A model generated the notes under the pieces. The model had not been told where the DNA came from, searched no databases, and saw only the letters and a list, made by a program, of their open reading frames with translations. A program made the translations under genes and the position numbers. A stretch of DNA of 64,000 nucleotides from positions 107,050,893-107,114,892 of the forward strand of contig OY294044.1 of assembly GCA_958510825.1 (NCBI GenBank), in the 5' to 3' direction. This DNA is from Brachypterus glaber (taxonomy: Eukaryota; Arthropoda; Insecta; Coleoptera; Kateretidae). How positions within the stretch are numbered: position 1 is the stretch's first letter; each line of letters opens with the position of its first letter. This document shows positions 1-64,000 of this stretch, in pieces.

Positions 1-217
1 CGCTCCTGACTGCATATGTAACAGTCAGTTACCAAAAGATTGTGTAAAATTTAAGAAATCAAACCATTTGTTTCGTTATACTCTTTGCAGCCTTGCAGCT
101 GCTTCGTTTTCAAAATTTTAAAATTGACAATTTTCAAATCAAAAATTTTATAAAAATTGAAATTTTTTAAAACCCCTCAAAATAAAGGTTGCAGAAAGTC
201 GATTTCTATGACATTTA

Positions 218-345
218 GGCCCGGTTGTACAAATCTGGTTTAACTTTGAGCAAGGCTCCTTTACCATGGAATCTTTTGTTGCAACAATCGTTTCCATGAC
301 AGATAGGGTAGGTTCCGATTTGGGCAAGTTTTGTACAACCGGGCC
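218..345. mobile_element. MITE with TIR GGCCCGGTTGTACAAA and TA target
   Basis: The inverted ends at 218-233 and 331-345 are perfect (GGCCCGGTTGTACAA). TA dinucleotides flank both ends (216-217 and 346-347). The 128-bp interior has no reading frame of its own. Confidence 0.65.
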
Positions 346-989
346 TAAGGTACACACTGAAATAATAACTGGTTTGGGCAACCAGAAATCTGGTAAGGGC
401 AACAACACAACTTGTTGTGGTTACCAGATATAAAACATAAGATTTTAAGGATCTGGAAAGCATAACGAATTTATTATTTATTATTCACTATTAGTCTTGT
501 TGCCCTATTGTAGCCACGCTCAGTAAAAAAATCCTAACCTGAAATAATAATAAGTCTTGAAGAATCACTGAAAAAAAAATAGATCTGGTTGAAGCAACCA
601 GATCAATAGTTAAATACGGAACAGCTTTTTTTTTTCTTTTTTTTTTCTTTTTCAGTAGATTTTATTTATAACCTCACCGTTGAGACTTTGTATATGTGTT
701 CTTTATGTCCAGTCAACCAACTTCTTACATAAGAAAATTCTCGGTAGCGTGGCGCCCTAAAGTTAAGGGTTGGTCCCAAAAAAAGACGCCCGCTACACAC
801 AGGCGGAATTTTCTAAATTTATGGCCAAAACCCAATTTATACCAAAATTGGTATTCAGGGGTTTTTGGGGCTGCTGAATACAAATTTAACATTCAAATTA
901 ATTTTTACAAAATGGCGGATCCAATATGGCTGCCGACTATTTTTAAATTTGCATATTTCTTACTAAAAACTGAAATATTTGGAATACAA

Positions 990-1440
990 AGAAACTGGAG
1001 TTTACAATAATCGAGCGAAATATAATACACTTCTAGCAAAATATAATTTCATCTCGCTAGAACAACATAGAGCAAACACAGCTGCCGTGTTTTTGTATAA
1101 ACTTCTAAACAGCCTACAAGACAACTCTAACTTTTTAAGAAGACTGCCTTTTCGAATTCCCATTATTTCGACAAGAAATGAAGACCTTTTCTACATACCT
1201 AGGTGGAGAACAAATCAGTTTAACATGTCGCCACTTTTCAATATGTGACGACTGGGAAATACTGTTAACAAACACTTGGACTTTTTTAATATTAGATTCT
1301 AATCTTTTAAGCATGTAATTTTGGACCTTAATCTTGGAACTAGTTAGATTGTGTCATTATAATTTCACCAAACAATTGACCGATCCTTTAATTGGATCTT
1401 TGATCTGTATGGATTGTAAATAAATAAAAACCATTGTACA
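990..1440 (+). pseudogene. LINE (Jockey-type) 3' fragment, C-terminal tail of the RT protein
   Basis: The frame 979-1248 ends in a typical LINE C-terminal tail: LFLYKLL-type (VFLYKLLNSL), FRIP, TRNEDLFYIP and RTNQFNMSPL. The expected Cys after the last Met is a TGA stop at 1246-1248, and the family-like sequence RLGNTVN...LDFFN continues after it, so the copy is dead. A 3' untranslated stretch ends at an AATAAATAAAAACC tail near 1435. The catalytic RT and endonuclease are absent. Confidence 0.65.
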
Positions 1441-1522
1441 GAGGTTTTTGTGGTCGCTGATTAAGGAACGTTATTACGTATTACGTAACGCAAATTTTGA
1501 TCATTTTGGAATTAAAAAGTAA

Positions 1523-1912
1523 ATATCGTCGGCTTACAAGTAAAAGGCACTAAGTCACTTTTTTGCAAAAATGGGATTTTTAGGGTACTGTAATTAATTT
1601 TTGATGATCTATGTACAGGTAAACCGAACTAACTTCTAGGTGAACTGCCAAGAGAGTTACCCACTATACAAAACGCACCAGTTTGATTTTGAATAAAATT
1701 TTATCTGGCATAGGCACTAAGTCACTTGTGCGTTTTACTTGTAGATTATTTCAAATGTTTCTGCACTAAGCGACTGAGTGTTTGTTTGGAGAAACGTGCA
1801 TTTTTGTAACAATTATAACAAAAATTAAAAAACAACAGTGAAAGTTAAATTTGTCAATATCTCAAAACCATGTTTTTGGACTTAGTGCTCTTTACTTGTA
1901 AGCCGACGATAT
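1523..1912. mobile_element. MITE with 34-bp inverted ends (ATATCGTCGGCTTACAAG)
   Basis: 1523-1557 and 1878-1912 are inverted copies with one or two differences. The interior repeats GGCACTAAGTCACTT-like phrases (near 1548, 1712 and 1765) and contains no coding sequence. Confidence 0.65.
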
Positions 1913-2836
1913 ATTTATTGTGAAATTAAAAAAAACAAAATATAAAAAATATAATAGCGCTCTGCCATAAATTTTTTAACTAAAATAAAGAATTTTTAAC
2001 CTCTATCTCAAAAATTTGTTGAGTTCCTTGAGAAACACATCCGATCCGAGTTTCTCTTGTGATGGTTTCACAATTTTTTTTTATCATTACATTAAGTATC
2101 TATTAAACACAAAATTTAATTTAATTTCGATGCCCTAACGGTTAATAAAAGTATTATAATTTTATAAGTTACAGTTTTGATTAAAGCACTCAAAAACCTT
2201 ACCTTTGGACCCAAACCCAAATAAAATAATAATAATATAAAAAACAGTAAGAAACACTTTTTTTTTATTTTTTTAACATGCTTTTTGCTTTGTATCAAGG
2301 TTTCAAGATTTTTAAAATAAAATATGTGACGTAACTTAATAATAGGACAACCCCTTATAATTTATTATATTTTTTTTAACTTATTTTTTCACTGCAAAAT
2401 TATCTAAAACTGACATTCTGTATGTTTGGGGTGGAGGGGGGGATAACACTACTGTCTTCTCAACCAAGTGTATAAATTTGCTTAATTCTGATTAATCTGA
2501 AACTTTTTGCCAAGTCGTAATACAAATTTTAAAAAAGGAAAGCAAATTTACGGACCAACATTTATGACTTCCCTTTCTAAACTAAATAAACTAAAACAAT
2601 ACTTTTTTCTGATAAATTAATAGGTACATAGCTACAAAATTTAAATCTATTTTTAAAAACACCTTAAAAAAGCAAAAGCTTTGAAATTTATATTAAAAAA
2701 AACTTGATTTTTAGGAAAAACAACGTTTCAAAATTAGTTTCTTGAAACCCGATTTTTGAAATGACATTTTTAGTTTATTTGTTTCAATAGAAAAACGACT
2801 TGAGCACCATCAATTAGTACAGATTATAGAAAGATT

Positions 2837-3606
2837 CCCAGGTAGCAAAATAACATGAAATTCACGTGAAAGTCACGTTAATATGTGACATGTGATGTTA
2901 AGATTGTAGTCTCATTTAACAAGAATGTAGCATGGTGGGGATGTCCTAAGTCCGCCCCTAATAACATCACACAATGACATCCCGAAAATAGCGTGTTTGT
3001 GACATCATAAATCCACATTCCTGTTATATCTAATATCTTATGGATGCCGTTACTGGTACTTTAATATTTAAATAATATTCTAGCTTTTTCTAAATTAAAA
3101 CCATTAAAAACGCTATAACCCTATAAAAAATCGGATTTAAAATCAATCAGTAATTAAAACAATCACAGATTGAAACAGATAGATTCTAAATACGAAATTG
3201 CAGATTAAGCGGAGAATATATTCCTTTAATCCGTGTCCGTGGTCTTGAGAAGCCCGGCAGAGCCCCCTGTCCATTGGAAATCGTATAATGTGTATACAAT
3301 TTCCTTATAATATTTTACTCTATCAACATCTTCTTATATCGATTTTTTTGCTTCGAACGTCGGTAAGAAGCAAAATAACATGACATTCACGTGAAAGCCA
3401 CGTTAATATGTGACATACGATATATTCACAGCGTTGCTAAATATTTGTTATTAAATAACATGGTTGTCACGTCACACGTGTTACGTTGAAAATGTGATGT
3501 TAAATACATGTTATTTTTCAATATTATTTGATGTTATGATTTAGTTTAAAAATACACCCAAAAGTGATGTTAATTTCTTGTAATATAACATCCCTTGCTA
3601 CCTGGG
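2837..3606. mobile_element. MITE with ends CCCAGGTAGCAA, internal end duplicated
   Basis: The ends CCCAGGTAGCAA (2837) and TTGCTACCTGGG (ending 3606) are inverted. The left subterminal phrase (AGCAAAATAACATG, then TTCACGTGAAAG) recurs at 3368-3420. The interior is rich in TGTGATGTTA-like words and has no frame. Confidence 0.6.
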
Positions 3607-4077
3607 TTAGAGACAACTATTTGGAGCCATTTCGCTTTCGAGGGTTTTGGCCATGAATTCCGAGAATTTTCTTATGTAAAAAGTTGTTTGACTGGCGATA
3701 AAGAACACATATACAAAGTCTCAACGGTGAGGTAATAAAAAAAATCTACTGGGCGTGGGCTCCCGGACTATTACCAGATTTTTTTTCAGAAAAAGAAAAA
3801 TAAAGAAAAAAAAAGCTGTTCCGTATTTAATTAACTATTGATCTGGTTGCTTCAACTACATCTATTTTTTTTTCAGTGATTCTTCAAGACTTATTATTAT
3901 TTCAGGTTATAATTTTTTTAAATGAAAACTGCTTAACGCTCACATAATTTATTATTTTCTGTTGTTTAAGAATTAGTAATAATTATAATAAATAATTCTT
4001 GGTTTATTGAAACATATTTAGAAATAATTATTTGAATTAGGTATTTCATACTTTGTTGTTTTGTATTGCATATTGTA

Positions 4078-5480
4078 CCGGGTGTCCCAACTCTATTTAC
4101 CCAACGATTTTCTCGAAAATTTAAAGAGATAATCCATAGACAAGGAAAGACCTCCAAAACCGTTGCGGAATACTGTGATAAATGTGCCTCAGATGCGCTC
4201 TGAGATAAACTTGCACATGCGCACTACTATTGTTGTTTTTGACGAGTATTTTTTAACCTTAGTTTTGTGTGTCAAATAAAAATTGTAAAAAATTCAACAA
4301 AAACACAATAAATATCTACGAAGAAACGTCGAAATAGTTTTTTTAAATTATTTTATAAGAATTTTTCGAGGTGTGTTTGAGTTTCGGGATTTTGTACACC
4401 TACTTTGAGTACACTAGGGATTGACCCTTTGCTCTTCATAAAGCAACAATACAGGTTAGGTTTAAAATGCAGCAAAAAAAAAAATTAAAACACAGTAGAA
4501 GTCGAAAAATAAACAGAAACAAACGACGATCTAACAGTACTGACAGTATAAACAAACTACTAATAATTCGTCACCCCAGTATTGGTTTGCTATATCTCTA
4601 TTTTTGGACATTTCAAGATTTTTACTGGGGGATTTTTGGAGATTTTTGAAGACAAATGAATACTGAGGTGATGAATTGTTTTACGACCAACAGCATTTCA
4701 CAGCTGATAGAGATGCGTACTGCGCAAGGTCAGATATATTGCGTTACGTCATTTCGCTGCCCCGTTCTGTCACAAAATAATCCTGCGCAGGCTGGACTAA
4801 TGGTTCTCTTTCCTTCTCTGTGAGATAATCAAATACTGCGAAATCCGTCTTAAATAAGACAACTCAAACTATCTTTTAGCATATATATGATACTTTCAGC
4901 TCTTAAAATGTGGGCAAGGGGGCATAGAGGGACATTTTTTAAATGGAAAGGGGGGCCGTGTGATACATCATTTTAAAGCTTATTAAATTCTCAATTTAAC
5001 TATATATTTTTCATTTTTTTTATACTTTTTTTTTGGGTTTAAAATAGGGTTGAAAATGGGTATTTTTGTCAAAATTACTCTAAAATAATCAAACAATTTT
5101 TTAAAAGTTACTAATTTCATGATGAAAAAACGTAAATTATACTTTTAAACAAATTTTAATTGACATAAATAAAAATTTACAAAAAAAAAACTTAAAAAAT
5201 CGCATTTTTTAGCACAAAAAATTAAAGAATCAAATCCATAAAAAAATTGTTTAAAAAATTTAAAAATATACAGTCCAATAGATAATTTTATTTGCTTTAA
5301 AATGATGTATCACACGGCCCCCCTTTCCATTAAAAAAATCCCCCCTGTGCCCCCTGCCCACATTTTGAGATCTGAAAGTATCAAATATATGCTAAGTTTA
5401 AGCTGTCTAATTTAGGATGGTTTTTGCAGATCTTTTAGTTTTTGAGAAAATTGCTGGGTAAATAGAGTTGGGACACCCGG
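4078..5480. mobile_element. TA-targeted TIR element (CCGGGTGTCCCAACTC) with a nested hAT insert
   Basis: Inverted ends of about 38 bases at 4078-4115 and 5443-5480, flanked by TA (4076-4077 and 5481-5482). Inner arms (about 4850-4990 and 5285-5415) match the foldback family at 23667, 27563 and 51395, so the two families share a core but not their termini. The hAT-type element at 4135-4822 was inserted later. Confidence 0.65.
4135..4822. mobile_element. hAT-type non-autonomous element, copy A
   Basis: Perfect 8-bp TSD AGATAATC (4127-4134 and 4823-4830), the hallmark of the hAT superfamily. Ends are CATAGACAAGGAAAG and its imperfect inverse. No transposase. Other copies: 6427-7094, 34652-35169 and 55440-56081. 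Confidence 0.8.
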
Positions 5481-5485
5481 TATAT

Positions 5486-5957
5486 GCATGTATATGTATA
5501 TAAATAAATTTAATTTTAATTGAGTTAATGACATTTAAAGAAACAAAATAAAATTTTCTAGTCACAATTTAATACATTAGTAAATATTTACTTTCATAAT
5601 TTATTTAAATCCTTTGAATATGAAGAGCTCGAGAAAATTAGCTATAGCTAATTATAATAAGCTTTAACCATCCGTTAACCAGGTAGGGGTCTGACAAACC
5701 CCAATGAGTTTATTTTAAACAAAAATAGTATATTGTTTTACTAAGAGAAAAATTGAAGCTTCGCGTCGTCCGTAAATTCTACAGACTAGTAAAAAAAAGA
5801 TCTTTTCCTCTGAGTGAAACATACTGTTTTTTCTTCAAGCATCCTATATTTTTTTTTGAAATATTAATTTTTGAATTTAATTTATTCAGTAATAAAGTAT
5901 GTTTTTTTTTATTAAAATAAACCAATAAAACGCTTTCGAAATAAACTTAAAGCTTCC
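5486..5957. other. AT-rich interval, no feature recognised
   Basis: I see no coding frame, inverted repeat or dispersed repeat here. Confidence 0.5.
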
Positions 5958-6350
5958 TTAGCTCATTTTAAATTTTTTTCGTAGGCTAAATCGTTTGGAC
6001 TCTTCGGGATTTCGATGGTAATTTGTCTAATGTAGCATTTGCAATTTCGGAGAGATTTGTAGGTGTATCAACCATATATTCTTCTTCAGTCATTTTTAAT
6101 CAATTTCACACAAGGTTTTTGTACGAAATCTCGAGTCAACCACCTGTTTACATAATAAACAAACAAGTTTGAAGTATGGCTGTCATTAAAGTCAAAGAGT
6201 GCTGCCGCCAGTGGTGGTTTTGCTAACTAACTTTTTTTTACGGCGTACAACAATGAACTCATTTTTTTACTGTAAAAAAATAGATCACTTCTAACTAGTC
6301 TATTCAGTTATAAAATATGAACATTTTAGTACGCTTGAGGAAAAACATAT
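5958..6350 (-). repeat. Dispersed repeat with a short LPxKS reading frame, copy 1
   Basis: About 390 bp shared with 36902-37290. On the - strand, ATG 6093 opens 35 codons ending at 5986-5988: MTEEEYMV, a linker TPTNLSEIANATLDK, then LPSKSRRV. Compared with the second copy this one carries a 2-bp insertion just before the stop. The segment LPSKSRKVYDLAYEK in copy 2 resembles the start of the core-binding domain of tyrosine-recombinase-like (Crypton-type) proteins; that identification is tentative. Confidence 0.4.
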
Positions 6351-6426
6351 TTAGTCTAATTCTATGGGCACACCCGCTCGTCTATCTCCCGAAAATACTT
6401 CAAAGGCCCATTCGGTGTATTTAGCT

Positions 6427-7094
6427 CATAGAGAAGGAAAGAGAACCATTAGTCAGCCTGAGCAAGATTATTTTGTGACAGAATGGGGCAGCGAAATGAC
6501 GTAACGCAATATATCTGACCTTGCGCAGTACGCATCTCTATCAGCTGTGAAATGCTGTCGGTCGTAAAACAATTCATCACCCCAGTATTCATTTGTCTTA
6601 TCTCCAAAAATCCCCCAGTAAAAATCTTAAAATGTCCAAAAATAGAGATATGGCAAACCAATACTGGGGTGACGAATTATTAGTAGTTTGTTTATACTGT
6701 CAGTACTGTCAGATCGTCATTTGTTTCTGTTCATTTTTCGACTTCTACTGTGTTTTAATTGTGTTTTTGCTGAATTTGTTTATAACTTTATTGCTTTATG
6801 AAGAGCATCAAGGTCAATCCCTGGTGTACTCAAAGTAGGTGTACAAAATCCCGAAACTCAAACACACCTCGAAAAATTCTTATAAAATAATAAAAAAAAA
6901 CTATTTCGACGTTTCTTCGTAGATAATTATTGTTTTTTGTTGAATTTTTTACAATCTTTATTTGACACACAAAACTAAGGTTAAAATCGTCAAAAACAAC
7001 AATAGTAGTGCGCATGTGCAAGTTTATCTCAGATGCGCTACGCAAATTTATCACAGTATTCCGCAACGGCTTTGGAGGTCTTTCCTTGTCTATG
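6427..7094. mobile_element. hAT-type non-autonomous element, copy B (inverted)
   Basis: Perfect 8-bp TSD ATTTAGCT (6419-6426 and 7095-7102). Same family as copy A in opposite orientation; short open frames inside are not conserved between copies. Confidence 0.8.
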
Positions 7095-7102
7095 ATTTAG
7101 CT

Positions 7103-8018
7103 CAGTTGCGAGAAAAACCGTTGCGAAATAGGAGTGAGTGAAAGTGAGTGAAAGTCTGTGGGACCCCACACGGTTAATGGCGTCCCAAATTTATTTTAAC
7201 ATTTTACAATTTTTGTAAGTTAAAGTAAGCTAAATATTGCTTATAATTTATTACCAAGTTACTATTTTATACATATTTTTCTGGTTGAAACTTAATTCAG
7301 CCAGGGAAATATTTGTTGCTGGCTAACATTATTTATTCATTTGGGGGTAAATCTAGCAAAGGGAGGCTTATTGACGTATTATGGGAGTTTTATAGTCATA
7401 TTATGGGAGTCTTAAAGGCACATTATGGGAGTCTTATGGGACAAGCGACCCGAAAGCTCTTTAAGGCTAATTCAAATATTTCGCATTCGCCGAAAGCTCC
7501 CAGGGGCTGAATATGGGACATCCCATGGAATCTTATTGTGGGAGCTCCCTGGAAACTCCCTGGAAGTAATTTTTTTGACTGGGACATTTGTATGGACTAC
7601 TTGAAACCTTTATGTCAAAGCTGCTTATGTTTGAATGAATATAATACCAGCCATTTTTCTTTCGCAATTATTATTAATTATTATTATTATAAAAATGGTT
7701 TATGCCCCTTATTTCCCCATATGATAAATACTATATTTAAATATAGTACTTAAAAAACAGACTATTTTATACCGTCATAAATAAAATAACTTTCAAAATG
7801 GAGGCACATTTAACCTATATAAATAAGGGATAGGCAAAATAAACATTGCTTTTAAATTAAAGCTCACTTGGTTAGTACAGTAAGTGGACATACATCCCTT
7901 GCGACATGCGGTGATAATGGAAACCCCAGTTCTAGTTTTTCCTGCGAGGAAATCAGGTCAATTGTTTTATTACATTTTCCTGGGGTGCACCACTAGAATG
8001 ACCAGCTGGATACGCTTA
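7103..8018. other. Gene-free interval with degenerate TTATGGGAGT words
   Basis: Between 7376 and 7560 the phrase TTATGGGAGTCTTA and variants recur about five times. The open frames 7313-7510 and 7538-7753 follow these words and show no protein family. Nothing else was recognised. Confidence 0.4.
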
Positions 8019-8258
8019 TACCGGGTGGGACAGAATACTGGTACACCCCTATAACTTTTTTGTTTATTAATTTATCAAAATTAAATTAAGAGAATGTAAA
8101 TAATTGAAAGAACTGCGTTTTTTGACATTGTAAAAAAAATCTGTCGCTTCCGGTTTCTTTGGAAATGACTACAACTTTTGATTTTTAAATAGAACACCCT
8201 ATATGTTTTTACTTATTGCGATTCAGAATTTAATTCTGAGTACAACCATGTATAATTT

Positions 8259-8611
8259 ATTATTCCATCAATCTATTTTCTAATCATCGTACAGAGTGAT
8301 ATTGGTAGACTGACAGTTTCGGGCTACCATTCAAAGTCTCCAGATTAGGAGAGGTATGAGTAGTTGTCTACATCTAGAAATAGATGGCGCACAAGTCTAC
8401 ATCAATCTAATGGCTATATTCCTTTTGCGAGTAAAGTCTAAAAACGTTTTCTTAATCAGCGTGCAGATTTGACTCTTGGTACTGAAGAGGGCCAGCAGCC
8501 CGAAACTGTCAGTCTACCAATATCACTCTGTACGATGATTAGAAAATAGATTGATGGAATAATAAATTAATATTTTTATAATTTTGTTTAAAATTAAAAA
8601 TTTCTGTCCTT
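8259..8611 (+). mobile_element. Small hammerhead retroelement inside the mariner-type element
   Basis: A 353-bp insert flanked by a perfect 14-bp direct repeat ACCATGTATAATTT (8245-8258 and 8612-8625). It has inverted arms of about 70 bp (8254-8327 and 8496-8567); the right arm holds the 3' half of a complete hammerhead ribozyme, the left arm only an inverted 3' half. It carries no coding frame. The variable-length TSD and inverted terminal unit fit a non-autonomous Penelope-like insertion or retrozyme (inference). Confidence 0.7.
8476..8520 (+). ncRNA. Hammerhead ribozyme, type I, complete
   Basis: Stem I arm TTGGTA (8476-8481), core CTGAAGA (8482-8488), stem II GGGC/GCCC (8489-8492 and 8498-8501) with loop CAGCA, core GAAA (8502-8505), minimal stem III ACT/AGT (8505-8507 and 8511-8513), cleavage triplet GUC ending at C8514, and return arm TACCAA (8515-8520), fully complementary to TTGGTA. 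Every required core position is present. Confidence 0.85.
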
Positions 8612-8974
8612 ACCATGTATAATTTGTCAATTGTTGACAGTTGTCATTTTTCAATTAAGTTTTAATTTTAAATCTAGTTAGCTTTGAAATATGCAAAATT
8701 ATTCTTGGCTTAGTACTTTTCTTAGGAAAAATATGAAACAACGTTTTATTTAATTATTAACCAATTTGGTCTTTAATACTTGACAAATCATTTTTTTTTC
8801 AATAAAACTATTTTTTTTTAAAGGGAAGGTACTGGTACCGAGTACCATCGTTTTCATAATAAACGCTTACACCTAAAAATGTTACAGATTATATTGAACT
8901 TTATCAAGGTCTCTTTGAAATTTATTTGTCAAATATTATTATGACATTACTTGTCAAAATAATTCACATTAGTT

Positions 8975-9365
8975 ATGCCGCAGCTTACAAATTATCAAAA
9001 ATGTATTATAACAGCAAGAATAAATGACGGGATAAGTGTACGTGAAATAGCCACTGAATTAAATGTTGCAAACAGCACTATAATGCGAGCAAAGAAAAAA
9101 CTTGAGGAAACTGGACAGATTAGCAGCAAGCGGGGTTCTGTTCGAAGTAGAATGAGTAGTGCAGACGAAGATATGCAATTAATGAATTATCTGCGGGAAA
9201 ACCCTTTCCATACCGGAGTCAGAGCGAGGGAAGAAACTAACTTTTCTGGGTCATAATGCTGAAGAATTACGACAGGCCATCATTGAGGCTTGGCACGCAA
9301 AAATTACACCAAATTACACAAACCAACTGTTAGAATTACAAAGAAGATTTTTTTATTTAAAATAA
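8975..9365 (+). pseudogene. Mariner-type transposase with catalytic domain deleted
   Basis: The first 93 codons (8975-9256) form the N-terminal paired-type helix-turn-helix DNA-binding region: MPQLTNYQKCIITARINDG, SVREIATELNVANSTIMRAKKKLEETGQ, then RSRMSSADEDMQLMNYLRENPF and ETNFSGS. From 9249, shifted by one frame, the last part of a mariner transposase follows (LRQAIIEAWHAKITPNYTNQLLELQRRF) to a stop at 9363-9365. The DDE catalytic domain that normally lies between is missing, so no active enzyme can be made. The retained DNA-binding half could in principle act as a repressor (inference). Confidence 0.8.
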
Positions 9366-10350
9366 GTCACTCTTGATGATGTTTTTTTTTCTTTATATTT
9401 TTGAAGACACTATTTTGAAGAAAAAAACATTATCCCATGAACCATAAGAGTTGTACAAAAAGCGCTTAGTGTTTTGGGAGTTTAAAATCAAGCAGGGCAA
9501 GTTATAAAGAGTGACTTTTTTTGAGATCAAATAAAAAATAAAAAATAAATTCCTCTTTGTAACTCTATCTGGAGACATACTGTATAAATATCATTTATAA
9601 TAAAATTTGTAAACCTTTTTGCTTATAAGCATATATGCTTAAAGACAGTTATAGGACTTGCACTATATAATATAGACTGTACTTTAACCTTACTTAATTA
9701 TTACGGAAAATGTCAGTGTCAATCTTAGTAAAGTACATATACCACAACTAAAAATTTAAAATGTTGGGGTACCTCAGGGTTCTGTGATGTGAGCGTTTTC
9801 TATGAAAATGATGGTACCATTAAATCACATGTTTTCTTCTTAAAAGATTGATACCAATATCATTATATTTTAATCAAAAATTATTTTCAAAAAATTACTA
9901 AATTTAGTCATAATCTAATATTAAATTTAATTAAAAAACTACATGTTCTATCAAAATTTGACAAATAAATAAATAAATAAATAAATAAAAATAATACATA
10001 GTTGTACTCACATTTTAATTCTTAATCAAAATATGTAAAAATATACAGGGTGTTCCATTTAAAAATCATAAGTTGAGGTCGTTTCCGGCGAAAAAGTGAC
10101 AATTTTTTTAAAATGTCAAAAACGCAATTCTTTCATTTATTTACATCCTCTAAATTTAATTTTGATTAATAAACAAAAAAGTTATAGGGGTGTAACAGTA
10201 TTTATGTCCCACCCGGTATACATAGAAAAAATTGTTAACATCGATTGTTTTTAGAAGTCACTATTATTTTTTTTTCAACAAAACTACTGCTACTAGTCAC
10301 AAGATATTACTATTTTTCGCCCTTTTTATCCAGATGTCACTAATAACTCA

Positions 10351-11152
10351 GGCCCACAATTTTTTTTTGTGAGTCTTGGATTCCAATATGATATTCCTAT
10401 GTATTTTTTCCCGCTAAAACCGAATCCATAACCAGTTTAACCCCTACACGTCAGGATTTTGACATAACCTCAAAAAACACTCGAATAACTACTGAAACCG
10501 CTAAAATCATCTAATCCATACCACTTTCACCCCCTTTCTCCAAATTCGTAATTTCGTAACCCCATAATCGTCTAACCTCGGAATACCATTACTCCCCCCA
10601 TATATTATAACCTCTTAACCCCATCATCCTAGTCTGTGGAGAAGTCCGGTTCACGAAATCTTAAGAGTTTTGTGAGTGAAGTCATGAATCAAGGTCTACT
10701 TCATTATTTTTTTAACCGGACTTCTCCACAGAATAGGATAACGGGATTAAGGGATAGTATATGGGGTTACGAAGTGAAGGGATTTTGAGGTTAACTATGA
10801 CTATGTTCCACAAAAAAAAACTGAATAATTTGTTCTGTTTTCCCAAACTAGATTTTTCTATGATACTTAATGAGGTTACGGGGTTTTGAGGTGATGCGGC
10901 TATTGTATTTCGAGGTTAGGGGATTATTGGGTCTGGGGTTATAGAATTAGTAATTTGAGGACAGGAGGGTGACAGTGGTATGGCATAGATAATTTTAGCG
11001 GTTTCAGTAGTTGTTCGGGTGTTTTTTTAGGTTATGTAAAAATCCTGACGTGTAGGGGTTAAACGGATTGCGAATTCAGTTTCAGCGGGAAAAATACATA
11101 GGAATATCATATTGGAATCCAAGACACAGACAAATATTTTTTTTTGTGGGCC
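10351..11152. mobile_element. 0.8-kb foldback element, ends GGCCCACAATTTTTTTT
   Basis: Left arm 10351-10640 and right arm 10728-11152 are inverted copies with many substitutions; the middle repeats the phrase GGACTTCTCCACAGA in inverted form (10637 and 10724). The terminal phrase recurs at 49895-49920. Confidence 0.6.
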
Positions 11153-11637
11153 TGTGTAATTAATCCCCTAAAAATATATTTATTCGTACTCATTTTTGTA
11201 GAGAAAGTTTCACCTTCATGCGCATGTCCCAAAAGCATAAACCATTGTTTTATGGCCGACTTAGCTAAAACTACTTCTTTGTTACACTGAGAATCAGTTA
11301 CTGTACTGCATACTAAACGTTTTTGCATATACATATGTAACCCCATGAAAGTTAAGTAAAAATTTACTGGTGGTTCCATATACCAGAACTATAATAACGT
11401 TAAGTATTACTGTAACAACCAGTGAGTGTTTACAAAACTTTCATGGGGTTCCGTAGGTATATGCAAAAACATTCAGGATGCCTGTACCAAGCGATTCGCA
11501 GTGTAGACTCGCCTTTTTGCAAACCTTGTACGTTCATTTTGGTCTTGACACACGAAAAACTATTAATTTATCGATAAACGTATTCCTTTTTATTTGAAAT
11601 TTAAGTAATTTCATAATTATAATCTGTAAAATCGGAT
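11153..11637. other. Gene-free interval with a short hairpin
   Basis: 11317-11370 and 11408-11475 are imperfect inverted copies (TTTTGCATATAC, AACCCCATGAAAGTT). Nothing else was recognised. Confidence 0.4.
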
Positions 11638-13352
11638 CCAATGCATCAAAGGCCTTTCCTAGATCAATAAAAATAGCAATTACGTGCTCATAACCTTTTA
11701 ATCAAATAAAAAGAAAGCATCCAATTGTTAATGGTTATCTGTAAATTAGGTTCCAATGTATCAAAGACCCTTCTTAAGACAATTAAAATAGCGGGTAATT
11801 TTTTCTCCATATTAAACTAACAATGTGTTTTTTTTTGTTCCAGATTGTGATAGTATGTAGCGTTTAATTACGCGCTCATTACTATTTATCTGTATTTAAT
11901 CTGTGCTTATTATTATTTATTAACATTACCTAAGTACTAATTTAAAAATATAAAAAGAAAGGATCCATTTGTTAATGGTAATCTTTAAATTAGGTTTCAG
12001 TGTATCAAAGGCCCGTGTTAAATCAATAAGAATTTCAGGTAATTCTCGTCATTTTTAGATTGTGATAGCATGTCGAGTTTGTATTTAATTACATGCTCCT
12101 TAGTATTTACTTGTATTTTATCTTCAATGTGTCAAAGGCATTTGTTAGATCAATAAGAATGGCAATTACATGCTTATTATTATTTATTAATATTGGCTTA
12201 GTACTAATTTTGGAAAATAACAATAAAAGACCCATTTGTTAATGGTAATCTGTAAATTAGGTTCCAATGTATCAAAGGCATTTGTTAAGTCAATTAAAAT
12301 TGCGGGTAATTTTTTCGCCAATGTGTTTTTTTTTTGTTCCAGATTGTGATAGTATGTAGCGTTTAATTACGTGCTCATTACTATTTATCTGTATTTAATC
12401 TGTGCTTATTATTATTTATTAGCACTACCTAATTACTAATTTAAAAAAATAAAAAGAAAGTATCCATTTGTTAATGGTAATCTTTAAATTAGGTTTCAGT
12501 GTATCAAAGACCCGTGTTAGATCAATTAGAATTTCAGGTAATTCTTTCGTCATTTTTAGGTTGTGATAGCATATCGAGTTTGTATTTAATTACGTGCTCC
12601 TTATTATTTGCTTTTATATAACTTCAATGTGTCAAAGGCATTTTTTAGATCAATAAGAATGGCAATTACATGCTTATGATTATTTATTAATATTGGCTTA
12701 GTACTAATTTTGGAAAATAACAATAAAAGACCCATTTGTTAATGGTAATCTGTAAATTAGGTTCCAATGTATCAAAGGCATTTGTTAAGTCAATTAAAAT
12801 TGCGGGTAATTTTTTCGCCAATGTGTTTTTTTTTTTGTTCCAGATTGTGATAGTATGTAGCGTTTAATTACGTGCTCATTACTATTTATCTGTATTTAAT
12901 CTGTGCTTATTATTATTTATTAGCACTACCTAATTACTAATTTAAAAAAATAAAAAGAAAGTATCCATTTGTTAATGGTAATCTTTAAATTAGGTTTCAG
13001 TGTATCAAAGACCCGTGTTAGATCAATTAGAATTTCAGGTAATTCTTTCGTCATTTTTAGGTTGTGATAGCATGTCGAGTTCGTATTTAATTACGTGCTC
13101 CTTATTATTTGCTTTTATTTAACTTCAATGTGTCAAAGGCATTTTTTAGATCAATAAGAATGGCAATTACATGCTTATGATTATTTATTAATATTGGCTT
13201 AGTACTAATTTAGTAAAATAAAAATAAAAGATACATTTGTTAATGGTAATCTGTAAATTAGGTTCCAATGTATCAAAAGCCTTTGTTAAGTCAATTAAAA
13301 TTGCTGGTAATTTTTTCGCGATTAAACTAATAATGTGTTTTTTTTGTTCCAG
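11638..13352. repeat. Tandem array of about 500-bp higher-order units abutting the EcR-A exon
   Basis: Boundary copies of type A (poly-T, TTCCAG, then ATTGTGATAG) have their AG at 11843, 12342, 12843 and, in the real exon, 13352: spacings of 499, 501 and 509 bases. A second type B (TTTTTAG then TTGTGATAG) has AG at 12058, 12559 and 13060. About eleven shorter sub-units recur between them (near 11640, 11753, 11998, 12124, 12265, 12500, 12630, 12768, 13000, 13126, 13268). On the - strand each reads as an RT motif-A-like peptide, for example AIFIDLGKAFDALDP in the leftmost copy and AILIDLTKAFDTLEP in the rightmost, with the catalytic-type Asp in FIDL/LIDL. The array therefore seems built from a decayed non-LTR retrotransposon fragment plus the EcR exon boundary. 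No open frame spans more than one unit. Confidence 0.8.
13338..13352 (+). promoter_or_regulatory. Splice acceptor of the EcR-A exon
   Basis: A T-rich tract ends in TTCCAG at 13352, directly before the leader of the EcR-A exon. It implies at least one non-coding 5' exon further upstream, which I could not identify. The same boundary sequence is repeated in the array to the left, with AG ending at 11843, 12342 and 12843. Confidence 0.6.
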
Positions 13353-13912
13353 ATTGTGATAGCATGTCGCGTTTGAACCCGCCACGGTAGTCCGGTTAAT
13401 GACCGCCATATACAGTAGCGCCCTTGGCAGCATGGACATTAAACACGACCTTTCTTATCGTGGAGATGACTTGCTGCTGGTCAAGACCGAGCCCCACAAC
13501 TCCCCCACCACTAGTAACGGCCTAAGTCACATCCTAGCCTCGAATAACGGGTTAATTACCACCCTCCCTGGTGGTACCATCGGTGGTACCATCGGCGGTA
13601 CGATTCTCACTTCCGGTTCCACTTTATCCGGTTTATCCGCGTTATCAAACTCGAACGGTACCAACAACGTAAACTCAAACGGACTCAGTTCGGGACCTTT
13701 TAGTGGATTGGGGAATACGAGTGGTACCAGTGGGAACGGTAACAAACGGGCGCGGAACGACGATTGGTTGAGTTCGCCGGGCGCGAGGACGGTGGCGCCG
13801 CCACTGACGCCGTCGCCTGGACCGCAGCAGTTTACGGTGATCAGCAGTAATGGGTATTCATCGCCGATGTCCTCAGGAAGTTATGATCCTTATAGTCCTA
13901 ACGATAAAAGTG
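13353..13912 (+). CDS. EcR: Ecdysone receptor EcR, isoform-A-specific first coding exon (partial gene)
   Basis: The ecdysone receptor is the nuclear receptor that, with ultraspiracle, binds 20-hydroxyecdysone and activates moulting and metamorphosis genes. This exon encodes the variable A/B (AF-1) region of isoform A; the DNA-binding and ligand-binding domains lie on later exons outside the window. Coding starts at ATG 13399 and runs 171 codons plus one base to 13912, where GTAAGT follows (phase 1). Visible motifs: VKTEP at residues 28-32, matching a SUMO consensus and corresponding to IKIEP of fly EcR-A; three GGTI repeats at 58-69; a Ser/Asn/Gly-rich linker; KRAR at 116-119 followed by NDDW; PPLTPSPGP at 134-142; NGYSSPMSSGSYDPYSP at 151-167. 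The last three are the conserved EcR-A signature. An acceptor-like T-tract plus TTCCAG ends at 13352, and an in-frame TAG at 13360-13362 supports ATG 13399 as start. Met12 (13432) has a stronger Kozak context (A at -3, G at +4). The exon is clearly more GC-rich than its surroundings. Confidence 0.88.
13364..13390 (+). promoter_or_regulatory. Upstream open reading frame (8 codons) in the EcR-A leader
   Basis: An ATG at 13364 opens an eight-codon reading frame (MSRLNPPR) that stops at TAG 13388-13390, nine bases before the EcR-A start codon. If the exon begins at 13353 the uORF lies in the mature leader and could lower or condition translation of EcR-A. The reading frame is seen directly; the regulatory effect is inference. 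Confidence 0.4.
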
Positions 13913-13918
13913 GTAAGT
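13911..13918 (+). promoter_or_regulatory. Splice donor of the EcR-A exon
   Basis: The coding sequence reaches TG|GTAAGT, with intron GT at 13913-13914. This is a consensus donor, and it falls exactly after the conserved SYDPYSPN-type end of the isoform-A region, where fly EcR-A joins the exon shared by all isoforms. Confidence 0.8.
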
Positions 13919-14030
13919 AAAAGCAAAAATGTAATAGTAACAAAATAGCTGGGTAATTCCATAGTTATATAAAACATTTTACTATTCCTTAAAACGACTT
14001 TTGTTTGATTAACGCAGTCGTCCCTCCGAA

Positions 14031-14073
14031 GGGACTGATCGATTTCGTGCTTTTTAGCACTCTTCAGAGCCAC
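14031..14073 (-). ncRNA. Hammerhead ribozyme, inverted-arm copy (stem I weakened)
   Basis: On the - strand the order is AGCCAC complement arm (14068-14073), CTGAAGA core (14061-14067), stem II GTGC/GCAC with a six-base loop, GAA, and the small palindrome ATCGAT. The far arm of stem I is AGTCCC instead of AGTCAC, so stem I is shorter than in the three + strand copies. Confidence 0.5.
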
Positions 14074-14200
14074 ATATCGGTAGTAGGGACAACTACGAAA
14101 ATCAAATCCTGTTTTTGCTTTTCCTTACAACGATTTTTAAACTCCATATAGAGATATATGGAAAGGATTTGATTTTCGTAGTTGTCCCTACTACCGATAT

Positions 14201-14243
14201 GTGGCTCTGAAGAGTGCTAAAAAGCACGAAATCGATCAGTCAC
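14201..14243 (+). ncRNA. Hammerhead ribozyme, type I, tandem copy 1
   Basis: Stem I arm GTGGCT (14201-14206), core CTGAAGA (14207-14213, fits CUGANGA), stem II GTGC/GCAC (14214-14217 and 14224-14227) with loop TAAAAA, core GAA (14228-14230), tiny palindromic stem III ATCGAT (14231-14236), cleavage position C14237 (triplet AUC), and stem I return arm AGTCAC (14238-14243; six pairs, one G-U). A very short self-complementary stem III is usual for retroelement hammerheads, which may act as dimers. Confidence 0.75.
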
Positions 14244-14636
14244 TTCGGAGGGACGACTGCGTTAATCAAACAAAAGTCGTTTTAAGGAATAGTAAAATGT
14301 TTTATAGAGATTTTTTAAATTTGTAAATATCAAACAATTTAATTTAGTTTATTAATTCAGATACCACTGTAAAAGGTGCCCTCCTAGCGTTTAAGATTCA
14401 ATTGGCGGCAATGTCCACCGTGGCATTGATTAATCTGCCCCCTATCGACAGCGTGCAATAGGTTCTTGAAACCAATAACTGCTTCCTTTTTTGGACTGTC
14501 GATAGGTTTATCCAGTCTCTGCTTTTAGCAGTAGATGTCGCTAGCTGTTTTTGCTTTTCCTTACAACGATTTTTAAACTCCATATAGAGATATATGGAAA
14601 GGATTTGATTTTCGTAGTTGTCCCTACTACCGATAT

Positions 14637-14679
14637 GTGGCTCTGAAGAGTGCTAAAAAGCACGAAATCGATCAGTCAC
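14637..14679 (+). ncRNA. Hammerhead ribozyme, type I, tandem copy 2
   Basis: Exact copy of the motif at 14201-14243, displaced by 436 bases, with all core and stem positions retained. Confidence 0.75.
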
Positions 14680-15072
14680 TTCGGAGGGACGACTGCGTTA
14701 ATCAAACAAAAGTCGTTTTAAGGAATAGTAAAATGTTTTATATAGATTTTTTAAATTTGTAAATATCAAACAATTTAATTTAGTTTATTAATTCAGATAC
14801 CACTGTAAAAGGTGCCCTCCTAGCGTTTAAGATTCAATTGGCGGCAATGTCCACCGTGGCATTGATTAATCTGCCCCCTATCGACAGCGTGCAATAGGTT
14901 CTTGAAACCAATAACTGCTTCCTTTTTTGGACTGTCGATAGGTTTATCCAGTCTCTGCTTTTAGCAGTAGATGTCGCTAGCTGTTTTTGCTTTTCCTTAC
15001 AACGATTTTTAAACTCCATATAGAGATATATGGAAAGGATTTGATTTTCGTAGTTGTCCCTACTACCGATAT

Positions 15073-15115
15073 GTGGCTCTGAAGAGTGCTAAAAAGCACG
15101 AAATCGATCAGTCAC
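15073..15115 (+). ncRNA. Hammerhead ribozyme, type I, tandem copy 3
   Basis: Third copy at the same 436-base spacing, core and stems unchanged. Cleavage at copies 1, 2 and 3 of a transcript would release 436-nt monomers. Confidence 0.75.
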
Positions 15116-15237
15116 TTCGGAGGGACGACTGCGTTAATCAAACAAAAGTCGTTTTAAAGAATAGTAAAATGTTTTATATAGATTTTTTAAATTTGTAAAT
15201 ATCAAACAATTTAATTTAGTTTATTAATTCCATAGTT

Positions 15238-16617
15238 GCTTACGTTAAATCTTACGCCTATTTTAAATTTTAAATGTATAAATTTGTAAATTATATTAAA
15301 AGACATAATATTTATAATTTGTATAATATGTTTAATTTGTTATAAATTTATAATGTTATGTAATGTTGCTTACGTTACATTTTGTAGCATAGATTTTGAC
15401 TTAAGTACATGTATCTTTAAATTTCTGTTCTATTCCAGAATATAAAATCTTTTTAAAACTAAATGTGCATTTAAAAATGTTTAAGAAATCAGGCTAGAAT
15501 GTTTTAAATCTTTAACAATTGCTGAGTTATGTATTAAAAGATAAAATATCTGTTGCTTACGTTACAAGGGAATTCGTTGCTTACGTTACATTAAAAGTCC
15601 CTATATTTTTTTGCATTATAAACTGACTATCTTGACAATATTTTGCATTACCGAGAGTGTACATTGACTGGTATACTTTCAGTTTTTGTCCTATGTATTA
15701 CAGTTATATCGGGAATTTTCTACTGTAGAAAATTCTAGTGAGAATCGCTGTAGTATTTTGTTTTTCAGTATTTCTCTTTAACAAGATTTCATACCTAAAA
15801 CTAATTAATAATTAAATATGAATATATTATTGTTTATAATTATTGTTATTACTTTATTATTTACCCAAAAATACCACAAATATTCTTTTTATAAAATGTA
15901 ATGACAGTTTTTTTAGGTGGACTTTTATGAACATGCCTAGCGCAGTACCACGCTAGTCAGTACTGCAGTAAGTGACTTAACTCTTGGCAGAACCATAATT
16001 TGCAATTTAAAAATGGACAAAAAAGGTTTTAGTTTAGCAATTGAGAATGGAATTAAATAAATCAAATTAAAGAATATGCCTGTAAAAAGATTAAAATAAG
16101 TAAGACATGAAACAATTTATATCATTTTGCGATGAAAAAAATTGGTTTGGTATTATAAATCGTTAAAAAATAATCTCCCGAATTGCACATGATTCTTCGA
16201 ATTATCGGGAAAAATTCACAGTTTTCATTTAAGGTTGCTGTCAAAGGAAATAATTACTCCAATGCCCCGATCGTAATTATTTCCAGACAGCAAATTTTCA
16301 TGAAAACAGCAAATTTTTCCCGCATAATTGTCAGCCTCTCGTCTAATTATATATGAAAATTTTATTGCATTTAGGAAATAAAATAAATGCTGGATAAATT
16401 TCGGTACTAACATTTATAAATAGATATAGATATCAAATCCTTACAAAACATACACCGTAAAAAAGCTTTTTGTTGCGTCATTAGGAATGATTCTGTGGTT
16501 GAAAAAGTTTAATCCGAATGTAGAGAAAGAGAAATAATGGGAAATAACAATAATAAGTAACAATTCAGTCATAGGTAAAATAAAATTTTTATGTGTTTAA
16601 ATAAATTTATATCTAAA
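15238..16617 (+). other. EcR intron, AT-rich, with four GTTGCTTACGTTA motifs
   Basis: The exact 13-mer GTTGCTTACGTTA occurs at 15235-15247, 15365-15377, 15552-15564 and 15576-15588. The core TTACGTTA resembles bZIP (PAR or E4BP4-type) sites. No coding frame or mobile element was recognised in the interval. Confidence 0.5.
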
Positions 16618-16723
16618 TAAGTTAAGAATTGACACTCTATAAAAATATATACTGCACGTTTGTCGGTTAATAACCGAAAAATATATATAAGAAAGTTATC
16701 TATCTGTCGTTAAAATCAAATGG

Positions 16724-16786
16724 ACAGGAAACAGTGAATAGTACCATTTCATCCTTTTTGGGAATCATCAGCACTGTGTATCCTGT
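16724..16786 (-). ncRNA. Hammerhead-like ribozyme, left arm
   Basis: Identical motif on the - strand within the left inverted arm, reading from 16786 down to 16724, with the same bipartite stem I and the same base opposition in stem II. Confidence 0.6.
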
Positions 16787-17041
16787 ATGTTGCTAATATT
16801 CAAATAAAACGTTAGATAGATATAAAAGCATGGTGCCATCTATTGATGTGGTCACTGTTATCTGTTCACTTGTTCCCAAAAGGCAAATCGCCACAATTTA
16901 GGGTGTACAGTAACGTGCATTCAAAATGCCACGGACCTAAACCATTATATGAACCTTTAGCCGGTTAAGAAGAGTTAAATAAGTTAAGAATTGATAGTCT
17001 ATAAAAATATATACTGCACGTTTGTCGGTTAATAACCGATA

Positions 17042-17104
17042 ACAGGATACACAGTGCTGATGATTCCCAAAAAGGATGAAATGGTACTATTCACTGTTTC
17101 CTGT
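17042..17104 (+). ncRNA. Hammerhead-like ribozyme, right arm
   Basis: Core CTGATGA at 17057-17063 and GAA at 17078-17080. Stem I is bipartite: ACAGTG (17051-17056) pairs with CACTGT (17092-17097), then after a small internal loop ACAGGA (17042-17047) pairs with TCCTGT (17099-17104), all twelve pairs Watson-Crick. Stem II is weak: TCC/GGA with a T-T opposition at its base (17064 and 17077). Stem III ATGG/CTAT has a two-base loop; the cleavage triplet would be AUU, ending at 17091. Confidence 0.6.
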
Positions 17105-17432
17105 CCATTTGATTTTAACGACAGATAGATAACTTTCTTAAATTTATATCTGATAATGGCCTTGTTAAAAAAAGACAATTCTATAAAGCTAAAAAGAAAA
17201 AAAAAACAAAAGGAAATGGTTAAAAAAATACAGAAAAAGTAACGAATCCGTGAAAAACGAAAAAAAGAAAATTGCTGAGAGACTTAAAATTTTACCATTA
17301 GTTTAAAATACATAAGATTACCACCCGTCTAGAAAAGGTACCAATTGAATATTATTTAATTTTTAATTTAAAGATTTCACCAGTAATAATTGACATAACA
17401 ATGAAGTACAGAAAAAATCTGAATATTAAAAG

Positions 17433-17846
17433 AATGGAGCTCTCTACAACTAGAATTATGAAACAAAATACGTCCACCCTATCTCTATCTCATTTGTGCT
17501 ACACTTTCCAGCCAACCAAATAAATACTGTATTTGTTTTTCATACAACAAATACAGTATTTATTTGGTTGGCCGGAAAGTGTAGCAGTGAGCGGCACGAA
17601 CGAACATAGCTAATATGAATCTGTAGAATAAGATAATTCTACTAAAATTTAGATGGCGCCAGTAATTTCTTTAATAAAATAAATATAGTTACACTTTTCG
17701 CCCGACCAAGTAAATATTGTATTTGTTCAACAAAGAACAAATACAGAATTTGTTTGGTTGGGTGGAAGTGGGAGTGTATGTATGTCTTCTATCCTTTTTG
17801 GGTAGAACTTTTGTCCCTGTCTAATCTAACGGGAGAAATCTCCATT
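17433..17846 (-). mobile_element. Dispersed 414-bp element with two internal hairpins, copy 1
   Basis: Ends AATGGAGCTCTC / GATCTCCATT-like form a short TIR. Two strong hairpins lie inside: AACCAAATAAATACTGTATT with its inverse near 17512-17572, and a weaker one near 17703-17765. Further copies at 39959-40372 and 54453-54839 are in the opposite orientation. Confidence 0.65.
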
Positions 17847-17968
17847 GTTAAATAATTTTGTCAGTGTCTTGATAAAAATAAATTTAAAGGAAATCCGGCT
17901 TATCAATATATCTTCTATTTTATTCAATTATAAACCGAAATAAATGACATTTTTTGGGCAGTTTATTA

Positions 17969-20900
17969 ATTTATGCTTATTTTTAACGTTTATTTCAAAT
18001 GTTTTCTTTAAAGTATTTGCCAACTGTTCATAATTTTTCTTTTTTAGACTTATTTTTTATAGCTCGTTTGATGTTTTTAATGGCTGTCCTTAACACTAGC
18101 GTATAAATCTTAATTTGCAGGCATTTTATGAATCGTTTGGGGTCAGGTATTTCAACGACATGTCGACAATGTCTTAATTTTGGCGAATCTTTATGAGCTA
18201 TAATTATTATAAAAAACAAGTACATGTAAATATGAGAAAACATGTAGATATTAGCTTCTCTCATAGACAAAGTAACAAACTACTAGAATGATTTTTGACC
18301 GTCTGCGCATACTTCTGCGTCCCGACTAAATGCGTCCTCCATTTTGATTTTAAATGTCCAACATAAATTAAAAAAATATATATTTTATATTGGTAAGACT
18401 GTGTAACATTATTTTCTTTGTTAGAGATGTGATTTTTCATTTCACTTCAGTAGTCAGTAAAAGTTTCTTTTTGTCGTTGTTTTGTTGCCACAGTTGGTTA
18501 TATATGTATATTTATGAAAAAAACTAAATAAATATGTTAAACTTTACATAGAAAAATTTATTTTTAACAATTATTTGAATATAAAAATATAATTCTTCGC
18601 ACACACCTCTAACATGAAACTTGAAGTTAACATAACCTCATTTTTTTATATTTTTGTTTTGTGTTTATATTTTTTGTTTTCTAGTTAAATATAATTAGGT
18701 ATATACTTCTAGTTTTAGGATCAGTCGACTCACAAGACTATCTTTAGATCTCTTGTTATATGATACTTTTTTTCTCATTGATCAAAGATTTACTAAAAAC
18801 TAGGCTTCGAACAATAAAGTTACTTTTGTAAAATTGCATGTTAATATTAGATTATTTTTTATTAAAGTAAATAAAATACATTGTAGAGTGTTCATGAATT
18901 TAAGAGGTAATTATTTAATAGGACATAGTAAAGGTAGTAATAATGTCAAATAACATATCGAGTGAAAAAAGATTGAAAAATCTACCATAGTAGATGTTTT
19001 AATGGCGTGCAATGTACCTGGTTTCTAAATTCTGGCTTAGTTTAACAGTTTTTAGTTAAAATATTTTAGGTTTTTTCATGCTTACATGATGTACGAGTGT
19101 AAATAAATGACATGACTACACACTGGAGTGTATGTCCTAGTAGGACAGTCCTACACAGTATTATAGATGAAAAATTATGATCTTCATTGCACTGCACGAA
19201 TTCCTGTGTAACTTTTTTATGAGCATAATTCACATCTACAGTAGATGATATATTTTTTTATGTTATGTTATGTCGTTTATGTACATTTTAGCTATTAATT
19301 TAAATTTCCCGGTTGAGTTATAATCAAAATGGCGGATCGTAAATTTGTATATGACCTTGAGATGACAGCTCATCTATGTTCTTTATCTGTGGCTTCTCTT
19401 CAAATATGGTTTTAAAAATATTTTACCTATTTTAAATAGGACTTTTAGAAATAAAGTTAAAACTTCATAAATCATAAAAAATAGTAAACTCGAATAAATT
19501 AAGAAAATTTTTTAATAGATCTTATCTATCTAATCACTTCTTTTGAATAAAAATAAAGCCATCTCAACTGAAAAAAGTTCATCAACTTTTCTAACCATAA
19601 TGTTTTCCCACTTTAAAGAATTTTCAGTTTATGTGTATTTTTTATTTCAAACGTTTGCTTTAAAGTAGGTATTTTCATAATTTTTCTGTTTTAAACTTTT
19701 TTATAGCTCTTTTGATGTTTTTAATGGCTGTCCTGAACACTAGCGTATAAATCTTAATTTGCGGGCATTTTATGAATCGTTTGGGGTCAGGTATTTCAAC
19801 GACATGTCGACAATGTCTTAATTTTGGCGAATCTTTATGAGCTATAATTATTATAAAAAACAAGTACATGTAAATATGAGAAAACATGTAGATATTAGCT
19901 TCTCTCATAGACAAAGTAACAAACTACTAGAATGATTTTTGACCGTCTGCGCATACTTCTGCGTCCCGACTAAATGCGTCCTCCATTTTGATTTTAAATG
20001 TCCAACATAAATTAAAAAAATATATATTTTATATTGGTAAGACTGTGTAACATTATTTTCTTTGTTAGAGATGTGATTTTTCATTTCACTTCAGTAGTCA
20101 GTAAAAGTTTCTTTTTGTCGTTGTTTTGTTGCCACAGTTGATTATATATGTATATTTATGAAAAAAACTAAATAAATATGTTAAACTTTACATAGAAAAA
20201 TTTATTTTTAACAATTATTTGAATATAAAAATATAATTCTTCGCACACACCTCTAACATGAAACTTGAAGTTAACATAACCTCATTTTTTTATATTTTTG
20301 TTTTGTGTTTATATTTTTTGTTTTATAGTTAAATATAATTAGGTATATACTTCTAGTTTTAGGATCAGTCGACTCACAAGACTATCTTTAGATCTCTTGT
20401 TAAATGATACTTTTGTTCTCATTGATCAAAGATTTACTAAAAACTAGGCTTCGAACAATAAAGTTACTTTTGTAAAATTGCATGTTAATATTAGATTATT
20501 TTTTATTAAAGTAAATAAAATACATTGTAGAGTGTTCATGAATTTAAGAGGTAATTATTTAATAGGACATAGTAAAGGTAGTAATAATGTCAAATAACAT
20601 ATCGAGTGAAAAAAGATTGAAAAATCTACCATAGTAGATGTTTTAATAGCGTGCAATGTACCTGGTTTCTAAATTCTGGCTTAGTTTAACAGTTTTTAGT
20701 TAAAATATTTTAGGTTTTTTCATGCTTACATGATGTACGAGTGTAAATAAATGACATGACTACACACTGGAGTGTATGTCCTAGTAGGACAGTCCTACAC
20801 AGTATTATAGATGAAAAATTATGATCTTCATTGCACTGCACGAATTCCTGTGTAACTTTTTTATGAGCATAATTCACATCTACAGTAGATGATATATTTT

Positions 20901-21515
20901 TTTATGTTATGTTATGTCGTTTATGTACATTTTAGCTATTAATTTAAATTTCCCGGTTGAGTTATAATCAAAATGGCGGATCGTAAATTTGTATATGACC
21001 TTGAGATGACAGCTCATCTATGTTCTTTATCTGTGGCTTCTCTTCAAATATGGTTTTAAAAATATTTTACCTATTTTAAATAGGACTTTTAGAAATAAAG
21101 TTAAAACTTCATAAATCATAAAAAATAGTAAACTCGAATAAATTAAGAAAATTTTTTAATAGATCTTATCTATCTAATCACTTCTTTTGAATAAAAATAA
21201 AGCCATCTCAACTGAAAAAAGTTCATCAACTTTTCTACCCATAATGTTTTACCATTTTAAAGAATTTTCAATTTATGTGTATTTTTTATTTCAAATGTTT
21301 GCTTTAAAGTAGGTATTTTCATAATTTTTCTGTTTTAGACTTTTTTATAGCTCTTTTGATGTTTTTAATGGCTGTCCTGAACACTAGCGTATAAATCTTA
21401 ATTTGCGGGAATTTTATTAATCGTTTGGGGTCAGTTTTTTTAGCGACATGTCGATAAAGTCCTTTTTAGACTTTTTTTTGGCTCGTTTGATGTTTTTAAT
21501 AGCTGTCCTTAACAC
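17969..21515. repeat. 1,644-bp tandem duplication, two full copies and a partial third
   Basis: The landmark TCAGTCGACTCACAAG starts at 18721 and 20365, giving a period of 1,644. The copies differ at only scattered positions, so the duplication is recent. A third partial copy begins near 21271 and ends about 21445, followed by a 50-base fragment of the same start (about 21466-21515). Each full copy has an 80-codon open frame on the - strand (18028-18270 and 19675-19914) with a C-terminal basic stretch (TAIKNIKRAIKK); I recognise no family and its conservation may only reflect the duplication. Confidence 0.85.
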
Positions 21516-21667
21516 TAGGCAATTTGCTGACAAAAGTAAGCATATGTATAATTCTATAAGGAATAGAATAAAACTAGCACTAGAAATATATAATAGAATA
21601 TTTCAAAGTGGTCGTGTATTTGCAATGTCAAGTAGATATGACTGCCATACGAAGATCGTAGGCTTAA

Positions 21668-22558
21668 AGAAGGGTATCGCATTTTGGGCTAAATCGCCTG
21701 CAACGATAAGACTTTACATGCTCATAGATACATAAAAAATAAATTTCAGCCCTTTTTACATCCCGGTACATACTTTAATTAATTATTTTAATTAAGAATT
21801 TTGACATATGTCAATGTACGATTTGGCAACATTGCACGAAACTTAAAGTGTCAAATGTCATTCTTCAAAATAAAACTTGCACATTAATTACTAAAGTGGG
21901 GCCAAAGTGGGTCTGTGTTGTGTTCACTGCTCTTGACTATAATATTAAAATATTTTGTTGTGTTTTATTAGTTTTTACGGATTTAATATACTGCAATTCA
22001 ATGTGTAATTAGGCTGGACTTATGTGACTAGTTTCTAAAGTTTCAGTACGATTATGGAGTATGAGTATGAGGTATTTATAGTATATTAACATTGTAAGCA
22101 AACATTAGCTTCAACGATAACCCAAAGCATGTAGTTCCATGGGACAGTGTTACCCAAGAGAAGTAATTTAATCTGGATTTCAACATGTTAAATTAGTTTA
22201 TTTCCATGATATGATTTAAAACTAGATTATGAAAAAGTTACACATAGACTTTTAACTTATAATATTAATTAAATATATTTATTTAAAAATAAATATATTT
22301 AATTAATATTAAGTTTTGTAAATAAACAAAAAAATTGCCTTTTTTCATGATAGTCACATTTAGCGCAAGAATAATGCGATGTTGTCGGGTTTACGATATT
22401 AAATTATTCCTTAGTTTTTATTTTTTTTTTCATTTTGTTCTTTATCAACAAATAACACAGTTTTTTATCATTTCTTTTCATCATTTTGCACTTTTTTAAA
22501 CAAAAACATATGTTTCTTATTTAGCCCAAAACTCCTATTTAAAACGATACCCTTCTTT
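21668..22558. mobile_element. DNA-type element with ends AAGAAGGGTATCG, copy 1
   Basis: Inverted ends AAGAAGGGTATCG (left) and CGATACCCTTCTT (right). About 890 bp, no transposase. A perfect internal palindrome of about 40 bases lies at 22259-22309. The copy at 28028-28976 is colinear. Confidence 0.6.
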
Positions 22559-22876
22559 GTCAAATTTCATTTTGAAGTAACAAGGAAAATTTTGTCAAAT
22601 TACAACATGAAAATTTTCACTTTTAGCTAATATTTGTTATTGTTTTTTTTTACTTATCTTAAAGTTTTTTTTTATTAAAAAAATGATTTCTGCGAAAAAG
22701 AATCTGTCTGTCGCTCTTTTAGGGAAAATTTGTAACCACGATAACTCGATAACGCTTTGAGTTAAAGGCTTTAAATTTTAAACATAGGTTCCTTACTCAA
22801 AGTTCTTGGCTAATATTTTTTGCACGAACGTGAAAATGCAATTCTTAAAAAATGGAAATAACCGCCATATGTATTA

Positions 22877-23113
22877 GGGGCTGTCCGTATATTAAGTAAC
22901 GCAAATGGTACCAAAATTCATACACTTCATATCCCGTTTCCCCCGTTATTAAAGGCTGTAAAGATTTTATATTTTGGCTACTCCCCTTAACACCGCCCCT
23001 ATTTGGGGGGGGGGAGGGGGTAGCCAAAATATGAAATCTCTACATCCTTCAATAACGCGAGAAACGGGGTATGAAGTGTATGAATTTAGGTCAATTTATT
23101 TATGTACGACCCC
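22877..23113. mobile_element. TTA-targeted foldback MITE (GGGGCTGTCC family), copy 1
   Basis: Flanked by TTA (22874-22876 and 23114-23116), as expected for PIF/Harbinger-type insertion. Arms of about 100 bp meet at a G-rich centre near 23006. A second GGGGCTGTCC end starts at once at 23117, and an oppositely oriented end lies at 26690-26712. Confidence 0.6.
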
Positions 23114-23430
23114 TTAGGGGCTGTCCTTATATTACGTAACGCAAATTGGAGCAAAACTCATAGCCCGATTCTCGGGTTGTTAAAGGATGTAGAGATTTTA
23201 TATTTTAGCTACATAAAATTAAAAAAAAAAGTTCTTTGACAAACAAAAAAAAAATAAAGAAAATAAAAACATTTCTATTTTTTTTTCAAAACTTTTTTTT
23301 TTGAAAAACGAAAAATTTTGGAAAAAAGAATATACAAGAATTTTTGTCTTTGACCTTTTTTGTCGATTTTGGGAAATTCGAAACTTTTATCTTATTATAG
23401 GTACTTTTCTAACGCTTAGTAGTATAATAA

Positions 23431-24959
23431 CCAATACTCGGCGAATTTCCAGTACTCGCATAGGCGCCGCGTCGACTCTAGAGTTGACGCGAGGTTTTAA
23501 ATATTTACATTTTTATTTCTTTTTAATGATTCCATTTAAACGAGTAAGGTGGGAAAAAAGTTATCGATAAATAAAAATTAAAAACTTTCGTATTCTGAAA
23601 AGATAAAAATCGAATGTCGGTTTTTTCTTTGAGAAACACCGATATATATATATATATATATACATACAGAGCGGTCCAAAAGTCACACCCCCCCCCTCTT
23701 AACTTTTGAACGAGTTGAGATATCGACTTCAAATTTAGAACTCTTAAATAAGACAACTTAAACTAACTTTTAGCATATATATGATATTTTCAGCTCTTAA
23801 AATGTGGGCAGGGGGGCATGGGGGGACATTTTTTAAAATGGAAAGGGGGGTCATGTAATACATCATTTTAAAGCTTAGAAAATTCTCTATTTAAAGTAAC
23901 ATTTTTAAATTTTTTAAAAATGTTTTTAAAGGTTTTGGTTTTTCAATTTTTTGTGCTAAAACATTCGATTTTTTAAGTTTTTTTTTTATAAATTTTTATT
24001 TATGTCAACTAAAATTAGTTTAAAAGTATAATTAACATTTTTTTATGATGAAATTAGGCATTTTTAAAAAATTATTTGTTTTTTTTTAGAGGAATTTTGA
24101 CATTAATACCCATTTTCAACCCCATTTTAAACCCAAAAAAAATGTTTTTTTTTTAATTTAAAAATATGGAGTTAAATTGAGAATTTTAAAAGCTTTAAAA
24201 TGATGTATTACACGACCCCCCTTTCCATTTAAAAAAATGTGCCCCCATGCCCCCCTGCCCACATTTTAAGAGCTGAAAGTATTAAATATATGCTAAAAGA
24301 TAGTTTAAGTTGTCTTATTTAAAAGTTCCAAAATTGAAGTCGATATCTCAACTGGTTCAAAAGTTAAGAGGGGGGGGGTGACTTTTGGACTGCTCTGTAT
24401 GTATACTCAATATTGTTGTGTGTAACAAATTAGTCGTCAAATGTTTCGATTTAGTGACCTTTATAAAGATTTCCCTCATAATTCGGCAAAATTATTTCGT
24501 AATCCTATGTTTCTGTATTTATTTTCAACGTTGATGATTCATAACCAGTAGTCGGCGTAAACTCAGATATGACTCATCAACGTTGAAAATAAACACAGAA
24601 ACATAGGCTTACGGAATAATTTTGCCGAATTATGAGGGAAATTTTTATAAAGGTCACTAAATCGAAGGATTTGACGACTAATTTGTTACACACAACAATA
24701 TTGACTATACATATTAACTATACATATGTATATATATCGGTGTTTTTCAAAGAAAAAACCGACATTCGATTATTATCTTTTAAGAATACGAAAGTTTTTA
24801 ATTTTTATTTATCGATAACTTTTTTCCCTCCTTACTTGTTTAAATGGAATCATTAAAAAAAACAAGATAAAAAGAAATAAAAATGTAAATATTTAAAAAG
24901 TCAACTCTAGAGTCGACGCGGCGCCTATGAGAGTACTGGAAATTCGCCGAGTACTGGTC
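23431..24959. mobile_element. Long palindromic element interrupted by a second foldback
   Basis: Outer arms 23431-23660 and 24725-24959 are inverted copies containing GGCGCCGCGTCGACTC. Continuing inward, 24408-24545 and 24565-24702 are also inverted copies, so without the insert 23667-24397 the element is a nearly perfect hairpin of about 800 bp. An RNA from it would be almost entirely double-stranded. Confidence 0.65.
23667..24397. mobile_element. TA-targeted foldback family (CAGAGCGGTCCAAAAGTCAC), copy 1
   Basis: Flanked by TA (23665-23666 and 24398-24399). Arms of about 220 bp with a C8/G8 run close to the ends. Other members: 27563-27779 (right half only), 51395-52102 (complete), and the shared core in 4078-5480. 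Confidence 0.7.
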
Positions 24960-25059
24960 ATAACTGAGTTTACCCCGACTACTGATAATAACGACGCCAG
25001 TTGGCAAAGTTGGCAAAGTTACATTGAAGGGGGATAATACCACAGTAATGCATGATAAT

Positions 25060-25640
25060 ATCACTTGCACGCAGGCCAAATGCCCATTGTGCATACTACC
25101 TTCTGTGGACCACCGGCTTATAGTGACTTCCGAACCACTGTTTGTAAGGCATAGATACAATTTTTGTCCAACAATTCTTTTTTATAGAAATTGAACAAAC
25201 TATTATTTCTGCCACCTAGTTCAATCTAAGGCAAGTAGATTCAAATTCAACAATTCAGGATAAGATCACAAAGAGAGCATCCTTACTGTATAGTCGGCCA
25301 CAATTCTCCATGTCACAAGGAGAGCAGCCATACTGTGTAGACCTGGGATCCTTTGCTAAGGACCCTGAGATCATAATAGTCGGCCACAATTCTCCATGCC
25401 ACAAAGAGAGCAGCCATAATGTACAGTCGGACACAAATCTCAATGTCCCATCGCATGAACTAAATAATTTGTCTTCCACCGCGGGGACTCGAACCCAGTA
25501 CTCTGTACTCTTTGGACGGCAGTTCGGGGGAGAACATCCGTTTCACGAATCGCGAATGCATAAATACCGTAAGTCGCTTCGAACGTGTCCTGCATCTGAG
25601 ACCATTGTTCACAACTTTATTCTTGGTGTTTGTGTGAAGA
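25060..25640 (-). repeat. SINE-like fragment with a B box and short tandem duplications
   Basis: About 35 bases near 25101-25135 (ACCACCGGCTTATAGTGAC) match the body of the 41-kb and 51-kb SINEs. A GGGTTCGAGTCCC B box lies on the - strand near 25483-25497, but I see no A box at tRNA spacing. Between 25285 and 25430 a roughly 45-base phrase (GTCGGCCACAATTCTCCATG) is repeated two to three times. Confidence 0.4.
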
Positions 25641-25719
25641 ATTTGCAATAAACTTTGTTTATCGGGCTTTTGCCCTCAGACATGCGGAGCAGAGTTGCGT
25701 GGCAAAGACGTCAACTCGA

Positions 25720-26055
25720 TGCAAAAAATGCTGCTGCCAACAAAATAATACTTTCCCCTATAAAATCAAAAACGAAAAAAATTAAAAAAAATAAAATAAA
25801 AATATTTTCAAAAATGTTTTTTTTTTTTCAAAAAATTAGATTTTTCAACAATGTCTCCATTTTTCGTAAAACTAAAAATAATTTGATTTTTATTTAAATG
25901 GTTTTTACCCTAATCTACCCCCTTACTCCACCCTTTACCCATTACCAAAAACAATCTCAGCCTAGAACCTTCGATTTTCAACTTATGGTCCAAATTTAAA
26001 GTCTTTAGCTCGAAGCGTTCTTGAGTTATGGTGGTCACAAACTTTCCAGACAGAC
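25720..26055 (+). repeat. Dispersed repeat shared with 57420-57810, copy 1
   Basis: Starts GCTGCTGCCAACAAAATAAT, passes a poly-A/T-rich middle, then TACCAAAAACAATC and CGAAGCGTTCTTGAGTTAT, ending at ACAGACTAGG. The end of this repeat family carries CAGACAGA-type sequence, the likely seed of the TGTC microsatellite near 59 kb. Confidence 0.6.
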
Positions 26056-26059
26056 TAGG

Positions 26060-27354
26060 TAAACGTTACGTAACGGAATTTAATAAATTTAATGTTTATT
26101 TCTAAGCTTGGCATGTTTATTTTTATTTCAACATAAATTACTATTTAGTGGCCCATAATTCCCCTTTTCACACAAAAATTGACGAAACTATGAATATTTA
26201 AATAATATTGTAATCAGTAAAAAAAAACTGTTGACATTGATATTAAAAAAAAATCTTACGGCCCTGTTCTTGCGTGATCTTGACAATGAATCATCGGCGA
26301 TTATACATTTTCGCGCGGAATGTGTACTCACAGAACACCAATGTGTGTACTATTTTGTGTACCTGTGCATAAACAATATACGTGTTATATGTGACACTGT
26401 GTAAAAAGAGGTACCTAGTATTTTTCCCTGTGTGATATTGATTATGAATATTTTTTTAAAGTTTGAGTGATTTTTTCGTGTAATTTTTTTTAAGGTTATG
26501 TTATACTATATTTTAGTTTATGTTTGTTTTGTCGAAAAAAACGAATCAATAGTGAGAATAAAGTTAAATTTACTTCGAAACAAATTTTTTATATTGTTAC
26601 GCATTACACAGGAGGGGGGGGGGTGTTGGTAAATGTGACAGTTTGTTACACAGGGGGGAAGGGGGGGTCAATTTTTTGAAAAATTGCGTTACGTAATGTA
26701 TGGACAGCCCCTAACGGGTTTGCCGATTTTACTACAAGTTTTATTTTAGTGAGTTTCTTAAACCGGAAGGAATACATCCAAATTAGGACAGTTATAACAG
26801 GTAGCGGGTCTTAAGGCACCGATCGTGAGAGCTGAGGCTCAAACTAGGTCACATGCAATTCCTGCAAGGTCACATCCCAAATCCGGGACTTGAAAAGAGT
26901 CGTGTGACGTTATAAGACGGTCCCGGCCGTTTCCTGTTTCCTGCTGATATGCTTTAGTGTTTGTTTCATTGCATTCGCTTTTACAAATCGTCAGAAAACT
27001 GTTTTTAAACTTACCTACAGTCTGTTCAACAAGAGCGTGTCTTTGATTATTCAAAAAATTTAAAAGGTATCTCCGCCATATTGTACAGCGTAATTCCTAT
27101 CTCTGTACTATTTCTGTAGCACTGATTTGTTACCGTAGTGGTCGAATTGTCGTGACGAGCACACGGTAAAGAAAATAAGTTCGGTTTACGTCAAAAGACC
27201 GCGGTCTTTTGTGCCTGCATCCGCGAGGACCTAAATTAAAGTTCGCCAATGCATCAAAAGTGACTAAAAGTCTAAATCCTTGGTCTTACTGTGATTGCAT
27301 TTGGTCCAGCGCACAGTTAGGCACCCCGTAAAAATTCATGTTTGGGTGGATTTA
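26060..27354. other. Gene-free interval
   Basis: Apart from a GGGGCTGTCC-type inverted end at about 26580-26712 with G-rich runs, I see no recognisable gene or element. The 71-codon open frame at 26839-27054 shows no family signature. Confidence 0.4.
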
Positions 27355-27481
27355 GGGCCACTTGCACCAACTTTTGGTCTGGGATTATCTCAGCTAAACC
27401 GAGTTTAAGTTAAAAATGCTGCGTTCCGGCCGTCAATTTAATCCAAGTTTAAAGTTAAACCATCATTGGTGCAAGTGGCCT
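27355..27481. mobile_element. TTA-targeted MITE (GGGCCACTTGCACCAA), copy 1
   Basis: Flanked by TTA (27352-27354 and 27482-27484). Inverted ends GGGCCACTTGCACCAA and TTGGTGCAAGTGGCC. 127 bp, no coding. Confidence 0.7.
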
Positions 27482-27562
27482 TTAGTTGCCTAAAGTTGTT
27501 TACTGAGAATTTGAACGCTCAGAAAATTTTGAAAATTTACTAGCGTGGACTTTTTCGAATTT

Positions 27563-27779
27563 TATAAGCTTTAAAATGATGTATCACACGACCCCCCTTT
27601 CCATTTAAAAAAATGTACCCCCATGCCCCCCTACCCACATTTTAAGAGCTGAAAATATCAAATATATGCTAAAAGATAGTTTAAGTTGTCTTATTTAAGA
27701 GTTCTAAATTTGAAGTCGATATCTCAACTCGTTCAAAAGTTAAAGGGGGGGGGGGGGGGGTGGCTTTTGAACCGCTCTG
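27563..27779. mobile_element. Foldback family, right half only
   Basis: Matches the right arm of 23667-24397, ending in CCGCTCTG. The subterminal G run is expanded to about 16 (27745-27760). No left arm is present. Confidence 0.6.
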
Positions 27780-28027
27780 CATATTAATTATGTATTAAGT
27801 CTTAATAAATAAGTTTCAGTTACACTACAGAGAGCTTTTTAATTTATGCGCTGTGACGTCAGAGTCGCATTCTCAGACTGAATGGATATTAGTTAATATG
27901 GTCTTGTTAACTAGTAGTAAACCATATTAAAAATTTTATCTCATAATTCAAACAGTTCCTGTTAGAAATATGCCTTAATATGCCCCTCAAAAGAGCCTTA
28001 GGTACATTAGGCAGCGATTTAGCACAA

Positions 28028-28976
28028 AAGGAGGGTATCGCATTTTGGGATAAATCGCCTGCAACGATAAGACTTTACATGCTTATAGATACATAAAAAA
28101 TAAATACTTAGCCAAAATTTCAGCCCTTTTTACATCCCGGAACATACTTTAATTAATTATTTTAATTAAGAATTTGACATCTGTCAATGTACGATTTGGC
28201 AACATTGCACGAAACTTCAAGTGCCAAATGTTATCTCGTCAAAATAAAAATAACTTTGCACGTTAACTACTACAGAGGGGCCAAAGGAAAGGGTCTGTGT
28301 TGTGTTCACTGCTCTTGACTATAATATTAAAATATTTTGTTGTGTTTTATTAGTTTTCACGGATTCAACATACTGTAATTCAATGTGTAATTAGGCTGCA
28401 CTTATGTGACTAGTTTCTTATGTTTCAGTACGATTATGGAGTTATTTTTGAGGTATTTATACTATAATAACACTGTAAGCAAACCAGCTGTTTCAGCCAT
28501 AACCCAAAGCATGTAGTGTTACCCAAGACAAGTAATTTAATGTGGCTTTCAACATGTTAAATTACTTTATTTCCATGATATGATTTGAAACTAGATTATA
28601 AAAAAGTTACACATAGACTTTTAACTTTTAATGTTAATTAAATATACTTATTTAAAAATAGATATATTTAACTAATATTGTGTTGTGTTTTTATTATACA
28701 TTCTACCTAAATGTATTTATGTTGGTTTTAAGACAAACAAAAAATATTACTTTTTTTCGATATGACATCACGCTTAGCGCTAGAATAATGCGATGTTGTC
28801 GGGTTTACGATAACAAATAATTCCTGAGTTTTTAATTTGTTTGAACAAAATGTGTTCTTTATTAACAAACAACACAGTTTTTTATCATTTCTGTTCATAA
28901 TTTTGCAATTTTTTGAACAAAAGCATATTTTTCTTATTTAGCCCAAAACTCTTATTTAAAACGACACCCTTCTTTT
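28028..28976. mobile_element. DNA-type element with ends AAGAAGGGTATCG, copy 2
   Basis: Colinear with 21668-22558, with substitutions in both ends (GGAGGGTATCG on the left, CGACACCCTTCTT on the right). No coding frame. Confidence 0.6.
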
Positions 28977-31296
28977 ATATAAATTTATCTCACTTATAAT
29001 TATTGAGCTAAGTTATCTGACATTTTTTTTTTAATATTATATTTTTTTATTGAAACAAATTGATAATTTTGTAAGAGGGAATTTACGGGAATTGAAGGAA
29101 ATGATTGCACTAACCTTTGGTTTGTTCGTCTGATGTCCAATAGGGCCCTATGGTTGATTTCTTGCTGTCTGTTGATTGCAAAACACTTGGAAGGATGGAT
29201 GGATGTTTATTACCCGAATTCACTTTAATTGTATTGACTATTCATGCTAATTTTATAGTAAATTGTGCGTCGCGTACACGTCATGTGTTTTAACCCGCGG
29301 ACGTTAACGGCAAGTGCTATCCCCTGATTGGTCTGCACATGATCACGAGATCCAGTGCAAACGTAGGCAACCCAATATACATACCCAAGTATATTTGGTA
29401 GCCTAAGCTTATCAATAAATATATTAAATACTGGGATTTAACACAAATGAAAATCGTTTTTTTTTTGGCTGGTAAGCACATAGAATATTTTGTATTTTGT
29501 TTAATATTAAAAGTACACCTAAATTAATAAAAAAAACTGAGTCTCGTCAACACCACCAAGCGGCAAAGTCTTGACAAAATTAATTAGGAAATGTTTCTTT
29601 GCTCTTTTAAATTAAAATTTGAGATTGGAACAATCAATATGAAATTTTTTTGACAAAAACTCAAATGGTTTAACCCAGAGTTAATTATAATGTTAATTAA
29701 AAATGTTTCTAATTTATTTGTTCACTTGGTCCTTTGCTTCTCAAAGTATACGGAGGAAATGAAGTAATTAAAACCCTTAATTTAAGTGTCTGACATTTCA
29801 AATTATATTTCAAATATCACTTTCTTAATAAGAAACAAGCTGTGAAGACATGTTATGCTTCAGATTTCTTAGTATATTCTTTACAGAATCCATATTGTAT
29901 TTTCTCTAGATATAAGACATTTTTTAGTGTTGAATATTTTTCAAGTTTTTAAAAAATATTCTAAAATTGCATTTTTTTTAAATAACAAGCTGTGAAGACA
30001 TTTTATACTTCAGATTTCTTAGTATAGAAATAGAAATAGAAATCTTTATTTGTACTACTGCCACCGTAAGATGGATATACATTGTCAGATAAACATAATT
30101 GCATTACGAACGAGATCTGACCTTCAACAACACGTTCTTTTTTGAGTAGATCTAACCTCACATTTTACTTTGAAATTTTAATTATTTTTACATGTGAAAG
30201 AAATGTTCGTTATTTAATAACAGAATAGTCAAAATACCAATAATTATGCTCTGGAATAGTTAAATAAACGTTTTTTACTGTTCTTGGAGTAATTACCTTT
30301 AAAAGTGGAGAATAACTAATGTGTAAACATTGTTCAAGTACCTAAATGGATTTCAATGATCTCAAAGTTTAAGGTAAGTTGTAATTATTTTTTATTAATA
30401 AAGCAAAATGTACAAAATTGGTAACATAACGCTCCTGCATTTGTGCAGAAAATGATTTGTTTTGGGACGAACAAATAACTATCTTGATAAAACAAATTTG
30501 TTTAAAACGTTTCGCTGCGTTTTAAGGGGAAGATGGGGGCAAATGGTATGTAACATTAAAAAATTATATATAGCCTATACCTGTGGGCTACTCTTGCACT
30601 AATAAAAGCGATAATTTTAATAATGCAATAGTGCTTTAAATGCTTGTATCGTGCCAAAAAGAAAACCCTCTGTAATGAGGGTGGTATGTAATGAAAGATA
30701 TAGATGTCCTTATTACATTTATTAAAAAAAAAACGCAAATCTCAAAAAAACACATATGGGCCATTCTTGAACTATACGCCTCAAATATACCTTAAAAGTT
30801 TTAAAAACTATAAAAATCGTCAAAAAAAATACTGGACGTGGAAATAGCTTTGTGTACGTCGGACGTTCAAATAGCCTCTTCCAATAAATAAATAAATATG
30901 TAAAATGTATATTATTTAAAAAAGTTATGTATATATCAACAATAGAAATGCGGTCAGAATTGCAGTCACTTGGAATGAAAATGTGTGTTTGTTTGAGCAA
31001 AGATTATTCAGCGGTTGATAAACCTACAAGTTCAAGGTCGAATGCGGCATTATAACTATGTCTGGTTTTTTGGCAATGTGTTCGACATTTATCTGCCAAC
31101 CTTGAGAACAAAAATAAACTGTTAGTCTACCTTTTTAAAAAAGTTTGTTTTGAATATCAGTTTATCTGGAAATCTATATTTTTATCCCGAATTTGGTTTT
31201 ATGGCAGGGGAGTAGATAAATGGGGGGCTTTGGGGGGCTGAAGCCTTAACCCTTAATATACAATTAACATTTATGGAGCACTCGATTAATCACTAA
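28977..31296. other. AT-rich interval without recognisable genes
   Basis: A 45-base phrase (ACAAGCTGTGAAGACAT) is duplicated at 29832 and 29988. Otherwise I see no element end, coding domain or RNA motif. Confidence 0.4.
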
Positions 31297-31298
31297 TA

Positions 31299-31558
31299 CC
31301 GGATGGTCCATTTAAAGTGTTAGAAGTCGGTATTTTAGAAACCGTAACAGATATGTTTTTCAGTTACTAAGTTTCAATACCAAGGGAAACACCTTTTTAT
31401 CAAAGCAGATTTTTTTCACCCACACCCTCGCCCACACCCTTAGGCGGGAGAGGGTTAATTTAAAATTTAAATGAAATGGGGATATTTTTTTTCATATTCG
31501 AATTCAGCATAACGGTTTCTGAGATATCGACTTGTAACATTTTAAATGGACCCCCCGG
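31299..31558. mobile_element. TA-targeted MITE (ACCGGATGGTCCATTTAAA end)
   Basis: Flanked by TA (31297-31298 and 31559-31560). The inverted ends pair over about 18 bases with extra C residues on the right. Non-coding. Confidence 0.6.
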
Positions 31559-31788
31559 TATAACGGTAAATCATTTTTTTTTCTGTAACGTTGGTTGCTG
31601 CATATTGAACTGTACAATGTTATAATTAAGTTCTTAATTATTTATTTAAATAATGTTTTGTTTAAGTATAGCTATAGTTAAACAAACATACATATGTATA
31701 TGTATGCAGACAATGACTAATGGCTTTAATTTCCTTGAAATATTTGAAAACGACGAAAATCCATTGGCGAAACGTTGCAGTAAAATTA

Positions 31789-33197
31789 CAGGGTGGGCCA
31801 AAAAAAACCGGCCACTTTTTAAATCGTTATAACTTGTTTGCCTTTTCACCGATCTATACAAAATTTGGATTGAATATGCTCAAAACATGTAAGATTCTGT
31901 AGATAATTTTAATTATTTAAAATATTATTATATTTTTCAGTAATAAAGCTTTTTCTAAAGGGGTTATTTTAAAGCAGTGGGGATTAGAGCAAAATGTATA
32001 ATTTAAAAAAAATCGTCTTCATTATGTTAAGTGGTCTTTCCTTAATAGTTATGTATATTTTCTTGTAACTTAAGATTGTATTTTATTTTTTATATTATTT
32101 TTTTGGAAAGGGTACAGCTAGCAGTAAATCTCATAAAAACACGGATTAAGTAGTCTATTACTCATCTCAAATTATTTTTGACATGTCTAAAAAATAATAT
32201 GTCAAATTGAAAATTATTAAAAATCATGAATCAAAATTAAAAACATCATTTTAAATAAATATTTTAAAGATGAGCAATAAATAAAAAACGAATATATGTA
32301 TTTAAATTAAAACATTTGTAGATAAACAAGAAATAAGTGTAGTTTTGGTCAAAACGAGTAAAAATGCTTGTGTTAGAAACGTTAACATACGATGAAGGAT
32401 AATGTGAATTTTTGTAAATTAATAAATCAAATAGCCAACCAAGATCCTGTACCTACCATAATTATATGGTTTTATATTATTTATAATTAAAACAGTGTTT
32501 AAAATAATTAATTTTATTTGCAATTAAAATATAATACTTTTTTATTTAGCCAACAGTTAAATCTTGATTTATTTTAGCAATTTCTTGTTTTTTATGTTAG
32601 GTTCATAGAGTGTATGGTACAATTTTTGAATGTGCATACTTCATTAGTAATTTTTATGTTATTTTGTAACCATTTTCCTTAAAATATACATCTACAATTC
32701 AGCTTTTACTTTTTTTTCTTATTTTTTTATGTAATTCGACATTTTCACAGATTTTTGGTCATTTTGAATAGTTTTTAAATTGACAGATTATTTTTTGAGA
32801 GATCTCAGATAAATAACAGGCCTACTCAATCAGTTTTTTTATCTTAAAAATTAATTTATTGCAATATGTAGCCTTTCAGAAAAATATGAATAAATAATAA
32901 ACTATAATTTCAAATTTAAATTTAAATATACTTACCTACTGAAGAAAGACCACTTAACATTATGAAGGCGAAAAATTTTCAAATTATACATTTTGCTCTA
33001 ATCCCCACGGCTTTAAAATAACCCCTTTAGAAAAAACCTTATTACTGAAAAATATAACAATATTTTAAATAATTAAAATTACCTACAGAATGGGACATGT
33101 TTTGAGTTTATTCATTAATAATTTTGTATAGATCGGTCAAAAGGCAAACAAGTTATAATGGTTTAAAAAGTGGCCGGTTTTTTTTTGGCCCACCCTG
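31789..33197. mobile_element. Mariner-like TIR element (CAGGGTGGGCCAAAAAAA)
   Basis: TA flanks at 31787-31788 and 33198-33199. Inverted ends of about 240 bp (31789-32040 and 32940-33197). The 0.9-kb centre has no transposase frame. Confidence 0.7.
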
Positions 33198-33318
33198 TAG
33201 ATAACAATTGTAGTATTTTAATCCCTAACCTCGTCCCTCACGGTGTGGTTTTGTGAATTAAAAGTTCTGTCATCTCTGATTTTTTTTGCAGATAATGTTT
33301 CAGGGACAACCTCCGAGT

Positions 33319-33412
33319 ATTTTAAATAAATAATAAATATAAATAATATTTTAAATAAATAATAAATATAAATAATATTTTAAATAAATAATAAATATAA
33401 ATAAATATAATC
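33319..33412. repeat. Short AT tandem repeat
   Basis: Roughly three units of a 32-base phrase built from TATTTTAAATAAATAATAAA. Confidence 0.7.
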
Positions 33413-34651
33413 ATTAGGGTGATTTTTGAGAAAATCGATTTTTATTTGTTTTTATTTATTTTTTCAATGAATACGGATATATATTACGGATATAGAAAGG
33501 GTTTCTGTTTTTGAAGCGATTTTATTTTAATGAGTTTTTAGATAACAATATAAATTAAAATGCAAAATGAGATTCCATTGTAGTGATGTCAAAAATTCGA
33601 TCACTAATGTTGTGAAGTGGTATATAATTCGGTTATAGCCGAGCAGTTAATTATAACTTTTATGATAACTTACTCAGTTAGATTGGCCATACAATCTTCT
33701 ATAGTATTTAAAGTATACCCAAGCGGAGAATATACTTCACCACTTATCACTTTATTCGGGTATTCTAGGAGACGGCGCTTTGGAAACAGATAAAACGATT
33801 TCTTCTTAACTTAAGAATAATATATTAAATAAATGTGAATAAATTCTTCAAGAACATAAAAGATCAATTCTTACTTCTAAGTCCTACTTCTATGCAAAGC
33901 CCTTAAATTCTAATTTCCATTATATATTAGTTCTCCATTAAATATTTCTAAATTAAAACATTCTATGTTTGAAATCCCAACCATTCGCAATCATTTTCAA
34001 ATCCCAAATTATTGTCCACATTTTTCTTAGTGTAAATATTAGAACTGGTTCGTATAAGTCATTCAAATTATTTTACAAAATATTTTTCAAAGTTAATTAA
34101 TATTCGTCAAAATTTCTATCAGTGTTCATGCTAACAATATTTATAAGTGTCCAAAATTATTTTTATGTCTGATAAAAAGTCTCAAAATTTTTCTAAGTTT
34201 AAAAACTATTTTTAATTCAAGAATAATTCTCAAAAATTATTTCTCACAGAAACTACATTTTCACTTTTGACACTACTGGATACTTTTTAATTAACAAGAC
34301 AAAAAACTATTCAAGAATGTTTACCTCTAAAATTTGGAGCTCTATTTATTCTCTTGATAAACCCATAAATTAAAATGAGGCATATTTAGGTCACACACGC
34401 TAATGTTTCTGGGTGTGGTCCGGGCAAGAATATCTAAATTCCCCACTACCAAAGTTCAACGATTTTTACTTAGAGGGGTCCGAACAAAACCCGAAAATAT
34501 CCGACGTTACTCATGCTTACTTTTAAGAATTAGATCTTATAGGCTATGTATATTAAAATAAAATTTTAAAATTATACGGATCATAACACCATTATATAAA
34601 ATTATTAAAAATCGCACATTAATAAAACGTAATAATGTTATGAGTTTTTTC
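33413..34651. other. AT-rich interval, nothing recognised
   Basis: No open frame above background, no inverted repeat and no repeat shared with the rest of the window was found by eye. Confidence 0.4.
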
Positions 34652-35169
34652 CATGGACAAGGAAAGACCTCCAAAGCCGTTGCTGAAAAGTGTGATAAAT
34701 GTGCCTCGCGCATCTGCGATAAACGTGCACATGCGCACTATTATTGTTATTTTTGACAAGTAGTTTTAACCTTAGTTTTATGTGTCAAATAAAAATTGTA
34801 AAAAATGCAACAAAAAACAATAAATAACTACAAAGAAACGTCGAAATAGTTTTTTTAAATTATTTTATAAGAATTTTTCGAGGTGTGTTTGAATTTCGGG
34901 ATTTTGTACACCTTCTTTGAGTACACCAGGGATTGACCCTTTGCTCTTCATAAAGCAACAATACAGGTCATGTTTAAAGTTATAAACAAAGTTATAAATG
35001 CAGCAAAAAACAATTATAACACAGTAGAAGTCGAAAAATGAACAGAAAAAAAAACGACGAACTGGCAGTACTGACAGTATAAACAACTACTAATAATTCG
35101 TCACCCCAGTATTGGTTTGCCATATCTCTATTTTCGGACTGTACTTTTAGTCCTCTTTTATTCTCTATG
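34652..35169. mobile_element. hAT-type non-autonomous element, copy C (internal deletion)
   Basis: TSD GTTTTTTC/GTTTTTTG (7 of 8). The copy matches A up to about 35139 and then lacks most of the right half, keeping only the end CTCTATG. Confidence 0.65.
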
Positions 35170-36901
35170 GTTTTTTGCTACCATTTCAAAAACTGAGCCC
35201 CGGAGCAGAAAGTTTTCCCATTTTAGCTTGCAGAATTACCATTTAATGTTTTGTTACCTTTCTTTGGAGTCACCCTGTATTATTATTGCAAAAATGCATG
35301 CATATCGACAAATAGGTAAGGAAAAAATAAGCAGGCCATGGTCATTAAATTAATTATAGAAATTAACACATGAAAATGTCAATACAATAATATATGTACC
35401 TACATACTGCAATTATTAATAATTATTTATTTATTTGTAATAATTAAACTATTTATTGGTATTTGAAAATATTAATTTATATGTTTCCCTCATTAATCTG
35501 ACTGATATTCATAAATAATCTCGTAAATAAAACTAGATAATTAGGTTTTTGTTACAGACGGCAAAAAGTTGATGACTTTTTGCTTTTTTTTTTTTTGTTT
35601 TTAAGATTTTAACTTTCCACTTATTTCAGACTTCCACGTCTTTCACATTTAATCGAAATCTACCGTTTCGCCCCTCCCCCACAAACTTTTACCCAATATT
35701 TTATTTTTAATGGAGTTTTTCAATTTTAAAATAAAAATTTTACCTGCTCCTCGTATAATTTTAAGCCCTGTTTTAAAAATTACATTTTTTCAGTGTAGGT
35801 TAGCTAAACAATTGTTATTGTATAAAAAGATGTATATAGGTGCTCTTGTGGTGGCATCTAGCCTTGCTACTGTAAAACACCTAATGCAATACTTTTACAC
35901 TAGATGTCGGCACATTTAAAAAATAAACAAATTCAATAAAGTAGATAAACAGTTGCAGGCGTACACCTTATTAAAACTTCGGCACATTTTTTTTCGTAAA
36001 TATTTTCCAAATAATTGAAAAACTATTTGACATAAAAACTTTAAATTTGGTACGCAACGGGGGTGAATTGCTATGGGAAGTCCCTGTACAAATTTTCGGA
36101 ACCCCTTCAAATATCTTTTAAATATGTATCTCAAAAATATTAGTAATTTTTGACAATATTTCTAAGAATTTTTAGAAATTTTATAGAAAAGCATCCTAAT
36201 CATTAATTAAAAGTGTTTTACGATATTTTAATCGAAATTGATAATTATAGGTATTTGAGGTCGCTAAAAAAAATCGGTTAATAAAATTTTTCCAACCCCT
36301 CACCAGGGCCCTACAGGAGGGCAAAGGACAAATTTTAAAATATTAAATTTTTTAAATAGTTTGAGGTTTTTGGGAGTTTTGGGGTCGCTAACACTGAATT
36401 TGTAAATTCACTTCCAGGGATTAAAATTAATCATTTTCAAATTTTCATAATAATTTCATAAAACTGGTGTTTTTTTTGACTTGCTGAATCTGATAACTAA
36501 GATAAAAAAAATCTTTCAAGAAGATTGGAGAAAAGATTGGTGTACTGAAGATCGCTAAAACAGAATTTGTTTTTAGAAATCCCCCCATATACAGAAAATT
36601 ACACAAAATTTGAATAAATATTACAAAAAGGCAGAAAAGGACAGAAAGAGTCAGAAAATAACACGTGCTCCGGACTTTTCTGAAAAAAAGGATGTTTTCT
36701 CACTACCAACTAGGTAATTTGACATTACTTTTAAGTAAATTAAAATAAAATGGTCGACAGTAATGGAAAGTACTTTATCGAGAACACTTAGCGATAGATG
36801 GAATAAATACAAACAAAACCAACAATTAGAGACAGAAAAAACGATTTACCGCGCAAGGACACTAAGTGTCCGATACTTACCGCAGGGGGATATCTAGACA
36901 C
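35170..36901. other. AT-rich interval, nothing recognised
   Basis: The open frames at 35117-35353 and 35710-35919 have no domain signature. No repeat ends were found. Confidence 0.4.
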
Positions 36902-37290
36902 AAGCTCATTTTAAATTTTTTTCGTAGGCTAAATCGTACACTTTTCGCGATTTCGATGGTAACTTGTCTAATGTAGCATTTGCAATTTCGGAGAGATTTG
37001 TAGGTGTATAAACCATATATTCTTCTTTAATCATTTTTAATCAATTTCACACAAGATTTTTGCACAGAATATCGAGTCAACCACCTGTTTACATAATAAA
37101 CAAACAAGTTTGAAGTATGGCTGTCATCAAAGTCAAAGAGTGCTGCCGCCAGTGGTGGTTTTGCTAACTAACTTTTTTTTACGGCGTACAATGAACTAAT
37201 TTTTTTACTGTAAATAAATAGACCACTTCTAATTAGTGTGTTCTGTTATAAAATATGAACATTTTAGTACGCTTGAAGAAAAACATAATT
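36902..37290 (-). repeat. Dispersed repeat with a short LPxKS reading frame, copy 2
   Basis: On the - strand, ATG 37034 opens 42 codons to TGA 36906-36908. The frame is colinear with copy 1 and reads further: LPSKSRKVYDLAYEKNLK. No catalytic part follows. Upstream (37040-37290) is the same 5' leader as in copy 1, so both copies look like 5' ends of one element. Confidence 0.4.
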
Positions 37291-37564
37291 TTTTTACCTA
37301 TGGAGCATGAACTCAATACTTCTAAAACTTTTTTGCCGAAGTAGCAATATACTACGGCGTACTATGTAGTTCTATTTATAGTAAAAATTGTACAATTACT
37401 TCCTTTGATTATTTATTAATTTATGGCTTGAAGACAAATGATTATGTACAGGGTATTCCAGAAAATACTTTTCAGGAAAGAAAAAGGGTCTTTCTGTAAA
37501 TAAATCGGTTTTTGCTAATACAAAAACACTTTTTGTTGAAAGTAAACCTAGTGTTAATATATAG

Positions 37565-37828
37565 CGAGGGGTTTATTTATTGAAAAAAAGTGTACAAGGA
37601 TTGTGAGGATCAAAGGATTGTAAAAGATTGTCAAAAAGATTGCGAAAGATTGTATAAAATTTTAATGAAGATCTTTAAAGATTGTGGAAAGATTTCAGAT
37701 GATTTGGAAGATTGTAGATGATTGTGGAGGATTCTGGAGGATTGTAGATGATTGTGAAATAAGGAATTGTCAAGGATTGTAAAAGATTGTTGGATTTGGA
37801 TTGGATTGTCCAGTAAATAAACCCCTCG
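37565..37828. mobile_element. MITE with ends CGAGGGGTTTATTTA and an internal minisatellite
   Basis: Inverted ends at 37565-37579 and 37814-37828; flanks share ATATA. The interior is a degenerate array of AGGATTGTAAAAGATTG-like words of about 11-17 bases. Confidence 0.6.
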
Positions 37829-38020
37829 ATATATAGTAAAATTTTCGCATAAGTTGGAAGAGCCGTTTTTATGTAATTAAATCCCTAATTTGTAAAAAAC
37901 GCCATTTTAAGAAAAGTCGAAGGAAATGAGAACATTATAAAACGTTAACAACAGCTAATTTTCTTCGCCGTCTGACTCAGGTTTAAAGTCACTGTCAGGA
38001 TATTTAGCATCTGTAGTAGA

Positions 38021-38490
38021 GAGGGCCGTAGCGAAGGAGATTTGGTGGGGGGAGGAGGTCAAAAATGGCAACTTTTTTTAGCCTAAAAACACAACTTCTT
38101 CCCTCGTCAAAAAAAAATTCATGACTAAAAAAAAACAAACTTCCACCCTTTCTCAAAACTCAAAAAAGTTCATGACTAAAAAAAAAAAGGTCCCACCCTA
38201 GAAAAAATATGCACCTTTTATATTTTTAATCCATGAAATATGCAACTTTATGTTTTTAATCCATGAAATATGCAACTTTTTTTGATTTCAAGATAAAAAG
38301 TCCCACCCTTTCTCAAAACTCAAAAAAAATTCATGACTAAAAAAGGTCGCACCCTAGAAAAAATATGCAACTTTTATATTTTTTATCCATGAAATATACA
38401 ACTTTTATGTTTTTAATCCATGAAATATGCAACTTTTTTTGATTTCAAAATAGGTGGGGGGGAAGGCTCCCCCCCATAGCTACGGCCCTG
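38021..38490. mobile_element. hAT-type MITE (AGGGCCGTAGC ends), copy 1
   Basis: Perfect 8-bp direct repeat GTAGTAGA (38013-38020 and 38491-38498). Ends AGGGCCGTAGC and GCTACGGCCCT. The interior is built of repeated phrases (TTCATGACTAAAAAA, ATCCATGAAATATGCAACTT). Confidence 0.7.
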
Positions 38491-38832
38491 GTAGTAGACC
38501 AGTTTGTTATGACTTCAAAGTACTCTGTATCTAACTCAATTTAGAAAAAAAAAATTACTTACGCCCTTTTAGCAAAAACCGATTCAAATGACAACGGTTT
38601 GGGAAGAGAGTGACAAAGTTAGACAAGGGGCAATGCCAGGGCTGTAAAAATACACTATTTTCAGAAAAGTCCGAGTCACGTTTCTTTATCTGGAAAACCC
38701 GCATTTTTCTGAATTTTCTGAATTTTTTCGTTTTTTTCTGTCTTGTAATAATTTTTTAAATTGCCAATAACATTCTATTTCAGTTATAAAAATCAAGTCA
38801 AACTTTTTCAGTGGGCAGTGCTCAATTTCAAC

Positions 38833-39193
38833 AGGGCCGTATCGAAGAAGATCTGGTGGGGGGGGGGGGGAGGGGGAGAAGGTAAAAATTTTCACTTTTT
38901 TTAGCCTAAAAATACAACTTTTTAAAAAAAAGGTCCTCAACTCCAAAAAATCTTTGTCCGTGATAGTTTTTACCCCTAACTTTTGATGACTAAAACCTTT
39001 TCGTGAAATAAAAAACTTTTGTATTTTGAATCCCTGCAATATGCAAGTTTTTTTTGTAAAATATACACCTTTTGTATTTTTAATCCATAAAATAACTTTT
39101 TTTTGGATCAATAAGATGTACAACTTTTCAAGATGGGTGGTGGGGGACGCTCCCCCTCACCCTCCCATCCCCCTTTCCATAGCTACGGCCCTG
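38833..39193. mobile_element. hAT-type MITE (CAGGGCCGTA ends), copy 2
   Basis: Same ends (CAGGGCCGTATCG and TAGCTACGGCCCTG) and same phrase content as 38021-38490; no exact TSD seen. Confidence 0.6.
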
Positions 39194-39247
39194 ATTCACG
39201 GGAAGTAAAACCAAATTCTATAAGTAAAAAAAAAAACCTTTTATTTA

Positions 39248-39712
39248 GTCTGGTACTAAAGTTTATTTTTTTAAGGTATAGTTATTTTAAACCTTCCCGC
39301 TTGTAAACAATCTCGAAATTACCATAGCAAAGTAAGATACGCATGCGTCGTAAGCGAAATTACTAGGCCCAATTTACACAATTGTAAAACGTTGACGTGT
39401 CATTAACGAGAACAAAACAATGGTTTCTCCTCTAAATTATTGGAATAAAAGCGATTTTATAAGCAAATTTTGTTTCTACAGGAATACAAAAGTGTTTTTA
39501 GCAACAGCTTTATCAATTCTCTTTTTTTACATCAAAACATCATAAAAACAGAGTAAGTAAACAAAAATTATAAATTTTGGTTATGTTGACATTCAAAACA
39601 AGCCACATGTAAATCGGACTTTGTGGAGTATTTAGCGGCAAACTTAAAATAACTATACCTTAAAAAATAAACCTTACATATACTCTATTTAAGTACCAGA
39701 ATCCTCAAAGTT
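39248..39712. mobile_element. MITE with about 40-bp inverted ends
   Basis: CTGGTACT...AAGGTATAGTTATTTTAA (39248-39290) is mirrored at 39645-39712. The interior is non-coding. Confidence 0.45.
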
Positions 39713-39958
39713 CGAGTGACCTCATTTCTAGAGGATCCCTTACAACAATTGCACAATATCATCCTAATAGAACTTTACTGACCAAGGTACAACGACATTG
39801 ACTAAGTTTTAATTTCCGAATTTTTAAACTTCATGGTCATCTTATAACAAATACCTAATATTTAATTAAATTTTTACAATGCTTCGCATTTCATAATATA
39901 ATTATCATCATCATTATCATCGTCTTCATCATCCTCATCATCATCATCATTTTCAAGT

Positions 39959-40372
39959 AATGGCGATTCCTTCCGTTAGATTAGACAGGGACAAAAGTTC
40001 TACCCAAAAAGGATAGAAGACATACATACACTCCCACTTCCACCCAACCAAACAAATTCTGTATTTGTTCTTTGTTGAACAAATACAATATTTACTTGGC
40101 CGGGCGAAAAGTGTAACTATATTATTTTTATTAAAGAAATTACTGGCGCCATCTAAATTTTAGTAGAATTATCTTATTCTACAGATTCACATTAGCTATG
40201 TTCGTTCGTGCCGCTCAGTGCTACACTTTCCGGCCAACCAAATAAATACTGTATTTGTTGTATGAAAAACAAATACAGTATTTATTTGGTTGTCTGGAAA
40301 GTGTAGCACAAATGAGATAGAGATAGGGTAGGCGTCTTTTGTTTCATAATTCTAGTTGTAGAGAGCTCCATT
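39959..40372 (+). mobile_element. Dispersed hairpin element, copy 2
   Basis: Same family and length as 17433-17846. A TCA microsatellite (39903-39951) sits immediately to its left. Confidence 0.65.
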
Positions 40373-40544
40373 AGAGTTCTAGATAGATAGGCTTGTTAGG
40401 GTAGGTGGGTAGTTTCAGTGGTTACGCAGTTTTGTATAGTATGTAAGCTACCTACCTACCCTAACAAACTTGTCTATCCAGTGCTCTACAGGTAATCAGC
40501 TCATGTGGTCACCCTATCTCTCAATTCTCAATCATTTCGGTATA

Positions 40545-40690
40545 GTATATTTTATAACTAGTATGGAATAGACAATATTCCGCGCGAGCGGAAAATTTGT
40601 CATACGAGCCGGCAGGCGAGTATGACGGTCCCGCGAGCGCGGAATGACTATTCCATACGTGTTGTAGACTATACTTTTTCTTCGACTGCA
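40545..40690. repeat. CG-rich palindromic cassette 1
   Basis: ATGGAATAG with CCGCGCGAGCGG on the left mirrors CCGCGAGCGCGG with CTATTCCAT on the right; the centre is CATACGAGCCGGCAGGCGAG. A separate hairpin (40381-40412 with 40450-40483) lies just to the left. Similar cassettes occur at 44655-44790 and 56615-56755. Confidence 0.5.
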
Positions 40691-41394
40691 AATATGAAAC
40701 ACTGCATGGCTTTAAACTGTGGACAAGGTTAAAAACAATGTTTTTTGTGACTCGACATTGTAAATACAACAAAACACATATTTTTAAATAAAGCAATTAA
40801 TGTTATATAATAATTTTCTAAAATCAGTAGTTAAAAAAGATTTTTATTTAATTTTAGCACATATTTACAAATTATAATGCAAAAATTGAAGGTTATGTCA
40901 GATTGTTGTGACAGATATTAGGTTTAAATATTTAACAATAGAGGGAGCAGTTTTAATTTTTTAAATTGATAAAAAACTGGTCAAATATTAAGAAAAACTA
41001 ATAAACTTTATGTAATATTAACGCAAAACTTTAAATTGCATTAAATAATTTAATATTTCATGGTAAAATAGACATATTTTTGCTAATTTTGCTACAGTTT
41101 TCTTTACTTTTATAAACAAGAGATGGCACTACATGTGCTCATTCTAACACTTGATACGGAATATTCATACCGTATCTAGAGCTAGAATGGATTCATTCTG
41201 TGTTTGAAAAGTGTGTGTATTTGCTTACATTCTAAAGCAGTCGTAGAAAAAAAATTTACGCCCTTGATCTTATGTTATTTCCCGCACTAATGGCATGTGA
41301 ATAGATAATTGTGACCACATTAATAGATGGCACCATGCTTTTATATCTATCTAACGTTGTATTTAAATATTAACAACATACAGGATACACAGTG

Positions 41395-41665
41395 CTAATT
41401 TTTTACATTTTACATTTTGTTTAATCTCTTACTATTCTACTTAATTCAGCATCCCTAAGTCCAGGACTTGTGTGGGCTAGTAGTAGAGTGAACCACCGGC
41501 TTTAATTGACTTTCGAACCAATTTATAGGGAGTGTCCGCTTCACTTATGCCTTCGCCAAATTTAAATGAGAAAGGCAAATCGGCGCCGGTGAGAATCGAA
41601 CTCACGCTATTTTGGGTAGTAAACTCGTCAAGTACGACGCGGTAGTCCACTACACCAATCCTCGC
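41395..41665 (-). mobile_element. SINE with tRNA-derived promoter head, copy 1
   Basis: On the - strand the head holds an A-box-like GTAGTGGACTACCGCGT (41636-41652) and a B box GAGTTCGATTCTC (41591-41603), the internal RNA polymerase III promoter of tRNA genes. The body (with ACCACCGGCTTTAATTGAC near 41500) continues leftwards to the junction at 41395. A second full-length copy lies at 50838-51107. The acceptor stem does not pair over seven bases, so this is not a functional tRNA gene. Confidence 0.7.
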
Positions 41666-41702
41666 ATGATGATTCCCAATAAGGTTGAAATGGTACTATG
41701 TA

Positions 41703-42127
41703 CACGGAAAAAAAAATTATAGCTAGGAGCGCTATAACACACATATCAAGCAAATTATAATCGCTTATTATATAAATACAAGGCTTTCTCTTACAATTAT
41801 GGCAGCCAGTGTAAAAATTTATATGAAATACTTTAATTGTTTAGTGAATAATAAAATATAACAAATAGTATGGCATTTATAGCTTAAATAGATTTAATTA
41901 TTGTCCGTGCTAATAATTTTTATAATATAATAAAATTTCTGTAAATTTATAATAGTGCCTGTAATAAATATAATCGTGTCTGTAATATATATAATCGTTT
42001 CCAATTTATTTTTAACATTATTAGTTATTGTGTCCCTTATAATCTATAGCTTAAATCACTATAATTTGCCACTGTTACCAAATATCTTATAATGTATAGC
42101 GCAGAGCCCACTAATTTCTTTCCGTGT
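41703..42127. mobile_element. MITE with ends ACACGGAAA, copy 1
   Basis: Ends ACACGGAAAAAAA and TTCTTTCCGTGT. The interior is rich in TATAATCTATAGC-like words. Nearly identical to 49321-49745; inserted in the disrupted hammerhead element. Confidence 0.7.
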
Positions 42128-42802
42128 ATTTAATGTTTCCTGTCCATTTCATTTTAACGATAGATAACTTTTAATATTTTTTAATTTATTTTGTTTTAAT
42201 ATAATTTTTTAGCTGTAAAACTGTGAAGAGTAAAAAAAATCCTACAAATTAGATTTTCAGTGTGTGAAATATGATTAGATGAAAACTTGCCAAGGTAAAA
42301 ACGATTCGAAACAGGACATAATAATTTTAAAACACAAAACAACATAAGGTATCCAAGGTTGCTGTTTAAATCTGGCTTGATGCTTTTTCAGAGTTAATAA
42401 TGCGTGCTAAATTCGTAAATATTAAATTTTGTAGAGGTAGGAGGGGCAAAATTAAACAATTTTATTTCTTGGTCCACTTATTGAAAGTTCGACTTTTAGC
42501 AGCCGACTTTAGGACTTTTTTTACAGTCATCAAACTTTTTTTCCAGGGGTAAAGTTTTTTTTTTTCATCGACAATCGGCAGATTTTTTACCTTCACACCC
42601 CCACGATAAAAACCTCGGAACGCCTCTGATTACCCCCTAAGTCCTTTTTCCTATTTTAAGTATGGCCCCATTGGCGACCAAAAAAACATTTGAGATCGTC
42701 TCATGTGCTTCCGGCTCAATGTTCATATTTCGATATTTTCGGGATTATTCTTATTTTATTATTAAAGGTCTGAGGACGAGGGAAACTATCCTCGAAATGT
42801 TA

Positions 42803-44566
42803 CGACACAGTGCGACCCTGCATTTTAAAAGTTTTAAGAGATGTGCACCAAAAGTTTTTTTTAGATTAATAAAATAGGTTTATTGGTTATTAAAAATCAC
42901 TATGTTTAAAAATCGCAACAGATCCTTTTGATAATTTAAAGCCTATTTTAATATTTTTTATTTTCATTTTTTTTAAACTCTTTTAAACGTATTATCTCGC
43001 CTAATAAACTTATTTAAAAAAATTACGCTAGTGAGCCCTTCAGTGAACCTTAAAAAAAGTTTAAACAATTATAAATCCTATTAAATATCATTTATTGTGC
43101 TTTAATAGCTGAATTAAATTTCAAATTAGTATTGTATGATTCCTAAACATCTAAAAACTAAAAACTTTTAAAAAACGTTACCTTAAAAACTAAATTAAAT
43201 CCTATTAGATGAAAATTCAATAACTGCCTTTAAAAGTTGCTGACCATAGCGTGGGTCGTCAACATTATTCATTTTGTATTTATTCCAGACAGTAAGGAAT
43301 TCTCTGTGAATAGACTCCCCAGCCAAATATATTCTACAATGAGTACAAATAGAAAGAGGGTACTTGTCTTCACACTCATTAAAGTTTGGATTTAAAAACT
43401 CACATATCAGTTCATTAATTTTCACAGTTAGGGAACGTACAAGTATTACGTAACGCAAAATGTACCAAAATTCATACACTTCATACCTCGGTTCTCGCGT
43501 TATTCAAGGCTGTAGATATATCATATTTTGGCTACCCCCCTAACAGGGGGTGTGTTAGGGGGAGTAGCTAAAATATGAAATCTCTATTATCTATAATAAC
43601 GCGAGAACCGGGGTATGAAGTGTATGAATTTTGGTACAATTTTCGTTACGTAATACTTGAACGTTCCCTTATTAGAAACTTCTTAGAATTAATTACTCTT
43701 CTCTCTAGAATACGCATACCGTTAATATAAAGTATCGCCAACATCTCGGTTTGTTTGTAAACAAATAGTAGGTATATTCAGGCCTGAACAATAACAGTTA
43801 CCAGTAACTGTTATTGTTGTCTCTGTTAGAACAAAGCTGTGCGAGTAAGACAGACAAATGTATATATTGGCTACGATTTTGTCAGTTTTTATAAATGAAA
43901 TGCCTATTCTAGAGAGAAGAGTTATTAGTTCGTTGTGTTTTCTTCATGACTACACTTTATCGTTGTATGACTAGCCATTTTCACCAATAAAATCTTAATA
44001 TTTTGAAAAACTGAGATAATTCAACTGAGAAATAATTCTAATATGTAAAAAACTAAGGTAAAAAGCATACTTGCTTATAAAAATATGACAGTTTAAGCGC
44101 TTTTGTTTTTGTTTTCTGGTATATCATGGGTTACTAGATATGTTAATTGTTTGATATATGCAATACATACACATGTTAATGTGGTTCGTGTGATTGGGAA
44201 CAGAGGGCGCTTTAAAATTAGTTAAAATATTTATAGTATTTCTTGTACATAAATATTATACATATTATGTATATTAATTTAAATGAATTGAACTCAATCA
44301 AAGTATGCCTTGATTGATTTTAAAGATGTGCCACAATGAAATCGTAGCATACTTTGATACAGTTAATTATTTTTTTAATATAAAATTCAAAAAATATCGT
44401 TATTTTGACAAAAATGGTAATAATTGAAAAAAAAATATCAAAAGGATCTGTTGCGATTTTTAGACATAGCGATTTTTAATAACCAATAAACCTATTTTAT
44501 TAATCTAAAAAAAACTTTTGGTGCACATTTCTTAAAACTTTAAAATTGCAGGGTCGCACTGTGACG
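42803..44566. mobile_element. 1.76-kb element with 130-bp inverted ends (CACAGTGCGACCCTGCA)
   Basis: 42803-42935 and 44420-44566 are inverted copies; ACGA flanks both ends. A TTA-targeted MITE (43431-43668) is nested inside. The remaining interior has no transposase. Confidence 0.6.
43431..43668. mobile_element. TTA-targeted foldback MITE, copy 2
   Basis: Flanked by TTA (43428-43430 and 43669-43671). Ends GGGAACGT. Arms of about 110 bp are almost perfect inverted copies and match the 22877 element from ATTCATACACTTCATA inward. Confidence 0.7.
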
Positions 44567-44654
44567 AATTTAAAAAAATATAGTACCAATTTAACCCCCT
44601 TCCAAAAAACATGTGTAAATATAAAAATTTAGCTTTTGGAAAAAGTGCTAACGC

Positions 44655-44790
44655 GTCCAATATAGTATATTAAAGTACTAGTTTCATAACAAAAGTTTTT
44701 AGCGCACGAGTACAAGTTTAGAAAACAAGCCGCTTGCGGCGAGTACTAATGCGCTAAAAACGTGTTATGAAACTAGTGCTTTATACAATT
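44655..44790. repeat. CG-rich palindromic cassette 2
   Basis: AGTACTAGTTTCATAAC with TTTTTAGCGCA on the left mirrors TGCGCTAAAAACGTGTTATG on the right; the centre is CAAGCCGCTTGCGGCGAG. Confidence 0.5.
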
Positions 44791-45758
44791 TTTTCTATTT
44801 TGCTCTAAAATTTACAAAAACTTACATTTAAATTGATGACTGATTTAGGGGTTTTTGTTTTGGATTGGCATTACAGTTTACACCATGTTTAAAATTCTAA
44901 GAACAAATCATATTTTGATATATTTTATAGTCATCTCTTCTCTTTTTTACTACAATTAACCAAGCCACAATTTTAACATGGTAAAAATAACCTAAACACA
45001 AAATTTTGTAGAAAATTCAACTTTAAAGCGACATTGACATTTGCACGGAAAACGTCAAGCGATAGGCCAGGTCTGTTGCCAACTCAAAAGAACAAAAAGT
45101 ACAGACCTCTTATGGGCCTTTAAGAACACGCAAAATGCGCGTGATTATGAGCTTATAAGAGTCGCAAAATAGAAAAAAAATAATAGCTAACTAACTAAAA
45201 AATAATTCCTAATATAAAAAAGCTTTAAATTATTTTGCAGCAGCTTTTAACTTTATTTTGCAGAGTCTGCAAAACTCACTCGATAGTAATTTTTCCTGAA
45301 AGTAATTGTGCCTCAGATTAAATTTTATTTTAATGGAATAAAGTTATAAAATAAGCTGTTTAAATAAATATTGCTTCGCATCAAATAGAATACTCTTTTA
45401 CTTACTGCTGAATAAAAAATAAAAAAATATATTTTCAATTTTTTTACAAAAATGTTTTCATGTTCCAAGCGAATCATTATGTAAAAACAGACATGAAAGT
45501 CCGGTTTGGAGGTCGACCTAGGTCTTACCTCTTAAATTTGTTCATTGGGGTAAGAGTATCTTCCCTGATTTTTTTCAGAAATAGAAAAAAATCTAGAGGT
45601 GGCTCACAGCTATTTATTAAAAATATTTGTTTCTTTATTTTTTTTATTGAAATCTTTTTAATACGGCATGGTATAAAGGGATAGTAATTGGATAACCTCA
45701 AACAAAATCAGAATGTTTTCTTTCAAAATGGCGGAGCTGTGCCCTTTTAAGTTCGAAA

Positions 45759-46283
45759 ATGCACCATTTTAAAACAGCTCTCATTAATCAAGAAACCCAC
45801 ATAAAACACACCCGTAATTGGATTACGAGAAACGACTGTAAACATGCAAGAGCAGCCCTTCCCACTCCGTGTGAAAAGATAGCACGCTTTTGTATGCAAC
45901 TAAAAAGGGATAACCTAAGACAGTTTGCAAGCATCGTAACAGGTCACTGCAAACTAAATAAGCATCTTAACATCATGGGGAAGCCAGTCGACCCCATCTG
46001 TAGAGGATGCTACATGGAAGAGGAAACAATGGAACATGTGTTATGTCACTGTCCAGCGTTAGCCTTAATAAGAGGGTCCATGCTAGACGAGTACTGGCTC
46101 GACATGGCCGGTATAAGCAGCATCACTCCCAGACATCTTCTTAGATATATTCAAAGAATTGGATGGCTGAGAGGTTAAATTAAATGCTGCGACCAAAGGG
46201 AGGTAGTACAATGGGCCCAGCTAAGTGGCCTAAGTGCGTGTAGATAGCTACCCTTCACCCTAATAACCATAACCATAACCATG
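45759..46283 (+). pseudogene. LINE 3' end: RNase H-side C-terminus with CCHC-like motif
   Basis: The 139-codon frame 45759-46178 ends like the last part of ORF2 in I/R1/Loa-type LINEs: FASIVTGHCKLNKHLNIMG, then C-x2-C-x9-H-x4-C in ICRGCYMEEETMEHVLCHCPA, then RHLLRYIQRIGWLRG. This Cys/His motif follows the RNase H-like region in such elements. A 3' untranslated stretch ends in a short ATAACC repeat at 46263-46281, a typical LINE tail. The RT and endonuclease parts are missing (5' truncation). Confidence 0.7.
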
Positions 46284-46718
46284 CACCATTGTTTCATTTT
46301 AGGTGTAATGACAGGCATAAAAAAAATTTTTTCATTGTCTTAAAACATTATGCGTGTAGCCCAATATGTCCCCACATAAAAACCACTATAATTTTTTTTA
46401 TTGGATATACAGGGTATCCAGAAAAAAATAATATATCCGGCCCTGCATGGGACAATTATGTTTTGGAAAAATGGCGGGCTCGGATAAAAAGTTTCACCGG
46501 GGCCCGGGCTGGCTTGGTCCGGCCCTGGCGAGAAATATAATATTCTAGCAGTGCTGCAAAACAATAAGGTTAAACCATTAATAGGTTTTATTAAATAAAT
46601 CATTCAATATCATTTTATTTCAGGTAAAAGTTTACCTACCAAAAATTGGCGGTTTTTGAACACCGATTTTAATCTATACTGAAAAGTCACAAATACCAAC
46701 ATAACATGTTGAAAAGTT

Positions 46719-48640
46719 AAGATAAGATAAGATAAGATAAGATTTATTTGGTGATATCACAATAGTATTACACAAGTCAAATAAAAGGAAAAATATAAAT
46801 AATTATAATGCACGAGCACAATTTTAAAAAATTTAAATATTAAAAAAATAAATAAATTGTACATATTTATACAAATAAAAAACAGAAATTAAAACTTTAC
46901 TGCTGGACAGACCTTCCCCAAAAACTCATCTGTGCTATGATAAGCTTTAGATACCAAAAATTCTTTAACCTCCTTTTTAAACTGCTTTAAAGGGAGTTCT
47001 TTTAGAGAAGAGGGTAAATGATTATAAAATAGTATACCATGGTAGTTGGTGCTATCTCTACTAGAGGCAAGCCGAAGGAATTTCACCCTAAATTTTTTTT
47101 GAGAACTAGTGTTATAATTGTGAAAATCACTATTTGTTGCATACTCATCTAAATTTTCATGAACATGTAGTAAGCACAAATATACGTATAAGGAGGGTAA
47201 TGTTAAAATACCCAACTCTATAAATTTACTTTTTACCTCGGCTCTAAAACCCAACCCTGATATTATACGCACTACTTTTCTCTGTAATCCAAATATCCGT
47301 GATAGTAGTACTAGTAGCGTGGCCCCAGCTAATCAAGCCATATGCCATTTGCGAAGAAAACAAAGCACAGTAAGCTGTAATAAGTATAGAGGAAAGTCAC
47401 CTAATTTCGGATACCTTTTACAATGTATTCAATATTTAATACTCGGTATTACTTTTTGATATTTTTTTTATATAACCAGATACAACTTATTATAGCGAAC
47501 CATGATTTATTATAAAAGCAATTTTATTACAGTTTATTTTTTCCAAAAAACACGGTTAAAAAAAATCAGCGCATTTTTGTGCATTTGAAAAAGGGCTCCT
47601 AATTTCGGACATATCCGAAAAATTTTTTTCAAGAGTAGATCCTGATCCCATTGCTTATGTTTCTTGTTATTCCTTCACATTTAAGACGTAATTTAATCAT
47701 TAAGCGATTTTCTACGAAATACTATAGGAACTATAATTTTAGATTCCCAATTTCGAATATCTTAGTATCTTAGGTAATTTTCGTTTTTTCAAAATTGTGT
47801 ATCTTAGTTTGTTGTATCATTATAAAAATAATAATTAATGGTTGGTTATCCTGAATAATAATTACCTTGCGGATATCCGAAATTGGGAATCAAATGCACA
47901 AAAATGGTCTATCCAAAATTAGGCAACTTTCTGCCTTTTAGATTAGAAATTTGTAGAATGTTTACGTTTTCAAATTGCTTAATTATGAATAGTGGATCAA
48001 CTTAACTAACATCATAACTTACCCAAGACAGAATCACGAACTTTTATAACGATTATTCATAAAATAAACAAACATAATAATGCAACTGAGCACAAAACTG
48101 CCATTTGCAATATAAACGATTTGTGCTGCCATTTAAAGGGGAGAAGCTCTACCGTTATCATATTACAGGACGGATTTAGTTTGACTTTTGGCTTCGCATA
48201 AAAGTAGGTTTCTGTTTACCTTTGCAGACAGTATCTTAAATACACTACTATCCGAAATTTGGAAACCATCCGAAATTAGGCGCATTTCCTCTATGTTGGT
48301 TTAGGGAGTTGGCAAGCTGTCTCATTGCATAAATGCTTCGTGACAATTTTTTAGCTAAAGCTTCAATATGTTGGTTCCAGTTAAGTTTAGGATCTAAATA
48401 TAGTCCCAGGAACTTTGCTTTTTCAGGATTGTCAAAAACATCCGTTGATCTGTGTGTGAACAACATATTAATAGTTTTATTAGAGTTTAGAGTTAAATTG
48501 TTGGCTTTAAACCAACTCTTGGCGTTCGACTGCGTTTCCTCCATTCTTATTAAACAATCATTCAATGCAGAACTTTTGTTAATGAATGTGGTATCATCTG
48601 CGAAAAGAGTTGTGATGGTATCATCATTTACTGACTTTAC
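46719..48640 (-). pseudogene. Jockey-type LINE, 5'-truncated, split by a TA insertion
   Basis: Read on the - strand from 48640: the RT catalytic box LFADDTTF (FADD of motif C) near 48600, WFKANNLTLNSNKT, then KFLGLYLDPKLNWNQHI and KKLSRSIYAMRQLANSL at 48300. The frame is broken by the insert 47389-48291, resumes with LITAYCALFSSQMAYGLISWG near 47360, shifts by one base near 47310, and ends in 46889-47272 (RIISGLGFRAE, LGILTLPSLYVYLCLL, FLRLASSRDST, FYNHLPSSLKELP). The 3' tail is a CTTAT repeat at 46719-46746. No intact enzyme is encoded. Confidence 0.8.
47389..48291. mobile_element. 903-bp TA-targeted element inserted in the LINE
   Basis: TA duplicates flank it (47387-47388 and 48292-48293). 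Inverted ends start GAGGAAA and continue CACCTAATTTCGGA / TCCGAAATTAGGCG. The phrase CCTAATTTCGGA or its inverse recurs at about 47590, 47880, 47925, 48250 and 48270. No transposase. Removing it with one TA copy makes the LINE frame continuous across the junction, which confirms the boundaries. Confidence 0.8.
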
Positions 48641-48680
48641 TAAAGTACTAAAGTACTAAAGTACTAAAGTACTAAAATAT
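48641..48680. repeat. Short tandem repeat (TAAAGTAC)n
   Basis: About five units of an eight-base word directly at the 5' truncation point of the LINE. Confidence 0.7.
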
Positions 48681-49320
48681 ACGTCTAGGTATCTAAATAA
48701 CAGCGGGTATCAAAATTTTTAGCTTTAAAATATTAATAAAGTTATTAAATGAATGTAAATAAACTAGTGCGTTTGTCCAAAGTTTACCCCACAGTTCAAA
48801 GTATCCCCCGCTCACGGTACTCTTCTTTCTATGGAGTGACGAAGAGTGAAATAAGCGATTGCACGCTCCGGTGCATCCCGAGTGCAGACACGGTTATGTT
48901 GCACCGAACAGTCAAGGCCAAAAATGCAATTTACTTTTAACAATCTCCCCATTCAAGTTTCATCTTTGTTTCGATATTCCTATTCATTATAAATATGTTC
49001 CCAGTCTATTTTATTTTTATATAACACTGACCAACAAATTAAAAAAACTTTGGCTCTTTTTTCAATGTTTTGTGGCTCTGAGAAGTCAAACGCGTTGACT
49101 AAATCAAAAATTGCGTATTGTTCTAATAGTCTAGTATTTTTAAACTTATTAAAAGTTTGGGTTATTCAGTTTTTGGAAATTTCTAACGAAATGACTCTTG
49201 CAACTAATTCGGATTCTTTATGAGAAAATCTGTAGAAATCCAATGTGTTATTCCCATAAAACTTTAAATTTGTGAAATTTTGTCAGTTTTCTGTGAAATT
49301 TAGGCTTTGTAGACCAGTTC

Positions 49321-49745
49321 ACGGAAAAAAAAAATTATAGCTAGGAGCGCTATAACACACATACCAAGCAAATTATAATCGCTTATTATATAAATACAAG
49401 GCTTTCTCTTACAATTATGGCAGTCAGTGTAAAAATTTATATGAAATACTTTAATTGTTTAGTGAATAATAAAATATAACAAATAGTATGGTATTTGTAG
49501 CTTAAATCGATTTAATTATTGTCCGTGCTAATAATTTTTATAATATAATAAAATTTCTGTAAATTTATAATAGTGCCTGTAATAAATATAATCGTGTATG
49601 TAATATATATAATCGTTTCCAATTTATTTTTAACATTATTAGTTATTGTGTCCCTTATAATCTATAGCTTAAATCACTATAATTTGCCACTGTTACCAAA
49701 TATCTTATAATGTATAGCGCAGAGCCCACTAATTTCTTTCCGTGT
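49321..49745. mobile_element. MITE with ends ACACGGAAA, copy 2
   Basis: Differs from 41703-42127 at only a few positions, so both insertions are young. Confidence 0.7.
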
Positions 49746-49839
49746 TGTTGTAAAAGTGAAAATAATCGAAAAAAATCGCAATATTTTCAATAATTATGTC
49801 AAAAATCATTATTTCAATGGACAGATAATGAGTGAATCT

Positions 49840-49925
49840 ACAAAAAAAATGAGCCCATGAAGTGCCTTTTTATGACAGATTCTCCCAGCACAGACAATTT
49901 TTTTTTGTGGGCCGGTGTTATTATG
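49840..49925. repeat. Fragment shared with the window's right end
   Basis: GAGCCCATGAAGTGCC and CAGCACAGA are shared with 63895-64000; the end ATTTTTTTTTGTGGGCC matches the terminus of the 10351-11152 foldback. Confidence 0.5.
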
Positions 49926-49990
49926 TTTTAAATTAAAAAGTTCCGTAGGGAACTTATGTTAAGTTTGACAGTCATTAAGAATAGCCCGTT

Positions 49991-51121
49991 GTGTGTGAAG
50001 ATTTTGTACTTGTTTTTGTGTTTAGTGAGCTGTTTTATATTATTATTATGGTCGAGACGACTTCAAAAACCAAGTTTTTGGGACTCATCCTGGACGAAAA
50101 CCTAAATTGGAATTTACACATGGACGAAATGAGCAGGAAATTGAATAAAGCACTTTATTCACTCCGGATGCTGAGACCATATGTAAATTTAAATACCCTT
50201 AAAGTGGTCTACTCGTCTAATTTCCAGTCAATATTGAAATTTGGTATATTGTTTTGGGGACAATGCACGAATGTTAATGAAATCTTTGCCATACAGAAAA
50301 GTACAGTTAAAATTATGCTTGGGCTTAAATATAACGATTCCTGTAGAGGACATTTTACAAGAAACAATATCCTTACCCTCACGGGTCTCTATGTATATGA
50401 ACTTTTAATGTTTATTTTTAAAAATAATAGTTTATTTCAGGAAATGAGATGCGTAAGCGCAAGAAGTCTAAATTACAATTTACCTCGTCACAGACTTACT
50501 CAATTTGAGAAAGGATGCTTCTACTCATGTTTATCGGTTTACAATAAGTTACCAGAGTGTATTAAATTAACGCGAAACTTTAATAGGTTTAAAAATCTTG
50601 TGTTCAATTATTTACTTCAAAAAGAACCGTACACAATGACTGAGTTTATGTTGTAATTTTATATTTGTTAATATTTATTTGATGTAAAGTACCTTGTAAG
50701 TTTTTAATACTAAATTTTATAGTTTATGTAAGTTTATTTATACTTCCATTTTTATATATTTGTATTTATATTATGAGTTATATTCATGACAAATTTCATG
50801 TTCAAAATTGTATATTCATGTGAGTGTCACAAACGAATATTCCGTTTTAATTTACATTTTACATGTTTGTTTAACCTCGTACTATTCTACTTAATTAAGC
50901 ATCCCCTAAGTCCAGGACTTGTGTGGGCTAGTAGAAGAGGGAACCACCGGCTTATACTGACTTTCGAACCAGTTTCTAGGGATTGTCCGTTTCACTTATC
51001 GCCTTCGCCAAATTTCAATTATTAATTAAAGGCAAATCGGCGCCAGTGAGAATCGAACTCACGATAGTAGACTTGCTATGCATACGCGCTAGCCACTACG
51101 CTATGCCTTGATGAAATAAAG

Positions 51122-51170
<49 letters not shown>
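49991..51170 (+). pseudogene. Jockey-type LINE, 5'-truncated, with ATT tail
   Basis: The 221-codon frame 49991-50656 is the RT thumb and C-terminal region: TKFLGLILDENLNWNLHM, RKLNKALYSLRMLRPYVN, LKFGILFWGQ, IQKSTVKIMLGL, ILTLTGLYVYELLMF, SVYNKLPECIK. The first about 20 residues, before VETTSKT, are probably chance sequence joined at the truncation point. It is a different copy and subfamily from 46719-48640. A SINE (50838-51107) lies in the 3' untranslated region, and the element ends in an ATT repeat (51124-51170). The catalytic RT motifs are absent. Confidence 0.75.
50838..51107 (-). mobile_element. SINE with tRNA-derived promoter head, copy 2
   Basis: Same family as 41395-41665, colinear over its whole length. 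B box complement at 51048-51060, A box complement at about 51084-51098. It sits in the 3' untranslated part of the LINE at 49991-51170, between the stop codon and the ATT-repeat tail. Confidence 0.7.
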
Positions 51171-51171
<1 letters not shown>

Positions 51172-51394
51172 GTATTTTAAAATAATTTTGCATATAATGC
51201 ACATTTTTTACTGTGACAAAGTCCAAATATAATGTTTTTAGGGATTTTTTTAGGTTGGTTTAAAGACAAAAATTTATGTTGTCTAACTTATTGTACCGGT
51301 GATCATTGCCGAATTTACTTGTCAAGTTAAAAAAAAATGCATCGATTTAAATCCTTTGTAGAAAACCAGACTGTGTGCCAGAAAAAAATATATA

Positions 51395-52102
51395 CAGTGC
51401 GTTCCAAAAGTCACCCCCCCCCTCTTAACTTTTGAACGAGTTGAGATATCGATTTCAAATTTAGAACTCTTAAATAAGAAAACTTAAACTATCTTTAAGC
51501 ATATATTTGTTACTTTTATCTCTTAAAATGTGGGCAGGGGGGCATGGGGGGAATTTTTTTTTAAATGGAGGGAAGTCGTGTGATACATCATTTTAAAGCC
51601 TTTAAAATTCTCTATATAACCATATATTTTTAAATTTTTTAAACATGTTTTTTAAGGTTTTGATTTTTCAGTTTTTTGTGCTAAAAAATAAATTTTTAAG
51701 TTTTTTTTTGTTAATTTTTATTTATGTCAACTAAAATTAGTTGAAAAGTATAATTTACTTTATTTCATTATGAAATTAGGCATTTTTAAAAAATTGTTTG
51801 GATTTTGACAAAAATACCCATTTTCAACCCTACTTTAAACCCAAAAAAAATGTTTAAAAAAAATAAAAATATACAATTACATCATTTTAAAGCTTATAAA
51901 ATTCTCCATTTATCACACGACCCACCTTTCCATTTAAAAAAATGTCGCCCCATGCCCCTCTGCCCACATTTTAAGAGCTAAAAGTATCAAATATATGCTT
52001 AAATATAGTTTAAGTTGTCTTATTTAAGAGTTCTAAATTTGAAGTCGATATCTAAACTCGTTCCAAAGTTAAGAGGGGAGGGGTGACTTTTGGACCGCTC
52101 TG
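51395..52102. mobile_element. Foldback family, complete copy
   Basis: Flanked by TA (51393-51394 and 52103-52104). Same arms and centre as 23667-24397; non-coding. Confidence 0.7.
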
Positions 52103-52854
52103 TATGTGGACCTGTGTCAAAAATATTATGTTCCCAGTTTATTGCAGATAATCGCTATAAAAGTAGATATAGACGCTATTTAACAGCCATATACGGGCTG
52201 TTTTACATGAAACAATATGTTGGAAATATATACTGAAGCTGCCATTATTACTACACACATGAATATACTTATTTGTACCAGTTATATGTACATTTGCGGC
52301 AATTTGTATAATTCTATAGTGCACGGTGTATTAAAATTTAATTTTTATTCGATTGATTCTAAAAGCGACACTTTTCGTTTATGTTTTAGGGGCGAAAAGT
52401 TGAACTTTGTGGCCCTAGGGCCAAAAGGTTTTTTCGCCCGCTAACTAATACTTGTTATTTTTAAGCTTTTTAAAAGAATATGCTAATATTTATAAAGAAA
52501 TATGACCTTTTGGTCACTTTTGGTCTTGAACTAACTGTTCTTTTTGACCAGATACAGTTATTATAATCATTTCGTACAAAATAAAAATTTCTTCTACAAC
52601 ATAACCTCAAAATATATATTAACCCATTAATCTGTATTCATACACGAAAATAAATTACTAACACAAAATTTCAATTGTCAAATCACTTTCAATATTTATA
52701 ATATTCATAGAACGGTTTCAGAAGTATTATTTATATATTTTTTTTTTACTATATACAAAAGTTTTGGGTACCCTTTAAATATTTTCAATACATTGATATT
52801 TTTTTTAAATATCATTCCGAATGATACTAAGAATATATTCTTATTTAATAAAAT

Positions 52855-53395
52855 CTAGCCAACTGAAATGTCACTATTTGATCCAAAATATTTCTTTAGA
52901 TCTTTAACATGCCAGTCGCCTCTATGACCATCTGCATTTTCCAAAATATACACTAACTTTGACTTTTTCGCAACAACTTTGCAAAGTATGTACTTTGGAG
53001 CAAGTTTTGCAGCAAAACTTTTACTAGCATCTGAGAGTACTTTGTTTCGTCTCCAAACTTTTTCACCTATATCAAAATTTACTTCACGCTTGCGCAAATC
53101 ATAAGTACGCTTATTACGTTCATAAGCTTCATGTAAATATTTCTTTACATCAATAAAAATCTCTTTAAGATTTCCCAAGTCTTGGCTATACGAGTCTCTG
53201 TCACAAGGTTCTAATTTAACACCATCAGTTGATGTCATTTTGCCATAATAAGTTCCTGTGATAGGTACATTCCTCCCAAAATTAAGAAATGCCGGCGTAT
53301 ACCCCGTAACTTCATTTACAGACGTTCGTAAAGCTAGACCTATTTTTGCTAAATTTTTACCATTTTTGCAGTCAAAAATCGAATTTCCATTTTAA
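52855..53395 (-). pseudogene. LTR retrotransposon (Ty3/gypsy type) integrase C-terminus, partial
   Basis: The - strand frame runs from about 53395 to the stop at 52857. An ATG at 53238 is internal; family-like sequence continues upstream of it with RTSVNEVTGYTPAFLNFGR, the conserved end of the integrase core. Downstream are a charged helix (EAYERNKRTYDLRKR), KVWRRNKVLSDASKSF, LAPKY and GDWHVKDLKKYF, the usual C-terminal chromatin/DNA-binding part. No protease, RT or LTR was found nearby. This is an old insect retroelement fragment and cannot function. Confidence 0.75.
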
Positions 53396-54452
53396 CTAAA
53401 TCTTCCTTTTTGAATATTTATTTTCAAAATTTAAATTCAATTTACTCAAAATATCTATTTTATAATAAAATATTTATACTGTACCACAAATTATTTTTTT
53501 TTTGTGTACACTGTTCAACAAAGTTTTTGCATACTTTGGAAAATTTCCCAAATAAGTCAAAAAAAAATACTAAATTATTATTTATCTCAATTGGACAAAT
53601 TAATAATTATAAATAGTCTCCAAAACTACAAAATTAGCTAATATTTATTCATATCCTTCGCATAAATAAATACCCTATTATCCATTTATTTCTATTGAAT
53701 AAACGATAATTTCTAGAAAAACTGAACCCACGCCAAAATTTCTCTATTCCATGTTATTCCATAAAATTCAGAAAAAACATAAAAAACACATATCTGATAT
53801 ATCTTATCAGATTAACTCTAATTTGACTTAATTTTCAACAAAAAATATTTTATTCAACAGTTATATGTAGGTTTTCTCAAAATGAACTTTAAGTTACACT
53901 GAAAAAAAATAAGCTTTAGATTTTTATAAAAAATACACTGAGAAAAATGGAGTAAAATTAAAAAAACAAGTGTTCTATCTATCCAAATACCACGTTCTTG
54001 GGCGCCAATATTAGTGTACCGTAATTAATACGTTCACTGCCAACGGCTAGTTTTGACAGCGGAGCAATGGGTATGGGCAAGGGAAAAATAGAAAGAATTG
54101 ATTATTGTTGTTAGGGGCGCCAGTTACTTTAGCTTTTACTCCTTTAGGTAAGTAACAACCTAGTGTAAATACTTAAGCTTTTCAGTTTGAGAAAATATAA
54201 CCTCTAAATAAAATAAGATAATTCATTTGAGAAATTTATTATAAAAGCCCCAGACAAATTTAAACAGAAATTAATCAAAACTAAAGCTTTTTTAATTTGA
54301 AAATGAAACCGCACGCAAAAGAAACGATTCAATTGTTTTTTTAGCGATGTGATTGGACAGAAATTTGTCGTGGATAACTAGATAAGTAATAAGACAGTAA
54401 AAAGTATTATTTTTTGCAATTTAAAATTATGTATATTTTAATAATTTATTAT
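53396..54452. other. AT-rich interval, nothing recognised
   Basis: No coding or repeat signature was seen; the open frame 53410-53616 is AT-driven. Confidence 0.4.
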
Positions 54453-54839
54453 AATGGCGATTTCTCCCGTTAGATTAGACAGGGATAAAAGTTCTACCCA
54501 AAAAGGATAGAAGACATATATATACTCAAACTTCCACCCAACCAAACAAATACAATATTTACTTGGCCGGGCGAAAAGTGTAACAATATTATTTTTATTA
54601 AAGAAAATACTGGCGCCATCTAAATTTTAGTAGAATTATCTTATTCTACAGATTCACATTAGCTATGTTCGTTCGTGCCGCTCAGTGCTCCACTTTCCGG
54701 CCAACCAAATAAATACTGTATTTGTTGTATGAAAAACAAATACAGTATTTATTTGGTTGGCTGGAAAGTGTAGCACAAATGAGATAGAGATAGGGTAGAC
54801 GTCTTTTGTTTCATAATTCTAGTTGTAGAGAGCTCCATT
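54453..54839 (+). mobile_element. Dispersed hairpin element, copy 3
   Basis: Colinear with copy 2 but with a deletion removing one arm of the first hairpin (near 54545). Confidence 0.65.
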
Positions 54840-54867
54840 AGTAACAATCGAATAAAAGATATTGTAT

Positions 54868-54990
54868 AATATACGGGCAAAAAGTTAAATTTCTATTTCG
54901 TAGATTTATTACCCTCGGGCCGGCTCTCGGCTTCTAAAAACCTACTCAATCGAAAAATGTAACTTTTCGCCCTTGTATTATAAATAACTA
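54868..54990. mobile_element. Small imperfect inverted repeat
   Basis: TATAATATACGGGCAAAAAG on the left mirrors CTTTTCGCCCTTGTATTATA on the right. Confidence 0.45.
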
Positions 54991-55439
54991 TTTTTAATTT
55001 TCACCTTTTCTAATAATGTTGTTCTTTTGTTTTAGGTAAGTTCCATTCAAAGACTACTAAATGCCAAAATGTAAGTAGTTATAGACCAAGGACCTACAAC
55101 TCAAGTTTTCGTAAATTTAAAGGGTACATTTAAACATTTAGTTAAGTTTTCTATAAAACAGTAAAAAATCGGTTTAAATGATATGAATAACATCTTAAGA
55201 ATCAAGCAAAACGACCAAGCCGGCAATTTTTTTTTGGGAAGATGACCTTTTTTTATTCATTATTTTTGTCAGCGAGGAGTTTTTTTTAAGAATTTTAAAT
55301 GTACCCCCTTTTTTATTTTTTATGTAAACAATCTTAAATGTGGATTCTTGTAGTCTCTGAAGATGATTGTTAGCGTAATAGTTTAGAAGCTATTATACAG
55401 AAAAACGATCGAAACGCGTCAGAAATAAAAGGAATTAAA

Positions 55440-56081
55440 CATAGACAAGGAAAGACCTCCAAAGCCGTTGCGGAATACTGTGATAAATGTGCCTAGCGCA
55501 TCTGAGATAAACTTGCACATGCGCACTACTATTGTTGTTTTTGACGAGTATTTTAAACCTTAGTTTTGTGTCAAATAAAAATTGTAAAAAATTCAACAAA
55601 AAACAATAAATATCTATAAGAATTTTTCGAGGCGTGTTTGAATTTTGGGATTTTGTACACCTACTTTGAGTACACCAGGGATTGACCCTTTGTTCTTTAT
55701 AAAGCAACAATACAGGTTAGGTTTAAAGTTATAAACAAACGCAGCAAAAAAACAATTAAAACACAGTAGAAGTCGAAAAATGAACAAAAACAAACGACGA
55801 TCTGACAGTACTGACAGTATAAACAAACTACTAATAATTCGTTACCCCAGTATTGGTTTGCCATATCTCTATTTTTGGACATTTTAAGATTTTTACTGGG
55901 GTATTTTTGGAGATAAGACAATGAATACTGATGAATTGTTTTACGAGCGACAGCATTTCACAGCTGATAGAGATGCGTACTGCGCAAGGTCAGATATATT
56001 GCGTTACGTCATTTCGCTGCCCCATTCTGTCACAAAATAATCTTGCTCAGGCTGACTAATGGTTCTCTTTCCTTCTCTATG
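55440..56081. mobile_element. hAT-type non-autonomous element, copy D
   Basis: TSD GAATTAAA/GAATCAAA (55432-55439 and 56082-56089, 7 of 8). Same orientation as copy A, with a short deletion near 55615. Confidence 0.75.
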
Positions 56082-56614
56082 GAATCAAACTATAGGAGAA
56101 TAATAGAAAAATTTGTCTTATTTCAATAAAAAACTTCTCCTATTCGGCTTTAACACAAAAAATATTAAAATGATTTGACTAAAACAACAGCCAAATAAGA
56201 ACTAAATGTTTGGCGCTCAGCTCGTTTTGTTTTTATTAAATCACTTTAATGTTATGAACAACTCTTAGAATGCATTAAATAAAAATAAATTCAGTCCGGT
56301 TTTATACATTTTTAAATTGTTTTTTTTTACGTTTTGACTCACATTTATGGTAAAAATTCGTAAATTTTAGGGGCAACTTTGGCGGATTCTTGGCAATTTT
56401 GATCATTTTGAAATTTGGCACATAATTTTGTATGCTCAAAAGGAAAAAAATAACATTTCAAGTCCTTTAAATTTTTCACTTATACAAAAATTACAGACAA
56501 TTTTTAACGATTTTTTACGATTTATGGTAATTTTAAGAATTTTAGGGTCCCCATTAGCACCATTAGAGAAGTTTGATCACTGTCATACTTTCAGAATTTT
56601 CTAGTTACAACTAA

Positions 56615-56755
56615 ATAATAGTATATTATTTACCAAGTGAGAGAAGTTTAACATTTTTGACCTGCGTCAAATTGCGGGATGAGCGCGCTAGCGCGAAGCC
56701 CGTAAGACGCGGTCTAAAATGTTAAATCTTCACTCACGTGGAAAATATAGTATTT
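56615..56755. repeat. CG-rich palindromic cassette 3
   Basis: TATTATTTACCAAGTGAG with AGTTTAACATTTT on the left mirrors AAAATGTTAAATCTTCACTC with CGTGGAAAATATA on the right; the centre is GAGCGCGCTAGCGCGAAG. A short frame starts 215 bases downstream at 56971. Confidence 0.5.
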
Positions 56756-56970
56756 TTTTCACTACCAGTACAATTAATTAGCTATTTATTTATTTATTTT
56801 ACTAAAATTTAATGAAAAAGCTTATAAATTTAAAATATCACGCTGGCCGTTCGCGGCCATTAAAAAAACAAATGAATAACTTGACATTTCTGGTAGAAAT
56901 TTTCTGGTGATCTGCTAAAATTATTAAGTTAGAAAGTGTTTCCGTGTTAAGTGTGATAAAATATATAAAA

Positions 56971-57099
56971 ATGGAAAGTGAAATGCAAAGTGATGATTCT
57001 GGTACTCCCCCAGAAATAAGGGTACAGGCGAAAACTGTGAGGGGGAATCTATTGCCTCAAAAATCGATATATGGGGGTTGTACCTCTAGTAATCTTTGA
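56971..57099 (+). pseudogene. Short frame with NLLPQKS motif (unknown)
   Basis: ATG 56971 opens 42 codons: MESEMQSDDSGTPPEIRVQ, then AKTVRGNLLPQKS, then IYGGCTSSNL and stop. The acidic start followed by a (L)LPxKS box parallels the short frames at 5986-6093 and 36906-37034. Similar boxes open the core-binding domain of tyrosine-recombinase-like transposon proteins; only a tentative link. Confidence 0.3.
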
Positions 57100-57419
57100 T
57101 CCTTACGGTAATATATGGGTTGTATAATCTATGGTTGAATATGATGGACCAATGATTTTCACTTTTTGAAATGTTTTTTGTAAAACATATTTTATAGGTA
57201 CTAATATTTTTTAATTTATCATGCAATAAATAAATTTGGTGCCTAAAAACACTTGTAAATAGCAATGTGATTTAATAATTAAGTGAAACGTCAGATGCCA
57301 AAACAGCTGAATAAAAATTCATTATTAACCATGGTGCAATTTCATTATTTTTAGAACCTCTGACTGAAAAGAACAGTAATAAAGATGTGCTTTTAGGCTG
57401 GTGGTGAAAAAAAATTTTA

Positions 57420-57810
57420 AGATAATACTGCTGCTAACAAAATAATACTTTCCCCTATAGGCCTAGTTTCATTAAATTTTTTCATTTTTTTTCAAGTTTC
57501 TTTGTTCGAAACGAAACATAAATAGAAAAATAAAAAAATTTTCTGTTATTAAAAAAAAAAAATTTCAAAAAAAGTTTCTTTTTTCGTAAAACGAAAAAAA
57601 TAAATTGAAAAAAAAATGTTTTTGAAAAAAAAATAGTTTTTACCCCATTTTACCCCCTTACCCCAATCGGATTTTTACCAAAAACAATCCCAGCCTAGAA
57701 CTTTGGATAATCAACCTGTGTTCCGAATTTGAAGTCTTTAGCCCGAAGCGTTCTTAAGTTATCGTGGTCACAAATTTCCCGGACACAGACCGACAGACAG
57801 AATTTTTTTT
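57420..57810 (+). repeat. Dispersed repeat, copy 2
   Basis: Colinear with 25720-26055 and ends in CACAGACCGACAGACAGA. No coding frame. Confidence 0.6.
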
Positions 57811-57997
57811 TTACGGAAATCATATTTTTTGGATATAAAACGTCCAGAAACGTAAAAAAAGCAATAAATTATTTTCGAATTTTTTTTTAATAACGCAAGA
57901 CTTTCCTTGGGGAGAGTAATAAAAAAATATAAGGTTCACCGTAATCATATACACATGCAAAATTTATATCTCCTTCCGTTCAAAAATGACGGGCGAG

Positions 57998-58850
57998 GGG
58001 CTGACCGCTTCTGAAATTTGTACAAAGAGTCCCTTTTTGCAAAGAGTTCCTTAGAGTTCCTTCGGAGTTTCTCCAGAGTTACTTGGGAGTTCCTCCTGTG
58101 TTCCTTAAGAGTTCCTCTCTGGAAGGGGTAATTTTTGGCAAATAAGCTGTAGAAATTACCGCTATGCAAGCACTACTGCCAATAAGGCACCCTCAAAAAA
58201 AAAAGCTTCAAGCAAACTTGGCGCCCCTTCAAATAAAAAATGGCGCCCCAAATTTACCTTCAAGAAAAAAAGCTTTGTCTCTGACGGTTTATACCAAACT
58301 TGGCGCCCCTTCAAAACAAAAATTAGCTCCCCAAAATTACCTTCAAGAAAAAAAGCTTTGACGGTTTGGTTTCTATCAACTTGGCGCCCCTTCGAAACAA
58401 AAATTGGCGCCCTAAAATTACCTTCAAGAAAAATAGCTTTGTCCCTGGCGCTTTTTACCAAACTTGGCGCCCCTTCAAAACAAAATTTGGCACCCCTTAA
58501 AAAAAAATTGGCGCCCAAAGGTAGGATGTTTTAATAAGGTGTTTTTAACGGCTCATCCAGTTTGAAAATAAAAATGATATTCCGCATGGGTAATAAATGA
58601 TAATTGTGTCTGACCGCGTGTGAAATTTGTACAAAAGAGTTCCTTTTTGCAAAGAGTTCCTCGGAGTTCCTCTGACTTCCTTCGGAGTTCCTCGGAGGTC
58701 CTCCAGAGTTCCTCAGATTCCTGGGAGTTCCTCCAGAGTTCTTCAGAGTTCCTCCAAAGTTCTTCAGAGTTCCTCCTGAGTTCCTTTGGCTTGTACAAAA
58801 GATTTCCTCGCGGTCAGCCCCTCGATGACGGGGATGTACCATTAAAAAAA
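57998..58850. repeat. Minisatellite block (GAGTTCCTC and TTGGCGCCCC units)
   Basis: A roughly 60-base phrase (CTTTTTGCAAAGAGTTCCT) occurs at 58020-58080 and again at 58615-58680, each followed by degenerate 9-15-base GAGTTCCTC units. Between them, 58190-58515 holds about 3.5 units of a 90-base repeat with AACTTGGCGCCCCTTC and AAATTACCTTCAAGAAA. Long open frames on both strands (58162-58518, 58531-58842) arise from the repetition. Confidence 0.75.
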
Positions 58851-59265
58851 AATATCCTGTAGGATCCTATGTATATTTTTTTGTAGGGACAAAATTACAC
58901 AAGAAAATGTGAAAAACTTTTTGAATTTATAGAATTTATAAATTATTGTTATCGTTAAAACTGGGAAATTCCCTATAGAAAATATTTATTTAACAGTAGA
59001 GAGAGTGGGATGGAGACATACGTCGTTTCCAGATTAATCAGTCAGTTCCTGCAAATTCTATTTTTAGAGACCTACTTTTGTAGGCATTCAACATGACCTA
59101 CGATAAGCAATTCTTTATTATTTTATTCCAACTCTAACCCAATAAATTTATTTACATCGGCACTTAGTGCTACTAAGAGTCAAAATCTTTGACCACGTTT
59201 TTTTCACATTTCTCGACGTTTAAGACCATTCTGAGTCGAAATCAGTAAAAAAAATGTTTGCGTCC

Positions 59266-63017
<3,752 letters not shown>

Positions 63018-63020
63018 TTA

Positions 63021-63115
63021 GGGCCACTTGCACCAATGATGGTTTAACTTTAAACTTGGATTAAATTGACGGCCGACTGAGATAATCCCAGACCAAAAGT
63101 TGGTGCAAGTGACCC
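63021..63115. mobile_element. TTA-targeted MITE (GGGCCACTTGCACCAA), copy 2
   Basis: Flanked by TTA (63018-63020 and 63116-63118). Opposite orientation to copy 1 and about 30 bp shorter. Its right TTA is also the left TTA of the next element. Confidence 0.7.
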
Positions 63116-63118
63116 TTA

Positions 63119-63810
63119 AGCGGCTTTTACAGTTCGGCGATTGACGCAGCGTTAGCTCGTTAAGTAATCTGATTGGTTCTATTCCCCTATCTCTTCAACC
63201 CCACTTTTCTACCGCCAACGGTCGACGCTGAAGTTGAATTTTTTGAACTTCGGGCGATTTGACGCCGCGTTTTTGAGGTTAGGTTGTGTTGTTTTGCAAA
63301 GTTATATACTTTTATAACGTTGTTGGTTGTTTTTTTTCAAACAATGAGCGCTAGTTTCGTTAAATTTAAAAGTCCCATTACGGGCAATGTATATACCGTG
63401 CGTTTAAATCAGCAGGAAATTCAAGAAATGAATACACCCCCATTTATAATGACATAACCTACAAATAGCGGAGATCGCCGGCGAGAGCTGATAGACAGAA
63501 TGGTGGGGATATGCCGCCAGCGTCAAACGCTGAAGTGTAAAAGCGACTTAATGGGACTTTTAAATTTAACGAAACTAGCGCTCATTGTTTAAAAAAAAAC
63601 AACCAACAACGTTATAAAACTTTATAACTTTGCAAAACAACACAACCTAACCTCAAAAACGCGGCGTCAAATCGCCCGAAGTTCAAAAAATTCAACTTCA
63701 GCGTCGACCGTTGGCGGTAGAAAAGTGGGGTTGAAGAGATATTGGAATAGAACCAATCAGATTACTTAACGAGCTAACGCTGCGTCAATCGCCGAACTGT
63801 AAAAGCCGCT
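63119..63810. mobile_element. TTA-flanked foldback element (AGCGGCTTTTACAGTT)
   Basis: TTA on both sides (63116-63118 and 63811-63813). Arms of about 260 bp (63119-63393 and 63540-63810) are nearly perfect inverted copies, including TTGACGCAGCGTTAGCTCG. The left arm runs into a 37-codon frame. Confidence 0.7.
63344..63457 (+). pseudogene. Short frame MSASFVKFKSP inside the foldback (unknown)
   Basis: ATG 63344 opens 37 codons to TAA 63455-63457: MSASFVKFKSPITGNVYTV, RLNQQEIQEMN, TPPFIMT. The start codon and first 12 residues are duplicated on the - strand in the right arm. The composition looks protein-like rather than random, which would fit the 5' end of a lost transposon gene; I recognise no family. 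Confidence 0.3.
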
Positions 63811-63889
63811 TTACGGGCAATGTATATTATATGCATTTTTTTGTTACACTGAAATAATATGAAATTTTTACCATTTTAGACAGAAGCAA

Positions 63890-64000
63890 AGAAATGAGCC
63901 CATGAAGTGCCTTTTTTATGACAGATTCGTGCTCAGCATCCCAAAATACATAAGAGTAGGTGGGTCTCAACCCCAGCACAGATCACTTTTTTTATTTTGT
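63890..64000. repeat. Dispersed repeat, cut by the window edge
   Basis: Shares GAGCCCATGAAGTGCC, ATGACAGATTC and CCAGCACAGA with 49840-49925; it continues beyond the window. Confidence 0.5.

Follow-up and report, generated by a model that had tools for sequence, protein, structure and literature searches.

An insert in an intron of the EcR gene of the beetle Brachypterus glaber is, with a probability that we put at about 0.85, a metazoan non-LTR retrozyme placed there by the enzymes of Penelope-like elements (PLEs). The insert lies in a window, as we call the whole stretch of 64,000 nucleotides that was analysed, and it belongs to a family of 436-bp units with many copies in this genome. Ribozyme motifs, tandem units, target-site duplications (TSDs), fixed and reciprocal ends, variants shared by the two arms of an insertion and PLEs of the same anatomy can all be read in the DNA itself.

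Anatomy of the insert in the EcR intron

The sequence-only reading of this window had described a 1.26-kb insert bounded by an exact 13-bp TSD, carrying one inverted and three direct hammerheads on a 436-bp tandem unit. Its extent and duplications were borne out at the coordinates below, and the four hammerheads were found again with an Rfam model (Hammerhead_HH9, RF02275; hereafter HH9) and with a separate descriptor. Positions within the unit run from u1 to u436, where u1 is the base just 3' of the predicted ribozyme cut (14238, 14674 and 15110, the same 5' ends as first predicted).

13954-13966, no strand: left TSD, 13 bp, TAATTCCATAGTT, exact copy of the right TSD
13967-15224: retrozyme insert, 1,258 bp, between the exact 13-bp duplications
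13967-14110, minus strand: antisense arm, from u70 back to u363, with one hammerhead
14015-14085, minus strand: antisense-arm hammerhead, HH9 21.5 bits, E 0.024, predicted cut between 14037 and 14036
14109-15224, plus strand: sense arm, about 2.56 tandem 436-bp units, ending at u115
14189-14259, plus strand: hammerhead 1, HH9 28.4 bits, E 1.5e-4, predicted cut 14237/14238
14625-14695, plus strand: hammerhead 2, HH9 28.4 bits, E 1.5e-4, predicted cut 14673/14674
15061-15131, plus strand: hammerhead 3, HH9 28.4 bits, E 1.5e-4, predicted cut 15109/15110
15225-15237, no strand: right TSD, 13 bp, TAATTCCATAGTT, of which the initial TAATTC (6 bases) equally extends the unit

Repeat analysis of the insert gave a tandem period of 436 bp and 2.6 copies, with one base different between units 1 and 2 and one between units 2 and 3. 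The antisense arm is the reverse complement of 14600-14743, in unit 2, at 143 of its 144 bases, and the first bases of the sense arm (around 14109) are ambiguous with it. This inverted piece, left unexplained by the sequence-only reading, has the appearance of a second arm of reverse transcription in an insertion of Penelope type. The retrozyme has a G+C content of 36.0%, and no open reading frame of 100 amino acids or more was found between 13921 and 15237. Just 3' of the insert the motif GTTGCTTACGTTA occurs four times (15235, 15365, 15552 and 15576), the first copy being overlapped by the right TSD.

Regarding the ribozymes, the Rfam check that had been suggested gave a divided answer: HH9 matched at all four sites in a scan of 1.6 kb, to which the E values above refer, but every match stays under the gathering score of 52, and a scan of the whole 64-kb window at the gathering threshold returned no hammerhead. 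A descriptor independent of Rfam, made of the core, stem II, the closing pair and stem I, recovered the same four motifs plus a fifth at 8482, and produced a single match in total over 60 first-order Markov shuffles of the 64-kb window. The complete cores, paired stems I and II and tiny self-complementary stem III announced for this array can be read directly: a core CUGAAGA...GAAA, a stem II of 5 bp with an AAAA loop, a stem I of 6 bp including one G-U, plus an outer stem I, and a stem III consisting of a single A-U pair that closes the palindromic tetraloop UCGA. The motifs are thus of type I with a complete core, stem I being the open-ended helix in the HH9 alignment, and the antisense-arm hammerhead has one base changed, in stem I. 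They share with HH9, a motif of intronic setting in amniotes, the same core, stems and A-rich loop 2, but differ from it in score (28.4 bits at best against a gathering score of 52) and in belonging to a mobile family.

A one-bp helix III with a palindromic tetraloop is also described for the axolotl satellite hammerhead HHR_Amex1, which, as stated in the same source, cleaves poorly on its own (6% in an hour) and better as a dimer (PMC7229834). As stem III is here just one base pair, the hammerheads of the retrozyme probably act in pairs. The resemblance to the amphibian satellite motifs ends there, since sequence and host differ and the arrays described here are short and dispersed. The antisense arm and unit 1 could form a 143-bp hairpin, 99% complementary, while a computed fold of 13860-15300 pairs the antisense arm with unit 3 and covers the ribozyme of that unit; hence the ribozymes may be covered one at a time. 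An Rfam microRNA match at 14076-14198 (MIR7504, E 6.1e-11) was discarded, as its source is the long hairpin between antisense arm and unit 1, and it lies below its gathering score.

Fixed and reciprocal ends in two retrozyme families

The search for other copies with TSDs, proposed along with the first description, was fruitful: the host genome (648 Mb) holds at least 312 matches and at least 1,099 candidate places of the 436-bp family, of which 40 were scored. The ends were analysed in the window copy and 39 further loci, 40 in all, chosen as the top-scoring matches of a query that contains a long direct array, which makes long arrays over-represented among them. TSDs of 11-16 bp flank 33 of the 35 loci that could be tested, the exceptions being L021 (10 bp) and L030 (none), and that of L029 contains one mismatch. 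The identical procedure applied to mismatched pairs of loci, which is the matched control, gave 17 of 158; an earlier control, by a different procedure, had found duplications of at least 12 bp in 9 of 200 mismatched pairs. Target sites are biased, with AC 5' of the TSD in 16/33 cases and GT 3' of it in 18/33, against a background of 5% each; the EcR insert itself does not follow this bias, its TSD lying between GGG and GCT instead of AC and GT. In this regard, a plain satellite DNA, whose repeats would derive from unequal recombination and whose ribozymes would be relics, would account for units that are tandem and homogeneous, but we give it almost no credence in view of short dispersed arrays with TSDs at nearly all tested loci and paired ends, and of the 12-base ribozyme core, which is kept in 124 of 139 units (34 arrays).

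Head-to-head antisense and sense arms were found in 34 of the 40 loci, and six (L010, L012, L024, L030, L036 and L047) do not have an outer antisense arm. In all 34 two-armed copies, one end lies close to u70 and the opposite end close to u112. Measured in nucleotides after the predicted ribozyme cut, the first of these positions (site A) has a median of 70 and a range of 64-80, and the second (site B) a median of 112 and a range of 109-115 (n = 34 for each). The two sites are used reciprocally, with A on the left and B on the right in 23 copies, the reverse in 11 and the same site at both ends in none (Fisher 3.5e-9, n = 34). L030 was excluded from this count by hand because its only antisense words sit inside its sense array, and a blind count would make it a same-same case. 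Antisense arms measure 44-377 nt and direct arms 1,060-4,419 nt, a shortness of the former that we do not count as evidence of a mechanistic limit because the search favoured long direct arrays. Two other origins of the inverted arm were considered and rejected. A random inverted copy, or a snap-back of the first cDNA, does not agree with an outer antisense end that is fixed and an inner one that is variable, the opposite of what snap-back predicts; copying from the terminus of a template cleaved at the hammerhead does not agree with ends that sit 64-115 nt past the cut.

Sequence variants tell about the template of the two arms. Units diverge by 0.68% within one array and by 1.37% between arrays, and an antisense arm differs by 1.11% from its own array and by 1.51% from other arrays. 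We counted 49 sites that are array-fixed for a base uncommon in the family, where shuffling units among arrays gives a mean of 1.34, and at seven sites segregating between arrays a mixture of bases inside one array was seen for 7 of 238 array-sites. Moreover, array-fixed variants were found in the antisense arm of the same locus in 11/12 cases, compared with 33/204 in the antisense arms of other loci (p 8.5e-8). Nine of these 12 cases fall at two sites (u327 and u344), in independent insertions, and the lone exception is L026, whose antisense arm does not carry the variant of its array. The shared variants indicate that both arms were copied from RNAs of identical sequence, most simply from one molecule, and it is on them that this claim is based, since the divergence of the antisense arm supports it weakly. 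From the homogeneity of the arrays, a circular monomer is the favoured, although not proven, template; arrays that were uniform beforehand would give the same homogeneity through linear multimers.

The fifth descriptor match belongs to a second retrozyme of the window, which is built on a 354-bp unit and inserted in a DNA transposon:

8017-10220: DNA transposon with terminal inverted repeats, repeat pieces between 8017-8258 and 9989-10220
8245-8258, no strand: left TSD of the second retrozyme, 14 bp
8259-8611, plus strand: second retrozyme, 354-bp unit family, ends read directly at u49-55 and u97
8259-8325: antisense arm of the second retrozyme
about 8461-8532: hammerhead of the second retrozyme, predicted cut 8514/8515, descriptor match at 8482
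8612-8625, no strand: right TSD of the second retrozyme, 14 bp

No significant similarity was found between this element and the 436-bp family (best E 0.36). Its own family occupies at least 487 candidate places in the genome, 40 of which were scored, and 19 loci (the window copy and 18 others, picked partly for showing an antisense match) were examined. All 12 complete two-armed copies among them are reciprocal, with ends at about u51 and u98, nine oriented one way and three the other. Six of the remaining seven (L061, L064, L066, L072, L074 and L075) are cut by the limits of the stretch analysed, and L070 has no antisense arm; this locus, together with L072 and L075, in which no antisense arm was seen within the stretch analysed, may represent a separate class. 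Altogether, reciprocal ends were found in 46 of 46 complete two-armed copies (34 + 12) of two unrelated families.

The left terminal repeat of the transposon is interrupted by the second retrozyme, and the partner repeat aligns with that repeat until the end of the left TSD and poorly beyond, which fits the insertion point of the retrozyme and is not a clean empty site. A decayed transposase-like stretch can be seen by eye near 9000-9250 of the transposon. Elsewhere in the window, a 2.9-kb array of the tetranucleotide GTCT extends over 59262-62175 (728.5 copies, 99% matches), and four fragments (45759-46178, 46889-47272, 48248-48565 and 49991-50656) look by eye like C-termini of non-LTR reverse transcriptases, only the first of them giving a match in a Pfam scan (zf-RVT, below the cut-off).

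Penelope-like elements and the route of integration

A purified PLE protein cuts and extends both strands of its target, as reported by Frangieh et al. (2024, PMC11167929). In that in-vitro work, reverse transcription started at two adjacent internal sites of the RNA, the stretch between which corresponds to the genomic tail, and the cut position of the PLE ribozyme lay upstream of both start sites. The same paper describes the tail signature as unique to PLEs, demonstrates neither a requirement for cleavage nor the use of one site per strand, and presents the later steps of integration as 'yet to be validated experimentally'. Typical PLEs are described with inverted pLTRs, one of them bearing the tail (Arkhipova et al. 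2013, PMC3846280), and Cervera and de la Pena (2020, PMC7229834) suggested, on circumstantial grounds, that animal retrozymes are probably driven by PLEs. Among the titles and abstract openings listed for retrozymes with Penelope, hammerhead or Poseidon, none ties the ends of retrozymes to the start sites of PLEs.

The genome of B. glaber contains its own PLEs, with 31 GIY-YIG matches and, at C556, an open reading frame in a 3.0-kb tandem that combines a reverse transcriptase domain (RVT_1, 7.7e-10) with a GIY-YIG domain (1.3e-5). Five PLE copies were tested. Three of them (L051, L056 and L058) have a TSD and are all tailed at one end only, with tails of about 24-32 nt, and a TSD was not found for L053 and L054. 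L051 and L058 belong to the C556 family, and L056 was assigned to the PLEs because it has a GIY-YIG match and resembles L050. In the terminal repeat of L057 and L058, on the reverse strand, a hammerhead-like motif is seen with stems I and II and a palindromic CTAG loop on stem III; it was not accepted as a ribozyme, since the 5' half of its core is non-canonical and there is no Rfam match. No PLE with the retrozyme start sequence or with the AC/GT target bias was identified in this genome.

The likeness between retrozymes and PLEs comprises inverted head-to-head ends, a tail at one end, AT-rich targets and TSDs, as far as PLEs are characterized in PMC11167929 and PMC3846280, and for Poseidon of Anolis carolinensis also a hammerhead located upstream of the start sites of reverse transcription (PMC11167929). 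The spacing between the two ends is about 42 nt in the retrozyme, compared with the 30-40 bp reported for Penelope and with about 24 and 32 nt in the PLE copies of this genome, and the TSDs given for Penelope of Adineta vaga measure 8-10 bp (PMC3846280). In contrast to PLEs, the EcR insert is a 436-nt non-coding unit without a frame for a reverse transcriptase-endonuclease (none of 100 amino acids or more). Because the one-sided tail is common to two retrozyme families and to PLE copies, and corresponds to the stretch between the PLE start sites in vitro, the retrozymes of this genome were very probably mobilised by PLE enzymes.

Among known retrozymes, the insert agrees with the metazoan non-LTR class as portrayed in PMC7229834: type I hammerheads, tandem units in the 150-450 bp range, of which 436 nt is the upper end, low G+C (below 45-50%; 36% here), no open reading frame of 100 amino acids, a TSD longer than 4 bp and PLEs in the same genome. 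It differs in its second, head-to-head arm and its two fixed ends, and the word 'inverted' has no occurrence in the main text of that paper. The plant LTR retrozymes are likewise retroelements with hammerheads and a circular RNA stage, a circle that for the beetle element we infer, but they are presented in PMC7229834 with type III hammerheads, LTRs and 4-bp TSDs, whereas here we find type I motifs and a 13-bp TSD.

Insertion by a LINE is the other retrotransposition route that must be weighed. An L1- or R2-like element would have inserted a linear multimeric retrozyme transcript by twin priming, and the inverted piece would be an ordinary 5' inversion. The long TSD, the inverted 5' segment and the small junction homology (means of 2.1 and 1.5 bases) all speak for this route, and the zf-RVT match of the window, below the curated cut-off, comes from a fragment of non-LTR reverse transcriptase type. 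In twin priming, the second priming site is internal and variable. Both ends are instead fixed and reciprocal in all 34 two-armed copies of the 436-bp family, no poly(A) end appeared in the junctions inspected and the PLE copies of the host genome obey the same tail rule, which makes a LINE-type origin very unlikely.

For the PLE route, the cycle would start with transcription of a tandem retrozyme array, followed by cleavage of the transcript by hammerheads, probably paired, into 436-nt monomers that a host ligase would close into circles. A PLE reverse transcriptase-endonuclease would then make staggered cuts, about 12-13 bp apart, in the two strands of an AT-rich target. The two 3' ends so exposed would each prime reverse transcription on the same circle at one fixed internal site per strand, lying about 70 and 112 nt past the ribozyme cut. 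One cDNA would end within one lap and the other would go several laps, so that their head-to-head joining would generate the order observed of TSD, short antisense arm, multi-unit sense arm and TSD. Cleavage, circularity and the identity of the enzyme are the parts of this cycle that we infer. A more specific proposal is that PLE integration is itself concerted and two-sided, with a dimeric reverse transcriptase-endonuclease setting both staggered 3' ends on one circular RNA and leaving the tail on one end; retrozymes would then be minimal RNAs that serve the PLE machine, and reciprocal ends its footprint. We regard this proposal as only slightly better than an even bet.

The array within the EcR gene

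The insert follows an exon identified by homology to beetle EcR:

13399-13913, plus strand: EcR N-terminal coding exon, from the ATG to the splice donor
13914-13919, plus strand: splice donor GTAAGT, start of the intron, whose acceptor is at C1:107223497/107223498 (C1 being the contig)

The 171 residues of this exon matched 81 proteins at E 0.001 or better, namely beetle EcR N-terminal sequences, with identities of 48% (Cryptolaemus), 46% (Exocentrus) and 46% (Leptinotarsa) over 99% of the query, and of 47% over 93% of the query for Nicrophorus. Matches to zf-C4 follow on the same contig and strand (C1:107223599-107223673 and C1:107227338-107227475). The first DNA-binding-domain exon starts at C1:107223498 in a phase (G|GA) compatible with the donor (AGTG|GTAAGT), and the remainder of the domain is matched at C1:107227338, on the same strand. 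Assuming no exon between, the intron spans C1:107064806-107223497 and measures 158,692 bp. This homology, and the phase-compatible exons downstream, support the earlier statement that the array lies in sense orientation just past the EcR donor; its distance, first given as 42 bp inside the intron, needs correction, as the TSD starts at intron position 41 and the insertion point follows position 53. A second copy of the 436-bp family (L012, C1:107161936-107164312, plus strand) is present within the same intron.

Effects of ribozymes within other introns are known. In a rival reading the array would act on EcR, self-cleavage during transcription, just past the donor, lowering or timing the output of this isoform. 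Such a role would draw on the sense orientation, the intact cores, a position 53 nt from the donor of a 159-kb intron and the plus-strand copy L012. It would also draw on a complementarity, noticed after the fact, of the donor region (13910-13929) at 18 of 20 bases to a segment of each unit (14112-14131, 14548-14567 and 14984-15003), a value that none of 580 random windows reached (the best, 17, occurring twice); judging from base complementarity, these segments could pair with the donor and mask it. Against this, the complementary segment is family sequence, identical in 84/130 units, stem III has a single base pair, the antisense arm is able to pair with and block a ribozyme, and the spread of the family over the genome means that the site is no sign of recruitment. 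We consider an effect on EcR unlikely. With many copies genome-wide, nothing ties the insert to this gene, and the retrozyme most probably rides along as a passenger that leaves with the spliced intron or is cut now and then.

Even so, an array of ribozymes located 53 nt into a 159-kb intron offers a natural experiment on the cutting of nascent pre-mRNA. For the wider family, what is new is that the genomic ends of two retrozyme families bear the PLE signature, which links retrozymes and PLEs in sequence, and the question of which enzyme moves animal retrozymes can be put simply to the test with a single protein and a single 436-nt RNA. The reciprocal ends and the variants common to both arms also bear on PLE integration itself, and, if its concerted reading is true, animal retrozymes would be parasites of PLEs in the strict sense.
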